NCBI RefSeq assembly: GCF_002067035.1
Contig: NZ_MVQB01000043.1
Location: 62,001-126,000 of the forward strand
DNA from: Methanoregula sp. PtaB.Bin085
Lineage (GTDB): Archaea; Halobacteriota; Methanomicrobia; Methanomicrobiales; Methanospirillaceae
Length of the DNA: 64,000 nt
Reading direction: 5' to 3'
How positions within the stretch are numbered: the first letter of the stretch is position 1; each line of letters starts with the position of its first letter. Under the pieces are notes generated by a model. It was not told the origin of the DNA and ran no database searches. It worked only from the letters and a program-made list of their open reading frames with translations. A program made the position numbers and the translations under genes. Shown here piece by piece: positions 1-64,000 of the stretch.

Positions 1-1284
1 GTCCCCTTTACCAAAGCCCGGATCGAGGAACTTGAGAAAAGGTATCCGACACCGTTCCATATCTACGATGAGGAGGCGATCCGCGCAGGAGCACGGCGGC
101 TGTACAAAGCATTCTCGTGGGTAACGGATACTGAAGGTAAAAAGGGCGGCTTTACAAATTTCTTCGCGGTCAAGGCGCTCCCGAACCCCTCCATCCTCCG
201 GATCCTGCACGAGGAGGGGATGGGAGCTGACTGCAGCTCACTTCCCGAGCTCCTGCTGGCAGACGCCGCCGGAATCAAAGGGGAGGAGATCATGTTCACC
301 TCCAACGATACACCGGCCGATGAGTTCGCCCTTGCAAGGAAAATGGGAGCAGTCATCAACCTGGACGATATCACCCATATCGGTTTCCTTGAGAAGGCCG
401 CAGGAATCCCCCGGCTCATCTGCTTCCGGTACAACCCCGGCGAGGAATACAGTCACGGGAACGCGATCATCGGGAACCCGGCCGAAGCGAAATACGGGCT
501 CACGCACGACCAGATCCTCAAAGCCTACACGATCGCACGGAAGAAAGGCGCACAGCGGTTCGGCCTGCATGCCATGATCGTGTCCAACCAGCGCGACGAG
601 GATATCCTCGTTGAAGCGGCCCGGCTGCTGTTCAATCTGGCTGTCGAGATCAAGGAAAAGACCGGCATCCGGGTCGAGTTCATCAATCTCGGCGGTGGTA
701 TCGGGATTCCCTACTCACCGGTCGATCACCAGGTTGACCTTGAGCGATATGCACGGGGAGTTCACAAGGCCTATAAGGAGATTATCGCAAAGAACGGGCT
801 TGCACCGATGCGCATCGTCATGGAGAGCGGCAGGGCTGTCACCGGGCCGTACGGGTACCTGGTGTCACGCGTACGGCACGTTGCACGGAAGCACCGCGAT
901 TATGTCGGGCTTGATGCCTGCATGGCAAACCTTATGCGCCCCGCCCTCTACGGCGCGTATCATCACATCACGGTGCTTGGAAAGGAGAAGAAGCCCCTTG
1001 ATCATGTGTATGACGTGACCGGCAGCCTGTGCGAGAACAACGACAAGTTCGCTGTCCAGAGGTTCCTTCCCGCGATGAGCCCCGGGGATCTCGTCGTGAT
1101 CCATGACACGGGAGCGCACGGCCACGCAATGGGCTTCAACTACAACGGCAAGCTCCGCTCGGCCGAGTTCCTGATGCAGAAAGGCGGGACATTCAGGCTC
1201 ATCCGGAGGGCGGAGACCGCGAACGATTATTTCGCCACCCTGGACTTCGAAGGATCGGACTTCTCCGGGCTTGCACGAAAGTAA
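1..1284 (+). CDS. lysA: Diaminopimelate decarboxylase (5' end outside window)
   Basis: Converts meso-diaminopimelate to L-lysine, the last step of lysine synthesis. The frame is open from base 1 to the TAA at 1282-1284 and gives 427 visible residues. Since the family is about 420 residues long, only a short N-terminus is likely missing. The pyridoxal-phosphate lysine is in FFAVKALPNP (about residue 58). The glycine-rich GGGIGIPY stretch and the C-terminal GSLCEN motif, which carries the Cys-Glu pair of the second active-site half, are present. A later ATG at 220 would remove the PLP lysine and cannot be the start. dapF follows on the same strand after about 300 bases, so the two probably serve one pathway. 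Confidence 0.93.
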   Translation, partial: VPFTKARIEELEKRYPTPFHIYDEEAIRAGARRLYKAFSWVTDTEGKKGGFTNFFAVKALPNPSILRILHEEGMGADCSSLPELLLADAAGIKGEEIMFTSNDTPADEFALARKMGAVINLDDITHIGFLEKAAGIPRLICFRYNPGEEYSHGNAIIGNPAEAKYGLTHDQILKAYTIARKKGAQRFGLHAMIVSNQRDEDILVEAARLLFNLAVEIKEKTGIRVEFINLGGGIGIPYSPVDHQVDLERYARGVHKAYKEIIAKNGLAPMRIVMESGRAVTGPYGYLVSRVRHVARKHRDYVGLDACMANLMRPALYGAYHHITVLGKEKKPLDHVYDVTGSLCENNDKFAVQRFLPAMSPGDLVVIHDTGAHGHAMGFNYNGKLRSAEFLMQKGGTFRLIRRAETANDYFATLDFEGSDFSGLARK

Positions 1285-1590
1285 TACCCGGAACGGCAAA
1301 GGCAGGGTGCAGGAAACGGTAAATCCCGACCCGGGGAATACCGGTATCGCCTTTTCTTTTTTCGCCAGCAACCCGTGATTTCAGAACGTCACCGGCCTCA
1401 TCCTCAAAAACCGGTCCGGGCTGCGAATTCTGCACCCGGCAGCACCGGTTCAGAACGAATCACGTCGTGACCGGACCCGGCCGGGAGATTCACCGGAACC
1501 GATGCTTTTATCGGAGATCAGGGCCCTCAACAGTAGTACAGGCAAGAACCGGCGGGAACCCGCGAGACGGCAGGGCACGGGGGATTTTCC
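1285..1590 (+). other. lysA-dapF intergenic gap
   Basis: About 300 bases without a supported gene. A pyrimidine/T-rich run near 1349-1365 could end lysA transcripts. No clear TATA box or repeat is seen. Confidence 0.4.
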
Positions 1591-2409
1591 ATGGAGATTC
1601 ATTTCAGCAAACTTCACGAAAATGGCGTTGACTTCATCGTGATCGACGAGTACCACACACTTGTCATTCCCGACGACATGAAAGGGCAGTTCGCTTCCTG
1701 TTACTGCGATCGCCGGGTTGGCATTGGTGCCGACGGCGTGCTGTTCCTCATGAAGTCGGCAAAGGACAGTCTCCGGATGCGCCTCTTTCTGCCGGACGGG
1801 AGCGAGGCGGAGATGTGCGGGAACGGGATCCGCTGCCTTGCCAAAGCTGCAGCAGATGCCGGGTACGTGAAAGGATCCTTCACGGTGGAGACTGCCGCTG
1901 GATCGCTCTCGGTCGTGACAGAGAATTCCGACGACGGATTTCTGGCAACGGTCATCATGTCCCCCCCGCAGTTCGACCGCAGCGATATCCCGGCAACCGG
2001 CAGCGGCGAATACAGGGAACATATCGGGGACTACGATGTCTATGCCGCGAACACGGGCGTCCCGAACGCCGTGATCATCGTGAAGGATGTTGACGCAGTC
2101 GATGTCGCAGACGTTGCCCCGGCAATCAGCCGGCACGCCACCTTCCCCAAGGGGGCGGACGTGAACTTCGTGGAGAAGACCGGGCAGAACAACATCCAAA
2201 TCCGCACGTTCGGGCGCGGGACCGGGGACGAGACGCTCTCCTGCAGTACCGGTGCAACCGCATCGGCGGCAGTCATGCACCGGCTCGGCCAGGCCGGCGA
2301 CACCGTCGAAGTCGAGACCCGGGGCGGCTCCGTCACCGTCTCCCTGAAGGGAACGACAAAAGTGCAGGGGCCGGCCGTAACCGTTTTTTCCGGCGTAATA
2401 CCCTTTTGA
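1591..2409 (+). CDS. dapF: Diaminopimelate epimerase
   Basis: Interconverts LL- and meso-diaminopimelate, supplying LysA. The 272 residues match the usual family length. Both catalytic cysteines are visible, one in MCGNGIRC (about residue 77) and one in LSCSTGATAS near the C-terminus; the second motif differs slightly from the common ACGTGA form. The N-terminus KLHENGVDF corresponds to the family's substrate-binding start. The ATG at 1591 is preceded by a G-rich stretch. The gene is convergent with the PAS regulator downstream, with about 28 bases between the stops. Confidence 0.93.
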   Translation: MEIHFSKLHENGVDFIVIDEYHTLVIPDDMKGQFASCYCDRRVGIGADGVLFLMKSAKDSLRMRLFLPDGSEAEMCGNGIRCLAKAAADAGYVKGSFTVETAAGSLSVVTENSDDGFLATVIMSPPQFDRSDIPATGSGEYREHIGDYDVYAANTGVPNAVIIVKDVDAVDVADVAPAISRHATFPKGADVNFVEKTGQNNIQIRTFGRGTGDETLSCSTGATASAAVMHRLGQAGDTVEVETRGGSVTVSLKGTTKVQGPAVTVFSGVIPF

Positions 2410-2437
2410 TTTTTCCGGGGATTGCCCTGGCCGGCGT

Positions 2438-4891
2438 TCAGTCCCCGCCGCCTTCCTGTCCTGCAGGTTTCCGGGCCGTTATGTCACGGGAGATGCTCAG
2501 GTACTCGCGGACCCGGCCCGACTTCTCGTCGCGGATGACCCGGATCGTGGACTCGAACGGGAGATACCGGCCATCCTGGCGACGGAGCCGGGTCGTGATG
2601 GTGAGCTGCTGCAATCCCTGCCGGACGCTGGTATCGAGGAGGTCCCAGCAGGGGGTAATGTCATCGGGATGAACGAACGAGATGAGGTTCTTGCCCAGGA
2701 TCTCCATCTCGCTATAGCCGAGGAGCCGGGTGACGGCGGGCGAGACATAGAGACAGATAAAATCGTTCGAGAGGCGCGTAATGACATCCAGCGAGTTGTC
2801 CGCAATGAAACGGTACTGCTGCTCGCGCTGCCGGAGCTGCTCCTCGATCAGTTTCCGGTCGGTGATATCGGTGACCGATACAATGGACCGGGTTGTCCCC
2901 GGAACCGGGCCGACCGTGATGAGGGCCCGCCGGATCTCCCCATCCTTCCTCACGAGGCCGGCCTCGTACTGGCTGGGAGTATCGCTTCCCTCGCGACGCT
3001 GGTAATGCCACGCCAGCATGCGTTCCCGGTCCTCCTTTGTCACGAACTCCGTCCAGCTCCTCTTCTTCTCGAGCTCCTGCCGGGAATACCCGGAGATGCG
3101 CTCGAATTCGCTGTTCACCAGGCTCACGATCGTATTCTCTTCGATGATGATCGTGGCAGCACCGGTATTCTCGAATACCGCACGGTACCGCGCTTCGCTC
3201 TCCCTGATGGCAAGCTCCGCACGGTACCGTTCCGTGATATCGTTGACCGCCACAAGCACGGCTGGCATTCCTTCGATGGATGTGGCCACTCCCCGCCCTT
3301 CCACAACAACCGGTGTCCCGTCGAGCCGGAGCATCTGCAGTTCCATGGGAGGCGTTGTCCCGCCACTGAGATCGTCTTCAATGTTTCTTTGGACAGCCCC
3401 GCGGAAGGAGGGATCAACAAAATCGAGGATGTTCTTCCCGAGCACCTCCCGGGAATCTCCGGCCCCGACCAGCCTGACAGCCGCCGGGTTCACGTAGATG
3501 ATCTTCCCGTCGCGGTGCAGGATGACTGCATCGGGCGAGATCTCGATGAGCTTCCGGTACCGCTCCTCGCTCTCCTGCAGCGCCTGCTCGGCCTGCTTTC
3601 GTGCGGTGATGTCACGTGAAACGCCGAGAACGGAGGTGACCTCACCCCGGGCATCCATAATCGGCGTCAGGTAGTGGTCGAACCAGTGAACTGTCCCGTT
3701 TATCTTCATCTCCCCTTCAGAATGAGCGGGCTTTCCCGTCATGAATATCCGCTGCAGCTGCTGAGCCTGGCGTTCCCCGAGTTCGCCAGGGAAGAACAAG
3801 GACCGTTTTTTCCCGATCACCCGATCAGCCGGAAGTCCAAGGACTTCCGCGGCATAGCTGTTGACATAGTCCACGCGATCGTCCTTCCCGATAACAAAGA
3901 TCAGATCGTGCGAGGCTTCCGTAAGGTTGCGGTACCGGGCCTCGCTCTCCCGCAGTGCCTGTTCGGCAAGCGTGCGACCGGTGATGTCCAGCGCCGTGAA
4001 GGTGATCCCGCCGGAGATATTGGCCGGGTCCAGGGGGGTCAGGTTCAGGATGATATTGATACCCGCACCATCCTTTGTCACCCACCGGGTCTCGATCGAT
4101 GCCGTCCCGTTCTGCTGTATCTGGTTGTATTTCAGTGTCCCGACACGCTCGAACTCTTCTTCAGAGGGGTACAGCATGCGTGCGGATTTTCCTACCAGCT
4201 CTGAGGCAGTGTATCCTGTCATCCTGCAGAGCCGTTCATTGACCTCAAGAAAGGTTCGGTTCCTCTCAACGCCGATACCGACGGGGGATACCCTGAAGAT
4301 GCCGCGCAGGCGGGCTTCGCTCCTGCGGATCCGTTCCTCGTCCCGTTTCTGGTCGGTGATGTTCTCGAGCAGGACCGAAACGCCTTTGGTGCCCTCGTTG
4401 AACACTGTCGGTGCCACGCGGCAGAAGAAGTAGGATCCGCGGACGGGGGCGGACAACTCCCCCCGCCACTCCTCGCCCCGGAGTCCCTTCCGGAACCTCT
4501 CAAGGAGCTCGGGAAACACATCTTCAAACACAAGGGAGAACGCGGTGAACGAGATGTTCTTGCCGGACATGTCCTTTGCCTGGACGCCAAGGAACGCGAG
4601 CAGCGGATCGTTGGCATAGATCACCCGCTCTGAGAGATCAAGCTGCATGACCAGCTCGGACGAGATGGAGAGGACTGAGGAGACCGGCAGCCTCCGTGCC
4701 AGCGTGTACAGCTTTGCCATCCCGAACCGCCGCATCTCGACCTGTCCCGAGAGGAGGAGGTTCTCGAGATACCTTCCCGCCGTGTTCCGGTTGATATCCA
4801 CGGATTTGACCAGGTCCGTGATACTGAGCCCTTCCGGGTGCTTCTCCAGCACCTCCCGGATCCGTGCGGTGATCTCCCTGCTGAGCACCAT
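2438..4891 (-). CDS. Winged-helix plus six-PAS regulator without kinase
   Basis: About 817 residues. The first ~70 look like a winged helix-turn-helix (EGLSITDLVKSVDINRNTAGRYL). They are followed by six PAS/PAC units, each starting with a SEARYR-like linker and ending in a DIT(D/E/A)RK-type motif. No histidine-kinase, HATPase, GGDEF or receiver domain follows; the protein ends soon after the last PAC. It therefore reads as a one-component sensor-regulator, with ligand or redox sensing inferred from the PAS folds. I chose the ATG at 4891 over a TTG at 4900. A TATA-like TTATAAAAA on the minus strand near 4933-4943 is correctly spaced for a start just upstream of it. Confidence 0.85.
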   Translation of the reverse strand: MVLSREITARIREVLEKHPEGLSITDLVKSVDINRNTAGRYLENLLLSGQVEMRRFGMAKLYTLARRLPVSSVLSISSELVMQLDLSERVIYANDPLLAFLGVQAKDMSGKNISFTAFSLVFEDVFPELLERFRKGLRGEEWRGELSAPVRGSYFFCRVAPTVFNEGTKGVSVLLENITDQKRDEERIRRSEARLRGIFRVSPVGIGVERNRTFLEVNERLCRMTGYTASELVGKSARMLYPSEEEFERVGTLKYNQIQQNGTASIETRWVTKDGAGINIILNLTPLDPANISGGITFTALDITGRTLAEQALRESEARYRNLTEASHDLIFVIGKDDRVDYVNSYAAEVLGLPADRVIGKKRSLFFPGELGERQAQQLQRIFMTGKPAHSEGEMKINGTVHWFDHYLTPIMDARGEVTSVLGVSRDITARKQAEQALQESEERYRKLIEISPDAVILHRDGKIIYVNPAAVRLVGAGDSREVLGKNILDFVDPSFRGAVQRNIEDDLSGGTTPPMELQMLRLDGTPVVVEGRGVATSIEGMPAVLVAVNDITERYRAELAIRESEARYRAVFENTGAATIIIEENTIVSLVNSEFERISGYSRQELEKKRSWTEFVTKEDRERMLAWHYQRREGSDTPSQYEAGLVRKDGEIRRALITVGPVPGTTRSIVSVTDITDRKLIEEQLRQREQQYRFIADNSLDVITRLSNDFICLYVSPAVTRLLGYSEMEILGKNLISFVHPDDITPCWDLLDTSVRQGLQQLTITTRLRRQDGRYLPFESTIRVIRDEKSGRVREYLSISRDITARKPAGQEGGGD

Positions 4892-4996
4892 GAACAACAA
4901 CCATTCCGCCCGATGGGATATAATGCTTACAATTTTTATAAGGGGCGGTCTGTTACTCCGGACTCCGTACGGACAGGAGATTTGGCCCGGGAACGG

Positions 4997-5674
4997 TCAG
5001 TCCTTAACCCGTATGCCGTCTTCCACGATCTCGAACACGAACGAGGCACCTTCTGGACGGGACCGGTGCTTGACCAGCCGTGCCCGGCGGAGGCCCGGGG
5101 TGTCGGTCTTCTCGAGCCGGACAATCACTTTCGAGAGGTGCTCGAGGGCAACTCCCCCGAGGCCGTAAAAGGTGTTCTTCGCGGGATCCATGTACACCTG
5201 GTTGGTGATGATGACCGGGATCTCGTAACGCCTGCAGTACCCGAGCAGGTGGATCATCTGTTTCGTCAGCGCCTGCAGGGCGTCCCTGCCCTTCTCGAGG
5301 TCCGTGCGGTAGAGGGCGGTGGCCGAGTCCATGACAAGCAGGCCCGGCTTGTGGTTCTTTAACACTTTTTCCGCTTCGGCAATCATGCTTCCCTGGTGCT
5401 CGAAGTCGAGCGGTTCGAAGAGGAAGAGACTGTCGGCGATCTTCTCGGTGTCCTCGCCGGCGATCTGGCGGAACCGCTCGATCGAGAATCCCTCGGAATC
5501 GATGTAGATGACCGGGTGGCCGGCCCGGAGGCAGGAGACGGCAGCGATCATGCACAGCGTGCTCTTGCCGCTCGCGGGCTCTCCGTAAATCTGGGTGATG
5601 GTCCGTACCTCGAGCCCTCCGCCGAGGAGGGTGTCCAGCGCCGGTATGCCGCTGGTGTGGCGATCGGTCTTCAT
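4997..5674 (-). CDS. radB: DNA repair and recombination protein RadB
   Basis: RadA/RecA-family paralogue of euryarchaea that assists homologous recombination. The 225 residues carry a Walker A motif (GEPASGKST), a Walker B-like LLVMDSATAL and a single RecA core with no N-terminal helix-hairpin-helix, as RadB should. The open frame extends upstream to 5827, but that part lies inside larC and is Arg/Gly-rich. The MKTDRHTSG start at 5674 gives the family length and a four-base ATGA overlap with the larC stop, indicating translational coupling. Confidence 0.93.
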   Translation of the reverse strand: MKTDRHTSGIPALDTLLGGGLEVRTITQIYGEPASGKSTLCMIAAVSCLRAGHPVIYIDSEGFSIERFRQIAGEDTEKIADSLFLFEPLDFEHQGSMIAEAEKVLKNHKPGLLVMDSATALYRTDLEKGRDALQALTKQMIHLLGYCRRYEIPVIITNQVYMDPAKNTFYGLGGVALEHLSKVIVRLEKTDTPGLRRARLVKHRSRPEGASFVFEIVEDGIRVKD

Positions 5675-6873
5675 CCCCGCCCTTCCTGCGTCCTGAACCG
5701 TTCCCGCGCTTTTTCCTCGACGAGCCGGAGAACGTCCCGGACCGGAATTCCCGTCTCGCCGGCAAGAACGCGGGCGGGTTCGTACTCCGCTTTCACGGAA
5801 TACATCTTCCCTCCCGTCCACCCGCATTTTACCGGCATCTTCCGCCTCAAACCGTTGATTTCAATCTCGATATCCTCTACGGTCCGCTCCGCGACGAACC
5901 GGTGGACGGCCGGGATGCACCGGATCCCGAGCGTCCCGAGCTCGCGGGCCATCAGTTCCGCAAGGGACGGGCTCGTCTCCGGCAGGCAGATCACCCGGAT
6001 CAGGAATCCCGGGCGGCCCTTCTTCATGATGATCGGCGTTGCTGACGCGTCCCGGGCACCCGCCTCCATGAACCGAGTGATCGCGTGGGCTATCACCTCG
6101 CCGCTCACGTCGTCCACGTTCGTTTCGAGAATATCGACCGTGTCCTGCGGCATTTCAGCGGGTGCTGCGGTCTCAACAAGCATCACCCGCAGGACATTCG
6201 GGGCATGGTGCGGGTTCCGGCTGCCGGCGCCGTAGCCGATCGCCCGTATGGTGTATGCCCCTGCCGTGCCGGGATCGATCATTGCGAACTCGGCAAGGAG
6301 TGCGGCCCCGGTCGGCGTGCAGAGCTCGCCGGCATGGTCCCCCGGCACGGCCGCGAGGCCCGACTCCCTCAGGATCGCCGCAGTTGCCGGCGCCGGGATC
6401 GGGAACGTGCCATGGGATCCGGTTGCCGTACCGTATCCGAGCGTGATGGGGAGGACTTTGACGCCGTCCACGGCAAGCGAGTGCAGGGCTGTGCAGGCGC
6501 CGATCACGTCCGCGATGGCATCATCCGCCCCGACCTCGTGGAAGTGGGCGTGATCGCCGTGCACGTCCGTTTCCGCGGCATCGATCCGCTTAAAGACCCT
6601 GCGGGCCATCGCGAGCGCCGGTGCCGGTACCCGCGGGGCTGCCCCGTCAAGGCGCTCCATCACGTCCGCAAGGGTCCGGTGCGCCGGCGTTGCTTTCGTG
6701 TCGACCTTCACGGCACGGATCCCGGCCCGGTTCACCGTGGTGATCGACGGCTCCGCTACAACCGCTGTCATCGCCCGCACGACCGCGTCGCGGTCCGCCC
6801 CGCTGTCCAGCAGGGCGCCCGTGATCATGTCGCCGGCAGCACCGTGGAACGGATCGAAGATAAGGACCCTCAT
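5671..6873 (-). CDS. larC: LarC-family nickel-insertion protein (DUF111)
   Basis: Related to LarC, which inserts nickel into the pyridinium bisthiocarboxylate precursor to make the nickel-pincer cofactor. The 400-residue protein begins with the hallmark FDPFHGAAGDM and has a histidine/acid-rich segment (DVHGDHAHFHEVG) early in the sequence. No larB, larE or lactate racemase gene is visible nearby, so its substrate in this organism is uncertain. It overlaps radB by four bases and is divergent from the CDC48 gene, whose promoter lies in the short gap. Confidence 0.9.
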   Translation of the reverse strand: MRVLIFDPFHGAAGDMITGALLDSGADRDAVVRAMTAVVAEPSITTVNRAGIRAVKVDTKATPAHRTLADVMERLDGAAPRVPAPALAMARRVFKRIDAAETDVHGDHAHFHEVGADDAIADVIGACTALHSLAVDGVKVLPITLGYGTATGSHGTFPIPAPATAAILRESGLAAVPGDHAGELCTPTGAALLAEFAMIDPGTAGAYTIRAIGYGAGSRNPHHAPNVLRVMLVETAAPAEMPQDTVDILETNVDDVSGEVIAHAITRFMEAGARDASATPIIMKKGRPGFLIRVICLPETSPSLAELMARELGTLGIRCIPAVHRFVAERTVEDIEIEINGLRRKMPVKCGWTGGKMYSVKAEYEPARVLAGETGIPVRDVLRLVEEKARERFRTQEGRG

Positions 6874-6915
6874 TATCAGTACCTATAAATCCCTGCGTAT
6901 ATGACCTTTAAGGTA
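6874..6915 (+). promoter_or_regulatory. Likely CDC48 promoter
   Basis: A TATA-like CTATAAAT at 6883-6890 lies about 28 bases before the ATG at 6916 and only about 15 bases before the ATG at 6901. With usual archaeal spacing, transcription would begin near 6911-6914. This favours the 6916 start and a nearly leaderless message. Confidence 0.5.
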
Positions 6916-9900
6916 ATGCCTGAAGTGCAATTGAGGGTGGATTCCGCGTATCCCGGCGATCAGGGTGGCGGGAAGGCCCGGCTGGATCCCGAGACCATGC
7001 TCGCGCTGAAGATCTCGCCGGGCGATCTCGTCGCAATCGAGGGGAAGAAGCGGACCGTGGCCAAGGTCTGGCGGGCGCTCGTCGAGGACTGGAACCAGCG
7101 CAAGATACGGATCGATAATTTTACCCGGCAGAATGCCGGCGTCAGTATCGGTGACAACGTGAAGGTCGTGAAGATCGCAGACGAGGTCGAGGCAAAACGG
7201 GTTATTCTCGCACCTCCCGAGGACCTTCCCAGGAAGATCCCGATCGCGAACAATCCCCACGTTGTCAACAGCCTGATCGATTTCCCGGTGGTGAAGAACG
7301 ATACCATCCCTATCATGCTCGGGCTGCCGTTCATCCAGCCGCAGATCGTGGGCTTCAAGGTCATGGAGATCGAGCCCGAGGAAGCGGTGATCATCACCAA
7401 GAATACCGCGATCGAATTCTCCGACAAGCCTGCCGCGGGATTCGAGGGCATCAAGCGGTTCAGTTACGAGGACATCGGAGGATTAAAGGACGAACTCCAG
7501 CGCCTCCGCGAAACGATCGAGCTCCCGCTCCGCCACCCGGAGCTCTTCCAGAAGCTCGGGATCGAGCCGCCCAAGGGCGTGCTGCTGTACGGCCCGCCGG
7601 GGACCGGCAAGACCCTGATCGCAAAGGCCGTTGCAAGCGAGAGCGGGGCGCACTTCATCCACATCGCAGGCCCTGAGGTCATATCGAAATATTACGGCGA
7701 GAGCGAGCAGAAGCTCCGGGACATCTTTGACGAAGCCCGGGAGAACGCCCCCTCGATCATCTTCATCGACGAGCTGGACTCGATCGCACCCCGCCGCGAG
7801 GACGTGACGGGCGAGGTGGAACGCCGGGTTGTCGCCCAGCTCCTCACGATGATGGACGGTCTCGAGGAACGGGGCCAGGTCGTGGTTATCGGGGCCACGA
7901 ACCGCGTTGACGCCATCGATGCGGCCCTGCGCCGGCCCGGCCGCTTCGACCGGGAGATCGAGATCGGCGTGCCGGCAGAGCCGGACCGGATCGAGATCAT
8001 GAAGATCCACACCCGCGGGATGCCGCTTGCCGACGATGTCAACCTCGACACGCTGGCCCAGCAGACCCACGGGTTCGTCGGCGCAGACCTTGCGGCCCTT
8101 GCCCGCGAGGCCGCGATTCGTGCCCTCCGCCGCTACCTGCCGGAACTCTCCGAGCATCTCGATTCCGAGGAGATCCCGCAGGAAGTGCTTGACACACTCA
8201 AGGTGTATGCGAGCGATTTCCGCAGCGCACAGCGCGATGTGAGCCCGAGCGCGATGCGGGAAGTCATGCTCGAGGTCTCGCACGTGAAGTGGCAGAACGT
8301 GGGCGGCCTCGAGGCTGCCAAAATCGAAGTGAAGGAAGCTATCGAGACCCCCTTAAAGGACCGGCAGAAGATTGAAGATATGGGAATCGAGCCGCCGAAA
8401 GGTGTCCTGCTTTATGGACCTCCAGGTACTGGGAAGACCCTTATTGCAAAGGCGGTAGCGAGTGAGAGCGGGGCGAACTTCATCCCTGTCCGCGGCCCTC
8501 AGCTCCTCTCAAAGTGGGTTGGTGAGAGCGAACGGGCTGTACGTGATATTTTCAAGAAAGCTCGGCAGGTAGCTCCCTCGATCATCTTCTTCGACGAACT
8601 GGACGCACTCGCCCCGGAGCGGGGGAAGGGTGGCGACTCCCACGTCCTCGACAACGTGCTCAACCAGATCCTGACGGAGATGGACGGCCTCGTCGAGCTC
8701 AAGGACGTTGTCATCATGGGCGCCACGAACCGCCCGGAGATGGTCGATCCCGCCCTCCTACGTGCGGGCCGGTTCGACCGCCTCGTCTATGTGGGCGAGC
8801 CAAGTTTAGAAGACAGGGTATCAATTCTGGCAGTCCATTCAAAATTTATTCCTATTGAGGGGACAGGCATTGAAGAAATTTTAGAATTAACAAAACCGCT
8901 AACAGAAGATAATCTTGAAAAAATTATTGATGTTGTCAGGGTTGATCAACCAGTAACAGCCGAAACAATTGTTTCTGCATTCAGGGAAATCCGAAAAAGA
9001 AAAGTTGAAGAATTGTTTTCAATGAAAAAATTGGTATTGGAAGGGCTCGACTTTGATACTCTCGTTAATATTACGATGAAAATTGATGATTCTAATATTG
9101 ACAAGGTTTTCAGCAATATCAGAAAAGAACAGACAGTAAACCAGGAAGATCTTGAACAGAAATTAAAGAAAGTTCAGAAATTATCGAAAAAGGATACCCC
9201 CTCTTTGGATCCGGATCTCCGAAAGAGACTTGTCCTGAGCAAAACTGAAAATAAAACAATTCCAGAAGAGGCTCTTAACTATCTTATAGAAACTACCGAG
9301 ATTTTCAACCAAACATCAATTCTGGAGATAATGGACGTTTTATCCAAATGGCAGGCAATCAAAAGTGAAGACATCGAAATTATTACAAATTCATTCACCC
9401 AGAAAGATAGAGTTGCCCGAAATGATGAGAATAGAAGAATTCTCATTACCCAGTTACTTGAACAGCAAAAACTTACTTTGGACAAATCTTCAGTTGATGA
9501 TTTATTAACTATATTCCGTCATTTCACTGATTCGGATATAAAGAGAATCCTCCTTCATCTCTGGGTAAACCAAGCAGAACGTGAGGTCAGGAGAAGGAAG
9601 ATTGCTCAGTTATCTGATTCGAAAAAACTCCGGTTAGAAGGATTATCAAATCTTGATTTGGCAGATCTCACCATCGCGAATAAAATCAATGATCATGAGC
9701 TTGAAGAGTTCATTGAATTACTTTGGAAGGAACAACCTATTCGTGAAGGCGAAATAATTGATCATATACGGTCGTTAAAATTGGATCCGGATCAAATTGA
9801 ACTCATTCGCAGATCTTTAAGAAGAAGAAGAATTTTTGAAATTTTTGAGATGAGAAAAATTCAGTTCCAAGATCCGCAGAAGATGGATTTATTGCGTGAT

Positions 9901-10134
9901 TTGGCATCAAAAACAGAAGGTTTCGTGGGCTCGGACCTCGAATCCCTCTGCCGGGAGGCCGGCATGCTCGCCCTCCGCGAGGGCGCAACCATCGTTGCCC
10001 GCAAACACTTCGATGCGGCAAAGGCGAAGGTCCACCCCACGATGAACGAGCGCCTCCGCGAGTACTACGGCAAGATCCAGCAGCACTTCAAGGGCGGGCT
10101 TCCTGAGAAGGTGCAGCCGCCGGAGTACCAGTAA
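6916..10134 (+). CDS. CDC48/VAT-type AAA+ ATPase with expanded second lid
   Basis: Double-ring AAA+ unfoldase homologous to VCP/VAT. In order: the N domain, AAA module 1 (Walker A GPPGTGKT about residues 226-233; Walker B IIFIDELD), and AAA module 2 (Walker A about 501-508; Walker B IIFFDELD). The C-terminus ends HFKGGLPEKVQPPEYQ. About 1072 residues is far longer than the usual 730-810. The excess lies between the sensor/arginine-finger region of module 2 (GRFDRLVYVGEPSLEDR) and the final lid (TEGFVGSDLESLCREA). That segment, about 8803-9920, is AT-rich, rich in K, E, I and N codons, and built of about five degenerate repeats. The reading frame is intact throughout. An ATG at 6901 is the alternative start. 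Confidence 0.92.
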   Translation: MPEVQLRVDSAYPGDQGGGKARLDPETMLALKISPGDLVAIEGKKRTVAKVWRALVEDWNQRKIRIDNFTRQNAGVSIGDNVKVVKIADEVEAKRVILAPPEDLPRKIPIANNPHVVNSLIDFPVVKNDTIPIMLGLPFIQPQIVGFKVMEIEPEEAVIITKNTAIEFSDKPAAGFEGIKRFSYEDIGGLKDELQRLRETIELPLRHPELFQKLGIEPPKGVLLYGPPGTGKTLIAKAVASESGAHFIHIAGPEVISKYYGESEQKLRDIFDEARENAPSIIFIDELDSIAPRREDVTGEVERRVVAQLLTMMDGLEERGQVVVIGATNRVDAIDAALRRPGRFDREIEIGVPAEPDRIEIMKIHTRGMPLADDVNLDTLAQQTHGFVGADLAALAREAAIRALRRYLPELSEHLDSEEIPQEVLDTLKVYASDFRSAQRDVSPSAMREVMLEVSHVKWQNVGGLEAAKIEVKEAIETPLKDRQKIEDMGIEPPKGVLLYGPPGTGKTLIAKAVASESGANFIPVRGPQLLSKWVGESERAVRDIFKKARQVAPSIIFFDELDALAPERGKGGDSHVLDNVLNQILTEMDGLVELKDVVIMGATNRPEMVDPALLRAGRFDRLVYVGEPSLEDRVSILAVHSKFIPIEGTGIEEILELTKPLTEDNLEKIIDVVRVDQPVTAETIVSAFREIRKRKVEELFSMKKLVLEGLDFDTLVNITMKIDDSNIDKVFSNIRKEQTVNQEDLEQKLKKVQKLSKKDTPSLDPDLRKRLVLSKTENKTIPEEALNYLIETTEIFNQTSILEIMDVLSKWQAIKSEDIEIITNSFTQKDRVARNDENRRILITQLLEQQKLTLDKSSVDDLLTIFRHFTDSDIKRILLHLWVNQAEREVRRRKIAQLSDSKKLRLEGLSNLDLADLTIANKINDHELEEFIELLWKEQPIREGEIIDHIRSLKLDPDQIELIRRSLRRRRIFEIFEMRKIQFQDPQKMDLLRDLASKTEGFVGSDLESLCREAGMLALREGATIVARKHFDAAKAKVHPTMNERLREYYGKIQQHFKGGLPEKVQPPEYQ
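8803..9920 (+). repeat. AT-rich repeat-expanded segment within CDC48
   Basis: About 370 codons with sharply higher A/T use than the flanking coding sequence. The translation falls into about five related units of 55-75 residues. Each has an L..LT..LT..D(I/L)..I helix, a WxxQPI/EQTV-like turn, an acidic E-I helix, and an R-R-x-I...KL-L segment. Approximate units are 8857-9048, 9049-9267, 9268-9486, 9487-9645 and 9646-9876. The true C-terminal lid follows the same pattern, suggesting the units are diverged copies of a lid-like helical module. This is read by eye, without an alignment program. Confidence 0.7.
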
Positions 10135-10162
10135 ATTTTTTTTACATTTTTTCTTTCAGCCG
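10135..10162 (+). terminator. T-rich terminator after CDC48
   Basis: Two long T tracts directly follow the stop codon, the usual form of intrinsic termination in archaea. Confidence 0.6.
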
Positions 10163-10639
10163 GATATTCCGGATTTTTTTGCGTCACGCCTTTTCTCTTC
10201 ATCTTCGGCAAGTATCCGGCATACCGGGCGCATCCGCTTACCACCGGATTGGCCGGTACGGTAGCAGCAGAAGATCTCGCAGCACTCGGGTTCATCGCGG
10301 CATCACCTGGGATCTCACGTCGACTACCCCCCGGGGAATGGAAAGTAGTCTGGTAACATACCCTCCTGATTGTAAAAGTGATGGAGGCGGGTAAAAAAGG
10401 CGACCTCTTAAATATTGCCCCTTTTGGCAATCGGAGCCTTTTAATGGCGATTTGGATCTGGTTAAAATTTTCAGAATTTTTAGGTGTCCCGAAAATGTGC
10501 CGAATTCGCAGAAAAGTGTTGCGAATTCACTTTTTCCGGGCCTGTTACGGGCCCGGTTCCGGTTTTTCACGCCGGATGTAAAATGTGCTCTAATAGACCC
10601 TATTGGACAGCGAAAGTGCCTCCCGGCTGGACCAGAGTA
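10163..10639. other. Non-coding spacer downstream of CDC48
   Basis: No convincing gene. Short open frames here lack ribosome sites and family resemblance. A small ATTGCC/GGCAAT hairpin lies near 10413-10431, followed by T-rich sequence. A repeat element begins just downstream. Confidence 0.35.
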
Positions 10640-10840
10640 AGGGAAAAATGAAAGGAAGGGGGTTTCAGGTCACCGTCGATCAGCCCCCCGGCGCGGGGGG
10701 CGGGGGCGCATTGCGATGGTGGTTGATTACCATTCCCTCGTGAGTTACGAAAACCTTCTGAGTGACTCTCGCAAAGTGGGGGGTGCCTACGCGGCGGGGG
10801 CGAAGCCCCCGAGAGCGTCAACGACAACCAATGATTTCTA
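10640..10840 (-). repeat. Two-hairpin dispersed element, inverted copy
   Basis: Read on the minus strand this has the A then B layout of the elements at 11198-11396 and 52976-53145. Shared words include CCTTCTGAGTG, GCGGCGGGGGC, GCATTGCGATGG and a terminal CCAATGATT. GC-rich inverted repeats predict stable hairpins. Confidence 0.6.
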
Positions 10841-10997
10841 CACAGTATTTTTTTTAAGAGAGAATTTTTCGTGCCCGGTTTTTTCATTCACGATCCGGTT
10901 CAGAAAGAAAATTTCCACCGCGATATCCCGGAAATTTTTCATACAACCCGGCCGCTCCAGCGATACAGGGATATGGAAAGAAGAAAAACGCTATTGT

Positions 10998-11135
10998 ATG
11001 CCAACCAGCAAGAAACAACTCGTCAAGCTGAACCAGGCAAAGAAGGCCAAGGCAGAAGAACTCTCGAAGCAGGCAGCCGCGGGCAGCGAAAGCGCGAAGA
11101 AGAAACTCAAGAAGCTCGAGAAAAAGATCAAGTGA
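10998..11135 (+). CDS. Lys/Ala-rich 45-residue microprotein
   Basis: Begins MPTSKKQLVKLNQ and ends KLKKLEKKIK. It is strongly basic and probably a single long helix; its function is unknown. The open frame extends upstream to 10716, but that part runs through a repeat element and reads like non-coding sequence, so the ATG at 10998 is preferred. A purine-rich stretch precedes it and a T tract follows at about 11169-11180. A nucleic-acid-binding or ribosome-associated role is possible but unproven. Confidence 0.45.
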   Translation: MPTSKKQLVKLNQAKKAKAEELSKQAAAGSESAKKKLKKLEKKIK

Positions 11136-11166
11136 GCCGCGAAAGCTGCTCGCTATCTACAAGATT

Positions 11167-11182
11167 ATCTTTTTTTTTACAT
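11167..11182 (+). terminator. T tract after microprotein
   Basis: A run of ten or so T residues about 35 bases beyond the stop of the 45-residue gene. Confidence 0.5.
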
Positions 11183-11197
11183 TTCCTTCGCTGTGGA

Positions 11198-11396
11198 AAT
11201 CCAATGATTATTCTGACGCTCTTGGGGGCGTCGCCAAGCGGCTCCGCCCCCGCCGCTGTGGCATCCCCGGTTACGATAATGCCGTATTACCTGTTTAAAA
11301 AATTTTAAGATTTCCTGTACAGGTAATGCAGAGGCATCCTAAGCGCCCCCGCCCCCTCCGGGGGCAGGGTTTGCGCAAGGGAGGTTATCACTTCTC
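11198..11396 (+). repeat. Two-hairpin dispersed element, copy at 11.3 kb
   Basis: Part A (about 11198-11290) contains GGGGGCG...CGCCCCC arms and is almost identical over more than 50 bases to 39187-39239. Part B (about 11318-11396) contains CATCCTAAGCGCCCCCG and a CCCCCTCCGGGGG hairpin, and matches 57308-57390. Confidence 0.75.
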
Positions 11397-11413
11397 CCGA
11401 CGATTCCTCCACC

Positions 11414-12220
11414 TCACCCGCCGAGCAGCATCGATCCGCCGATCAGCACCATCAGCACGGCAAACAGGATCTGCAGGTTCCGGGCCGAACAGGAATGGGC
11501 GAACCGCACCCCGATGCGGGCGGCCGGGATCGTGGTCACGGCAAGGAGGGTGAAGGCCAGCAGGTTCACGTACCCGAACGAGTACGGCGGCAGCCCGGCC
11601 ACTCCCCAGCCGGTGATGATGTATGCAGTAACCGCCCCGCATGACGAGAAGATCAGGCAGGCAGACGATGTCCCGACCGCCCGGTGGATCGGGTAGCGGA
11701 ACAACAGCACGAGAACCGGCACGAGCAGTGCTCCGCCGCCAAGGCCGGTGAGGCCGGAGAGGACGCCGATGCAGAACCCGGTGATGACGAACTGCCCTGC
11801 CGATCCCCGCATGTCGCATTCCGCACATTCCCGGATATGCCAGAACATGCGGACGGCGATGACGAGGATGAAGATGGCAAAGAACACCCGCAGCAGGTGG
11901 CCCGGCACATGGGATGCCGCGATCCCGCCGGCAAGCCCGCCGAAGATCGCGGCAATGCCCATCGGCAGGGCCGCGTGCCATTCCACCGCACCGCGTGTGT
12001 GGTGGGCCAGCGCCCCGCTGACCATGGTCGGGAGGATCACCGCAAGCGACGTGCCGAACGCGATGCGGATCGCGAGCGTGGAATCGATCCCGCCAAGGGT
12101 ATACAGCCAGAACTGGACCGGCGTCATCAGGGATCCGCCGCCCACGCCGAAAGCGCCGGACTCCAGACCGGCAACGATCCCGGTGATGAATAAAATGACA
12201 GACTGCAGGATCGTATCCAT
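11414..12220 (-). CDS. TSUP-family membrane exporter (TauE/SafE-like)
   Basis: A polytopic membrane protein of about 268 residues and about eight hydrophobic segments. The duplicated half-motifs GVGGGSLMTPV near the N-terminus and GLGGGALLVPV in the second half are diagnostic of the TSUP family. The family moves sulfur-containing or organic anions such as sulfite, sulfoacetate or taurine-derived products; the substrate here is not predictable. The ATG at 12220 is preferred over a GTG at 12229. It is divergent from the hydrolase gene. Confidence 0.88.
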   Translation of the reverse strand: MDTILQSVILFITGIVAGLESGAFGVGGGSLMTPVQFWLYTLGGIDSTLAIRIAFGTSLAVILPTMVSGALAHHTRGAVEWHAALPMGIAAIFGGLAGGIAASHVPGHLLRVFFAIFILVIAVRMFWHIRECAECDMRGSAGQFVITGFCIGVLSGLTGLGGGALLVPVLVLLFRYPIHRAVGTSSACLIFSSCGAVTAYIITGWGVAGLPPYSFGYVNLLAFTLLAVTTIPAARIGVRFAHSCSARNLQILFAVLMVLIGGSMLLGG

Positions 12221-12290
12221 GACGTGCACCGGAAAATATGCTGGTGAAGTATTATGTGCCTGACATCAATAGTCTAACGGGGAAACAAAG

Positions 12291-12857
12291 ATGGAAAAAA
12301 CTGCACTCCTGATCATCGATATGCAGAACGATTTCGTGCTCGAGGGACGACCGCTGAAGGTTGCGGGAGCCCGTTTAGTGATCCCGAAGATCCAGGCGGT
12401 ACTCGGGGAGTTCCGCAAGCGGTCCCTGCCGGTCTTCCATGTCCTCCGGGTGCACCGGGCGGACGGCTCCGATGTCGAGATCACCCGGCAGGACCTGTTC
12501 CGGAAATCCCCATTTGCCGTTGAAGGGACGCCGGGTGCAGCTGTCATCGGTGAGCTGGAGCCGCGGAGCGGCGAGTACATTCTCACCAAGACCCGGATGA
12601 GCGCCTTCATCGGCACGGAACTCGATCTCATGCTCCGCACCCTCGGCGTGACACGGCTGTTCGTCTGCGGGATCCAGACCCCGAACTGCATCCGGACAAC
12701 GGTCTTCGACGGGATCGCGTACAACTACCCGGTTGTGCTCGTCGACGATGCGACCGGAGCGTCCTCGGAGGAGGTCCACCGTGCGAATGTCCGGGACATG
12801 CAGAATATCGGGGTGCGGATCGCGAAGGCAGCAGATGTTCCCGGGCTGCTTGACTGA
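12291..12857 (+). CDS. Isochorismatase-family cysteine hydrolase
   Basis: 188 residues of the nicotinamidase/isochorismatase fold. The catalytic triad is visible: Asp10 in LLIIDMQND, Lys100 in ILTKTRMSAF and Cys133 in GIQTPNCIRTT. A cis-peptide-like GIQT precedes the cysteine. Family members hydrolyse amides or vinyl ethers (nicotinamide, ureidoacrylate, isochorismate); the substrate cannot be assigned from sequence. It starts about 70 bases from the divergent TSUP gene. Confidence 0.88.
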   Translation: MEKTALLIIDMQNDFVLEGRPLKVAGARLVIPKIQAVLGEFRKRSLPVFHVLRVHRADGSDVEITRQDLFRKSPFAVEGTPGAAVIGELEPRSGEYILTKTRMSAFIGTELDLMLRTLGVTRLFVCGIQTPNCIRTTVFDGIAYNYPVVLVDDATGASSEEVHRANVRDMQNIGVRIAKAADVPGLLD

Positions 12858-13177
12858 ATATGAAAAATTGGCTCTGTAGAAAACCTCCCAAGATGCAGCA
12901 ATAGATTGGGATGGGACCGCGGACGCACGGGGTCTGTCGACCCTCGCCCCGCGGGGCATCAGCTTATCCGGGTATCTAAAAAATGATAGAATACGGGGGT
13001 CAGGGGGGCTTGTCCCCTTGGGCTGCCTCCTCCTCTGGGGGAGAGAGGGGGTCACCCTCGCAATTCCCCACTGAGTGCGTTGCAGGAAGGGATTTCTCCA
13101 GAGCAAAAAATTAAATTCGCTCTGTGAAAACGGGCATTATTGATCAATCCGGAACAATGGCAATCACCTGGATGTTG
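12858..13177. other. Intergenic spacer with GC-rich stem sequences
   Basis: No gene supported. The stretch around 12985-13090 contains GGGGGTCAGGGGGGCTTGTCCCC-type stems reminiscent of the dispersed hairpin elements but too diverged to place confidently in either family. Confidence 0.35.
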
Positions 13178-13338
13178 GATACGTATGATGGCTCCCTGCC
13201 TCAGGGCCCCTCGCGGGGCACGGCGGGGCAAGAGCTGGGTTTCGAAAAAACAGCAATTCAAAGCCTCCGCGGGGAGCCCTTCGGGACGGCGGCCGTTTAT
13301 CACAATCCGGGGGTATGGCGGCATCAGCCCCCATCATT
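13178..13338 (+). repeat. Dispersed element of second family, copy 1
   Basis: Shares an ordered series of blocks with the reverse complement of 30552-30718: GATGGCYCCC, GCCTCAGGGCC, CACGGC(G/T)GG, AAAGCC(T/G)CCGCGGG, then GGCATCAG(G)CCCCCATCATT at the end. Only two copies are seen in the window. It lies in a spacer without genes. Confidence 0.65.
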
Positions 13339-13506
13339 GATCGTATAACACGATTTTCACGGGAGATCCGGTGTGGAAAAATAAAAACCCCCTCTTGCGC
13401 CACCCGCCAGTGGAAGAACGCTGAAGCATTCTTTTCCCGTCTCGTCTCTGATGAGAACCTGACTATTCCAGGAGCGTTGCTCCACTGATTTCAACAGATG
13501 AAAAAA

Positions 13507-13812
13507 TTACTTTTTCAAAAAATATTTCCGGATCAGCCAGATACCGCCAACAATAAGGATGATATCGAAGGCTGCGGTGAACACGGGCACGAGTTCGTCG
13601 GCAATCCAGGTATTGATCAGCTGCATGACAGTGAAGAACAACTGGAACCCGGCTATCACAATGACGAAACCCAGAACCATGATTACCAGCCCGGACCAGT
13701 CGTCGCCTTTCTTTGTCTCCGGAAGCGGCTTCGATTGTGTCCCGGGCCCGGCAGTCGGCGGGATGTACACCGGGTACTCCTTCGTATCCTGTGAACCGGC
13801 GTCCTGGGTCAC
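13507..13812 (-). CDS. Small two-helix membrane protein
   Basis: 101 residues. A polar, Pro/Thr-rich N-terminal tail (about 38 residues) is followed by two hydrophobic segments (LVIMVLGFVIVIAG and the FDIILIVGGIWLI region) and a basic end, YFLKK. No family recognised. Its ATG overlaps the stop of the upstream lipoprotein gene by four bases (ATGA), so the two are likely co-translated and may work together at the membrane. Confidence 0.75.
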   Translation of the reverse strand: MTQDAGSQDTKEYPVYIPPTAGPGTQSKPLPETKKGDDWSGLVIMVLGFVIVIAGFQLFFTVMQLINTWIADELVPVFTAAFDIILIVGGIWLIRKYFLKK

Positions 13813-14765
13813 TGCTTCCGCCTCCTGATGCAGACAAGCACTGCAAGTGCGACAAGGACGACAAGAACCAGCGGCGCACCGAAGCCGGGGGATCTCGTGG
13901 TCGGTATCGCGTTCGGGCCTGCCCGGTATCCCTCCTCGCTGACAAACTTCGAGGTCTCGATCTTCTTGGTAACGAGCTGGGTATCGTCCTTCATGATCGT
14001 CCCGGGCCGGAGCCGGACCACGCCTTCGCCGCGCTTGACAATGGTATCGTTCTTCCAGACAATGATCTCGACAAGGTAATTGTACTGGTCGGGCACCGAG
14101 AGCGAGACGCTCGATACCCGGGTGGCATCAGGAAGGATGCTGTCGATATGGGCCCGTTGCTTGTCGGCAAGCAGCCGCGCATCCTCCTCCTTTGCCTTCA
14201 CCTCGACATCGAACGCCCCGCTCGGGACCCGGTTATCGTTGGTGAAATAGATGTCCGCCTGGATGGTTGCCCGGTCTCCCGCCACTTTCTTCACGAGGAA
14301 ATCCGTGTCGGTGATGGACAGGCCGATCTCCTGCACGTCCGGGACGAGCCGCTCGAGACTGTACACGGTCTTCTCCCCCTGCCCCTTGCGCTGGCCGTTC
14401 TCGAAGACCGTACTCACGAGACGGTAGGAACCGGTCCGCGGCAGGGTGATGATCTGGGTAACGGACCCGGTCCCGCCAACACCCAGGAAACCGGCATCGC
14501 TGGTCTGTTCGGCAACGACAAGGCCGCTTGCCGTGTCATATGCCCGGAGCTGGACACGGGAGATCCCGGTGGAGACCCCGCGGATGTTCTGTAATTCGGT
14601 TGTGACGTTCAGGATGACCTCTGCCCCGGTCACCTTGTCAGCGCCGACCGTGATATCAGTAACGGCGACGAAACTTTCCTTGAGGCAGCCGGCACTGATA
14701 GCCAGCGCCGCAAGGCAGACGAGGAGCAGGACGGGCAGTACTGAGGTGAGATTATGATTCGCCAT
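13809..14765 (-). CDS. Secreted protein with lipobox and PGF-CTERM sorting signal
   Basis: 318 residues. The N-terminal signal ends in a lipobox-like ISAGC (Cys27). The middle is beta-rich, with repeated IxVxxDxV-type strands as in methanogen surface proteins. The C-terminus has SPGFGAPL followed by a hydrophobic helix and IRRRKQ, the PGF-CTERM pattern recognised by archaeosortase A. The protein is therefore probably exported, processed and lipid-anchored. The minus-strand start is preceded by GGAG and a TATA-like AAAATAAAA near 14783-14793. Confidence 0.8.
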   Translation of the reverse strand: MANHNLTSVLPVLLLVCLAALAISAGCLKESFVAVTDITVGADKVTGAEVILNVTTELQNIRGVSTGISRVQLRAYDTASGLVVAEQTSDAGFLGVGGTGSVTQIITLPRTGSYRLVSTVFENGQRKGQGEKTVYSLERLVPDVQEIGLSITDTDFLVKKVAGDRATIQADIYFTNDNRVPSGAFDVEVKAKEEDARLLADKQRAHIDSILPDATRVSSVSLSVPDQYNYLVEIIVWKNDTIVKRGEGVVRLRPGTIMKDDTQLVTKKIETSKFVSEEGYRAGPNAIPTTRSPGFGAPLVLVVLVALAVLVCIRRRKQ

Positions 14766-14958
14766 GTATATCTCCGGACACGTTTTATTTTGATGTATTA
14801 ATGCGTAACGATTTTATATCATGGCCGGCCCGGAGGTGTGCCGCTTTTAAAAGGGTATTGTACAGGATCCTGCCTCGAAACGTGCCCGAGGGAACGGCGG
14901 AAAAAACGGGTTGGCGACGGCTCTCCGGACAGGGCCGGGACCTTGGTGCAACTTCCCG

Positions 14959-15348
14959 TTATTCGCAGTACGGGTCGTTGGCCCATTCCTCGATGACCCG
15001 CTTGGGCTGCCGGCCGCCACGGTGGTGGTGCCTGCTGTGGGAGGAACGGCGTTCGTGCCCGGCCTCTTCCTCGTCTTCATTGTCCTCGTCCCTGCCGGGT
15101 GCGGGAGCCGGTTGCTGCTGTGCTGCCGGCCGTACGGGCTGTTGCGTGTCGCGCCGGTGGTGGTCCCGCCGTCCGCTGTGGTGGCGGGAGCGATCCCTCC
15201 GGTCATTCCTCCGCTGCCCGGATCGCTGGCCCTGCGGGGTCCGGTGCTCCTGCCCGGCCTGCTGCGGCTGCTGTGATGATTGCGGAGGCTGCGCCGCCGG
15301 CGACGGCTGCTCCCCGGTACTCTGTGGCTGCGGATTTTCTTCTGCCAT
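14959..15348 (-). CDS. Low-complexity Gln/Pro- and Arg/His-rich protein
   Basis: 129 residues from the ATG at 15348. A Gln/Pro/Ser-rich N-terminal third is followed by an Arg/His-rich stretch, a short acidic run (DEDNEDEEEAG) and a basic tail ending WANDPYCE. The composition resembles disordered RNA-binding tails such as those of RNase E-type proteins, but no domain is recognised. The open frame continues upstream to 16515 antisense to the acyl-CoA ligase; that part is a shadow. A TATA-like TTTTTTATGG about 38 bases before the ATG supports a real gene. Confidence 0.5.
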   Translation of the reverse strand: MAEENPQPQSTGEQPSPAAQPPQSSQQPQQAGQEHRTPQGQRSGQRRNDRRDRSRHHSGRRDHHRRDTQQPVRPAAQQQPAPAPGRDEDNEDEEEAGHERRSSHSRHHHRGGRQPKRVIEEWANDPYCE

Positions 15349-15489
15349 GGTTGTCAGACTGATTAATCGGGGCAGGAACCATAAAAAACATTCCGTCCTT
15401 CCCCTTCTTTCCGGCCGGCGGAAAGGATCCGGGCGGAGAACGGGCGCCTGCCCGGGAGCCGGGACGGAGCGGGCGGTTGATCCCTGATA

Positions 15490-15546
15490 ATGAACACCTA
15501 TATACATCAGCGCCCAAATTTGTAACAACCAGTGTACCGGTGTCCC
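15490..15546 (+). promoter_or_regulatory. Promoter of acyl-CoA ligase gene
   Basis: A TATA-like CCTATATAC at about 15497-15505 lies about 45 bases before the ATG at 15547, leaving a short leader. Confidence 0.45.
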
Positions 15547-17100
15547 ATGTCCAATGTTACAACCCTTCTCGATGCAAAAAGTGTTCCGGAAGCAAAGGCC
15601 GCTCTCGTCTGCCCCGGGCGGAACGAGACCTATTCCTATAAGCGGCTTCGCGAAGAGATGAACCGGGTGGGCCTCGGTCTCCTGTCGCTTGGCGTGAAGA
15701 AGGGGGACCGGGTCTGCATCTACCTTGACAGTTCCCCTGAGTACCTCATCAGCTACTTCGCCATCTGGCGGATCGGGGCAGTTGCCGTCCCGACCAACAT
15801 CGTGTACCGCGGCAAGGAACTGCTCCATGTCATCAACGATGCCGGTGCCTGCACGGTCATCACGGACGAGCAGGGTGCCGGCATCATCGCGGGTATCCGC
15901 ACGGAGGCCCCGACGGTCTCCCATGTCATCTGCACGGGAAACGCCGTCAACGGGACCGTTGCCTGGGACTCGTTCCCCCCGGCGCCGGAGATCACGCGGG
16001 CGGCGAACTGTTCGCCCGAAGACCTCTGCCATATCCAGTACACGGCCGGCACCACCGGCAGGCCCAAGGGGGCGATGCTCACCCACGGCAACTGGATGAC
16101 CGCTCTTGACACCGAACGGGACGCCCTCCGCCTCAGGCCGACGGATGTTTACCTCGGCATCTATCCCATGGGTCACGTCGGGCTCTCGTGGGGGCTTGCC
16201 GTCATCCGTGCCGGGGGCACGTACGTGATGATGGAGCGGTTCGACCTTGACCGGTATCTCGCGCTGGCAAAACAGTACCGGGTCACTGTCCTTGCCGGGA
16301 TGCCGCCGGTCATCCATTCGCTCGTCCATGCACCGCCCGGCACGGAAGATCATCTCGCAGCCGCGAGGGTGATCATCTCGGGCGGCGGCCAGCTCCTGCC
16401 GGCGGTCTGGGAGGCGTTCGACCGGCGCTACCGCATCCCGGTTGCGAACTCGTACGGTCTCTCGGAAACGATCGTGATCGGTTCCGGGACCACCACGCTC
16501 CCCGAGTACCCGCACCTGACGAAGGGATACCAGAGCGTCGGGGTGGCAGTCGGGTATACCGAGATCCGCATCGTTGACTCAGCCGATCCGGATCAGGAAC
16601 TCCCGTACGGCGAGTGCGGCGAGATCGCACTCCGCGGGCCGGCGGTGGCAAAAGGGTACTGGAACCTTCCCGATGCGACCCGCGAGGTCTTCCGGCCGGA
16701 CGGCTGGTTCCTGACCGGCGACATCGGGTTCCTCGATGCCGACGGCATCCTCTGCATCACGGACCGGAAGAAGGACATGATCATCATGTCAGGCTGGAAG
16801 ATCTACCCGACCGAGGTCGAGAACGTGATCGTCCGGCACCCGGCGGTTGCGGACGTTGCCGTCTTCGGCGTGCCGGACGAACGCAGGGGCGAAGTCCCGG
16901 TTGCGGCCATTGTCTTCAAACCCGGCATGGCTCTTGATGAGAAAGAACTCGAGGCGTACTGCCGGGATCACATGGCGGGCTACAAGATACCCCGGCAGCT
17001 CATGGTGATGGATGCACTGCCCCGTGTTCATGGCTGGAAACTCCTCCGCCGGGATCTGAGGGAGCAGTTCAGCAGCCGGCAGCGGGGGGCCGCCCGCTGA
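15547..17100 (+). CDS. AMP-forming acyl-CoA ligase
   Basis: A 517-residue ANL-superfamily adenylating enzyme that activates a carboxylic acid with ATP and couples it to CoA. The P-loop YTAGTTGRPKGA is at about residues 165-176. The A5-type segment NSYGLSET, the A7 motif GWFLTGDIG and the hinge DRKKDMIIMSGWKIYP are all present. The last catalytic lysine region reads HGWKLLRR rather than the usual SGKILRR. Fatty or aromatic acids are plausible substrates but cannot be separated by eye. A GTG at 15532 is an alternative start. Confidence 0.88.
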   Translation: MSNVTTLLDAKSVPEAKAALVCPGRNETYSYKRLREEMNRVGLGLLSLGVKKGDRVCIYLDSSPEYLISYFAIWRIGAVAVPTNIVYRGKELLHVINDAGACTVITDEQGAGIIAGIRTEAPTVSHVICTGNAVNGTVAWDSFPPAPEITRAANCSPEDLCHIQYTAGTTGRPKGAMLTHGNWMTALDTERDALRLRPTDVYLGIYPMGHVGLSWGLAVIRAGGTYVMMERFDLDRYLALAKQYRVTVLAGMPPVIHSLVHAPPGTEDHLAAARVIISGGGQLLPAVWEAFDRRYRIPVANSYGLSETIVIGSGTTTLPEYPHLTKGYQSVGVAVGYTEIRIVDSADPDQELPYGECGEIALRGPAVAKGYWNLPDATREVFRPDGWFLTGDIGFLDADGILCITDRKKDMIIMSGWKIYPTEVENVIVRHPAVADVAVFGVPDERRGEVPVAAIVFKPGMALDEKELEAYCRDHMAGYKIPRQLMVMDALPRVHGWKLLRRDLREQFSSRQRGAAR

Positions 17101-17173
17101 TATTCTGCGAAAAATCCGCGGAATGCCCGAAACCATTTAATGGCTCAAAAGAAAGTATCATTCAGAGTGTATC

Positions 17174-17800
17174 GTGGTCGACGCGAAAAGCCGTATCCAG
17201 GATGTCCCGGCGATCGGCAGGACAAAACGACGCACAACGGGCATCGTGGGTCTCAACCTGCTCCTAGACGGCGGTTTCCCTGAGGGAACTCTTATCATGC
17301 TCTACGGGACGCCGGTGGCCGGTGTCGATCTGGCAGCAAACCAGTTCTGGAAGGGGGAGGAAGGGGAAGAGGGCACCTACCTCATGAACGACGGGGACGT
17401 CGATGTCGGTATGATCGATGCCTCCGAGATGCATCCGGATCTCTACCTTACCCAGATGGCAGGCAAGAGGATTGTTGTCGATTCCCTCTCCACCCTTATC
17501 GTGAAATACGGTATCGACGTTGCCCTCAAGTTCCTCCGCAATGCCCGGGATGAGATAAAGAAACGCAACGCGAACATGGTCTTTGTCGTGTACACCGGCA
17601 TCCACCAGCCCATCGATATGACAAGGATCATGCGGGCTGCGGATGTTGTCATCGAGTTCAAGACCGAGATCCACCAGGCCGAGATCGAACGGACCCTCGC
17701 GGTCCAGAAGATCAAGGACGCGGCGGCTCCCCAGCGGCTCCTGCCGTTCATCATCACCGACAAGGGCATCGAGGCCTCGACAACCTCACGCGTGGTCTGA
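17174..17800 (+). CDS. KaiC-like protein with degraded P-loop, paralogue 1
   Basis: 208 residues with the RecA/KaiC fold signature (TGIVGLNLLLDGGFPEGTL, then a strand and loop). The P-loop, which should read GxxGxGKT/S, is GTPVAGVD at residues 45-52, lacking the glycine-lysine-threonine end. A Walker B-like IVVDSLS remains. It may therefore bind nucleotide weakly or not at all and act in signalling or as a partner. The start is a GTG, with TTTAATGG about 35 bases upstream. Its closest relative is the next gene. Confidence 0.82.
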   Translation: MVDAKSRIQDVPAIGRTKRRTTGIVGLNLLLDGGFPEGTLIMLYGTPVAGVDLAANQFWKGEEGEEGTYLMNDGDVDVGMIDASEMHPDLYLTQMAGKRIVVDSLSTLIVKYGIDVALKFLRNARDEIKKRNANMVFVVYTGIHQPIDMTRIMRAADVVIEFKTEIHQAEIERTLAVQKIKDAAAPQRLLPFIITDKGIEASTTSRVV

Positions 17801-17814
17801 TCGGGACCCGGCTG

Positions 17815-17885
17815 CCCGCATTTTTCCATAGCTCTTTTCCGGTTTTTTCCGGATTTTTTCAGGTTTTTTTCCGGATTTTTTTTCA
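17815..17885 (+). terminator. Multiple T tracts after KaiC-like gene 1
   Basis: Four T runs separated by CCGGA/CAGG spacers form a short tandem pattern directly after the gene, consistent with archaeal termination. Confidence 0.6.
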
Positions 17886-17999
17886 TTGCTGCCGCGCTGA
17901 TAGTCCGGACGACATTGAACTCTGGAATGCGCAACTTTTTCCAAAATCCCGGTTAAAATCTGATGAAAAGAAATTCAAAAAAATATTTTCTGATTTGAG

Positions 18000-18083
18000 A
18001 ATCAAAATGTTTAAGTATATTAAGGATTTTTAAAAAAATCCCGCAGCAGGTTTATATGAGGGCCCGTGCCACCCTGTTGTACA
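18000..18083 (+). promoter_or_regulatory. Promoter of KaiC-like gene 2
   Basis: An AT-rich stretch with GTTTATATG at about 18050-18058, about 30 bases before the ATG at 18084. Having its own terminator and promoter separates this gene from its tandem paralogue. Confidence 0.5.
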
Positions 18084-18755
18084 ATGTCAGAGTCCTTTCC
18101 GGCTGCTGCCGGTGCCCGGCAGCCAAGGGAGGGGGTGCGGAACCTCCCGGAAGATATCTCCTTTGCAGACGGCCGGAAAAAGAAACGATCCAGCGGGATC
18201 GTGGGCCTGAACCTCCTTCTTGACGGGGGGTTTCCCCCGGGAACGCTCATCATGGTATATGGTTCCCCGGTAGCCGGCATCGACATTGCCGCACGGCAGT
18301 TCTGGCGCGGCGACGGGGGGGATGACGGCACGTACCTGATGAACGATGGCGACCCGGACGTCGGGATGGTCAATGTCGGGGACGTCCACCCGAGCATGTA
18401 CCAGGACTGGCTGATGGGGAACCGGATGGTGATCGACTCGCTCTCGTCGATGGTGATCAAATACGGCATCGACGGAACGCTGGCATTCCTGCGGCAGGCA
18501 CGCGAGGAGATCCGGCAAACCGGGGCAAATATCATGTTCCTTGTCTATACCGGTGTCCACCAGCCGATGGACATGACCCGGCTCATGCGGATCTCGGACA
18601 TCGTCATTGAATTCACGACCGAGGTCCACCAGGCAGAGATTGAGCGGACACTCGCGGTCCAGAAGATCCGCAAGGCTGCCGCACCCCAGCGCCTCCTCCC
18701 GTTCATCATCACGGACAATGGTATCGAGGCCTCGACAACATCGCGGGTCGTATGA
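18084..18755 (+). CDS. KaiC-like protein with degraded P-loop, paralogue 2
   Basis: 223 residues. It closely resembles the preceding KaiC-like protein along its whole length, including the shared C-terminus LLPFIITD.GIEASTTSRVV. The P-loop reads GSPVAGID at residues 60-67, again without the Lys-Thr/Ser. Walker B is VIDSLSS. It differs mainly in a longer N-terminus (about 38 residues ending RKKKRSSG). The first in-frame start at 18066 is rejected because the TATA-like box lies too close to it. A gene duplication is the simplest origin. Confidence 0.82.
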   Translation: MSESFPAAAGARQPREGVRNLPEDISFADGRKKKRSSGIVGLNLLLDGGFPPGTLIMVYGSPVAGIDIAARQFWRGDGGDDGTYLMNDGDPDVGMVNVGDVHPSMYQDWLMGNRMVIDSLSSMVIKYGIDGTLAFLRQAREEIRQTGANIMFLVYTGVHQPMDMTRLMRISDIVIEFTTEVHQAEIERTLAVQKIRKAAAPQRLLPFIITDNGIEASTTSRVV

Positions 18756-18905
18756 CCCGATCCCCAATCCCGTTCCGGGACCCGTTCTTTTTTGCAGTAT
18801 AATCCCCGTACCGGCAGCCGGCGGGCCCGCACTGCCGCCATGAGAAGCCATCAGCTTTTTTTGGCCAGGCCTTTTCAAACGATCTGAGCCGGCGCGGGAG
18901 CCGGG

Positions 18906-20357
18906 TTACGGGACAACGGGTGAAGGGCTCTTCAGCGTCAGGTGGAAGATCGGGGGCAGCGGGGGAAACAGGTATGTCGTGATCGAATCGAGTTCGGGAA
19001 GCCCGTACTGCCAGCTCTCGATGACAACGGGGTGGGCCCAGTCCCAGGTCCTGTCCGAACTGGTGCTCCGGTCGGGACTGAGCGGGTACAGGAAAACCCC
19101 GGTGGCGTGAATGATCACCGAGATTGCGATAAGGAGGAGGACGCAGGACCAGGCAGCTTTTGTTGCGGGGGCATTCCGGTCCATTTTTCCCAGTTCGCTG
19201 ATCGCTATCCCGGTGAAGAGCGCAAGGACCGGCACAAAACCGGTCAGGAACCGCTGGCCGTAGGAATAGGCAACGGACGATTCCCACAACCCGAAAAAGC
19301 TGTACACCAGGATCTGGAGGAGGATGACGGGGCCGAATACGAAGAGGACCTGCCGGATTCGCCCGCCGGGAACAGTATCCAGGTGAAGATACCCGAAGAT
19401 CGACAGGACCAGTACCGGGGAGAAGATGAGCAGGCCCACGTTAGGCGCGATGAGAAGGCCGAAAAAGTTCCCGATGCTGGAGAGTCCGAAGCTGAAGAAG
19501 TCGAGGTTCTGCCTGTACCCGCCAAACACATTCCCGAAGATCGTGAAGTTGTAGAGGAGGAACGGCAGGCCGGTTGCCGCAGCGGAGAGCGCATACACCG
19601 GGAGGTTCTGTCGTTCGTACCAGACCATGTACCCAAGGATCGGGAGAAGAAGGACCGAGTCCGGCGGGCGGTTGAAGACGAACAGGCCGGAGAGGAGCCC
19701 GAGCAGGACGATATACCTCCGCGAGCGCTCCCGCTCGTTCCTGATGATAAGCCAGATCATCGCGATCAGCAGCAGTTCAACGGTCCCGTGCTGCCAGAGC
19801 GCCTGGCTGCTGACCGACCAGGTGCTGGTGGCAAAGGCATAGATGAGTGCCGTGACGAGCGCGATCTTCCGGGAAAAGAGTTCCTTCCCGGCAAGATACA
19901 CAAAGACAACCGACAGGGCGGCGATGATCGCTGCGCAGGTCTTTGCCAGGATCATGATGCTCATAGAGTCAAAAGGAATGTTCAGGAGCGTGAAGAGCAC
20001 GTACGAGACGAAGTACACGGGAGTAATCAGGATCGGCGTAACGATGGGGAAGAGCGAGACATAATGGCCGTTGACCAGCGGGAACGCATAGGCAACGTTC
20101 GGCCCGAGCCCGGCACCGACAAACTCGTCAAAAAACACCGTCTGGTGGAGGATGAGCGAGAGCGGGAGGAACGCCGCGGGATTGGTATCGCCGCTCATTG
20201 TCATCCGGGACACCGTGTTGTACACGATATACACGAGGACGAAAAGGAGGAGGGAGTCATATCGTACCGCGAGATCCTTCAGGCGACCTGCAAGTACTGG
20301 TGCGCTGTCAAGGAGAGGCGCGTTCTTCTTCATCCGATCCTTTTTCTTCTCTTTCAT
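18906..20357 (-). CDS. Polytopic glycosyltransferase-like membrane protein
   Basis: About 483 residues with ten or more hydrophobic segments. The layout resembles GT-C enzymes of the PMT/ArnT type: an early extracellular loop with acid residues after helix 1 (MTMSGDTNPA), then many helices and a C-terminal outward domain. These enzymes move sugars from lipid-phosphate donors onto proteins or lipids. No acceptor can be named. The ATG at 20357 (MKEKKKDRMKK) gives a positive-inside start; a further start lies at 20396. Confidence 0.65.
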   Translation of the reverse strand: MKEKKKDRMKKNAPLLDSAPVLAGRLKDLAVRYDSLLLFVLVYIVYNTVSRMTMSGDTNPAAFLPLSLILHQTVFFDEFVGAGLGPNVAYAFPLVNGHYVSLFPIVTPILITPVYFVSYVLFTLLNIPFDSMSIMILAKTCAAIIAALSVVFVYLAGKELFSRKIALVTALIYAFATSTWSVSSQALWQHGTVELLLIAMIWLIIRNERERSRRYIVLLGLLSGLFVFNRPPDSVLLLPILGYMVWYERQNLPVYALSAAATGLPFLLYNFTIFGNVFGGYRQNLDFFSFGLSSIGNFFGLLIAPNVGLLIFSPVLVLSIFGYLHLDTVPGGRIRQVLFVFGPVILLQILVYSFFGLWESSVAYSYGQRFLTGFVPVLALFTGIAISELGKMDRNAPATKAAWSCVLLLIAISVIIHATGVFLYPLSPDRSTSSDRTWDWAHPVVIESWQYGLPELDSITTYLFPPLPPIFHLTLKSPSPVVP

Positions 20358-20638
20358 CAGGTTCCCTCGTGCCGGCCAGGGCCGGATTCCCTGCAATAAA
20401 AAATAAACAACTCCCGGATATAAAAAACGGGCACTGGAGAAACCTGCATGAAAAGGCTTTGTTCACACCGGAACGAAAAAAATGTTCAGGTATTATGGAG
20501 AGTACATGCGTGAGCCTTCCCCCCCTCATGGCCTCTCCAGTGTGACCCCCCGGGCTTCGGGGCAGGGAGCGCCCATCGCTCCATCGCAATGCTGTCTGAT
20601 AGTTCTGTCAGCGTTTCAACAGAGCCTTTTTTTCAGAC
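20358..20638. other. Spacer with a hairpin-element remnant
   Basis: No gene supported. Around 20510-20600 a CCCCCCGGGCTTCGGGGCAGGG stem and ATCGCAATGC resemble part B of the dispersed hairpin element in reverse, but the match is partial. Confidence 0.35.
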
Positions 20639-22537
20639 TTATCCCATCCACCCGGACAGGATAATAATCCCGAGGGCGACGAGGATAAGCCCGATGACCA
20701 CGCGGACCGCCCGCTTGTTTTCGGTCCGCCACTTCTCCGCCCGCTCCGGGGATATGCCGAAGGCGACAAGGAGCGTGACCAGCACGAGGGGCAGGACGAA
20801 CACGAGGTTGTAAAGCACGAGCCAGGGGAGGCCGGTCATCATGGTCATGTCCCGGCCCATGAGGCCGAGGATGCTGATGTAGATGCCGCCGGTGCAGGAG
20901 AACCCGAGGATGCCGGCAAGGACGCCCAGCACGAACGCTGCCGGCAGCGTGGCCTTCCGGGCATAGTCGCCGAGCATCCCCTTGCCGGACTGCGGAATCG
21001 AGAGGAGGTACGTCTCCCTGTTCCTGAACACGTCCGCAAGGGTTAAAATTCCGAGAAGGAGGGCGATGACGCCGCCGATGATGGAGAAGGGTTTTGCAAG
21101 GCCGGAGAGCGAGAAGGCCGAGAAGAGGCCGATGCCGACCAGGAGGTGGAACAGGAACATCGCGATGATGTATGTGCCGCCGACGAGCAGGATGCGCCGC
21201 CGGCTGACCGCGGCGGCCATGGTGAGGAGGAGGAAGACAAGAACAGAGAGCCCGCACGGGTTCATGCTGTCGACGAGCGCTGCACCGATGACCATGAGCG
21301 GGCTGAGCGCCAGGGCCTGCGGAGTCGTGCCGGCCGGTGTCGGGGTTGTTGTAATGCCGGCAGCGATCCTCTGTTTCTCAGTAAGGACACTGGCCTCCAG
21401 ACCGCTGGTAATATCAGCCTCGCCGACAAGGCAGTCGTTGCCAATGAAGATGGTGGGGACGCCCGGGTTTGAAATCCCGGACCAGCTGCACATCTCGTTG
21501 AACAGGTCCCGGTTCCCTGCGTTGTGGCTGACCTCGAGCGATGAGAGGTTGAGCTCGGGGTACCGGGCGCTGATATCGGCTACGACCGGCTTCACCTTTT
21601 CACAGTGCGGGCAGACATCGCTGTAGAAGAACACCGCGTTGATCCGCCCGGTGCTTGCGGCAGGGGTGACTGGTGCGGGGGTGGCGGCCGGACCCGCAGG
21701 AATGGTTTTTTCGACGGCAGCAGCGGCCACCCGTTGCTGCTCTTCATAGACCACCTCATCGAGGTGGTCCTTCACCGCAGCCTCACCAAACAGGGCTCTT
21801 TTGCCGATGATAATCCCCGGAATGGCGCGGTCACCCGATCCTTCCGGGAGCGGCATTGCCAGGAACGTCTCAAGATTCGTCCTGTTATCATTGATCTCCA
21901 GTTCTGTCAGCCGGAGTTCCGGGTACCGTGCCTTCACATCGGCAATCACCGGTTTTACGGCATCGCAGTGGCTGCACCCGTTGCCATAGAAGTAGGTGCC
22001 GGCAATGGTCGCATTCGTTCCTCCCGCTGTGCCGTACACCGGGAGAGCGTTCACCTGCCGCGATCCGGTCAGGTTCCCCCGCTGCGCAAGGATGATCTTT
22101 TCAAGGCCGGCCTCTATCTCGTCCCCGCCAAGGAGGGAGGTGTTGGCGACGATGACCTGAGGGACGGCGATGGTATCCTTGTCCCTGCCGGCCCTGTGGC
22201 TCAAAAGGTTCAGCATTGCGCGGTTGGTGTCGTCATGGAAGGTCTCGAGGATCCGGAATTCGACATCCGGGTATTTGTCACGCAGGGATTCGATCCGGGG
22301 CGTTACATTGTGGCAGTGCGGGCATTCACTCCCGTAAAAGTAATAGACGGTAAGATTGGCAGAAGGGGCCTGTTGTTCAGGTGCTGCCGGGAACAGGTTC
22401 AGCAGGTACGCTCCCGCGATGAGGGCGCAGACCAGCACCGCGGCGGCAAGCAGGAGAACCATGCTCCGGGACTGGCCCGGAGTATCCTCAGGAGTATCGC
22501 GATTATGTTGGGTTTTTGGATCCTTTTTCCTTTTCAT
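20639..22537 (-). CDS. Triple thioredoxin-like domain fused to CcdA/DsbD-type membrane domain
   Basis: 632 residues. A signal-anchor helix (about 27-48) is followed by three thioredoxin/glutaredoxin-like domains with active sites CPHC (72-75), CSHC (188-191) and CPHC (309-312). Each has a downstream cis-proline motif (VPQVIV, IPGIIIG, VPTIFIG). Alanine/proline-rich linkers separate them. The last ~220 residues form a six-helix CcdA-like electron-transfer domain with the two membrane cysteines in DSMNPCG (Cys428) and GFSCTGG. The protein probably passes cytoplasmic reducing power to outward-facing disulfide substrates. Confidence 0.87.
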   Translation of the reverse strand: MKRKKDPKTQHNRDTPEDTPGQSRSMVLLLAAAVLVCALIAGAYLLNLFPAAPEQQAPSANLTVYYFYGSECPHCHNVTPRIESLRDKYPDVEFRILETFHDDTNRAMLNLLSHRAGRDKDTIAVPQVIVANTSLLGGDEIEAGLEKIILAQRGNLTGSRQVNALPVYGTAGGTNATIAGTYFYGNGCSHCDAVKPVIADVKARYPELRLTELEINDNRTNLETFLAMPLPEGSGDRAIPGIIIGKRALFGEAAVKDHLDEVVYEEQQRVAAAAVEKTIPAGPAATPAPVTPAASTGRINAVFFYSDVCPHCEKVKPVVADISARYPELNLSSLEVSHNAGNRDLFNEMCSWSGISNPGVPTIFIGNDCLVGEADITSGLEASVLTEKQRIAAGITTTPTPAGTTPQALALSPLMVIGAALVDSMNPCGLSVLVFLLLTMAAAVSRRRILLVGGTYIIAMFLFHLLVGIGLFSAFSLSGLAKPFSIIGGVIALLLGILTLADVFRNRETYLLSIPQSGKGMLGDYARKATLPAAFVLGVLAGILGFSCTGGIYISILGLMGRDMTMMTGLPWLVLYNLVFVLPLVLVTLLVAFGISPERAEKWRTENKRAVRVVIGLILVALGIIILSGWMG

Positions 22538-22601
22538 TATCCTGTGTCACGCCCGGTTGAATACGTCCTGTACCTGAGAACCCGCATCGGTAATAAAACA
22601 G

Positions 22602-23474
22602 TTATTTGAGGGAGATCATCGTCCCGACGCCGTCACGGGTGAAGAGCTCGAGGATGAGGTTGTGCTCGATGTTCCCGTTGATGATGTGCGCATACTCCAC
22701 GCCGTTCTCCACGGCCTTTGTCAGCGACGCGACCTTCGGGATCATCCCCTCGCCGATGGCACCTGATTTCCGGAGATTGTTGGCTTCGGCAATCGTGAGT
22801 TTCCTGAACACCTTCGTCCGTCCCTTGTCCATGACGCCGTCGACATCGGTCATGTTGACGAGCTTGTAGGCTTTCAGGGCGATCGCGATATCGCCGGCTG
22901 CGGTGTCGGCATTGATGTTGAGGCTCCCGCCGGACCGGTCGATCGCGATCGGTGCAATAACGGGGATATACTTCGTGTCGAGCAGGGTGTTGAGGAGGGC
23001 CGGGTCGATCCATTCGATCTCTCCCACGTGCCCGAGGTCCACTTCCTTCTGGACGCCGCCGATCTCGACCTTCTGCATCTCCATCTTCTTTGCAAGGATG
23101 AGGTTCCCGTCACTTCCCGAGAGGCCGACACCCCGTGCACCGCACTTGGCGATCAGGGAGACGATATTGGCGTTGATCTTGCCGACAAGGACCATCTGGG
23201 CGATCTCGAGGGTTTCGTTGTCGGTGACCCGGAGCCCGCCGACGAAGACGGACTCCTTGCCCATCTGCTTCATCTTCTCGGAAATCTCCGGCCCGCCGCC
23301 GTGGACGAGTACGACGCGGATGCCGACATAATGGAGGAGGACCGCGTCCCGTATCGCGTTCTCCAGCACCACGGGGTCCACCATCGCGTGGCCCCCGAGC
23401 TTGATGACGATGGTCTTTCCATGGAACTGCTGGATGTACGGCAGCGCCTCCATCAGAACGTCTTCGCGCTTCAT
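22602..23474 (-). CDS. argB: Acetylglutamate kinase
   Basis: Phosphorylates N-acetylglutamate, the second step of arginine synthesis. 290 residues of the amino-acid-kinase fold: [10 protein letters not shown] near the N-terminus, [11 protein letters not shown] for substrate binding, and [11 protein letters not shown] and [10 protein letters not shown] for ATP. The frame continues upstream to 24272, but that portion lies inside argJ. The ATG at 23474 overlaps the argJ stop by four bases (ATGA). It is last in the argC-CBS-argJ-argB operon. Confidence 0.94.
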
Positions 23475-24628
23475 GTTGTATACTTCCCGTTGATCTCCAC
23501 GTATTTTTCCGTCAGGTCGCAGCCCCACGCGGTCGCCTCTGCCTTCCCCGCGTCGAGGTCGAGGATAAAGACGACGTTCTTCCCGCGCATTGCCATCTTG
23601 GCTGCAGCCAGGTCGGCGATGATTGCGCCGGACTTCACCAGCGGGAACCTGTCGTTCCCGTCGCTGATCCAGAGCGAGACCGCATTGGGATCGAACTTCA
23701 CGCCGGCCCGGCCGGCGGCGGCCACGACCCGGCCCCAGTTCGGGTCCTCGCCGTACACGGCGGTCTTGACAAGCGGGGACTCGATGACCGTGCGGGCGAC
23801 CTTCTCGGCATCGTCCTCCTTCTTTGCCCCTTTCACCACGATCTCGAGCAGCTTGCTCGCGCCTTCCCCGTCGGCAGCGATCTGCTTCGCAAGCGAACGG
23901 CAGCACTCCTCGAGCGCTGCGGAGAACTCTTTTATGTTCACCTTCCCTGCCTCGCCGGTCGCCGTGCAGAGAGCGATGTCGTTGGTGCTGGTGTCGCCGT
24001 CGACCACGACGCGGTTGAAGGACCGTTTCGTGGCAAGTTTCAGGGCTTCGGAGAGCTTCGCGGCCCCGATATCCGCATCGGTATAGATGAACGCAAGCAT
24101 CGTCCCCATGTTCGGGGCGATCATGCCGCTCCCCTTGGTGATTCCGCCGATGGTGAACCCTTCCCGTTCCACGAGCGCGTGCTTCGGGACGAGGTCCGTG
24201 GTCATGATCGCCTTCTCCGCAAGGTCCTCTGCTTCCGGCGTGCTGGCGAGCTTCGGTGCCACCACCCCGCACTGCTTTTTTATCAGCGGCAGGTCGAGAT
24301 ACCGGCCGATAACGCCGGTGCTTGCAACGCCGATACGCGAGGGTTTGATCCCCAGCGCTTCACCGGCATACTCCGTCATCGTGACAGCGTCGGCATAGCC
24401 CCGTTTCCCGGTGTAAGCGTTTGCGCACCCGCTGTTGGCGATGACCGCTTCCAGCCTGCCTGCCTTCATCTGTTTTTTCATCAGCTCGATGGGTGCAGCA
24501 CGGACAAGGTTTGCCGTGAACACCCCGGCAGCTGTTCCGCTGGCGCTGATGAGCGCAAGACCGTACTTCCCTTCTTTTACGCCCCAGGCTTTGACCCCGG
24601 GGACTGCACAGATACTCTTGAATGACAT
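23471..24628 (-). CDS. argJ: Ornithine/glutamate acetyltransferase ArgJ
   Basis: Transfers the acetyl group from acetylornithine to glutamate, recycling it in arginine synthesis. 385 residues; the self-cleavage site is in [13 protein letters not shown], where Thr176 would become the N-terminal nucleophile. Most relatives have Ala before this Thr; here it is Gly. It begins directly after the CBS gene stop (24629-24631) and overlaps argB by four bases. Whether it also uses acetyl-CoA (the bifunctional form) cannot be decided from sequence. Confidence 0.94.
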
Positions 24629-25123
24629 CTACTCCTCAGCCTCCCCGTTACCGGAATATGCCGCCCCGATCGCGTTTATGATATCCGCCCGGGTGATGAT
24701 ACCAACGATAGTCTTGCCCCGCATCACGGGGAGCCGGGCAATACCCTCCTTCAGCATGAGGGATGCAGCAGCCTCGACGCTCATGTCCTCTGTTGCGGTG
24801 ACAACGCGGTGGGTCATGATCTTTTTTGCAGGCATGTCGCCGATATTGGTCAGGGCGTGTTTTGTTTTCTCCCAGTTGATGTACTCCCGGATCGGCACCT
24901 CGATGACCTCGAAGGGGGACGGGAGCCAGAGGTCGTCCGAGATCCGCTCGGTCTTCAGGAGGGTGATGAGGTCGGACTCGGTGACGATGCCGACCAGTTC
25001 TTTTCCTTCAAGGACCGGGAGGCCCCCGATATGGTGCTTCCGAAACAGCGCAACAACCTGCCGGAGCGGGGTCTCCGCGGTGCAGACCACGGGATTTTTT
25101 GTCATCGCTTCCTGTACAAGCAT
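24629..25123 (-). CDS. Two-CBS-domain protein in the arginine operon
   Basis: 164 residues made of two CBS domains (about 7-62 and 100-157) with a helical linker and no other domain. CBS pairs usually bind adenosine nucleotides or SAM and regulate partner enzymes. GGAGG lies five bases before its ATG. It sits between argC (13 bases upstream) and argJ (zero bases downstream), so it is co-expressed with arginine enzymes and may tune one of them; that role is inference. Confidence 0.9.
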   Translation of the reverse strand: MLVQEAMTKNPVVCTAETPLRQVVALFRKHHIGGLPVLEGKELVGIVTESDLITLLKTERISDDLWLPSPFEVIEVPIREYINWEKTKHALTNIGDMPAKKIMTHRVVTATEDMSVEAAASLMLKEGIARLPVMRGKTIVGIITRADIINAIGAAYSGNGEAEE

Positions 25124-25136
25124 GGTTCCTCCCCGC

Positions 25137-26123
25137 TCAGGGGAACATCCCGGCGCCGGTAAGGCCGTCGTTTTCCTTGTAGCCGCACATCAGGTTCATG
25201 TTCTGGATGGCCTGGCCGCTCGCTCCCTTGACCAGGTTGTCGATTGCCGAGCAGGCTACGACCCGCAGGCCTTCGCTCTCCACCATGACGTCGCAGAAGT
25301 TGCTCCCGCGGACTGCAGCAAGGACAGGCTTCTGGTACCGGACGAAATACTCGTCCCTGTAGAAGTCGCGGTAGAGCTTCTCGACCTCTTTCTGCTCCAT
25401 CGGCTCGTCCAGGAGAATGTGTGCCGTGGTCAGGATGCCGCGGTTCACGGGCACGAGGTGGGGCGTGAAGTAGACCTTTGCCTTCGATTTGAGGAACGCC
25501 ATCTCCTGCTTCATCTCGGCAAGGTGGCGGTGGCTCGTCCACTTGTACGGTCCGACATTATCACCCACGTTGGGATAGTGCGTTGTAGCCGATGGATTGT
25601 CGCCCGCCCCGCTGACACCGGTCTTGGAATCGTAGATGACCGTGTGGGCGTATTTTGCAAGGGGAGCCGCCGCAAGGGTTGCCCCCGTGGGGAAGCAGCC
25701 GGGGTTCGAGACGAACTTCGCGTTGATGCACTCCTTGCGATGGAGCTCGGGGATGCCGTACGGTGCGGGGAAATAATCCGAGTGCTTGACATCGTACACT
25801 TTCTCGAACACGTCCTTCGGCAGCCGGTAGTCTGCGCTGAGGTCCACGACTTTGATCCCGCGGGACAGGAGTTTGCCGGCATAGGTCATCGCCGCCGTGT
25901 GAGGGACCGCGAGGAATGCCACGTCCGCATCGATGGCATCGGTCTCAGGATTCGTGAAGGTGAGATCCGTGAACCCTTTCAGGTGGGGGTGGATCTGGTC
26001 AAGGGGAGTACCGGCAAGTTTCCGCGACGTTGCGCACGTCACCTCGGCCTCGGAATGGTAAGCCAAGAGGCGGACCAGCTCACCACCGGCATAGCCGGAG
26101 GCCCCGATAATCGCGATTTTCAT
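25137..26123 (-). CDS. argC: N-acetyl-gamma-glutamyl-phosphate reductase
   Basis: NADPH-dependent third step of arginine synthesis. 328 residues with the N-terminal Rossmann motif [16 protein letters not shown] and the catalytic Cys143 in [10 protein letters not shown]. It is first in the operon with the CBS gene, argJ and argB. A TATA-like TTAAATTT lies on the minus strand about 25-30 bases before the ATG, suggesting a very short leader. Confidence 0.94.
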
Positions 26124-26198
26124 GGAGAAATATCCGATTACTGGAAATTTAATGGTTCTTAACGGGAAGACGGGGAGGCCGGCGGAATAAAAGCGGGG

Positions 26199-27116
26199 TT
26201 ATGCCTGCCCGGTCCTGCGGGAATACACGGAATACAGCCGCTGGCCGAGCAGCTCGATCCGCTGCCGGTCCTCGAGCCCGGTGATCAGGTCATCCGGGAG
26301 TTTGTCGGCACCATCCCGTGCCCCGAGATATGCCCCGCAGAGGAACGCGATCGTGTCGGTATTCCCCCCGGTATTGGCTGCGACTGTGAGAAGGTCGGGG
26401 GGGTGGGTATACCGGCTGATCAGGAAGAACGCAATCGGCACGGTCTGGAAGACCGAGACATCGTTGCCGATCTTGAGGAGCGCGGTCTCCGTCTCCATTC
26501 CATCTTTCTCGAGAACGAGCGCGTTGCGGATCTTGCCTCCCAGCACCTCATCCTCAACCTGAGCCTTGGCAAGGGCCTTGCCAATCGGATCGGGCGTTTC
26601 GTGAAGGGTATGGTACAGGAGAGTCACGAAGGTCGAGACCGCGGCGTGGGCGGCCGGGTGGGTATGCGTGACATTGCAGGCCCGGACTGCCCGTTCGCAG
26701 GCTTCGCTCATATCGGGGAACGCGAGGGCAAAGGGGACCGCGAGGGGGAGGCAGCCGGCAGTGGTCGACTTGACACCCTTGCGGGGCACATTCTCCCGGT
26801 CAACGTGCTCGCAGACCGCAGAAACCGATCCGTCGGGGAAACGCAGTGCTCCCCTGCCGTACAGTTCGCGGAGTGCCGCGGTGTACCGTTCCTCGTTGTA
26901 TTTACCGTCAGCAAGGAGGGTTGCAACCAGGATCATGATCTGGGTGTCGTCAGTATACTGCCCCGGGTTCAGGCCTTCGTTGGGATGACCCTTGTAGGGT
27001 CGCCTGTACCCGTACTTCATCTTGTTGATATTGGGTGAGGTGCTCTCGTTGGGCATGCCGAGCGCGTCGCCGATCGCTGCGCCTAAGAGGCACCCCGTGA
27101 ATTTCTTCAGCATCAT
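26199..27116 (-). CDS. ADP-ribosylglycohydrolase family protein
   Basis: About 305 residues of the DraG/ARH fold. The metal-binding motifs GDALGMPNE, YTDDTQ (about 54-59) and C-terminal GGNTDTIA are present. Members remove ADP-ribose from proteins (for example nitrogenase reductase) or from nucleic acids. No nitrogenase or DraT gene lies nearby, so the target is open. The frame extends to 27233, but the MMLKKFTGC start at 27116 matches the family start. Confidence 0.88.
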   Translation of the reverse strand: MMLKKFTGCLLGAAIGDALGMPNESTSPNINKMKYGYRRPYKGHPNEGLNPGQYTDDTQIMILVATLLADGKYNEERYTAALRELYGRGALRFPDGSVSAVCEHVDRENVPRKGVKSTTAGCLPLAVPFALAFPDMSEACERAVRACNVTHTHPAAHAAVSTFVTLLYHTLHETPDPIGKALAKAQVEDEVLGGKIRNALVLEKDGMETETALLKIGNDVSVFQTVPIAFFLISRYTHPPDLLTVAANTGGNTDTIAFLCGAYLGARDGADKLPDDLITGLEDRQRIELLGQRLYSVYSRRTGQA

Positions 27117-27242
27117 TGCTCTATTGGAAAACCCGGACAGATAATCCTTCTTATATCTTTTAAGGGCGGACAGAATCCCGCATTGTCCAATCAGGGAGCT
27201 GCTATTTTCCCTGCACGGACAGAACCGGATCACCCTTTGGAT

Positions 27243-27288
27243 TTTGTCGAAACCATATTCGACAAATTTTAAATATGATGTTCAACAT
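27243..27288 (+). promoter_or_regulatory. Operator-like dyads at the acs promoter
   Basis: A perfect nine-base inverted repeat, TTTGTCGAA (27243-27251) and TTCGACAAA (27258-27266), directly abuts a TATA-like TTTTAAATAT (27267-27276). A second short dyad, ATGTTcAACAT, occupies 27278-27288, between the TATA and the expected start of transcription. Confidence 0.6.
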
Positions 27289-27314
27289 GATTAATAATGT
27301 AAAATGGGTGTGAC

Positions 27315-29207
27315 ATGACGGAAGACTTTGATGTCAGACTGGTTGAGGACGTGAAATCGTACACGCCCGATCCCGCGTACAGGAAAAATGCCTGGATGCC
27401 GGACTACCAGAAAGCCTATGCAGAATTTATGAAAAACCCGGAAAAATTCTGGGAGGCCCAGGCAAAGGAACTGGACTGGATCAGGCCATGGGATAAGGTA
27501 CTGGAATGGAACTACCCGTACGCAAAGTGGTTCACTGGTGCTCAGCTGAATATCACGCTCAACTGTCTTGACCGGCATGCCAACAACAGCCGGCGCAACA
27601 AAGTCGCCCTCATCTGGAGGGGGGAGGAGGGGCGCGAGCGGATCTTCACGTACCAGAAGCTGCTGTCCCAGGTCTGCCGCTTTGCGAACGCCCTGAAAAA
27701 AATCGGTGTGAAGAAAGGTGACTGCGTCTGTATCTATATGCCGCTTGTCCCGGAACAGCTCATAGCCATGCTTGCCTGTGCCCGTATCGGCGCAGTCCAC
27801 AGCGTCGTGTTCGGTGGTTTCGGCTCTGCTGCGCTGAACATGCGCATTAATGATGCCGGGGCAAAGGTCATCATCACCGCGGATATCTCGATCCGTCGCG
27901 GAAAGGCAATCCAGCTTAAGGCGATCGTTGATGAGGCCACGGTCGATGCCCCCACGGTCGAGCATGTCATCGTGCTGCGGCGGCGGGAGCCGCTCGTTGA
28001 TCTCCAGGAGATCGAGCTCGACTTCCACGAGATGATGGCGGGAATGCCGGACACCTGCGAGCCTGAGGTCATGGACGCCGAGGACCCGTTCTTCATCCTG
28101 TATACCAGCGGGTCCACCGGCAAGCCCAAGGGGATCGTTCACACCTGCGCAGGATACATGGTCGGTACCCATTACACCAGTAAAAACGTCTTTGACATCA
28201 AGGAGAACGACACCTACTGGTGCACCGCCGATCCCGGCTGGATCACCGGCCACAGCTACATAGTGTACGGACCGCTTGCAGTGGGTGCAACGGTCTTCAT
28301 ATCGGAGCTGACCCCGGATTACCCGGATGCAGGCAGCTACTGGAGCCTCATCGAGGAGCAGAAGATCACGATCTTCTACACTGCACCGACAGCCATCCGG
28401 ATGTTCATGAAGATGGGCGAGGAGTGGCCGGACAAGTATAACCTGAGCTCCCTGCGGATCATCGGGTCGGTTGGCGAACCCCTCAACCCGGAAGCGTTCG
28501 AATGGTATTACCGGGTCATCGGGAAGAAGCGGTGCCCGATCGTGGATACCTGGTGGCAGACAGAAACGGGAATGATCATGATCACAACCGTGATCGGCGA
28601 ACCCATGCACCCGGGATTCGCCGGCAAACCCCTCCCTGGCGTAATAGCCGATGTCGTGGACAAGGAGGGAAAGCCCGTGAAACCCGGCACCGGCGGGCTG
28701 CTCGTAGTAAAATCTCCCTGGCCATCCATGCTCCGTACGGTCTACAAGGACGACGAGCGGTACCGCAAGTACTGGTACACCATCGACGGTGTTTATACCG
28801 TGGGCGACCTTGCCGTAAAAAGCAGGGACGGCTACATCATGATCCTGGGACGATCGGACGACATCATCATCGTTGCCGGCCACAATATCGGGACAGCCGA
28901 GGTCGAGAGCGCGCTGGTCTCCCACCATGCGGTAGCCGAGGCTGCGGTCATCGGCAAGCCGGATGAGGTCAAGGGCAACAGCATCAAGGCATTCGTCATT
29001 CTCCGGGTCGGCAACAAGCCAGGCGACCGGCTCAGGCAGGACCTGCTCCACCATGTCAGGAGCACGCTCGGGCCGATCGCCATGCCCCATGAAATCGATT
29101 TCGTGGACAAGCTGCCCAAGACCCGGAGCGGCAAGATCATGCGCCGGGTGCTCAAGGCAAAAGAGATGGGTATGGACCCCGGCGACGTGTCCACGCTGGA
29201 GGAGTAA
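27315..29207 (+). CDS. acs: Acetyl-CoA synthetase (AMP-forming)
   Basis: Activates acetate to acetyl-CoA using ATP and CoA. 630 residues, as expected for the long ACS family. The N-terminal ACS motif, P-loop YTSGSTGKPKG, TWWQTETG, the hinge region GRSDDIIIVAGHNIG and the C-terminal catalytic lysine in TRSGKIMRR are all present. GGTG precedes the ATG. Together with the transporter that follows, it suggests uptake and assimilation of acetate (or propionate). The promoter carries two dyads, so regulated expression is likely. Confidence 0.94.
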   Translation: MTEDFDVRLVEDVKSYTPDPAYRKNAWMPDYQKAYAEFMKNPEKFWEAQAKELDWIRPWDKVLEWNYPYAKWFTGAQLNITLNCLDRHANNSRRNKVALIWRGEEGRERIFTYQKLLSQVCRFANALKKIGVKKGDCVCIYMPLVPEQLIAMLACARIGAVHSVVFGGFGSAALNMRINDAGAKVIITADISIRRGKAIQLKAIVDEATVDAPTVEHVIVLRRREPLVDLQEIELDFHEMMAGMPDTCEPEVMDAEDPFFILYTSGSTGKPKGIVHTCAGYMVGTHYTSKNVFDIKENDTYWCTADPGWITGHSYIVYGPLAVGATVFISELTPDYPDAGSYWSLIEEQKITIFYTAPTAIRMFMKMGEEWPDKYNLSSLRIIGSVGEPLNPEAFEWYYRVIGKKRCPIVDTWWQTETGMIMITTVIGEPMHPGFAGKPLPGVIADVVDKEGKPVKPGTGGLLVVKSPWPSMLRTVYKDDERYRKYWYTIDGVYTVGDLAVKSRDGYIMILGRSDDIIIVAGHNIGTAEVESALVSHHAVAEAAVIGKPDEVKGNSIKAFVILRVGNKPGDRLRQDLLHHVRSTLGPIAMPHEIDFVDKLPKTRSGKIMRRVLKAKEMGMDPGDVSTLEE

Positions 29208-29281
29208 ACTCCTCTTTGTTTTTCGGCCGGATCCCCTCAGAGGGATATGCGACAGACAATGAGATCTGACGAGAGGGTATT

Positions 29282-30556
29282 ATGACGGAAAATTCACCTG
29301 AAACGATTATGGGAATGGAAGCGGAAAAAGGGCGCTGGGTGCTGGTCATCCCCGGGATGCTCATCAACCTCTGCCTCGGCACGATCTACTCGTGGAGCGT
29401 CTTTGTCGCACCGCTCACCGAGTACTTCAGGAAAGACCTCGGGCTCGCGGTGACGGCGAACGATGTCCTGCTGCCGTTCTCGGTCTTCCTGTTATTCTTT
29501 GCCATCACCATGGCATTTGCCGGCAAATATATCGAGAAGTACGGGCCGCGGAATGTCACGATTGTCGGCGGGATCCTGACCGGCCTCGGCTGGCTGCTCG
29601 CGTCGTTTGCCACGTCGGTGCCGATGCTCTATGTCCTGTACGGTGTTGTCGGCGGGATCGGTGTCGGGATCGCGTACGGCGTCCCGGTTGCGGTTGCTGC
29701 ACGCTGGTTCCCCGACCGGCGGGGCCTTGCCGTAGGCCTGACACTGCTCGGATTCGGTTTCTCCGCGTTCTTCACGGCAAACATCGCGTCGTACCTGATC
29801 GGGGCGTACGGGGTCATGACAACGTTCAGGATCTTCGGGATCGCGTTTGTCATCCTGACCGTCCTCCTCGCCCTGCCGCTGAAGTTCCCGCCGGCCGGGT
29901 GGAAACCCGCCGGGTGGACTCCCCCGGCGCCGGCTGCAGGCCGGGCGGTCACCTGCGAGCTCCGGCGCGAGGAGATGGTCAAGACTTCCTCGTTCTACGC
30001 GCTGTGGGCCTGCTACTTCATCGGCTGCCTTGCCGGCCTCATGGCGGTCGGCATCGCAAAGCCTGTCGGCTCGGATATCGGCATCGAGGCGGGTCTCGCA
30101 ACGATCCTCGTCGGGGTCTTTGCGATCTTCAACGGCTTCGGCCGGCCGGTCTTCGGTTCCCTCACCGACCGCCTCACCCCCCGGAACACAGCCATGCTCT
30201 CGTTCGTCCTGATCGCGGCCGTGTCCGTCCTGATGTGGCAGGTGCCGGCGGTCCCGGTGTACCTCCTTGCCTTTGTCGTCCTCTGGGGCTGCCTCGGAGG
30301 GTGGCTCGCGATTGCCCCGACCGCGTGCGGCAGCTACTTCGGCACCTGCGACTACCCGCGATGCTACGGCGTGCTCTTCCTTGCCTACGGTGCCGGCGCC
30401 ATTGCCGGGCCCCAGCTGGCAGGATTCATCAAGACCTCGACCGGCTCCTATCTCGGGGTATTCCCGTACGTCGCGGTTCTCGCGGCGATCGGGTTTGTCA
30501 TCGCGTTCGCGCTGCTGAAGCCGCCGAAGGTTTCCCCTGAAAATATCGCCAAATGA
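29282..30556 (+). CDS. OxlT-like major facilitator transporter
   Basis: 424 residues with twelve hydrophobic segments in two halves and the MFS loop motif KYIEKYGPRNV. The opening GRWVLVIPGMLINLCLGTIYSWSVF is typical of the oxalate/formate antiporter (OFA) family; an arginine corresponding to the MFS loop is kept in RRG. GAGAGGG lies about four bases before the ATG. Position 75 bases after acs suggests transport of acetate or a related monocarboxylate; this is inference. Confidence 0.88.
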   Translation: MTENSPETIMGMEAEKGRWVLVIPGMLINLCLGTIYSWSVFVAPLTEYFRKDLGLAVTANDVLLPFSVFLLFFAITMAFAGKYIEKYGPRNVTIVGGILTGLGWLLASFATSVPMLYVLYGVVGGIGVGIAYGVPVAVAARWFPDRRGLAVGLTLLGFGFSAFFTANIASYLIGAYGVMTTFRIFGIAFVILTVLLALPLKFPPAGWKPAGWTPPAPAAGRAVTCELRREEMVKTSSFYALWACYFIGCLAGLMAVGIAKPVGSDIGIEAGLATILVGVFAIFNGFGRPVFGSLTDRLTPRNTAMLSFVLIAAVSVLMWQVPAVPVYLLAFVVLWGCLGGWLAIAPTACGSYFGTCDYPRCYGVLFLAYGAGAIAGPQLAGFIKTSTGSYLGVFPYVAVLAAIGFVIAFALLKPPKVSPENIAK

Positions 30557-30718
30557 TAGAATGATGGGGGCCTGATGCCCCCATACTTCCGGTTAGGATA
30601 GTTGCCGCCGCCCCCGCAGGGGCTCTCCCGCGGCGGCTTTCAATACGCGTTTCACGGAACCTGCTCTGGCCCAGCCGTGTCTCGGAGAGGCCCTGAGGCG
30701 GGGGGCCATCGTAATTTC
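30552..30718 (-). repeat. Dispersed element of second family, copy 2
   Basis: The reverse complement matches 13178-13338 block for block, including the outer GCCTCAGGGCC and CCCCCATCATT segments. It contains an inner GCCGCCGCGGG/CCCGCGGCGGC-type palindrome. Confidence 0.65.
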
Positions 30719-30809
30719 CAGCTGTTGCCTGTTTTTCATTATTCACGTCTGAACGCTTGTTAAGCCGGGTTTCTGACTGAGTTTTTTCCAAAAAAAACTC
30801 TACGGTTAC

Positions 30810-31907
30810 CTAATGGTGGATCTTCTTCCTCTGGGCGATCCGGTATCCCGAGATGACCTGAAGGGAGTCCCCGAACTCCCGGTCGAGATCCGGGTCTCCG
30901 GAATCGATATAGAGATGCTTAATCTCCGCGAGCTTGTGGGGCGTTGCGATAACGATGAGATTTTTTATCCCGACCTTCCGCACGAGTGCGGCACTGATCT
31001 GCTGGTTGCCCCGGCCGAGGACAAATCCCTGCGCCCCGATCGGGCTGAGGATAATCCGGGTATCGGGGTACTTGTCCGCAAGGGCAAGGAGGGTCTTCTC
31101 GTCGCAGTCGGTTGCGACAAGGCGCCGGTCCCTGACGGCATCCACACCAAGCAGGGTCTTTTTTATCCCGAGCCGGCGGGCAATGGCCTCGGTCGTGGTA
31201 CCTGCCCCGATGATGTAGAGGGTTCCCCGGAGCATGATCTCGTCAACGAACTGGGCGATTGCGGCCTTTGCCCGCTCTTCGTCCGCCTCCTCGTACACTG
31301 CCTTCGCCGCCTGGGTCTTCCCTGCAAGCGCCGGGGTCCGGGCGATCCCGTACAGGCGGGTCTTCAGGGTATTGGCCCGGTACGCGTCCTCATCGACATC
31401 CATGACTTCCGCATCCCTGAGGCGGTGCCGGTCGAATGCCTGCACGAGGTCCGCCGCACTGGCCGGGTCGACGGCAAAGACCGCGGAATACATCTTGACC
31501 CCCGCGGGGATGCCGAGGAGCGGGACATCCCGGCCGGTGATGTCAAAGACATCGCGTGCCGTCCCGTCCCCCCCGCAGAACAGGACCAGGTCCACCCCGT
31601 TTTTCAAAAAAGCTTTCACGGCGTTCTTCGTATCCGCCTGGCTGCTCTCGCCGGTATACCGGTACACCTCCTCAAAATCTGTGATACCTGCACCCTTCAG
31701 GGCATCCGCACCCATTGATCCGGAGCAGGTGATGAATACCAAATCCGTCTTTCCTGCAAGACGCCCGAGTGCTGCCGTTGCCCGGTCCGTGGCATGCGGG
31801 ACAGCGCCACGCCGCCGTGCTTCCTCAACATTCCCGTCGGTCCCTTTCAGCCCTACCGACCCGCCCATCCCGGCAACCGGGTTGACGATGAGACCGATCC
31901 GTTTCAT
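30810..31907 (-). CDS. ATP-NAD kinase family protein
   Basis: 365 residues. Begins IGLIVNPVAGMGG and has the kinase motif FCGGDGTARDV (about residue 115), shared with NAD, diacylglycerol and sphingosine kinases. It is longer than classical NAD kinase and matches the archaeal/AcoX-type subgroup, whose true substrate is unsettled. It lies 22 bases after trpB2 on the same strand, so the two could share a transcript. Confidence 0.85.
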   Translation of the reverse strand: MKRIGLIVNPVAGMGGSVGLKGTDGNVEEARRRGAVPHATDRATAALGRLAGKTDLVFITCSGSMGADALKGAGITDFEEVYRYTGESSQADTKNAVKAFLKNGVDLVLFCGGDGTARDVFDITGRDVPLLGIPAGVKMYSAVFAVDPASAADLVQAFDRHRLRDAEVMDVDEDAYRANTLKTRLYGIARTPALAGKTQAAKAVYEEADEERAKAAIAQFVDEIMLRGTLYIIGAGTTTEAIARRLGIKKTLLGVDAVRDRRLVATDCDEKTLLALADKYPDTRIILSPIGAQGFVLGRGNQQISAALVRKVGIKNLIVIATPHKLAEIKHLYIDSGDPDLDREFGDSLQVISGYRIAQRKKIHH

Positions 31908-31929
31908 GAAAAAAGATGAGCAGCCGGGA

Positions 31930-33288
31930 TTATTGTATCTTGGGGATACGGCCGATGGCCTCTTTGATCAGTTCGTCCGGGTACTCGTAGTCCACGAGCT
32001 GCCCGGAGTAGAACGCATCGTAGGCGGACATGTCGAAGTTGCCGTGGCCGGAGCAGTTGAAGAGGATGGTCTTGTCCTCGCCCGTCTTTTTGCATTTCAT
32101 CGCCTCGTCGATGGCTCCCTTGACTGCGTGGGCGGTCTCAGGGGCAACGATGATCCCTTCCGTGCGGGCGAAGGTCTGGGCTGCATCGAAGACCTCGCTC
32201 TGGTGGTACGCGACCGCCCGGGCAACCCCGTCGTGGACAAGGCGCGAGACGATGGGCGAGTCGCCGTGGTACCGGAGACCGCCGGCGTGCATGGACGGCG
32301 GGATGAAGTCATGGCCGAGGGTGTACATCATCAGGAGCGGGGTCAGCCCGGCAACGTCCCCGAAGTCGTACGTGAAGACACCCTTCGTCAGGGTCGGGCA
32401 CGATGCCGGTTCAACGCCGATGATGTCCACATCCTTGTGCTTCCCGGTCATCTTGTCGCCCGCGAACGGGAACGAGATCCCGGCAAAGTTCGATCCGCCG
32501 CCAACGCAGCCGATGACAACGTCCGGGTAGTCGTCGACCATCGCGAGCTGCTCCCGGCACTCCTGACCGATAATGGTCTGGTGGAGGCAGACGTGGTTCA
32601 GCACGGAGCCGAGCGCGTAGTTGGTGTCGGCGTGCGTTGCGGCGTCCTCGACGGCCTCAGAGATCGCGATCCCGAGCGCCCCGGGGGTGTCCGGGTCCTT
32701 GTCCAGCACAGCCTTTCCCGAGTTCGTCTTCGTGCTGGGGCTCGGGATGCACTCCGCTCCCCAGACATGCATCATCGACTTGCGGTAGGGTTTCTGGGTA
32801 TAGCTCGACCTGACCATGTAGATGGTGCAGTCGAGATCGTAGAGCATGGTCGCGAACGCCAGCGCGGATCCCCACTGCCCGGCGCCGGTCTCGGTTGCAA
32901 TCCGCTCGATCCCGGCCTTCATGTTGTAGTACGCCTGCGGGATCGATGTGTTGGTCTTGTGGCTCCCCGCAGGGCTCACGCCCTCCCACTTGTAGTAGAT
33001 CTTCGCCGGGGTCTTCAGGAACTTCTCCAGCCGGTGGGCGCGGTACAGCGGGCTTGGCCTCCAGAGGTGCAGGACTTCCTGGACTTCCTGCGGGATGTCG
33101 ATATACCGGTCGGTCGAGACTTCCTGTCTGATGAGTTCCATCGGGAAGATGGCCTTGAGGTCATCGGGTCCCACCGGTTTGTGGGTAGCGGGGTGGAGAT
33201 CGGGTGCCAGTGGCGACGGCAGGTCCGCCTGGATATTGTACCACTTCTTCGGCATCTGATCCTCTTCGAGCAGGATCTTGGTCTTCAT
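31930..33288 (-). CDS. trpB: Tryptophan synthase beta chain, TrpB2 type
   Basis: 452 residues of the PLP fold II. The PLP lysine is Lys111 in SPAGSHKTN, and the phosphate loop is GCVGGGSNF. The length, N-terminus ([10 protein letters not shown]) and C-terminal extension fit the TrpB2 group, which usually acts without TrpA, condensing indole or phosphoserine with serine-derived intermediates. No trpA lies nearby. The TATA-like TATATAT near 33310-33318 lies about 25 bases before the ATG, so the message is almost leaderless. A TGTACA sits between them at 33304-33309. Confidence 0.92.
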
Positions 33289-33434
33289 ACTCAGTACTTA
33301 CTCTGTACAAATATATACATTGTGGCACACAAATGCTTAATTGTGTATTCTTTTGCACATGGAATCCGGGTCCATTCCAAGCCTGAAATCAAATATTTTT
33401 TCCGAGCATCTGCCGTAATGTATATCGAACCATC
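33289..33434. promoter_or_regulatory. Divergent promoter region of trpB2 and glycine-zipper gene
   Basis: Minus strand: a TATA-like box at about 33310-33318 and TGTACA at 33304-33309. An inverted repeat (ACACAA...TTGTGT) spans about 33327-33346. Plus strand: CAAATATTTTT near 33387-33397 could serve the gene starting at 33435. Confidence 0.45.
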
Positions 33435-34235
33435 ATGGTCTTCATCTACTACAGCCAGGGTGTCGCCTCCCAGTACCAGGATTTCACCGAGCGCCTGATG
33501 TCCCACCTTGCCCTGAAGGGCACGGAGATCACGCAGCAGGATCTCAAGGAAACCACCGCCCGGATGCATGTCAAGCACACAGACGAGCAGGGAAAACTGG
33601 ACATCGCGGTCGAGAACGACAATGTCAAGGTGTCCTACACGGTCGAACGCGAGCGCAAGGAGATAACGAAGGGCGTTGCCGGGGCTGTTGCCGGGGCTGG
33701 CCTTGGCGGCCTGATCGGAAATATCCTGCGGAAGGACCAGAGCGTCGGCGATGCCCTTGCCGGTGCTCTTGGCGGGGCCGCGACCGGCGGTGCATACGGT
33801 GCATACAGCGGATGGGAGGAGTCCAAGAACGAGCGGACCGAGTTCGCCGCAGTTCTGGCACAGACGATAAAAGAGGTCGAGGACGAGCTCCAGTACATCA
33901 TCCAGGGGCAGCAGGAGGCAAAGGAGGCAATCCGGGAGAAAGGCCGGCAGAAGCTCGAGGAGGAGAATGCAAAGGCAGACGAGTACCGGGGCATGCTCGA
34001 AGACCTCTACGGGCAGGTCCTTGCCGTGCAGGAAGAGATCGGGATGGCCGGCAGCGAAGGAACGAACGTGACAAAACCGAAAGGCCGGATCGATCGTGCA
34101 GAGGCCCTGTACAAGGAAGCGCAGGCCGCATTCGACAAGAAAGAGTTCGGCACGATAAAACCGAAGATCACCGCGGCGCAGAACATGGTCGAGAAGGCGC
34201 GGGAAGCCCTGTCAGAGGCCCAGTCGGGCTCGTGA
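33435..34235 (+). CDS. Glycine-zipper protein with coiled-coil tail
   Basis: 266 residues, family not recognised. An alpha/beta N-terminal part (about 1-75) is followed by a glycine-zipper block (GVAGAVAGAGLGGLIG, then GALAGALGGAATGGAYG at about 105-125) likely to insert in or oligomerise at a membrane. A charged helical region rich in Glu, Lys and Gln (about 130-260) suggests a coiled coil. No signal peptide. It stands alone between trpB2 (divergent) and the Yip1 operon. Confidence 0.75.
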   Translation: MVFIYYSQGVASQYQDFTERLMSHLALKGTEITQQDLKETTARMHVKHTDEQGKLDIAVENDNVKVSYTVERERKEITKGVAGAVAGAGLGGLIGNILRKDQSVGDALAGALGGAATGGAYGAYSGWEESKNERTEFAAVLAQTIKEVEDELQYIIQGQQEAKEAIREKGRQKLEEENAKADEYRGMLEDLYGQVLAVQEEIGMAGSEGTNVTKPKGRIDRAEALYKEAQAAFDKKEFGTIKPKITAAQNMVEKAREALSEAQSGS

Positions 34236-34420
34236 TCCCCTGCAGTACCGGTCCTGGTCCCGGCACTACCCGTTTTTTTATCGTTATCTTATTACCCTGC
34301 AGCGAGTATCTGTATACAGACGACCGGCCGGGTACGGATGGCAGCTGCCTGCAGGAAATGCCCTGCGGGGGAAAACCGGATTTTCCCTGCGCCCTCTGAC
34401 GTGGAAAAACCCTCAGAAAC

Positions 34421-34450
34421 CATTTATAGTGTCAACATCAATATGTTGAC
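34421..34450 (+). promoter_or_regulatory. TATA box plus dyad at Yip1/ABC operon promoter
   Basis: CATTTATAG at about 34421-34429 is followed at once by a perfect inverted repeat, GTCAACAT (34431-34438) and ATGTTGAC (34443-34450). Its place between the TATA box and the expected transcription start suits a repressor site. Confidence 0.6.
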
Positions 34451-34501
34451 GAGTTCTCCGGCAGGACACTCATCGTTATCCAGCAGACATATGGTGTAAA
34501 A

Positions 34502-35170
34502 ATGAGTTCATCTCTCCCAGAAGTACTGACCAACCCGGATGCATTTTTCGGCAGCGTGATCGCAGAGAAAGAAAACCTGAAGACACCTGCCCTCATCGTC
34601 CTTGCGGGCGCCATTGTAGGAGCCGTCTACGGCTACCTCATGGGCGGGCTGAGTGCAAAGATGATGGCGGGCGTGATGCCCGGCATGGATGCGATTATCT
34701 CCATCTCCGCCACCCTCGGCGCCCTGATCGGGACGTTCATCTTCTGGCTCATTGCAGCCGGGATCTTTTACGGTATATCGGCCGTTTTCAGGGGGAGCGG
34801 ATCCTTCAACCGTGTCCTTGAGATCGTGGGATACGGGTATCTCCCCCAGATCATCGGTTCCCTCATAACGCTCATTGCAGCGGTCATGTATATCCCGAGG
34901 ATTACTGTCCCGGCCCTCACGAAAGCCGCACTGGAGGATCCGGCAGTCATGCAGGAAGCAACAAAAGCATTCATGCACGACCCGGCCATGATGGAGCTGA
35001 CGCAGATCACGACGCTCGTCTCCATCGTCTTCATGCTCTGGAGCGCCCACATCTGGATCTTCGGCATGAAACACGCCCGCGGCCTCTCGCCGAGGGACGC
35101 GGCTGTCTGTGTCGGTGTCCCGATCGTCCTCTGGGTCCTGTACCTGACGTACAATCTCGGGGTAATGTAA
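34502..35170 (+). CDS. Yip1-domain membrane protein
   Basis: 222 residues with five hydrophobic segments, a cytoplasmic N-terminus (LTNPDAFFGSVIAEKENLKTPAL) and the FRGSGSFNRVLEIVGYGYLPQI segment typical of Yip1/YIF1 domains in prokaryotes. The role is unknown; in methanogens such proteins often accompany surface-protein and ABC-exporter genes, as here. First gene of a four-gene operon; its stop touches the next ATG. Confidence 0.82.
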   Translation: MSSSLPEVLTNPDAFFGSVIAEKENLKTPALIVLAGAIVGAVYGYLMGGLSAKMMAGVMPGMDAIISISATLGALIGTFIFWLIAAGIFYGISAVFRGSGSFNRVLEIVGYGYLPQIIGSLITLIAAVMYIPRITVPALTKAALEDPAVMQEATKAFMHDPAMMELTQITTLVSIVFMLWSAHIWIFGMKHARGLSPRDAAVCVGVPIVLWVLYLTYNLGVM

Positions 35171-36346
35171 ATGAAATTCAGAAAAAGCAGGACCATTGCC
35201 TTCCTCCTCGTGCTGCTCAGCCTCATGCCCGGCATGGTGCTTGCATTTATGACTCCCGAGTCGATAGTAACGGCCGGTAATGTGTACGTATCGGGAGCTG
35301 AGTTCGATCCCGGCTCGTTCTTTACCGGCGATCGCGGGACGGTTACGGTGTACGTGACCAACGGGAATACCAACCAGAGTGTTGTGGTGAACCATGCAAC
35401 CATCGGAGACCAGAATATCCGGCGCACGAGCGATCCCTACGATACCTCGGCAAATATCGGGCCGCTCCAGACCCGGCCCTTTATCTTTTCCGTGGCCACC
35501 GATGCATTCGAAGGCACGTACTACCCGACGTTCTCCCTCAGTTTCCGGGATGCGGACAGCCTCTATTACCGGGCAATGGTCAGGGTGGACAATACCCCGC
35601 TGGAACTGACCGTCCTTGACAAGCCGGATGCGTTCACGCAGGGAAAGAAACGGACCATCAACTTCCAGGTTGCCAACCCGCGGACAAACAACGTGACGAA
35701 CGTCATCCTTGACGTGGCCGGCGACGGCATCTCGGCGACGCCCGGCCGGGTGTTTATCGGCAATCTCGGCAGTGGCGGGAAAATGCCGGTCAATATCTCG
35801 GTAACTCCCGAAAAGGCGGGCACCGCACTGGTGACGCTGAGCTACAATAACGGCAACAATCCCCACACAACCACCCTTGAGCTGCCGGTGCAGTTCGGCG
35901 TGGACAAGAAACAGGCCAACCCGGTCGTCAGCAACGTGCAGGTAACGAGCACCGGCGGTGTCTACTCGGTAACCGGCGATGTCAATAATGCCGGCCTCGA
36001 GACCGCCAATACCGTCATGGTCACGTCCCTTGCACCCGCGGTGCCGCAGGACCCGTACAAGACATACGTTGTCGGTGCGCTCAAGCCGGACGACTTCGGC
36101 AGCTTCGAGATCACGTTCACCGCAGAGCCTGGCAACACCAGCGTCCCCATCGAGATGTCCTACAAGGATGATGACGGGAATATCTACCGCTCGGTCCAGA
36201 ACGTGAAGATCTCCTCGTCCGGAGCTGCCTCGATATCCGCGACCGGGGACAGCTCCCAGAACCTGGTGCCCGTTGCGGCGGCAGTCGTCGTCATCCTCGC
36301 CTTTGTCGGCTTCTGGATCTACCGCCTGAGAAAGAACACGAAGTGA
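35171..36346 (+). CDS. Exported CARDB/S-layer-like beta protein
   Basis: 391 residues. A signal peptide (MKFRKSRTIAFLLVLLSL...LA) is followed by about three Ig-like beta domains with motifs such as VVNHATIGDQN, NVTNVILDV and VYSVTGDVNNAGLETA. A C-terminal hydrophobic anchor (VPVAAAVVVILAFVGFWIY) is followed by RLRKNTK. It probably faces the outside and may act with the ABC transporter encoded next, as an adaptor or substrate. It overlaps the alternative GTG start of the ATPase gene by four bases. Confidence 0.8.
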   Translation: MKFRKSRTIAFLLVLLSLMPGMVLAFMTPESIVTAGNVYVSGAEFDPGSFFTGDRGTVTVYVTNGNTNQSVVVNHATIGDQNIRRTSDPYDTSANIGPLQTRPFIFSVATDAFEGTYYPTFSLSFRDADSLYYRAMVRVDNTPLELTVLDKPDAFTQGKKRTINFQVANPRTNNVTNVILDVAGDGISATPGRVFIGNLGSGGKMPVNISVTPEKAGTALVTLSYNNGNNPHTTTLELPVQFGVDKKQANPVVSNVQVTSTGGVYSVTGDVNNAGLETANTVMVTSLAPAVPQDPYKTYVVGALKPDDFGSFEITFTAEPGNTSVPIEMSYKDDDGNIYRSVQNVKISSSGAASISATGDSSQNLVPVAAAVVVILAFVGFWIYRLRKNTK

Positions 36347-36354
36347 CCGCACCC

Positions 36355-37032
36355 ATGGACAACCTACCGGTCATGCAGTTCCGGGACGTGGTCAAGGTGT
36401 ACCCGCTCCCGGCAGGCGATGTCGTGGCACTGGACGGCGTCTCGTTCCAGGTGGACCGGGGGGAGTTCATCTCGGTGATGGGACCCTCCGGCTCGGGCAA
36501 GTCCACGCTCCTCAACCTGATGGGGTGCCTCGATACCCCCACATCCGGCGATATCTGGATCAGCGGAAACGCGATCCGGGACATGTCCGATGCGGAGCTG
36601 ACAAGCCTCCGGCGGGACCGCATCGGGTTCATCTTCCAGTACTTCAACCTCTTCCCGCTCCTCAACATCATCGAGAACGTCACGTTCCCCATGATGCTCA
36701 AGACAGGGAAGGGGGTTGATCCCGAGCGGGGGAAGGAGGTGCTCCGGGCAGTCCAGCTGGACGACAAGCTCTTCACCCACACGCCAACCGAGCTCTCCGG
36801 GGGCCAGCAGCAGCGGGTCGCCATCGCCCGGGCCCTCATCAACAATCCCGACATCCTCCTCTGCGACGAGCCGACCGGCAACCTGGACTCGAAGACCGGC
36901 GCCGGCATCATGGAGCTGATGAGCGACCTCAACCGCAAGGGCACGACCATCATCATGGTCACCCATGATCCGAATATCGCGAGTTACTCCAGGAGGACGA
37001 TCCGGATCGCCGACGGGAGGATCGTGTCATGA
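36355..37032 (+). CDS. ABC transporter ATP-binding protein, MacB/LolD type
   Basis: About 225 residues. Walker A GPSGSGKST, the Q-loop FQYFNLFPLL, the signature LSGGQQQR, Walker B ILLCDEPT and the H-loop VTHD are all intact. The family drives MacB/FtsX-type mechanotransmission rather than classical import. I took the ATG at 36355; a GTG at 36343 overlapping the previous stop is possible. It ends four bases into the permease gene. Confidence 0.92.
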   Translation: MDNLPVMQFRDVVKVYPLPAGDVVALDGVSFQVDRGEFISVMGPSGSGKSTLLNLMGCLDTPTSGDIWISGNAIRDMSDAELTSLRRDRIGFIFQYFNLFPLLNIIENVTFPMMLKTGKGVDPERGKEVLRAVQLDDKLFTHTPTELSGGQQQRVAIARALINNPDILLCDEPTGNLDSKTGAGIMELMSDLNRKGTTIIMVTHDPNIASYSRRTIRIADGRIVS

Positions 37033-38210
37033 GCATCTTCTGGGAGATCGCCAAGCGCAACATCCGGGTCCATTTCCTGCGTTCGGCTCTCGCCATGCTC
37101 GGCATCGTGATCGGGGTCGTTGCCATCGTATCGATGGGAATCCTCGGGAACGCCATGGTAGCCATGGTCTCCGAGACCATCTCGTCTGTCGGGGACAGCG
37201 TCGTCGTGTACCCGTATTTCGGGAGCGCCGGGATGGGCGGGGGAAATATCGCGAACCTCAGGATCACGGACCAGCAGTTCCAGCAGATCAAACGAGTCGT
37301 CGCTCCCAACGTGGCAGTTCCGGTGCAATCGGCATCGGAACGCATGAAGATCGGCGTTGGTGGCGACGATATCATCGCCACGGTATATGGCGTAGACCCT
37401 CAGTACATCCCCGATCTCCGTTTCGACCTGGAAGCCGGCAGTAATAACAATGCCAATTCCGGGTGCATGGTGGGATCGACCTTTGCGAAGGACAACAACA
37501 TCAAGGTCGGGTCCCGGATTTCCCTGGGTTCGGACGGCTCAAAGGGGACCCTCCGCGTCACCGGCATCATCAAACAACGCGGGATGAGCTTTGATATCAG
37601 CACGGACAATGCCGTTGTCGTTACCCGGGACTGGTTTGAAAATTCCTACGACCGGAAGGACTACGACAATGTCGTCGTCAAGGTGAAACAGGGCCAGGAC
37701 AGCGCAGCGATCACCACCACCATCGAGAAGCAGATGAACAAGCGGGACAAGGTGGTCATGGCGATGGACAGCAAGGTTGTCCTCGGCGCAATCAACGATA
37801 TGGTGGGCCAGGTCACGCTGTTCGTTGTCGCTATCGGCGGGATATCCATGATCGTTGCCGGAGTCTCGATCTTCAACATCATGATGATGTCGGTCAGCGA
37901 GCGGATCAAGGAGATCGGTATCATGAGGAGCATCGGGACCCAGAAGAAGGAGGTGATGAGCATGTTCGTGTACGAGGCGGTCATCATCGGCGTTGTCGGG
38001 AGCGCGATCGGCGGAGTCATGAGCCTTCTCGGGGGATATGCCATCAACGTGCTCATCTTAAAGTCGACCAAGTATCTCTTTACCATCCCGAACGCGATCT
38101 CCATTGCACAGGGTGTGGCATTCGGGATCGTGGTCTGTATCGCCTGCGGGATCTACCCGGCATGGAAGGCGGCGAACATGAATCCCATTGACGCACTCCG
38201 GCACGAGTAA
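37029..38210 (+). CDS. ABC transporter permease, MacB/FtsX type
   Basis: 393 residues. One N-terminal helix (RSALAMLGIVIGVVAIVSMG), a large outward domain (about 45-265), then three C-terminal helices: the FtsX/MacB layout with the motif ISMIVAGVSIFNIMMMSVSER. The gene overlaps the ATPase by four bases. With the exported beta protein and Yip1 protein it forms an operon that probably moves or extracts a lipid or peptide at the cell surface. Confidence 0.92.
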   Translation: MSIFWEIAKRNIRVHFLRSALAMLGIVIGVVAIVSMGILGNAMVAMVSETISSVGDSVVVYPYFGSAGMGGGNIANLRITDQQFQQIKRVVAPNVAVPVQSASERMKIGVGGDDIIATVYGVDPQYIPDLRFDLEAGSNNNANSGCMVGSTFAKDNNIKVGSRISLGSDGSKGTLRVTGIIKQRGMSFDISTDNAVVVTRDWFENSYDRKDYDNVVVKVKQGQDSAAITTTIEKQMNKRDKVVMAMDSKVVLGAINDMVGQVTLFVVAIGGISMIVAGVSIFNIMMMSVSERIKEIGIMRSIGTQKKEVMSMFVYEAVIIGVVGSAIGGVMSLLGGYAINVLILKSTKYLFTIPNAISIAQGVAFGIVVCIACGIYPAWKAANMNPIDALRHE

Positions 38211-38273
38211 CGGGTATCTCCTCTGCGGTACCATCCGCGATCTTTTTTACCGGGCAGCTCCATACGGTATGCC

Positions 38274-39143
38274 ATGAACCCGGCGCCCGCCCAGGCACCC
38301 TGCGTGGATCCCGACTGGAACGAGGTCTGGAAACAGCAGCAGATCCTCCATGATTCCTCAAAAGTCCAGGAGGACAGAACCCACGACTGGAGCAAAAAGG
38401 AGAATGCCGAGCGGTACGATGCGAATGCCCGTAATGAGTATGATGAGCGGGTAAGGGCGACCATCGCGGCCCTCGGTGCAACGAAGGAGATGCGGGTGCT
38501 GGACATCGGGGCCGGGCCGGGCACCCTCGCCATCCCCCTCGCCCCGCTCGTGAAGGAGATCACTGCTGTTGAGCCCGGCGCGGGGATGATCAGTGTCCTG
38601 AAGGCCCATGCAGAGCGCGAGGGGATCGGGAATATCGCCTGCGTGCAGAAGCTGTGGGAGGACACCGATATCGCCCGCGACCTTGACGGCCCGTACGATA
38701 TCGTGATCGCATCGCTGTCGCTCACCATGCACGACATCCGGGAGGCGCTCCTGAAAATGGACGCCGCCTGCTCGGGTTCTGTCCACCTCTTCTGGTTCGT
38801 GGACATGCCCTTCTGGGAGCGGATGTCGGCGGACCTCCAGGAGCCCCTGCACGGCCGCAAGTACCACCCGGGGCCGAAGGCGGACTGCCTCTTCGGTGTC
38901 CTCTGCCAGACAGGCATCTATCCCGATGTCACCATGATGACGCTGCCCAAGGAGTACCGCTTCGGGAGCCGGGAGGAGATGCTTGGGTTCTTCTGCAAAC
39001 GGTTCGCGGCAAAGACGCCGGAGCAGCAGCGGATCGTGCAGGAGTATATCACGCCGCTGGTCCGGGAGCGTGACGGCGAGGTGGTCGTGTCGGGGGATTC
39101 GGTGTTTGCACATATGTGGTGGAAGAAGAAGTCATCCGAATAA
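38274..39143 (+). CDS. SAM-dependent methyltransferase
   Basis: 289 residues of the class I fold: motif I VLDIGAGPGTLAIPL, acidic motif II ITAVEPGAGM and the YDIVIASLSLTMHD segment. An N-terminal helical part (about 60 residues, EVWKQQQILHDSS) precedes it. Related proteins in methanogens are annotated only as class I methyltransferases; substrate unknown. A T-rich run after the upstream permease and a new start suggest a separate unit. Confidence 0.86.
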   Translation: MNPAPAQAPCVDPDWNEVWKQQQILHDSSKVQEDRTHDWSKKENAERYDANARNEYDERVRATIAALGATKEMRVLDIGAGPGTLAIPLAPLVKEITAVEPGAGMISVLKAHAEREGIGNIACVQKLWEDTDIARDLDGPYDIVIASLSLTMHDIREALLKMDAACSGSVHLFWFVDMPFWERMSADLQEPLHGRKYHPGPKADCLFGVLCQTGIYPDVTMMTLPKEYRFGSREEMLGFFCKRFAAKTPEQQRIVQEYITPLVRERDGEVVVSGDSVFAHMWWKKKSSE

Positions 39144-39158
39144 GACGGCAGCCTCTCT

Positions 39159-39332
39159 GACGCTCCCGGGGGCGTCGCCCGGCGGCTCCGCCCCCGCCGC
39201 TGTGGCATCCCCGGTTACGATAATGCCGTATTACCGTACACCATACTATCCAAAATCCGTTGCAGGAAACCCGGGGCATCGCAATGCGCTCCCGCTTCCC
39301 GCACCGGGGGACAGGACGGGCGCGAGGGGGCC
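39159..39332 (+). repeat. Two-hairpin dispersed element, copy at 39.2 kb
   Basis: Part A (39159-39239) is nearly identical to 11215-11290, including GGGGGCG/CGCCCCC arms. Part B (about 39275-39332) carries GCAATGCGC and CCGGGGGAC as in the copy at 53.1 kb. It fills the spacer before the acetyltransferase gene. Confidence 0.75.
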
Positions 39333-39376
39333 CGCTATCCAAACATCCTTTTTTCCTGCACGCCAATGATCAACGG

Positions 39377-39847
39377 ATGGATACCATTCCCGGGACCCGC
39401 ATTGTACCGGTAACGCCGGCGAATTTCCCTGAACTTTTAAAGCTCATCGAGGGACTCGCCGCATACGAACACCTCGACCCGCCCGATGAAGCGGCACGCG
39501 GGCGTCTCTTTGCCGATGCATTCTCGGATCCGCCCCGGTACGAGGCGTACCTGGCAATGGCTGATGGGGTGCCGGCAGGGTACGTCACGTTCTACCACAC
39601 CTACTCCAGCTTCCTTGCCCGGCCCTCGCTCTATCTCGAGGACATCTTTGTCCGGGAGGAGTTCCGGCACCGGGGCATCGGCCGCGAGCTCTTCTCGTTC
39701 TGCAGGAACATTGCCCGTGAACGCGGCTGCGGGCGGATGGACTGGCAGGTGCTCACGTGGAACGAGCCGGCCATCCGGTTCTACGAGAACGAAGGGGGGA
39801 AACGGCTGGAGTGGTATGCGTACCGGATCGGGCGGGAGGAGCTTTGA
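39377..39847 (+). CDS. GNAT-family N-acetyltransferase
   Basis: 156 residues. The acetyl-CoA-binding motif is VREEFRHRGIGRELFSF, preceded by the strand LYLEDIFV and followed by WNEPAIRFYENEGG. This matches the diamine/thialysine acetyltransferase-like group by eye, though the substrate is uncertain. The frame begins at 39260, but the first part runs through the repeat element, so the ATG at 39377 is preferred. Confidence 0.85.
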   Translation: MDTIPGTRIVPVTPANFPELLKLIEGLAAYEHLDPPDEAARGRLFADAFSDPPRYEAYLAMADGVPAGYVTFYHTYSSFLARPSLYLEDIFVREEFRHRGIGRELFSFCRNIARERGCGRMDWQVLTWNEPAIRFYENEGGKRLEWYAYRIGREEL

Positions 39848-39878
39848 TCCACGTATGGGATACTCCGGATAACGACTC

Positions 39879-41285
39879 ATGACATTCCACGATCTCTTCA
39901 GGAGAACGAGTCCGGCAATCATCCGGGAGTATGAACGGGAGCACTCCGCGCTCCCCCGGAGCCTGTCCCTGCCGGCCATAGTCCTCTTCGGTCTTGGCAC
40001 GATCATCGGTGTCGGCATCTTTGTTGTCACCGGGATTGCTGCGGCAAAATATGCCGGCCCGGCGCTCGTCCTCTCCTTTGTCATTGCCGGGATCACGGCA
40101 ATCCTTGTCGGCCTCTGTTATGCCGAGTTCGCTGCCATGGCGCCGATCGCCGGCAGTGCCTACTCGTACTCCTATATCACGATCGGCGAGTTTGCGGCAT
40201 GGATCATCGGCTGGGACCTGATCCTCGAGTACGTTCTTCTCATAAGCGAGGTGGCGATCGGCTGGTCTGCCTATGCTGCGGATTTCCTGAAGCTTGCCGG
40301 CGCAGACCTGCCCCCTGCATTCACGTCTGCGCCGGCAGACGGTGGCCTCGTCAACCTGCCGGCGGTCCTCCTCGTCTGTTCTGTCGGGATCCTGACCTGG
40401 TGGGGCTTAAAGGAAAGCGTGCAGGCCACGACCGCAGCCATCGTCGTCAAAGGCCTGGTCCTCGGGATATTCTTAGTCATCGGCATCCCGCATATCAACC
40501 CGGCGAACTGGAGCCCGTTCATGCCATTCGGGATCTCCGGGATCATGCTCGGGGCTGCCATCACGTTCAACGCATTCCTCGGGTTCGATGCGATCTCGAC
40601 GGCAGCAGAGGAGACAAAGGACCCGCAGAGGACCGTTCCCTTAGGGATCATCCTGTCGGTCTCGATTGCCATCGTCCTCTATATCCTCGTCACCCTGACG
40701 CTGACCGGCATCATGCCGTATTACGAGTACAGCAGCACCGCCGCACCTGCGGTATATGCCCTCGGGTACGCAGGGGCACATTTCGGCGAGGCCCTCATCT
40801 CCGCCGGGCTGGTCGGGGGCCTCCTCGCCGGCATCATCGTGGTCTACTACGGCGCCACCCGGATCCTCTTTGCCATCTCCCGCGACGGCCTGCTGCCGCC
40901 TGTCTTCATGCGGATCAGCCCCCGCACGCAGACGCCGGCCATGAGCATCCTCCTCATCGGCGTCGTAGCCTCGCTCATTGCCGGGTTCGTCCCCATCACG
41001 TATATTGTCGAGCTGGTCAACATCGGGACGCTCGTCGCGTTCACGATCGTTGCCGTATCGGTCATCATCCTCCGCTCCACCCGCCCGGAGATCCCGCGTC
41101 CCTTCCGCTGCCCCCTTGTCCCCTTCGTCCCGCTGGTCGCAATCGCGCTCTGCGGGTACCTCATCGTCGTCCTGCCGTTCATCACCCATGTCCGGTTTGT
41201 CGTCTGGATGGCCCTCGGGTGCATCATCTACTTCCTCTACAGCAGGAAGCACAGCCGGATCGGGCGGGCCGGGGCTGAGGGCTGA
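39879..41285 (+). CDS. APC-family amino-acid permease
   Basis: 468 residues with about twelve hydrophobic segments. The helix 1 motif GLGTIIGVGIFVVTG and the later FNAFLGFDAISTAAEET are characteristic of the APC superfamily (cationic amino acid transporter-like branch). Thirty bases after the acetyltransferase gene on the same strand, so possibly co-transcribed. Substrate not predictable. Confidence 0.9.
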   Translation: MTFHDLFRRTSPAIIREYEREHSALPRSLSLPAIVLFGLGTIIGVGIFVVTGIAAAKYAGPALVLSFVIAGITAILVGLCYAEFAAMAPIAGSAYSYSYITIGEFAAWIIGWDLILEYVLLISEVAIGWSAYAADFLKLAGADLPPAFTSAPADGGLVNLPAVLLVCSVGILTWWGLKESVQATTAAIVVKGLVLGIFLVIGIPHINPANWSPFMPFGISGIMLGAAITFNAFLGFDAISTAAEETKDPQRTVPLGIILSVSIAIVLYILVTLTLTGIMPYYEYSSTAAPAVYALGYAGAHFGEALISAGLVGGLLAGIIVVYYGATRILFAISRDGLLPPVFMRISPRTQTPAMSILLIGVVASLIAGFVPITYIVELVNIGTLVAFTIVAVSVIILRSTRPEIPRPFRCPLVPFVPLVAIALCGYLIVVLPFITHVRFVVWMALGCIIYFLYSRKHSRIGRAGAEG

Positions 41286-41371
41286 GCCCCTGCCTCATGG
41301 GCTCTACCAGTCCCCGCATCCGCCAAATGGTGGCGGTGTACCCTTATACTCCTCCGGCAGATCTCCCCGTG

Positions 41372-41827
41372 TTACTTCGAGGCGTACCGCTTCACCAGCT
41401 TCAGCGCTCCCGAGTTCATGCAGTACCTTTTACCGGTCGGAGGGGGGCCGTCGGGGAAGACGTGGCCGAGATGGGCGCCGCAGCGGGAGCAGAGGACCTC
41501 GGTCCGGACCATCCCGTGGCTGCGGTCTTCTGCAGTCCGGACATTCCGGGGGTCAACGGGGGATGAGAAGCTGGGCCACCCGGTCCCGGAATCGAACTTC
41601 GCTTTCGCATCGAAGAGGTCTGTGCCGCAGCATGCGCAGGTGAAGATCCCGTCCTCATGGGAATCGTGGTATGCGCCGGTGAAGGCCGGTTCCGTTGCCT
41701 GCTGCCGGGCAATCTCGAAGGTCTGCTTCGGGAGAATGGCTTTCCATTCTTCCCCGGTCTTTACGATCGGTTCCACGAGCTCCACCCGCCCGGATTTTAC
41801 CGAGAATATCGGAATTTTCCCCTGCAT
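41372..41827 (-). CDS. msrB: Peptide-methionine (R)-S-oxide reductase
   Basis: Repairs oxidised methionine in proteins. 151 residues; zinc cysteines in CACC (64, 67) and CSRC (113, 116), substrate loop GTGWPSF, and catalytic Cys136 in KRYCMNSGAL. The frame extends to 41926, but MQGKIPIFS at 41827 fits the family start. Convergent with the permease gene; no msrA is visible. Confidence 0.94.
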   Translation of the reverse strand: MQGKIPIFSVKSGRVELVEPIVKTGEEWKAILPKQTFEIARQQATEPAFTGAYHDSHEDGIFTCACCGTDLFDAKAKFDSGTGWPSFSSPVDPRNVRTAEDRSHGMVRTEVLCSRCGAHLGHVFPDGPPPTGKRYCMNSGALKLVKRYASK

Positions 41828-41979
41828 GTATCTCTCCTGAATAACCCACGGATACGTGAGAGGATAAAACCTCGCGTCGGGGCATCGGGGGATTCTGCAA
41901 TCCGGGACGAGTACTTGCCATCCCAAGCAATATCTGTTCCCCTGGTTTCATCCTGAGCTGATATATTTATGTCATAGAG

Positions 41980-43041
41980 ATGCAACAGAACCGGTATCAG
42001 AACATGCAGCCGATACCCGCGCCGGAACCCTACACGCTTCCACTCACCATCAGGGTCCCCCGGAGTTCATTCATCCTGTTTTCTGTCATTTTTCTGCTCC
42101 TCATTGCGCTTCTCCTGTTTTTTGCCACCGGTATCCCGTTGGTAACCATGGAGGACTGGACACCGGTTTTCCTGATCGCCGCGGGCATGGGGCTCTGTTA
42201 TCTTTTTTTTGTCATGCCCGCAATCCGGCTGACCGAAGACAGGATATCCTACCGGGCCTGGTTTGAATGGAGTGAAATGGAGTACACGAGGATCACATCA
42301 GTACGGTATTATTACCTGACCGGCGGAGATGCGGCTGCAAAATTCCCAGTGCTTGAATTATCCGGGGATTCTGGTAACCTGATCACCATCAACCTCGGTA
42401 TGTTTGTCTTCCCTGCAACTCTCTGGATTATCTACGATGTGCTGAAAAAGAAAGCTCCCCGGGCGTATCTGCGTAATTCCCAGGAGAAATTCTTTACCGA
42501 TTCGGACACAACTGCGTGGAGAAAGGACCTGCAGCCGGGACCGTATTCGCTTCCTCTCACCCTGCGGGTAAACCCGGTTTTTTTCTTCACGATGTCCGTC
42601 ATCTTTCTTCCGCTCATCGCTCACTTCTTTTATCTCGCGGCTTTCGCATATTCCACGGAGACGATGGAGGTAAGGGTATTTTTCTCCCTGATTATAGCAG
42701 GCCTGTTGCTCGTGTATCTTTTCTTTATCATGCCCGCGATCCGGCTGACCGAAGACCGGATATCCTGCCGGCATCATTTTTTCTGGAACGAGATGGAGTA
42801 CAGCAGGATAACCGCAGTACGGTATTGTTACCACGATACGCAGACCGCCTGGGATTCGGGCCCGGTGATAGAATTGTCCGGGGAATCCGGTGAGAGGATC
42901 ACCATGAAGTTCGGCATGTTCATCAGCCCCCTGCATCTCCCGGTCATCTATGATGTGCTGAAAAAGAAGGCCTCCCGGGCGGGTCTCCGGAATTCCCCGG
43001 GCGTATTCTTTGCCTATCCGGACACAACAGCCGGGAGCTGA
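41980..43041 (+). CDS. Internally duplicated membrane protein with PH-like halves
   Basis: 353 residues in two similar halves (about 1-175 and 180-353). Each has a YxLPLTLRV start, two hydrophobic helices, the identical core MPAIRLTEDRIS, an EMEYxRIT(S/A)VRY strand set, and an IIYDVLKKKA(P/S)RA.LRNS end. The post-helix part looks like a small bacterial-PH-type beta domain. No family assigned. A TATA-like GATATATTTATG just upstream is very close to the ATG at 41980, so an ATG at 42004 may be the true start. Confidence 0.78.
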   Translation: MQQNRYQNMQPIPAPEPYTLPLTIRVPRSSFILFSVIFLLLIALLLFFATGIPLVTMEDWTPVFLIAAGMGLCYLFFVMPAIRLTEDRISYRAWFEWSEMEYTRITSVRYYYLTGGDAAAKFPVLELSGDSGNLITINLGMFVFPATLWIIYDVLKKKAPRAYLRNSQEKFFTDSDTTAWRKDLQPGPYSLPLTLRVNPVFFFTMSVIFLPLIAHFFYLAAFAYSTETMEVRVFFSLIIAGLLLVYLFFIMPAIRLTEDRISCRHHFFWNEMEYSRITAVRYCYHDTQTAWDSGPVIELSGESGERITMKFGMFISPLHLPVIYDVLKKKASRAGLRNSPGVFFAYPDTTAGS

Positions 43042-43113
43042 CCCCCCGGCCCGGGCCGTTGCAATACTGTCATGCATTGGTTTTATTACCGGTGCGGTTG
43101 CATGGAGTTGATT

Positions 43114-44478
43114 ATGAACGGGTGGGACGACAGGGGAACCGGGGCTTCCGGAAGGAAGACCGTGGCATGGCAGGACGAATGCGGGTCATCCTGTCGGGCC
43201 GGGCGGTCGGGAACGGAACGGGGCACAGGGGGCACACGGCAGGGACCCTGCATGGTGGCCATGGCCTCTTTTCTGGTTATGGTCCTGGTGCTTGCGGCGG
43301 GATGCACCCAGACCGGTTCCCTGCTTGTCAGCTCGGAGCCGGCAGGCGCACATGTGTCCGTGAATGGTGCGGAGAAAGGCGTGACGCCCCTGGAACTCGG
43401 GGATCTTCCGGAGGGCTATTACCTGGTCGCCCTTCGCTCTGACGGGTACATTAACGAGCAGCGCAACATCTCGGTCTCTCCCGGGTCAAAGGAAACGGTC
43501 GCTTTTACCCTGACCCCGCTTCCTGCAGTCCCCGGGAAAAAATATTCAACGGTCACGGATCTTAATACCGGGGCCGTCCGCAACCGGCTCTATGCCGGCG
43601 GGTGGCGGATCGATGCCTCGGGCTCATCCGTATCGGACATCGTCGTCACGATCGGCAGGGACGCGGCCGATGACCCTGAACCGTTCCCGCTCGATGGAGC
43701 GGACGTGGTGATCGCCGGTAAAAAGAACATCGTCGTGCTGAAGCAGGACACGCCCCTCTACAACCAGGGCATTTATCCCCGGGCCGGGAGCTGGAACATC
43801 AATAACAAACTCAACTCCTACGCGGACAACGCGGTTGACCGGAACGAGCAGTTCACGCTGGTCCTTATCCCCGGGCCGGGACAGGCGATCCCGTTCAGCG
43901 ATCCCCTGACGGTCGAGATCCGGCCTCGGATCGGTGCAGCGGCAGTCTTCGTGCCGCCGGGAAGCGCACCGGCGCAGGGAGTGCAGGCAGCCCGGCCTGC
44001 CACTTCGGCGACGACCGCTGCCATTCCGGCAACTGGTTCCGGATCCCCGGGTTCACCGGCGGTCCCGTACGCCATCACCTCCGGAGGGAACTCACCGGAG
44101 GGAGCGGTGTACTCGTATTTCACGGCAATGGATCGCGGGGACGCAGCCACCGGCCTGGACCTGCTCCTCATGTACGCCCTGATGCCGGATGACCAGAAAA
44201 CCGCGATGATGCAGAACGCAACCTCCGCTTCGGCACGGACCTTCGGGAAAAATGGCGAAGGCATTACTCTCGCGAACATGATGGTGACTGCAAAGGAACC
44301 GTTCCCGATCTGCCAATCGGGCGATGCCACGCAGAACGCCCTCTGCCGGAGCAATATCACCGACGCGTACCGGATGACCGTCATCATGGATGAAACACTT
44401 TCGGGGCAGTCGAAATCCTCCCGCTCGTACACTATGCTTGCAGTCCTGTACAGGGGATCGTGGAAACTGGTACCCTGA
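43114..44478 (+). CDS. PEGA-domain lipoprotein
   Basis: About 454 residues. A hydrophobic segment and lipobox (VLAAGCT) are followed at once by a PEGA domain (SLLVSSEPAGAHVSVNG...TPLELGDLPEGYY). A beta domain, an Ala/Thr/Pro linker and a C-terminal alpha/beta part (EGAVYSYFTAMDRGDAA...) resembling NTF2/DUF4878-like folds follow. Surface-anchored, function unknown. The ATG at 43114 has GGAG six bases upstream; starts at 43072 or 43252 are alternatives, the latter giving the shortest signal peptide. Confidence 0.72.
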   Translation: MNGWDDRGTGASGRKTVAWQDECGSSCRAGRSGTERGTGGTRQGPCMVAMASFLVMVLVLAAGCTQTGSLLVSSEPAGAHVSVNGAEKGVTPLELGDLPEGYYLVALRSDGYINEQRNISVSPGSKETVAFTLTPLPAVPGKKYSTVTDLNTGAVRNRLYAGGWRIDASGSSVSDIVVTIGRDAADDPEPFPLDGADVVIAGKKNIVVLKQDTPLYNQGIYPRAGSWNINNKLNSYADNAVDRNEQFTLVLIPGPGQAIPFSDPLTVEIRPRIGAAAVFVPPGSAPAQGVQAARPATSATTAAIPATGSGSPGSPAVPYAITSGGNSPEGAVYSYFTAMDRGDAATGLDLLLMYALMPDDQKTAMMQNATSASARTFGKNGEGITLANMMVTAKEPFPICQSGDATQNALCRSNITDAYRMTVIMDETLSGQSKSSRSYTMLAVLYRGSWKLVP

Positions 44479-44700
44479 TGGTCGGCGTATCTGCGAGATT
44501 CCGGCCGGGACTGGTACGGGCAGAGCCGGGAGTCCTCCCTGCCCGGGATCCCCGTCCCGTTTCTTCAGCTTCCGATACTTATGCTGAGGCCGGCACGGTA
44601 TCTGCCCGGGGCCCGGCTCCGGATGGCCTCGCCAGAGAGAGGTGCGTGTCACCAGGCCCGGCTGATGTACGAATCATCGGATTAAACCAGCTTTTCTTGA
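44479..44700. other. Spacer after PEGA gene
   Basis: Non-coding by appearance; no RNA gene or repeat recognised before the GATC-rich array begins. Confidence 0.3.
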
Positions 44701-45200
44701 ACCAAAAGTGTAATCAGGGATCGATTTTGATCTGAGATTCGCTGATCAATTTCTGTACCAAAACCGGATCGCGATCGATCCGGAAAATTTTCTGATCGCG
44801 ATCATGGCTGCGATTGCGATCTGAAAATCGCTGATCGATTTGAAAACAAAAACCGGGGATCGATTTTGATCTGAAAATCGCTGGTCGATTTTCGTACAAA
44901 AATCGGGATCCGATTTCGTACTCCGTCTGTGAGAACCCCATTCTTCCGGGTTTTCAATCGCGGATCGATTTTCATCTTGAAACCGGGGATCGATTTTTCC
45001 GGAAAAATCGCTGATCAATTTCTGTACCAAAATCGGATCGCGATCGATCCGGAAAATTTTCTGATCGCGATCATGGGTGCGATTGCAATCTGGAAATCGC
45101 TGGTCGATTTTCGTACGAAAATCGGGATCCGATTTTGCGCTCCTCCTGTGAGAACTCCATTTTTCCGGGTTTTCAAGTGCTGATCGATTTCAGAATACAT
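44701..45200. repeat. GATC-rich nested direct-repeat array
   Basis: Filled with GATCGATTTT, CGATCGATCC and GATCGCGATCATG words. Segment 44741-44833 recurs at 45010-45102 with four mismatches in 93 bases, and 44877-44957 recurs at 45096-45176. It lies between convergent genes, directly beyond the kdpD stop. Short open frames crossing it give only repeat translations and are not called as genes. Confidence 0.8.
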
Positions 45201-45249
45201 ACAGGCCCGGATTTTCTTAGGAAAGGGAGAGGGTGATACGAGAGGGATG

Positions 45250-47220
45250 TCAGACAGATGGGGGGTGAGCGATCCGGACCCGCTCCAGCGCCGCAGCCAT
45301 CTGGCTTGCGATTGCCGTGAGGATCCGGTCCTGCTCGTGGGTGATGATCCCCTCCGCCTCCACCGGCCGCACACCAAGGATTCCCATGACACCCGAAGAT
45401 CCGGTCAGGGGAATATATCTTAACCGTGAGCCGTGCAGGGTGTCCGTGTCGTACCCCGCAACGGCATTGTGCCGGAAGGCCCAGGTCGCCACTGCAATAT
45501 CGTCACCACTCAGGGAGAGCCTTTCAGGAGATGCAGCGGGGAAGAGCCCGTCTTTACCGGGAAGCAGGACAACGCTCTCCCAGCCGAAGATCCCGGAGAT
45601 ATGCCGGGTCCCGGCCGCAATGATGGCGGACTCGTCCGGGGCTGCCGCCAGATCGCGCGAGAGGGCATAGAGCGTGCCGGTCTCCTTTTCCCGCCGCTGG
45701 GCGGCAATGGCGTTATCCCGCGCCCGGGTGACGAGGATGCTGACAAGGGCGCCGACGATGATCATCCCGGCAAAGGTGATCAGGTATTCCGTATCGGTGA
45801 CCCGGAATGTCAGGTACGGCGGGACAAAGAAGAAGTCGAACGCCAGCACCCCGATGACAGCCGTGAAGATGGCCGGGCGCAGGCCGCGCCGGAACGCGAT
45901 GACGACGACCGCGAGGAGGAAGAGCATCGCGAGGTTTGTCGGGGAGATGAAGTCCCTGATGAACCAGCCAAGGACAACAACCAGGGAAACGAGGACGAGT
46001 GCGGCAACGTAGTCGGCGGGCGGGGCTGCCGGGAGCAGGTGTTCGATGTCACCGATCATCTGCGGGGTATGTTCCTCGGCGCTGATGACGTACACATCGA
46101 TGGTCCCGCTGTCATGGATGAGCTGGTCCACGATGGAACCGAACAGGTATTCCTGCCAGCGGGGCCGGAGGGTCTTGCCGACAATAATCCGCGTGATATT
46201 GTTCCGCCGGGCATAGTCAAGCACGGAGGAGGCAATGCCAAACCCGAAGACCGTGACCATCTCTGCGCCGAGCTTGCGGGCAAGTTCCATGGTCCGGGTC
46301 AGCTGCTCCTTCCCTTCGCGGGAGAGGCGGTGATGGGCCGGCGTCTCGACATAGATCGCGGTGAGCCGGGCTCCCATCCGGTCGGCCTGCCGCCGCGCAG
46401 TCCTCACCAGCCGCTCGGAGAGCGGACCGGGGCCAATCGAGACCAGGAGGTGTTCCCCGGCGGCCCATGGCCCGGGAATGGCCCGGGTCTGCATGTAGGC
46501 AAGCATCTGATCGTCGACACGTTCGGCTGCCCGGCGCAGCGCGAGTTCCCGGAGGGCATAGAGGTTCCCCTCGTTGAAGAACTTCTCGATGGCCTGCGCA
46601 GCCATCTCGGGGACATACACCTTTCCCTCCTTCAGGCGCTGGAGGAGCTCAGGGGGAGCAAGGTCCACGACCTCGATCTCGTCCGCCTCATCGATCACCC
46701 GGTCCGGCACGGTCTCGCGGACAATGACGCCGGTTATCTGCGCCACCACGTCTTTGAGGCTCTCGATATGCTGGACATTGAGGGTGGTATACACATCGAT
46801 GCCGGCATCGAGCAGCTCCTCGATGTCCTGGTAGCGCTTCAGGTGCCGGGAGCCGGGGACGTTGGTATGGGCAAGCTCGTCAACCAGAACGAGTGCCGGA
46901 CGGCATTTCAGGGTTGCATCGAGATCGAACTCGGGCAGCAGGACTCCCCGGTACTCCATCATGTTCCGGGGGATGATGGTGAGACCTTCGAGCAGGGCTT
47001 CCGTTTCCCGGCGCCCGTGTGTTTCAGCATATCCCACCCGGACATCCACCCCTTCCGTCATGCGGAGATGGGCGGCCCTGAGCATCTCGTAGGTCTTCCC
47101 GACCCCCGCGATGTATCCCAGAAAGATCTTCAGCTTGCCCCGTTTCTTCCGGCGCTCTTCGTTCCTGATGCAGGCGAGCAGGGTGTCAGGGTCCGGGCGG
47201 TACTCGGGAAGGGCAGGCAT
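45250..47220 (-). CDS. kdpD: KdpD-like sensor lacking the histidine kinase domain
   Basis: About 656 residues. N-terminal KdpD domain with Walker A GYIAGVGKT, the YAETHGRRET motif and VLVDELAHTN; a universal-stress-type domain (about 250-375); four helices of the DUF4118 region (about 400-495); and a GAF-like domain (about 530-645). It ends there, without the dimerisation histidine or ATP-binding domain that completes bacterial KdpD (about 890 residues). No kdpE is seen. It probably senses potassium or c-di-AMP-like signals and acts directly or on the pump. ATG at 47220 preferred over TTG at 47229. Confidence 0.85.
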   Translation of the reverse strand: MPALPEYRPDPDTLLACIRNEERRKKRGKLKIFLGYIAGVGKTYEMLRAAHLRMTEGVDVRVGYAETHGRRETEALLEGLTIIPRNMMEYRGVLLPEFDLDATLKCRPALVLVDELAHTNVPGSRHLKRYQDIEELLDAGIDVYTTLNVQHIESLKDVVAQITGVIVRETVPDRVIDEADEIEVVDLAPPELLQRLKEGKVYVPEMAAQAIEKFFNEGNLYALRELALRRAAERVDDQMLAYMQTRAIPGPWAAGEHLLVSIGPGPLSERLVRTARRQADRMGARLTAIYVETPAHHRLSREGKEQLTRTMELARKLGAEMVTVFGFGIASSVLDYARRNNITRIIVGKTLRPRWQEYLFGSIVDQLIHDSGTIDVYVISAEEHTPQMIGDIEHLLPAAPPADYVAALVLVSLVVVLGWFIRDFISPTNLAMLFLLAVVVIAFRRGLRPAIFTAVIGVLAFDFFFVPPYLTFRVTDTEYLITFAGMIIVGALVSILVTRARDNAIAAQRREKETGTLYALSRDLAAAPDESAIIAAGTRHISGIFGWESVVLLPGKDGLFPAASPERLSLSGDDIAVATWAFRHNAVAGYDTDTLHGSRLRYIPLTGSSGVMGILGVRPVEAEGIITHEQDRILTAIASQMAAALERVRIAHPPSV

Positions 47221-47225
47221 GGCGA

Positions 47226-49331
47226 TCAACCCACACCCAGCAGTACGAGCAGGATATCGATAATCTTTATGCCGATGAACGGGGCGATAACCCCGCCAGC
47301 ACCGTAGAGGAGGATGTTGTTCCTGAGGGCGTCCTCGGCCGACATGGGCCGGTACGCGACGCCGTGCAGGGCAATCGGGATGAGGAAGACGATGATCAGG
47401 GCATTGAAGATGACCGCCGAGAGGATCGCGTTGTGCAGGCCGAGGATGTTGATGGCGGCAAGCGCCGGGTACGTGCTTACAAAGGCTGCCGGGATGATGA
47501 CGAAATATTTGGCAAGATCGTTGGCGATCGAGAAGGTGGTGAGGGCTCCCCGCGTCATGAGGAGCTGCTTGCCGATCTCCACGATCTCGATAAGTTTCGT
47601 GGGGTTGGAATCGAGGTCGATCATGTTCGCGGCCTCACGGGCCGGTTGCGTCCCCGTGTTCATCGCGACCGCTACGTCGGCCTGGGCAAGCGCCGGGGCA
47701 TCGTTTGTCCCGTCGCCGGTCATCGCCACCATCCGCCCCCCGGTCTGGTACTCGCGGATGAGGGCGAGCTTGCTCTCGGGCGTTGCCTCGGCCAGGAAAT
47801 CATCCACACCGGCCTCGGCCGCGATGGTTGCTGCGGTCAGGCGGTTATCGCCCGTGATCATGATGGTCTTGATGCCCATGCGCCGGAGCTGGGAAAAGCG
47901 TTCCTTCATCCCGCCCTTGACGATGTCCTTGAGGTGGATCACCCCGAGCGCCCGGCCATTGCGGGCAACCACGAGCGGGGTGCCCCCGGCCCGGGAGATG
48001 GTGTCGACTTCCCGTTTCAGGTCGTCCGATGCCGTATTGCCAACAGCGGTGATGTACGTATACATCACGTCCGCTGCCCCTTTGCGAATCTGCGTAGTGT
48101 CATAATCAACACCGCTCATGCGGGTCTGGCTCGTGAACGGGACAAACTGCATGGCCGGGCCGGACCCGGTAGACCCGACGGTCCTGCCCCGGAGCCCGTA
48201 CTTCTCCTTGGCAAGGACCACGATACTGCGGCCTTCCGGTGTCTCGTCGGCAAGCGATGCCAGCTGGGCGGTCTCTGCAAGTTCATCGATCGTTGTCCCG
48301 TCCACCGGGATGAAGTCCACAGCCTGCCGGTTCCCGAGCGTGATGGTGCCGGTCTTGTCGAGCAGGAGCACGTCGACATCCCCGGCGGCCTCGATCGCCC
48401 GGCCCGAGGTCGTGATCACGTTGCGCCGGATCAGCCGGTCCATGCCTGCGATGCCGATGGCGGAGAGGAGTCCCCCGATGGTGGTCGGGGCAAGGCAGAC
48501 CAGGAGCGCCACGAGCACCGTGATGGTGACCGGCACGCCGCTTCCTGCAGCCCCCACGCTGTACACCGAGAACGCCCACAGCGTTGCGCAGACCACGAGG
48601 AAGACCATGGTCAGGCCGATGAGGAGGATGTTGAGGGCAATCTCGTTCGGGGTCTTCTGCCGTTTCGCACCTTCGACAAGCCCGATCATGTGGTCGAGGA
48701 AACCCTCGCCGGCATTGGCGCTTGCCCGGATGATGAGCCAGTCCGAGAGGATCACCGTCCCGCCTGTGACCGCACTCCGGTCCCCGCCGGATTCGCGGAT
48801 TACGGGGGCGCTCTCGCCCGTGATCGCGCTCTCGTTGACCGAGGCAACCCCTTCCACCACTTCGCCGTCTGCCGGGATGGTATCGCCGGCTTTCACGTAG
48901 AAGAGGTCCCCCTTCCGGAGCGAGGATGACGAGACCTCGGAAAAGCTTGCCGCTGCCGGCTCCCGGCCTTTGATGATGGTAAATCCCGTGGCCAGCTTCT
49001 TTGCAACGGTGTCCTGCCGCATCTTTTTCAGGGACTCGGCCTGGGCCTTGCCCCTTCCCTCGGCAAGGGCTTCGGCAAAGTTGGCAAAGAGGACCGTGAA
49101 CCAGAGCCATGCCGCAATCGCCCCGATGAACCCGGCCGGTGCCTCACCGTGGCCGGTGAGGGCCTGGAGCCAGAGGAGGGTGGTCAGGGCACTGCCCAGT
49201 TCCACCACGAACATGACCGGGTTCCGGGCCATCTGGCGGGGGTCGAGCTTCCGGAAAGCGTCCGCTATCCCACGCTGGTAGAGGCCGGCATCAAAGGTGC
49301 CCTGGCCGGAAGGTTTTCCTGCGCCGGGCAT
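47226..49331 (-). CDS. kdpB: Potassium-transporting ATPase B subunit
   Basis: 701-residue P-type ATPase that powers KdpFABC potassium uptake. The phosphorylation motif DKTGT has Asp325; [21 protein letters not shown] and the KdpB-specific helices are complete. It lies two bases after the KdpC-KdpA fusion gene and just before kdpD. The open frame antisense to it (47364-48929) is a high-GC shadow. Confidence 0.96.
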
Positions 49332-49333
49332 GG

Positions 49334-51742
49334 TCAGACACCTCCGGTGAGCATGAGGTGTTCCACGATCGGGCCGAGGGCAAGGGCCGGGAGGAAGCTG
49401 AGCGCCCCGACAATCACGACCACAAAGACCAGCCAGAGGATGAAGAGCGGGCGGTGGTCCGAGAGCGTCCCCTCGCTCCCGGGGACGATCTTCTTCTGCA
49501 CGAGCGACCCGGCAAGGGCAAGCACCAGGACAGCCGGCAGGAACCGGCCCACGAACATGCAGAAGGCTGTGGCCAGGGTCCAGAAGGGGGTGTTTGCCGA
49601 GAGCCCGGCAAAGGCGCTGCCATTGTTCTGCGAAGCGGAGGTGAACGCGTACAGGATCTCGGAGAAACCGTGGGGCCCGGGATTGAAGACCGCTGCCCGG
49701 CCGGCATCGGTGAGGACCGCGAGCGCCGTCATCACGAGAATGAGGATGATGGGGATGAGGATGATGATCGTGGCGATCGTCATCTCGTCCGGTTCGATCT
49801 TCTTGCCCAGGTACTCCGGCGTCCGGCCTACCATCAGGCCGGCGATGAACATCGCGATGATGGCAAAGACGATCATCCCGTACAGCCCGGAGCCGATCCC
49901 GCCATACACGACCTCGCCCAGCTGCATCATGAAGAGCTGGACAAAGCCGCCAATCGGCATGAACGAATCATGCATCCCGTTCACCGCCCCGCAGGAGGCC
50001 GCGGTGGTCACCACCGAGAAGAGGGTGGAGCCCACAATCCCGAACCGGACCTCCTTTCCTTCCATGTTCCCGCCCGGCTGGAGCTCGGACGGGGTCTGGT
50101 CGATCCCGGACGGGGCAAAGGCCGGGTTGCCCCCGGTCTCGGCAGCAATCGCGAGGCCAAGGAGGGGCAGGAAGATGATGGTCATGGCGATGAGGAGGCT
50201 GACGCCTTTCCTGCCGGCACCGATCATCCGTCCGAACGAATAGCAGAGTGCTGCCGGGATGAACAGGATGGCGACCATCTCAAGGTAGTTGGAGAACGGT
50301 GTCGGGTTCTCGAACGGGTGGGCGGAGTTGGCATTGAAGAAGCCGCCGCCGTTCACCCCGAGCTGCTTGATGGCGATCTGGGACGCGGCCGGCCCGAGCG
50401 GGATGGTCTGGGTTGTAACAGGCGTCCCGTCCGTTGCCCGGTACGGGTCAAGGAGCGGGACCGTTACCGGGCCGGCAAGCGTCTGTACCGTGCCCTGCGA
50501 GACAAGGAGGAGAGAGAGGATGATGCAGAACGGGATGAGGAGGAAGGTGCTCCGCAGGAGGAGCGCCCAGAAGTTCCCGATTGTTGATCCCGAGCGCCGG
50601 GAGAACCCGTACGCGAGCCCGGCAAGGACCGCAAGGCCGGTGGCAGCCGAGGCAAAGTTCTGGACCGTGAGTCCCGCCATCTGGGTGAGGTAACTCATGC
50701 CGGTCTCGCCGGCGTACGCCTGCCAGTTGGTGTTGGTGACAAAACTGACCGCCGTGTTGAGGGCAAGGTCAAGGGGCGGGGAGCCGGCACCGGCGGGGTT
50801 GAGCGGGAGGAGCGGCTGGGCAAGCTGGAGGAGGACAAGGAATGCGATCCCGGAAAGGGAGAAGACGATCATGGCAAGGGCAAAGGTCTTCCAGTCCATC
50901 TCCTCGCCGGCACGGACCTGCGACCAGGCAAGCACCCGCTGCTCGACCGGATCGAAGACAAAAGAGAGGAGATGGGGTTCGCCGCCGATGACCCGGACCA
51001 TGAACCGCCCGAGCGGGACGACCGTGACCACAAAGAACCCGATGAAGAGAGCAAGGAGCACCCAGTCGGGGAGCCGGAGCCACGGGGTCTCTGAGGCGTG
51101 CGGATCGGCAGCCCCCGGCGCAACGGCCGTGCCTCCGGCCCCGGAGATATCGTCAAGGGCAAGGTTGAGCTCCAGGACGTTCACCCGGGGCTCTCCCAGG
51201 AACCCGAACTGCCGGGGCTCAACATGCGAGTCCACGAGGGCATGGACCGCAACTTCGGTCATGCCCCGCTCGCGGGCAACCCGGGAGACCTGGTAATAGG
51301 CTGCGGCCGGGCTGATGTGGGGGTCAAGGCCGCTGCCGGAGGCCGTGACAAGGTCGACCGGGACAGGAAGCTTGTTGGAGGGATCAGCCAGATGAAGGAT
51401 CGCAACCCGGGCTTTCACGGCATCGGTGAGGGCAATGTTGGAAGGGCCGAGGTTGGAGCCGGACGAGTGCCCGGCATTGTACGGCCCGGGAGTTGTCGCC
51501 GAGGGCCGGCCCCAGAAATACTTCGGGGACGAGAACGGCTGCCCGATGAGCGCGGACCCGGCAACCTTCCCGTTATGTATGAGGAGGTCCCCGTTTGCCT
51601 GCACGGGGAAGGCGACCTGGGCAATGGCGGTGATGAGGAGGGGATAGCAGATGCCGGTGACGAGCGTGAGGAACACAAGGATGACAACCGCCGGCCGGAC
51701 CTGGGCTGCAATCCGCGAGGGGAGTTCGGTATATTCCTTCAT
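49334..51742 (-). CDS. KdpC-KdpA fusion protein
   Basis: 802 residues. Residues 1-200 are a full KdpC (one N-terminal helix, [27 protein letters not shown]). A Gly/Ala/Pro linker (about 200-225) leads to a complete KdpA with filter-region motifs [23 protein letters not shown] and ASCGAVNG, and ends [15 protein letters not shown]. In bacteria kdpA, kdpB and kdpC are separate genes in that order. From known topology the end of KdpC and the start of KdpA both face outwards, so a direct fusion is feasible. No stop or frameshift separates them. Confidence 0.94.
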
Positions 51743-52071
51743 ACCATACCAGTCAGACTCCTGCCGGAATATCCTGCAGTGAGTTCACATTACAACCGTG
51801 ATGAGTATAGCTATTTAATGACAGTGGGAAGTGTGCTTCCATACGTTATCATAAAAAGGACTGTTTTTGGATCCGGGCTGGACCGGAACCCCCGAACCCC
51901 ATAATGCTGAGCTGGTGCAGGAGGGGATGACCAATGGGGGTTTTTTCCCGGATCCAACAGCACATCGCTGATCGATCTGAATAAAAATTTCGGTGACGAG
52001 TATCGGGAACCCGAATTTCCAAAAGAGCAGGGCAGGGTTCTCCCCCGCCCCGTTTGTTCATCTCACGATAC
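51743..52071 (-). promoter_or_regulatory. kdp promoter region
   Basis: A minus-strand ATTAAATAGCTATA (about 51808-51822) lies roughly 70-80 bases before the kdp start and is the best TATA candidate. Farther up, 51966-51994 carries one unit (ATCGCTGATCGATCTGA...) resembling the GATC-rich array at 44.8 kb. No gene is seen in these 330 bases. Confidence 0.45.
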
Positions 52072-52575
52072 TTATGCAAGCACCGCCACGGTGTCCGCCC
52101 ACGTCTCGACCTTGCTCTGGATCGCATCGTCCGAGAACGAGGTGAGGGTCACAAGGTCCCGGCTGAAGTTCACGAAGTAGATCTCGCCGTTGGGGTCGTG
52201 GCACCGCAGGGTTGCCGCGAACTTCTCGTTCGCGAAGTCCCGGGATGGTGTCCCGCCGAGGTCGGTTGCCAGCTGGGTGTTTGCCACGATATGGTTTGCC
52301 GCTGCCGTGAAGGCCGCGATGGTCGGTGCCCGGACCGTGACGATCGCCACGGTCTTCGCCATCCCGTCCTGGTAGAGGATGCGGGAGGTGTACCCCTGTC
52401 TGCTCCGCTCGACCGGCGGGTGGTCTGCCCCGCCCTGGTTGTAGATCGTGCAGCCGAAGGGGTTGTTCGTGATGACGCCCTGGACGATGTTGTCGAAGGC
52501 AGTCACGTCCGCGAGCGGTTCCGCGAGTCTGCGGACCGCGCTCTTTGTGGTGCTTTTTGGTTCGAAGTCTGCCAT
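52072..52575 (-). CDS. Conserved-looking hypothetical protein, 167 residues
   Basis: No family recognised. Soluble alpha/beta composition with no signal or membrane helix. Notable stretches are GVITNNPFGCTIYNQGG (about 33-49), AKTVAIVTVRAPTIA (about 73-87), and a C-terminal DPNGEIYFVNFSRD and ETWADTVAVLA. GGAG lies nine bases before the ATG. A strong hairpin (52603-52623) is located about 28 bases upstream in what would be the leader. It stands alone between kdp and a repeat element. Confidence 0.7.
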   Translation of the reverse strand: MADFEPKSTTKSAVRRLAEPLADVTAFDNIVQGVITNNPFGCTIYNQGGADHPPVERSRQGYTSRILYQDGMAKTVAIVTVRAPTIAAFTAAANHIVANTQLATDLGGTPSRDFANEKFAATLRCHDPNGEIYFVNFSRDLVTLTSFSDDAIQSKVETWADTVAVLA

Positions 52576-52602
52576 GTTTGTTCACTCCTTTCTTTGGTCT
52601 GG

Positions 52603-52623
52603 GGGAGATCCTCCGGATCTCCC
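52603..52623 (-). promoter_or_regulatory. Leader hairpin before the 167-residue gene
   Basis: Perfect nine-base arms GGGAGATCC and GGATCTCCC with a three-base loop, about 28 bases before the start codon. It could affect translation or mark the transcript end from the other side; which is unknown. Confidence 0.5.
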
Positions 52624-52975
52624 TTGTTTTGACGGATTCCATCCTGGCTTCCGTCGATTGGTTGTCCTTGGGCGCCCTTGGACAGCTCGAAGAACGGCTC
52701 CACCGTTCTTCTCGTGTCCGCGGCATCCTGCTGGATGCCTTGGACAAACAGCATAGAACTGGACCATATATGGCCTTCCCCGCCACTTTGAATCCGGGGC
52801 AGGAGAATGGTGCTTTCAGGAGATCTGGGCCATCTTCAATGCGCATTTGGTCCCGGGGGGTTTTAATGAGACGGAATATTTTTGGTATGCGGGATGCTTC
52901 GAGAGGGTTTGTGTCTGAGGATGCCGGATTTATCGCAGGTCCTGACTGGAACAATATGTTATGGAAAAATCATTG
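52624..52975. other. Spacer upstream of the 167-residue gene
   Basis: About 350 bases without a supported gene. GC-rich, no recognisable family in any frame. Confidence 0.35.
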
Positions 52976-53145
52976 GATCCACACTCTTGGGGGCTCCGCT
53001 GACGCTCTGCCCCCGCCGCTGTGGCAGCCCCCGCATTGCGATAACCACTCAGAAGGTATTCGGAGAATCCGAAAGAACAAGTAATTATCCGCCATCCCAA
53101 TGCGCCCCGTCCCCCATCGGGGGACTGGTGGCGCAAGAGGGGGGT
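52976..53145 (+). repeat. Two-hairpin dispersed element, copy at 53.0 kb
   Basis: Part A (52976-53059) has GCCCCCGCCGCTGTGGCA and ACTCAGAAGGT, matching the inverted copy at 10754-10837. Part B (53091-53145) has CCCAATGCGCC and a GTCCCCCATCGGGGGAC hairpin. Confidence 0.75.
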
Positions 53146-53184
53146 TCATATTTTGGAACAGGATTTTTCCAGACAGCGAAAATG

Positions 53185-53500
53185 CAATCGCGATCATGAT
53201 CGCGATTGAAATTTTGATCCGGATCGATCGGACTTTGATTTTTGTTTTTCAATCAAGGTTTGATTGAAAAATTTTCAGCAGACTTTGATTGAAATTTTTC
53301 AAGCGACCTTTGATTGAAAACCGGTTGACGGATCGATCGTTCCGTCGTAATACCCGGATTGTGGCTGATGAGGATTAGTTTAACTTTTTGTAGGCAAACC
53401 TTGATTGAATTTTTTTCAGCAGACTTTGATTGAAAATTTTCAAGCAAGGTTTGATTTAGTTTTTTCAAGCGCGATCGTGATCGCGATTGAACATGTGAGA
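53185..53500. repeat. GATC palindromes flanking TTTGATTGAAA repeats
   Basis: A perfect 24-base palindrome at 53185-53208 (centre GATCATGATC) opens the region, and a GCGATC-GT-GATCGC palindrome at 53471-53484 closes it. Between them TTTGATTGAAA or close variants occur about six times, often followed by TTTTCA(A/G)GC. Spacing is irregular. It precedes the ATPase/RloB pair. Confidence 0.65.
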
Positions 53501-53704
53501 TTGAGCAAGCGGAGTTTGAATAAATAGGGCCATAATTGCGTGTTGAAGAAATAACTATACATTCATTCGTGAGAGAAAGATAATTGGATTTGCTCGAAAT
53601 ATTCGTTGATAAAATTTTAATGTTTAAAACCATTTTTCTATTTTTTCGGATTCTTACGATTTTTTCGTAGAAACTTTTTATATTCTAAAATCTTACACAT
53701 ACCT
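53501..53704 (+). promoter_or_regulatory. AT-rich leader and promoter of the ATPase/RloB pair
   Basis: CTTTTTATATTC at about 53673-53684 is a TATA candidate 25-30 bases before the ATG at 53705, implying a leaderless transcript. No gene is called in the preceding AT-rich bases. Confidence 0.5.
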
Positions 53705-54994
53705 ATGTTAATTGAGTATACAGTTGCAAATTTTCGTTCAATAGCAGATGAAGTTAAACTTAGTATGATTCCAGTCAGGGGTAACTCAAAACCATATAAT
53801 ATAATGAGCGTAGACAAAAACGATAATATTAAAAAATTACTAAGAAGTTGCACTATATATGGGGCAAACGGATCGGGCAAGACGAATGTAATTCTTGCAT
53901 TGAGCAAAATGAAATCTCTTGTCCTACATTCAAAAAACCAAAATGCAGGACAGTCGTTTCGGGAATACCAACCATTTATTTTAAATTCGGAATATTCAGA
54001 TAAACCCGTTCAATTTGGAATCACCTTCATCAAAGATAACATAATTTACAAATACGAATTTTCATTTACAAAGACTAAAATTACGTTTGAAAAATTATCA
54101 TATTTTAAAGGGAAAAAAGTGATCGAGATCTTTCGGCGAGAGGAAAATAAATTAGAACCATTTATCGATCATGATGAATTACAATCATTATTTTCACATA
54201 CCGGCGAAAATGTATTGTTTGTCTCAAAAGCAAATAATGAATATAAAAAATTTGGGCCTGTTTTTAAATGGTTCAATGAGGTTTTAAGTCCAATTGGTCC
54301 ATTATCTCGCATTTCAGAGGATAATACAATAGAATATATGAATCAATCCGAAGAAAACAAAAAGAAGCTTATAAAATTTTTACAATATGCAGATTTTGAC
54401 ATTTATAATATTTCTGGAAAAATCGAGAGATTTGATGATCCCGCAATTTTCGATTCATTTAAAACATTTATGAACACTCTTGGCGCTAAAATTGATACAA
54501 ATATTATTTCAAATAAATCGTCATCACAAATAGAATTTGGGAATTCAGAAATTAAATCCGTAAGAAAGCGAGTTGATGATACTGAAGTAATAGTTAATTT
54601 TTCAAAATTTGAATCAGATGGTACTCAACAATTTTTTAAATTAGCAAGCATTTGGTTGCAATCAATATTAGAATCGGATAAAGTTTTGATTATTGATGAA
54701 TTTGATATCCTACTGCATCCGGATTTACAAAATTTCCTTTTAAAGGTATTTCATGATCCAGAGCTCATTAAAACAAAATCTCAAATTATTTTTACAACAC
54801 ATAACACCAATATTTTAGCCTCCAATTTTTTTAGACGCGAACAAATTTGGTTCACCGAAAAGAATATTGATACAAAATCGACTGAGCTATATTCTCTCTT
54901 AGAATATGAAAAACGTCATGATAGATCTGTTGAAAAAGCATATTTATTTGGTAGATATGGAGGATTACCTGATTTAAAATATGGAAAATTCTAA
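53705..54994 (+). CDS. RloA/AbiLi-like AAA ATPase
   Basis: 429 residues. Walker A GANGSGKT (53-60) directly after an SMC-like first strand (LIEYTVANFRSI); a long insert; Walker B VLIIDEFDILLHP (about 327); and the FTTHNTNIL switch followed by REQIWFTEKN. This is the AAA_15/AAA_21 type of OLD- and RloA-related ATPases. It is strongly AT-rich against its neighbours, suggesting recent arrival. It is paired with an RloB-like gene 25 bases downstream. Such pairs are linked to phage defence (RloAB, AbiL); activity here is inferred. Confidence 0.87.
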   Translation: MLIEYTVANFRSIADEVKLSMIPVRGNSKPYNIMSVDKNDNIKKLLRSCTIYGANGSGKTNVILALSKMKSLVLHSKNQNAGQSFREYQPFILNSEYSDKPVQFGITFIKDNIIYKYEFSFTKTKITFEKLSYFKGKKVIEIFRREENKLEPFIDHDELQSLFSHTGENVLFVSKANNEYKKFGPVFKWFNEVLSPIGPLSRISEDNTIEYMNQSEENKKKLIKFLQYADFDIYNISGKIERFDDPAIFDSFKTFMNTLGAKIDTNIISNKSSSQIEFGNSEIKSVRKRVDDTEVIVNFSKFESDGTQQFFKLASIWLQSILESDKVLIIDEFDILLHPDLQNFLLKVFHDPELIKTKSQIIFTTHNTNILASNFFRREQIWFTEKNIDTKSTELYSLLEYEKRHDRSVEKAYLFGRYGGLPDLKYGKF

Positions 54995-55019
54995 TATTGG
55001 TATAACGTAAATTCAATCA

Positions 55020-55622
55020 ATGAATTTTCAAAGAGAGAGATCACACAACAGAAAACCAAGAAATTTCATTCATATCTATTCAAATGGGTATTCTGAAATT
55101 AATTACTTCACTTTAAAGAAGATTCATAGCAATAAAAAAAATATACGAATTGAGCCATTTTTTGAGAATGCGGGAAACCCCCATCAAATGGTAAAACTTA
55201 TTGAGAGAAAATATTCCGCGAAAGATTTGGATCCTAATGATAGGATATATTGTGTCACAGATGTTGATGATGCAACAGACATTTGTATCAATGATGCAAT
55301 GACACGAAAAGCAAAATTTATCACATTAATTTTATCAAATCCGAATTTTGAGCTATGGCTTCTTCTTCATTTCAAATTATATACTCATCAGTTTTCGAAA
55401 AATGAGACCGTTGAAAAATTAAAGGTGTTCCTTCCAGAATACCAAAAACCAGAAATCGAACCACATTTTTCTCAATTATGTAAAAATGAAGCACAAGCGA
55501 TACAAAATGTATCTAAGTTAAAAAAATACCATACAAAAGAGAAGAGAAATCTATTCTTGCGTGATGCAAATCCATATTCCTTTATTGGGGAAATTATCGA
55601 AATAATCAATTCTTTTGAATAA
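55020..55622 (+). CDS. RloB-like protein
   Basis: 200 residues. The hallmark LSNPNFELWLLLHF (about 105-118) and an acidic CVTDVDDA (Asp81, 83, 84) fit the RloB family, thought to have a TOPRIM-like nuclease fold. The first family motif, usually EG-x-TE-x-x-YF, reads SNGYSEINYF, so the leading glutamate is replaced by Ser/Asn. The effector role is inferred from the pairing with the ATPase. AT-rich like its partner. It ends about 40 bases before the convergent aminotransferase gene. Confidence 0.82.
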   Translation: MNFQRERSHNRKPRNFIHIYSNGYSEINYFTLKKIHSNKKNIRIEPFFENAGNPHQMVKLIERKYSAKDLDPNDRIYCVTDVDDATDICINDAMTRKAKFITLILSNPNFELWLLLHFKLYTHQFSKNETVEKLKVFLPEYQKPEIEPHFSQLCKNEAQAIQNVSKLKKYHTKEKRNLFLRDANPYSFIGEIIEIINSFE

Positions 55623-55665
55623 CAGTATTTGAAAAATTTTTAAGGGCAATTATATCATGTCTCTT

Positions 55666-56799
55666 CTACCCAACCCGCTTGATCCGCCCCATCGCCTCTC
55701 GCAGCTTCTCCATCGAAGCCGCGTACGACAGCCGGATCCATCCCGGCGCATAAAAAGCCGAACCAGGCGTAGCAGCAACATGACCGGCATCAAGCCACCG
55801 TGACGCAACCTCCATATCATCACCGGCAACTTTCACGAAGGCATAGAACGCACCCTCGGCCGGTGCCATCTCGTACCCCATCTTCGCGAGCTCACTCATG
55901 ACGTACTTCCGCCGCCGGTCGAACTCCTGCCGCATCTGCTCCACGCAGGACTGGTCGCCTTTGAGCGCCGCAACCCCGCCCCACATGGCAAAGGTCGTGA
56001 CCTGGCTGATGGAGTGCTGCTGGACCTTGGACATCTCGGCGATGATCTCTTTCGGGCCGACAGCATACCCGAGCCGCCAGCCGGTCATGGCGTAGGCTTT
56101 CGAGAAGCCGTTGATGGTGATGGTCCGGTGGTGCATGTCGCCGAGGGACGCGAGCGAGATGTGCTCCTTGCCGTAGATCATCTTCTCGTAGATCTCGTCC
56201 GACATCGCGTAGAGATCCTTGTCCTCGCAGAGGTCGGCCACAAGCTTCATGGATTTCTTATCGAAGACAGCGCCCGTGGGGTTCGACGGGGAGTTGACCA
56301 TGATCATCTTGGTCTTCTTGTTGACCTTCTCCAGCAGGGAGTCGTCAAGCTGGAAGGTCTTCGGGTTGATCGCGTGGAAGACCGGTTTCCCGCCCGCGAT
56401 CTGGATGCACGGCTCGTAGGAGACCCAGGCCGGAGTGAGGATGATCGTCTCATCGCCGGGGTTCAGGACGGCCTCGCAGGTCTCATAGATGGCGTCCTTC
56501 GCACCGCAGGCAACGATCACCTGCTGGGGGGTGCAGGGGAACCTGTTCTCCTTCGTGATCTTTTCAGCGATGGCTGCCGTCAGCTCGGGGATGCCGTTGC
56601 TCGGGGCGTAATGCGTCTCGCCCCGCTTCAGCGCATCGATGCAGGCATCGGTGATATGCTTCGGGGTGTCGAAATCGGGTTCCCCGATGGAGAGGCTGAT
56701 GACATCGATCCCCTGCCGCTGCATCGCCTTGGCCTTGTTGGAGATCGCGATCGTCGCCGATTCGGTAACGCCGGCGATCTTCGCCGACAGCGGCTTCAT
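55666..56799 (-). CDS. Class I aspartate-type aminotransferase
   Basis: 377 residues, fold-type I PLP enzyme. Lys in [17 protein letters not shown] binds [15 protein letters not shown] and [10 protein letters not shown] are present, and the substrate arginine is in WIRLSYA near the end. Most like AspC-type subgroup I gamma enzymes, which transaminate aspartate; an aromatic or LL-DAP-related role is not excluded. Overlaps ribH by four bases (ATGA), so they are co-translated. Confidence 0.92.
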
Positions 56800-57215
56800 T
56801 TCAACCGCTTGACCATCTTGATGGCAGACTCAACGGCCCGCTTGGCGTAATCGATCCGCTCGTTGGCCTCGAGCCGGGTCATGCCGGGCCCGGAGATGCC
56901 GAGCGAGACAGGCTTGCCGAACTCGAGCGAGAGGTCGATGATCTTCCGGGCCGCGTGCTGGACAACGATCTCGTCGTGCTGGGTTGCACCCTCGATGACG
57001 CAGCCGATGGTGACGACCGCGTCGACCTTACCTGAGGTCAGGAGTTTCTTGATCGCAAGCGGCATGTCATAGGCGCCGGGCACGTAGATGCAGTCGGTCA
57101 CTTCCGCGCCGAGGAACGCCGCGTGCTCCCGGCCCTCGATCTCCATCATGTAGGTGATGTCGCGGTTGAACTCCGCGACAACGAATCCGAGCTTTATGGG
57201 GTTGGTTTCACACAT
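56796..57215 (-). CDS. ribH: 6,7-Dimethyl-8-ribityllumazine synthase
   Basis: 139 residues, the length of archaeal lumazine synthases. It condenses the pyrimidinedione with dihydroxybutanone phosphate, the penultimate step to riboflavin. Motifs [21 protein letters not shown] and the catalytic-histidine loop GATQHDEI are present. It starts an ATGA-overlapping pair with an aminotransferase. ribC is about 220 bases upstream on the same strand, separated by a repeat element. Confidence 0.94.
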
Positions 57216-57307
57216 ACTCTATCATCTCGTGTTATGGGTCATAAATTTCTGCTCTGCAGAAATCTTCCGGGATAACGATGACCCCGGACTACCCGTACAC
57301 GTTAATC

Positions 57308-57390
57308 TCATTTTTTTTGTGTACGGGTAATACGGAGGAATCCTAAGCGCCCCCGCCCTCAACGGGGTCAGGGCTGGCGCAAGGGGGGCG
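57308..57390 (+). repeat. Part B of the two-hairpin element
   Basis: Matches 11320-11396: GTAC(A/G)GGTAAT, ATCCTAAGCGCCCCCGCCC and GCGCAAGG in order. No part A beside it. It sits between ribC and ribH. Confidence 0.65.
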
Positions 57391-57436
57391 ATCTTTTCTG
57401 CTGATCGGGGTTTTCTCCGGGACCATAAATTTCCAG

Positions 57437-59025
<1,589 letters not shown>

Positions 59026-59081
59026 GTGGATCTGCTCATAGTATTTTAAGAAAGACGCAATATAAGTTTGGATAGCAGGTT

Positions 59082-59471
59082 ATGCCAGACGTTGCCATCA
59101 TCTCGGGATCCGAATCGGACGCGAAGATCACCGACAAAGTGAAGAAGGTCCTTGACGAGAACGGGGTGCCCTACGACGCGCAGGTCATCTCGGCCCACCG
59201 CGACCCCGACCGGCTCGATGCGTATATCAAAACGAGCGATGTGAAGATCTTCATCGCCATCGCCGGCCTTTCTGCAGCCCTCCCCGGTGTTATCGCGTCA
59301 AAGACCGACAAACCGGTCATCGGCGTCCCGGTCAGCGGGACGCTCAACGGTCTCGACGCCCTTCTCGCCATCGCCCAGATGCCCAAGGGAGTCCCGGTCG
59401 CCTGCGTTGGTGTTGACAACGGGGACAATGCGGCGTGGCTGGCGATCCGGATCCTGAAACTTACAGGATAG
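59082..59471 (+). CDS. purE: N5-carboxyaminoimidazole ribonucleotide mutase family (PurE)
   Basis: 129 residues, short like archaeal class I/II Pur[13 protein letters not shown] and [11 protein letters not shown] bind substrate; GLSAALPGV and [10 protein letters not shown] complete the site. It acts in purine synthesis on carboxyaminoimidazole ribonucleotide or directly with CO2. An AATATAAG near 59056-59064 is a TATA candidate for a short leader. A T/C-rich tract after the stop (59477-59505) may terminate it. Confidence 0.92.
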
Positions 59472-59774
59472 TGAGCCCGGTTTTTCTTTCCTCTTCTCTT
59501 CTGCGAGCATCCCTGTTCCCGTAAGATGCAGCTCCCTCTGTGCCGGACGTGTGAAATCACCCTGCACCTGCATGCCTGTGGGTTTTTTCCGTAATGCACA
59601 CAGCCTCAAACGGGAAGCCCGGGAAAATGCATGGCCTGTCTTCAATGTCCCTGCAGTGACCATGAGTGCCATCCTGGTTTTACCGTCGGCCGGTAATGCA
59701 CCCGTCCGGGATAATGACCGGGCCGGAACATCATCCCGCATGCATCCTGCCCCGGGAATTGATCTGCGGTATGC
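59472..59774. other. Convergent spacer after purE
   Basis: About 300 bases between the stops of purE and the methyltransferase. Only the pyrimidine-rich tail noted with purE; no gene or repeat. Confidence 0.35.
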
Positions 59775-60494
59775 TCACTCCGGTTTTCTGCCGGTCATGA
59801 TAAAAACCGGGAAATCCCGGGCTTCTCCGGAAGGGGACGGCCTCTGCATGATCGCTGCAGTCCGGTCCCGGACCGAAACAAACCCTTCCGCCTCCAGGAG
59901 ATCCTTCATGACGCTCCGTTCAAACCCGAAGTGAAATACACCGGCGTTCGAACTGTGGAATTTTCCGCCATCGGGATCGAGATCGATGACCGCGATCTGT
60001 CCTGACGGCCGAAGCACCCCCGCCATCATTTTCAGGAGGTGCGGTATGTCACGGATGTGATGGAACGTCATGCTGCTGATGACGAGGTCATACCTGCCAT
60101 CCGGCATATCTCCCTTGTTGAGATCGGCAAAACGCGTCCTTGCATTCGTGATGCCCTGCTTCCGGATCTTCCCGTCAAAGACCGCCAGCATCCCCTGCGA
60201 GCTGTCAACGCCCGTGATGCTCCGGACCAGCGGCTGGAGATGAAGCGTGAGCAGGCCTGTTCCGCATCCGAAATCCAGTACATCCATCTCCGGTGTCAGG
60301 GACACCATCCCGCGGATCGCCTGTGCCACATCGTCCGCCAGCTTCACCCGCCCTGGTTCGCTGTCCCATGTTGCAGCTTCGGCGTCAAAGCTGCGGTTCT
60401 CCCCACCGGTAATATCCGTGGAGCCGGAGTCCTCTTTCTTCCCCTTCACTGCTTTCCCGGTTCCGGGATTCCGTTTCCTTGTATCCGTTGTCAT
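59775..60494 (-). CDS. SAM-dependent methyltransferase
   Basis: 239 residues. Motif I VLDFGCGTGLLTLHL, motif II ITGVDSSQGM, MPDGRYDLVISSMTFHH and LRPSGQIAVIDLDP: a UbiE-like class I methyltransferase. The first ~35 residues are charged and probably disordered. Its upstream region carries the same dyad and TATA arrangement as the OsmC gene at 62331, so it may belong to a small stress regulon. Confidence 0.88.
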   Translation of the reverse strand: MTTDTRKRNPGTGKAVKGKKEDSGSTDITGGENRSFDAEAATWDSEPGRVKLADDVAQAIRGMVSLTPEMDVLDFGCGTGLLTLHLQPLVRSITGVDSSQGMLAVFDGKIRKQGITNARTRFADLNKGDMPDGRYDLVISSMTFHHIRDIPHLLKMMAGVLRPSGQIAVIDLDPDGGKFHSSNAGVFHFGFERSVMKDLLEAEGFVSVRDRTAAIMQRPSPSGEARDFPVFIMTGRKPE

Positions 60495-60687
60495 GGTCTG
60501 ACCAGCTTCCTGGAATAGAATTTCGTCGTATGAAGGACAGCATCCGGGTTATGGCAGGTACCCCGGGTATTTGCCGGTTTTTCGGGCCTGGCAAGAGTAT
60601 CCGCGATTTCATTCCTGTCATCCACGGGTATTGTGCATCTCTCTGCAATCCCCGCCGGATCATGCCGGTTGGGTTGGGGATGCAGCG

Positions 60688-60726
60688 ATATATACCCGGA
60701 GCCGGTTTTCAAGATTATTTGAAAAC
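60688..60726 (-). promoter_or_regulatory. Shared dyad and TATA, methyltransferase side
   Basis: Inverted repeat GTTTTCAA (60705-60712) and TTGAAAAC (60719-60726), six-base spacer, with TATATA-like sequence at 60688-60694 ten bases away. The same arms, spacer length and nearly the same distance to TATA are found at 62418-62456. Confidence 0.65.
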
Positions 60727-60858
60727 AGTCGACCGCGGGTCAAAACACCGGTTAAACCCCAATCCGGTTCACCCGAACGCCTGAGTGCCGATGACTGATC
60801 CCGGGACTGGCATCCCTGGTCAGGAAATATTATCCTTCTGTCAACTGATATTCATACC

Positions 60859-61221
60859 ATGGGTTTTACCGGCTGCTGCCCTGCCGACAGCGATCTTGAG
60901 ATTGCCTGGCGCAATGAACTCGAGCGGGAAGCACATGAGATCACCTCGCCGGTCTTTGACGATGTTGCCGAGATGATGAAGATCGTTGCAAGCCCGCTCC
61001 GCATCAGGATCCTGTTCCTCCTGGTACAGAAGGACCATTCCGTGTATGAACTGATGTACATCCTCAAGGAACCGCAGAACCTTCTCTCCTACAACCTCGG
61101 GATCCTCAAAAAGGCCGGTCTCCTGGAATCATACTACCGCTCGCGCCATAAAACATACCGGTTCGCCGGCGACCGGAACGCTCCCCTCATCCGGTGCCTG
61201 CGGCAGGTGCTGGTTCCCTGA
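60859..61221 (+). CDS. ArsR-type winged-helix regulator
   Basis: 120 residues. Core MMKIVASPLRIRILFLLVQ...VYELMYILKEPQNLLSYNLGILKKAGLLESYY...KTYRF is the ArsR/SmtB winged helix. Cys6 and Cys7 (TGCCPAD) near the start might be a sensor but are not the classical metal site. AATATTATC at about 60821-60829 is a TATA candidate. It sits between two dyad-bearing promoters and is the likely binder; that link is inference. Confidence 0.87.
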   Translation: MGFTGCCPADSDLEIAWRNELEREAHEITSPVFDDVAEMMKIVASPLRIRILFLLVQKDHSVYELMYILKEPQNLLSYNLGILKKAGLLESYYRSRHKTYRFAGDRNAPLIRCLRQVLVP

Positions 61222-61232
61222 GACGGGGGATG

Positions 61233-61664
61233 TTACCGTTTTTTCATCCGGAGATCCCAGGTGATCTCCACAGATCTCCCCAGCGTTACGGCGATCGGAC
61301 AGACTGCGGTCACCGAGCGGCGGACCGCAGTGCGGACCACTTCTTCCTCGATATCCCCGCCCACCAGGAAGATGAGGTGGATTGTTTCAAACACGCGGGG
61401 TTCGTCATGCCGGAAGACGCATTCAGCTTTTACCGTGAAGGAGCGGGGCGTTATCCCGCTGTCATCAAGCAGGAGAATAACGTTGGTACCGGTACAGGAA
61501 GCAAGGGACGCGATAAATGCATCCACCATGGAAAAACGGCGGGGCGTATCCCCTTCAGAATTCCGGGCAACAAGGGTAAGCCGGCCCCCGTCACGGTTCT
61601 CGACAACAAACCGTGTCCCGCCTTTCCACGATGCCTTGACGAACGTCCATGTGGTGCCTGTCAT
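61233..61664 (-). CDS. OsmC-family protein 1
   Basis: About 143 residues. Redox cysteines Cys57 (SLASCTGTNV) and Cys122 (TAVCPIAVTLG) are as in OsmC/Ohr peroxiredoxin-like enzymes, which reduce organic hydroperoxides. GGGAG is close before the ATG at 61664; an ATG at 61703 is possible. Convergent with arsR (stops 11 bases apart) and downstream of the second OsmC gene on the same strand. Confidence 0.86.
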   Translation of the reverse strand: MTGTTWTFVKASWKGGTRFVVENRDGGRLTLVARNSEGDTPRRFSMVDAFIASLASCTGTNVILLLDDSGITPRSFTVKAECVFRHDEPRVFETIHLIFLVGGDIEEEVVRTAVRRSVTAVCPIAVTLGRSVEITWDLRMKKR

Positions 61665-61830
61665 GATCTCCCTTTGGGGAACAGTCTCGTTTCCGGACCT
61701 CATAGAGTATCGGATCGGTTCCTGCTCACGGGAATGACAGGGGGGAAACTGGAAGAGGCTGGCGCGGGGATCTGCGGATCATCCTGTTTCTGAAGATCCC
61801 TGATGCCGGGAAAAACAGGGGTCCGGGGCA

Positions 61831-62331
61831 TCATACCGCTGAGGGTATGATCTCGTGGTCCCAGGTGAGATACGAGGCCCGGCCGAAGGTTGCCGCAACC
61901 GGGCACCGCCTCATCATGATGTCGGAGATGACCGTCTTTGCGTACTCGTCATCAATAGTGCCGGTCAGGCTGAACCTGACATGAAGCGTATCAAAGAGCG
62001 TCGGCGGTGTCGGGCGGCGGGTTCCGCTGACCGTGATAGTGATGTCTTTCACATCAACATGGTCCTTCCTGATCATGACTTCAAGAATCTCATGAACGGT
62101 ACACCCCGCGAGGGCAGAGACAAACAGGTCGAACGGGCCCGGGATCTTCCCGGAAGCCATGAGTCTGTCTGTTGCGGCCATGCTGATCGTGCAGCCGGCA
62201 GGGGTTCTTGCAACAAGGGTATCCGTGTTCTTGTCCCATGTTGCCTGAATTTTCACCGGCGGAAGTGCAGCAGGCGGGGCACAGGTGTGCACGACCGGCG
62301 TTTTTGCAGTACTTGTTTTCGCATTACTCAT
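61831..62331 (-). CDS. OsmC-family protein 2
   Basis: 166 residues. Cys77 (SALAGCTVHEIL) and Cys143 (MRRCPVAATFG) form the OsmC pair; an N-terminal extension of about 25 residues precedes the fold. GGAG eight bases before the ATG at 62331 decides that start over a GTG at 62340. Its promoter carries the dyad shared with the methyltransferase. Probably a peroxide or thiol-stress protein. Confidence 0.87.
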   Translation of the reverse strand: MSNAKTSTAKTPVVHTCAPPAALPPVKIQATWDKNTDTLVARTPAGCTISMAATDRLMASGKIPGPFDLFVSALAGCTVHEILEVMIRKDHVDVKDITITVSGTRRPTPPTLFDTLHVRFSLTGTIDDEYAKTVISDIMMRRCPVAATFGRASYLTWDHEIIPSAV

Positions 62332-62417
62332 GGAGGTCACTCCTTTTCATCCTCTGACACAATCACTGGATCCGGATGACCCTGCCACAGGACAGGTCAA
62401 TGGTCGGTGCGGGACGC

Positions 62418-62456
62418 ATATATGTTCAAAGCCGGTTTTCAAGAATGTTTGAAAAC
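62418..62456 (-). promoter_or_regulatory. Shared dyad and TATA, OsmC side
   Basis: GTTTTCAA (62435-62442) and TTGAAAAC (62449-62456), six-base spacer, with CATATATG at 62417-62424. The expected transcription start would leave a leader of about 60 bases before the OsmC 2 ATG. Confidence 0.65.
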
Positions 62457-62793
62457 GGGACGGGACCGGCCCCGGCAGCCGGACTGCAGTACCTTCCGGA
62501 GAGATCATGGTTTTCTACGGCAGGGGACGCCCTGAAAAAGGATTCCGTCAAGGAGAAGGATGGTGGGAAATGTAACCATACACGGCACCAGCCCGCGGGC
62601 AGCCTGCCAGGCCTTGATTTTCCTCCCGCCCGGGATCGTGGGCGGGTAACCAGGGACGGCCGGGGAGCGAAGCGTCCCGGTTGATGTGTGCCGCCGTGTT
62701 TTTCTCTGATTCATCAGAATCAGCGTTTTTTCCGCCGGTTTTTCCTCCCACCGGAATTATTCCCCGCAGGAAGAGAAAAACATCAGTCCGTCG
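62457..62793. other. Spacer between OsmC promoter and PsiE gene
   Basis: No gene supported in about 340 bases; no repeat family recognised. Confidence 0.35.
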
Positions 62794-63303
62794 TCATTCA
62801 GGTTCCTTGCGGGGAGGATCAGAATTCTGCATCCGGTATTTATCAACGGTTTTCCGGACCTCAGTAAAAAGGCCATCCCGTTCTTCGGTTTCCATTTCCA
62901 CGACCCGCACAGCACCATAGCGGAGCAGGAGCAGCAGCGCAGTAAACAAGACAGCAATAGCAATGATCTTCAGCGGGTCGATCTCAAGGATGCCATGGAG
63001 GATAATCTCGCGGAGCGCCGACACGATGCCTACTTCTATCATGATATCTACCGCGATCCGGTGTTCCCGGAGGTAGATGATGAGAAGACGATACAGTTCT
63101 ATCAGGACAAGAATGTAGATCAGCTCTGCGGCAACTCCCCTGAAATCATAGGGTCCGAAAAGACTGAAGACCAGTGTCGCGATCGACCGTATCATCAGGA
63201 CGAACAGGACGATACAGATACCGATGATGATGATATCCTGAATGTTCTCAAGGAGCCGCCGGAACAGTTCATGAACACGCGTATACAGGATCTCCACACC
63301 CAT
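62794..63303 (-). CDS. PsiE-family membrane protein
   Basis: 169 residues with four hydrophobic segments and the PsiE-type central part IYILVLIELYRLLIIYLREHRIAVDIMIEVGIVSALREII. The family is named for phosphate-starvation induction in E. coli; its biochemical role is unknown. GGGTGA lies before the ATG at 63303, chosen over the 63354 start. Fifty bases after the small heat-shock gene on the same strand. Confidence 0.84.
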   Translation of the reverse strand: MGVEILYTRVHELFRRLLENIQDIIIIGICIVLFVLMIRSIATLVFSLFGPYDFRGVAAELIYILVLIELYRLLIIYLREHRIAVDIMIEVGIVSALREIILHGILEIDPLKIIAIAVLFTALLLLLRYGAVRVVEMETEERDGLFTEVRKTVDKYRMQNSDPPRKEPE

Positions 63304-63353
63304 TCTTTCACCCTCGCATTGATTATTTCCAGGTCTGATCGGTATGCCGGTCA

Positions 63354-63860
63354 TTACCGGATGGGAACCATCCGTGGTCCCGCACGTTTTTTCTTCAGCC
63401 GGATCTCAAGGATCCCGTTTCTGATCTCTGAACGTACCCCTTTCAGGGTCACTTCATCAGGGAGCGGGAAGACATGGCAGAACCTGTCTGACGATGATAC
63501 GCAGACCCGATGGCGGCCGGACTCCGCCCCGTGCGATCTCTTCCGGATACACCCGATCTCCACGGCATCGGTGCCGATGAGATACACCTGAATACTCTCC
63601 CTCATGCAATCGTGCGTTTCGATGACCAGAATGATCTCATCCGCAACATCCCGGATCTCGTGCCGGAAGACTGTGCCACGTTCCCTCTTCGCTACCGAGC
63701 CATCTTCGAAAGGAGACCAATACCGGCTGGTGGCCGGATACCGGCAGGAGAACGGATCCAGGTCAAGTCCCAGCCGTTTCATTTCCCGGATCATGCCGCT
63801 CCATGCTGTGACAAAGGGGAAATCCGTGGATTTCAAAGGCATCCCTCCGTTCAGGAGCAT
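63354..63860 (-). CDS. Small heat-shock (Hsp20-like) protein
   Basis: 168 residues. The C-terminal ~95 residues look like an alpha-crystallin domain: a RESIQVYLIG strand, VFPLPDEVTLKGVRSEIRNGILEIRLKK (the A-x-x-x-NGVL-like motif read as RNGILEI) and a short tail ending VPIR. Likely an ATP-independent holdase. An ATG at 63842 is an alternative start directly after GGAGG. Confidence 0.8.
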   Translation of the reverse strand: MLLNGGMPLKSTDFPFVTAWSGMIREMKRLGLDLDPFSCRYPATSRYWSPFEDGSVAKRERGTVFRHEIRDVADEIILVIETHDCMRESIQVYLIGTDAVEIGCIRKRSHGAESGRHRVCVSSSDRFCHVFPLPDEVTLKGVRSEIRNGILEIRLKKKRAGPRMVPIR

Positions 63861-63878
63861 TCTGATGTGAATGGGATT

Positions 63879-64000
63879 TTAACGGGTACTGATTCCGTAT
63901 GATTCATCAATCTCCGTTGCAGCTTCTTCAAGGTCATCGAGTATCCTCATGGTATCCTTTCGGATCTCCTGGACCATGGACCTGAGACTGTTGCCCCGGA
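63879..64000 (-). CDS. Partial hypothetical protein at window end
   Basis: The last 40 codons of a minus-strand gene whose start lies beyond base 64000. The visible part, with MRILDDLEEAATEID and the end YGISTR, is acidic and helical, possibly a coiled coil. It ends 18 bases before the heat-shock gene and may share its transcript. No family can be assigned. Confidence 0.5.
   Translation of the reverse strand, partial: RGNSLRSMVQEIRKDTMRILDDLEEAATEIDESYGISTR

Follow-up and report, generated by a model that had tools for sequence, protein, structure and literature searches.

Related Regulators in Bacteria and Archaea

The ArsR/SmtB metalloregulators, represented by SmtB, CadC, CzrA, BigR, SqrR, and HlyU, are small winged-helix proteins which recognize inverted-repeat operators and carry thiols near the N-terminus, and the members of the ArsR/SmtB family act mostly as repressors. 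MsvR, a cysteine-dependent regulator of methanogens with an ArsR-like helix-turn-helix (HTH), possesses an additional V4R domain. For MsvR of Methanosarcina, repression by blocking the BRE from boxes that lie upstream of the TATA element has been proposed (PMC3729527). The metal site of CadC is constructed from C7, C11, C58, and C60 (PMC1665450), and RexT of Nostoc is an ArsR-SmtB regulator in which a vicinal cysteine pair serves as a redox switch (PMC8960804). For archaeal activators, the usual binding position is upstream of BRE/TATA (PMC5937170), where the sites of CopR and TFB-RF1 from Pyrococcus furiosus are located (PMC7830388, PMC5937170).

The locus described here lies in a stretch of 64,000 nucleotides from Methanoregula sp. 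PtaB.Bin085, the whole of which is termed the window. It encodes a 120-residue ArsR-type protein between two inverted repeats, and it shares with the ArsR/SmtB metalloregulators the fold, the small size, the near-N-terminal thiols, and an inverted repeat as candidate operator. In contrast to those proteins, the ELCVCD-type metal box is replaced, Cys11 is lost, the N-terminal arm keeps Cys6-Cys7 only, and the candidate operator has a set position upstream of an archaeal BRE/TATA. A palindrome just upstream of BRE/TATA at a conserved distance is likewise known for TFB-RF1 and CopR, the former of which also has very few targets; however, the DNA-binding proteins and the palindromes are different ones, and activation has been demonstrated for those two but is a proposal for the window protein. 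RexT resembles the window protein in having a vicinal cysteine pair within the ArsR-SmtB family, but Cys41 is one of its two residues and the RexT pair exerts its effect on alpha3 rather than at the N-terminus, and its operator, ATTCG-N15-CGAAT, is unlike the window dyad. Regulation of the MsvR type was ruled out, given that MsvR recognizes TTCGTA-N4-TACGAA boxes, which differ from the dyad, and that the window protein consists of the HTH domain only.

Two Dyad-TATA Promoters around an ArsR-Type Gene

A first-pass annotation of this DNA had reported a dyad occurring twice, 1.7 kb apart, each copy 10-11 bases from a TATATA box and with an ArsR-type gene in between. A pattern search of the window recovered both copies of the perfect inverted repeat GTTTTCAA-N6-TTGAAAAC and confirmed the position of the regulator gene, and the features of the locus are as follows.

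59775-60494, minus strand: class I SAM-dependent methyltransferase, 239 aa (PF13649, 72.7 bits)
60491-60571, minus strand: what is left of a DUF1847 gene, namely its final ~26 codons (ANTRGTCHNPDAVLHTTKFYSRKLVRP, stop), recognized by alignment to the full-length genes of relatives
60687-60694, minus strand: TATA octamer TATATATC, separated from dyad 1 by 10 bp
60705-60726, minus strand: dyad 1, candidate operator (plus strand GTTTTCAAGATTATTTGAAAAC, minus strand GTTTTCAAATAATCTTGAAAAC), which would serve the (DUF1847-)methyltransferase transcript
60826-60835, plus strand: possible TATA-like element (aatattat) of the ArsR gene's own promoter, ~24 bp before the ATG, proposed by sequence inspection
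60859-61221, plus strand: ArsR-type regulator, 120 aa, between the two dyads, with N-terminal CCPAD and S/Y where CxC is usual
61233-61703, minus strand: osmC1, OsmC-like protein, 156 aa, downstream of osmC2 (PF02566, 49.7 bits)
61831-62340, minus strand: osmC2, OsmC-like protein, 169 aa (PF02566, 52.7 bits), GTG start with an in-frame ATG a few codons later
62417-62424, minus strand: TATA octamer CATATATG, belonging to the osmC2 promoter and separated from dyad 2 by 10 bp
62435-62456, minus strand: dyad 2, candidate operator (plus strand GTTTTCAAGAATGTTTGAAAAC, minus strand GTTTTCAAACATTCTTGAAAAC), which would serve osmC2 and is shared by all of the six genomes that have a close ArsR orthologue

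Read on the minus strand, both sites present the dyad, exactly 10 bp, and a TATA octamer facing the minus-strand gene, so the reported adjacency to TATA stands and its spacing narrows to a single value. With up to three mismatches allowed, the window holds two matches to the dyad against 0.15 expected. When the search was extended to the 2.9 Mb genome at up to two mismatches, the two window copies were the only matches and the reversed control pattern gave none, while base composition predicts ~0.00014 exact dyads per genome; the dyad is therefore confirmed as more than a chance occurrence. A genome-wide search of this kind had been named beforehand as a check, and random placement of the dyad was not what it returned.

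That the dyads stem from a terminator or a repeat was ruled out by their uniqueness, by the lack of a T-run after them, and by their position at promoters instead of gene ends. More broadly, it is very hard to credit that they are repeats of chance or structural origin (hairpins of terminators or fragments of repeats) devoid of a regulatory role: the sequence is indeed short and self-complementary, but two copies were found in 2.9 Mb where 0.00014 were expected, and half-sites as well as spacing are kept in six genomes.

Genes Served by the Two Promoters

Both OsmC-like proteins score above the PF02566 cut-off (27.5 bits), and the two conserved OsmC-type cysteine positions are visible in the sequences (LAGC and RRCP in osmC2). 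Since osmC1 is also on the minus strand and downstream of osmC2, it may share the osmC2 promoter, and the two genes, which are linked in five of six genomes, probably form one operon.

The dyads had been described as oriented to the minus-strand methyltransferase and osmC2 genes. Their orientation is correct, with the amendment that the DUF1847 remnant intervenes on the methyltransferase side, owing to which the methyltransferase start codon is ~200 bp away from dyad 1. The remnant, whose TGA overlaps the ATG of the methyltransferase gene, was recognized with an alignment score of 86, the highest score among 500 shuffles being 53. Two relatives carry, after the dyad, a full-length DUF1847 gene of 213 aa and then the methyltransferase gene. 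At the DNA level, the promoter region and the end of the DUF1847 gene align with these relatives and the middle is gone; the promoter therefore survived a deletion of ~0.6 kb, which moved the methyltransferase close to it. Judged from this comparison, the second promoter evidently drove DUF1847 together with the methyltransferase in the beginning, and DUF1847 has been deleted here to its last codons. This deletion was absent from the first-pass annotation, as was the loss of the usual metal-binding cysteines from the regulator. No NCBIfam equivalog cut-off was reached by the methyltransferase among the matches listed, which include weak matches to the ArsM and TehB models, and a search of the PDB by sequence gave no match for DUF1847.

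Conservation in Close Relatives

The comparison set comprised 232 genomes of the order, six of which carry a close ArsR orthologue (72-89% identity among the others; one ArsR is truncated); exactly the same six encode a close OsmC2 (at least 60% identity). The dyad precedes osmC2 in every one of the six, with 0-2 mismatches and the identical 10-bp spacing, and across these promoters conservation amounts to 92-96% in the half-sites and to 52% in the upstream flank. Dyad 1 occurs in all three genomes with an intact methyltransferase operon, where it is situated between ArsR and the divergent methyltransferase transcript, and it is absent from both genomes without the methyltransferase.

In the sixth genome (L005:1486-2265), the ArsR reading frame breaks off at about residue 62, osmC1 is lacking, and the methyltransferase adjoins at ~50 bp from the ArsR start with no dyad between them, for which reason this locus is regarded as either damaged by deletion or misassembled. 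Because the truncated regulator is found in one of the six genomes that keep the osmC2 dyad, the dyad can outlast an intact ArsR for a short time at least, which counts against the link to this protein. Since the arrangement is retained by the relatives, the small two-promoter regulon is, on comparative grounds, considered real and conserved within this ArsR subfamily.

A separate feature was noticed in the closest relative (L055:7597-7713; also L003:6645-6761), in which the osmC2 promoter is directly preceded, on its upstream side, by a duplicated 3' end of purE with 90% identity across 39 residues.

A Sister Group with the Same Module and Other Targets

Other genomes of the order (Methanomicrobiales) encode sister ArsR proteins with 34-48% identity, an N-terminal CCPADC, and a metal box HCVCEF or similar, and many of their genes stand divergently beside a DGC-domain gene. 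They have in common with the close group the half-sites, the 10-bp spacing, the CCGG-rich spacer, and the invariant CCP, but they differ in the target gene and in keeping Cys11 and CxC, which resemble the CadC ligands in number and position (PMC1665450). Their module combines TTCAA-N6-TTGAA, or a sequence close to it, with a spacer of the type CCGGTTCCGGG or CGGTTCCGGG and a TATA box, and it stands before the divergent gene (DGC domain where annotated). A weight matrix trained solely on nine close-group sites finds the dyad-10 bp-TATA module before the divergent gene in most sister loci, 11 of which, with ArsR proteins of about 40-48% identity, are also listed by the simple pattern; the 10-bp distance to the TATA octamer applies to all nine close-group sites and to nearly all sister sites. 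Among the 232 genomes, TTCAA-N6-TTGAA-N13-16-TATA occurs at 72 sites, and 17 of them have one of 27 ArsR-subfamily genes no more than 2 kb away, as against 0.016 expected, the expectation being based on an estimated genome total of 520 Mb.

The module was not found at control loci away from ArsR, consisting of 16 methyltransferase, 16 DUF1847, and more than 20 distant OsmC homologues, which ruled out the dyad as a property of OsmC, DUF1847, or methyltransferase genes per se. Since sister ArsR loci have the module with another target and target homologues elsewhere are without it, the module goes with the regulator rather than with its target. The tree places the window ArsR and its orthologues on a long branch nested inside the module-bearing group (100/99). 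The recognition helix of module-bearing proteins reads SYNL (SYNV once); in ars-cluster relatives from one other genus, some of them beside arsenic-type genes, it reads SNHL and the module is absent. Taken together with the linkage of the inverted repeat to the ArsR gene itself, these data make it likely that the two dyads are operators of the ArsR-type protein encoded between them, and the earlier proposal of one regulator co-ordinating two promoters thereby gains comparative support from both the six genomes and the sister group.

Elsewhere in the genome, on contig 16 (~29.3-29.8 kb; L186:1500-1974), a canonical ArsR of 134 aa with a CVC motif is encoded next to permease, thioredoxin-like, and CcdA-like genes (named by eye), and two near-dyads flank its own TATA. 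The dyads might be real operators of another regulator such as this CxC-bearing protein, which could cross-bind them because the half-sites at its own promoter (TTTCAA-N6-TTGAAT and TTTCAG-N6-TTGAAA) are near-identical. This assignment is nonetheless improbable, given that its own sites are arranged otherwise, one downstream of TATA at the start codon and the other farther upstream, and that the module tracks the CCPAD-type ArsR, from which it is always less than 2 kb away in six genomes.

Sensor Cysteines and the Probable Signal

The regulator encoded between the dyads matches Pfam HTH_5 with 33.3 bits (cut-off 22) and is thus a member of the ArsR/SmtB winged-helix proteins, and it scores 47.4 bits against NCBIfam HTH_metalloreg (NF033788), below the cut-off of 55. 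Structure prediction gave a winged helix of the ArsR/SmtB type (mean pLDDT 84.8), for which the best Foldseek matches were Rv0081, SqrR, SmtB, HlyU, and BigR, with CadC ranking lower. The sister proteins contain C6, C7, C11, and a CxC at 61/63. In all close orthologues, CxC is changed to SxY (or SxF) and Cys11 to Ser or Gly, with Cys6-Cys7 invariant, and the HSVYEL of the window protein aligns where the sister group has HCVCEF; a further cysteine near the C-terminus, C112, is not found in every orthologue. The combination of CxC and N-terminal cysteines that defines an alpha3N metal site is accordingly missing from the window ArsR and its close orthologues, and the loss of C11 and CxC renders a classical alpha3N metal response unlikely. 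A thiol-based response through the vicinal Cys6-Cys7 pair is plausible instead. Since the window protein no longer has the CxC ligands by which its sisters would hold a metal, these two residues probably sense a thiol-reactive species (a metalloid, persulfide, disulfide, or oxidant).

The first-pass annotation had spoken of peroxide-stress genes. This label is unsupported, since it was based only on the family name of OsmC; nothing specifically indicates peroxide, and the sister regulators have a metal- or metalloid-type cysteine set and a place beside DGC-domain genes. Detoxification of arsenic or another metalloid, in place of a redox function, has also been considered, whereby ArsR would bind an As(III)-like ion via Cys6-Cys7 and another ligand, and the methyltransferase and DUF1847 would process the metalloid. 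More distant relatives of the regulator adjoin arsenate-reductase-like (LMWPc) and SBF-family, arsenite-exporter-like genes, and the methyltransferase weakly matches ArsM and TehB, both of which agree with such a role. It is still judged unlikely, considering that the third N-terminal cysteine and both CxC cysteines have disappeared from all close orthologues, that the methyltransferase reaches 32 bits where the ArsM cut-off is 263, and that the cluster is without an exporter or a reductase.

Proposed Mode of Control

In the preferred explanation, an ArsR homodimer would bind TTTTCAA-N6-TTGAAAA, one half-site of which stops, on the upstream side, ~4 bp short of the BRE region and 10 bp short of TATA, and from the two dyads it would co-ordinately control the osmC2-osmC1 transcript and the DUF1847-methyltransferase transcript. 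The dimer may contact TFB/TBP, as suggested by the spacing that is constant over ~20 promoters, and would then activate by recruitment. Provided that ArsR is the regulator, activation is slightly favoured over repression, for archaeal activators usually bind upstream of BRE/TATA, as do CopR and TFB-RF1, and the distance fixed at 10 bp between dyad and TATA fits an activator better than steric blocking. The spacers between dyad and TATA contain no AAA run, the reference for the local BRE being small (13 of 171 upstream regions with a clear TATA hexamer).

With regulator and sites unchanged, ArsR may alternatively be a classical repressor, which would block TFB from the BRE in the absence of the signal and leave upon cysteine modification. 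Such a mode agrees with the behaviour of most characterised ArsR/SmtB proteins, with a dyad within a few bases of the BRE, with the precedent of MsvR, and with some sister loci (G068) in which the dyad sits between two divergent TATA boxes at a similar distance, as for auto-repression. On the other hand, the dyad overlaps neither BRE, TATA, nor start site, base-exact spacing over ~20 promoters is not needed for steric repression, and in the window lineage dyad 1 is 132 bp from the ArsR start codon, a distance that varies between genomes. Repression is hence the less probable reading. The preferred explanation in its entirety, comprising an ArsR dimer on both dyads, two transcripts, activation, and a thiol-reactive signal, is held to be moderately probable from the genomic comparisons. 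A bolder version, in which an ArsR devoid of the metal site has become a redox- or persulfide-sensing activator that employs its vicinal N-terminal cysteine pair and contacts TFB at a fixed distance from the BRE, is more doubtful; if it were true, the sister group, with both operator and metal site kept, would reveal a stepwise change of sensor on an unchanged operator.

Literature Context and Further Loci

In the literature searched, mostly outside subscription papers, neither the regulon nor DUF1847 was described; searches for ArsR with OsmC in methanogens returned nothing, and those for ArsR with Methanoregula or with OsmC in archaea returned off-topic papers only (titles and abstracts). 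This ArsR-subfamily regulon is thus without a description in the literature covered, by which its novelty is not proved. It offers a compact archaeal case with operator, regulator, and targets all delimited, in a lineage for which few such regulons have been described. Sister groups with a common operator module and different sensor cysteines constitute a natural experiment on how sensing by ArsR changes, and the common regulatory context of DUF1847, the OsmC-like proteins, and an orphan methyltransferase provides a lead to their function.

Two further loci were recorded. In G196 (contig 184:455-490), an extra full module, composed of the dyad, CCGGATCCGGAG, and TATATA, is present ~1.5 kb from a sister ArsR gene and near a permease-like gene, and is possibly an additional target. 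In a genome of another genus (L065:14-1120), a methyltransferase homologue (61%) directly adjoins an OsmC homologue (43%) with no ArsR, from which it follows that the pairing of methyltransferase and OsmC recurs independently of the dyad.
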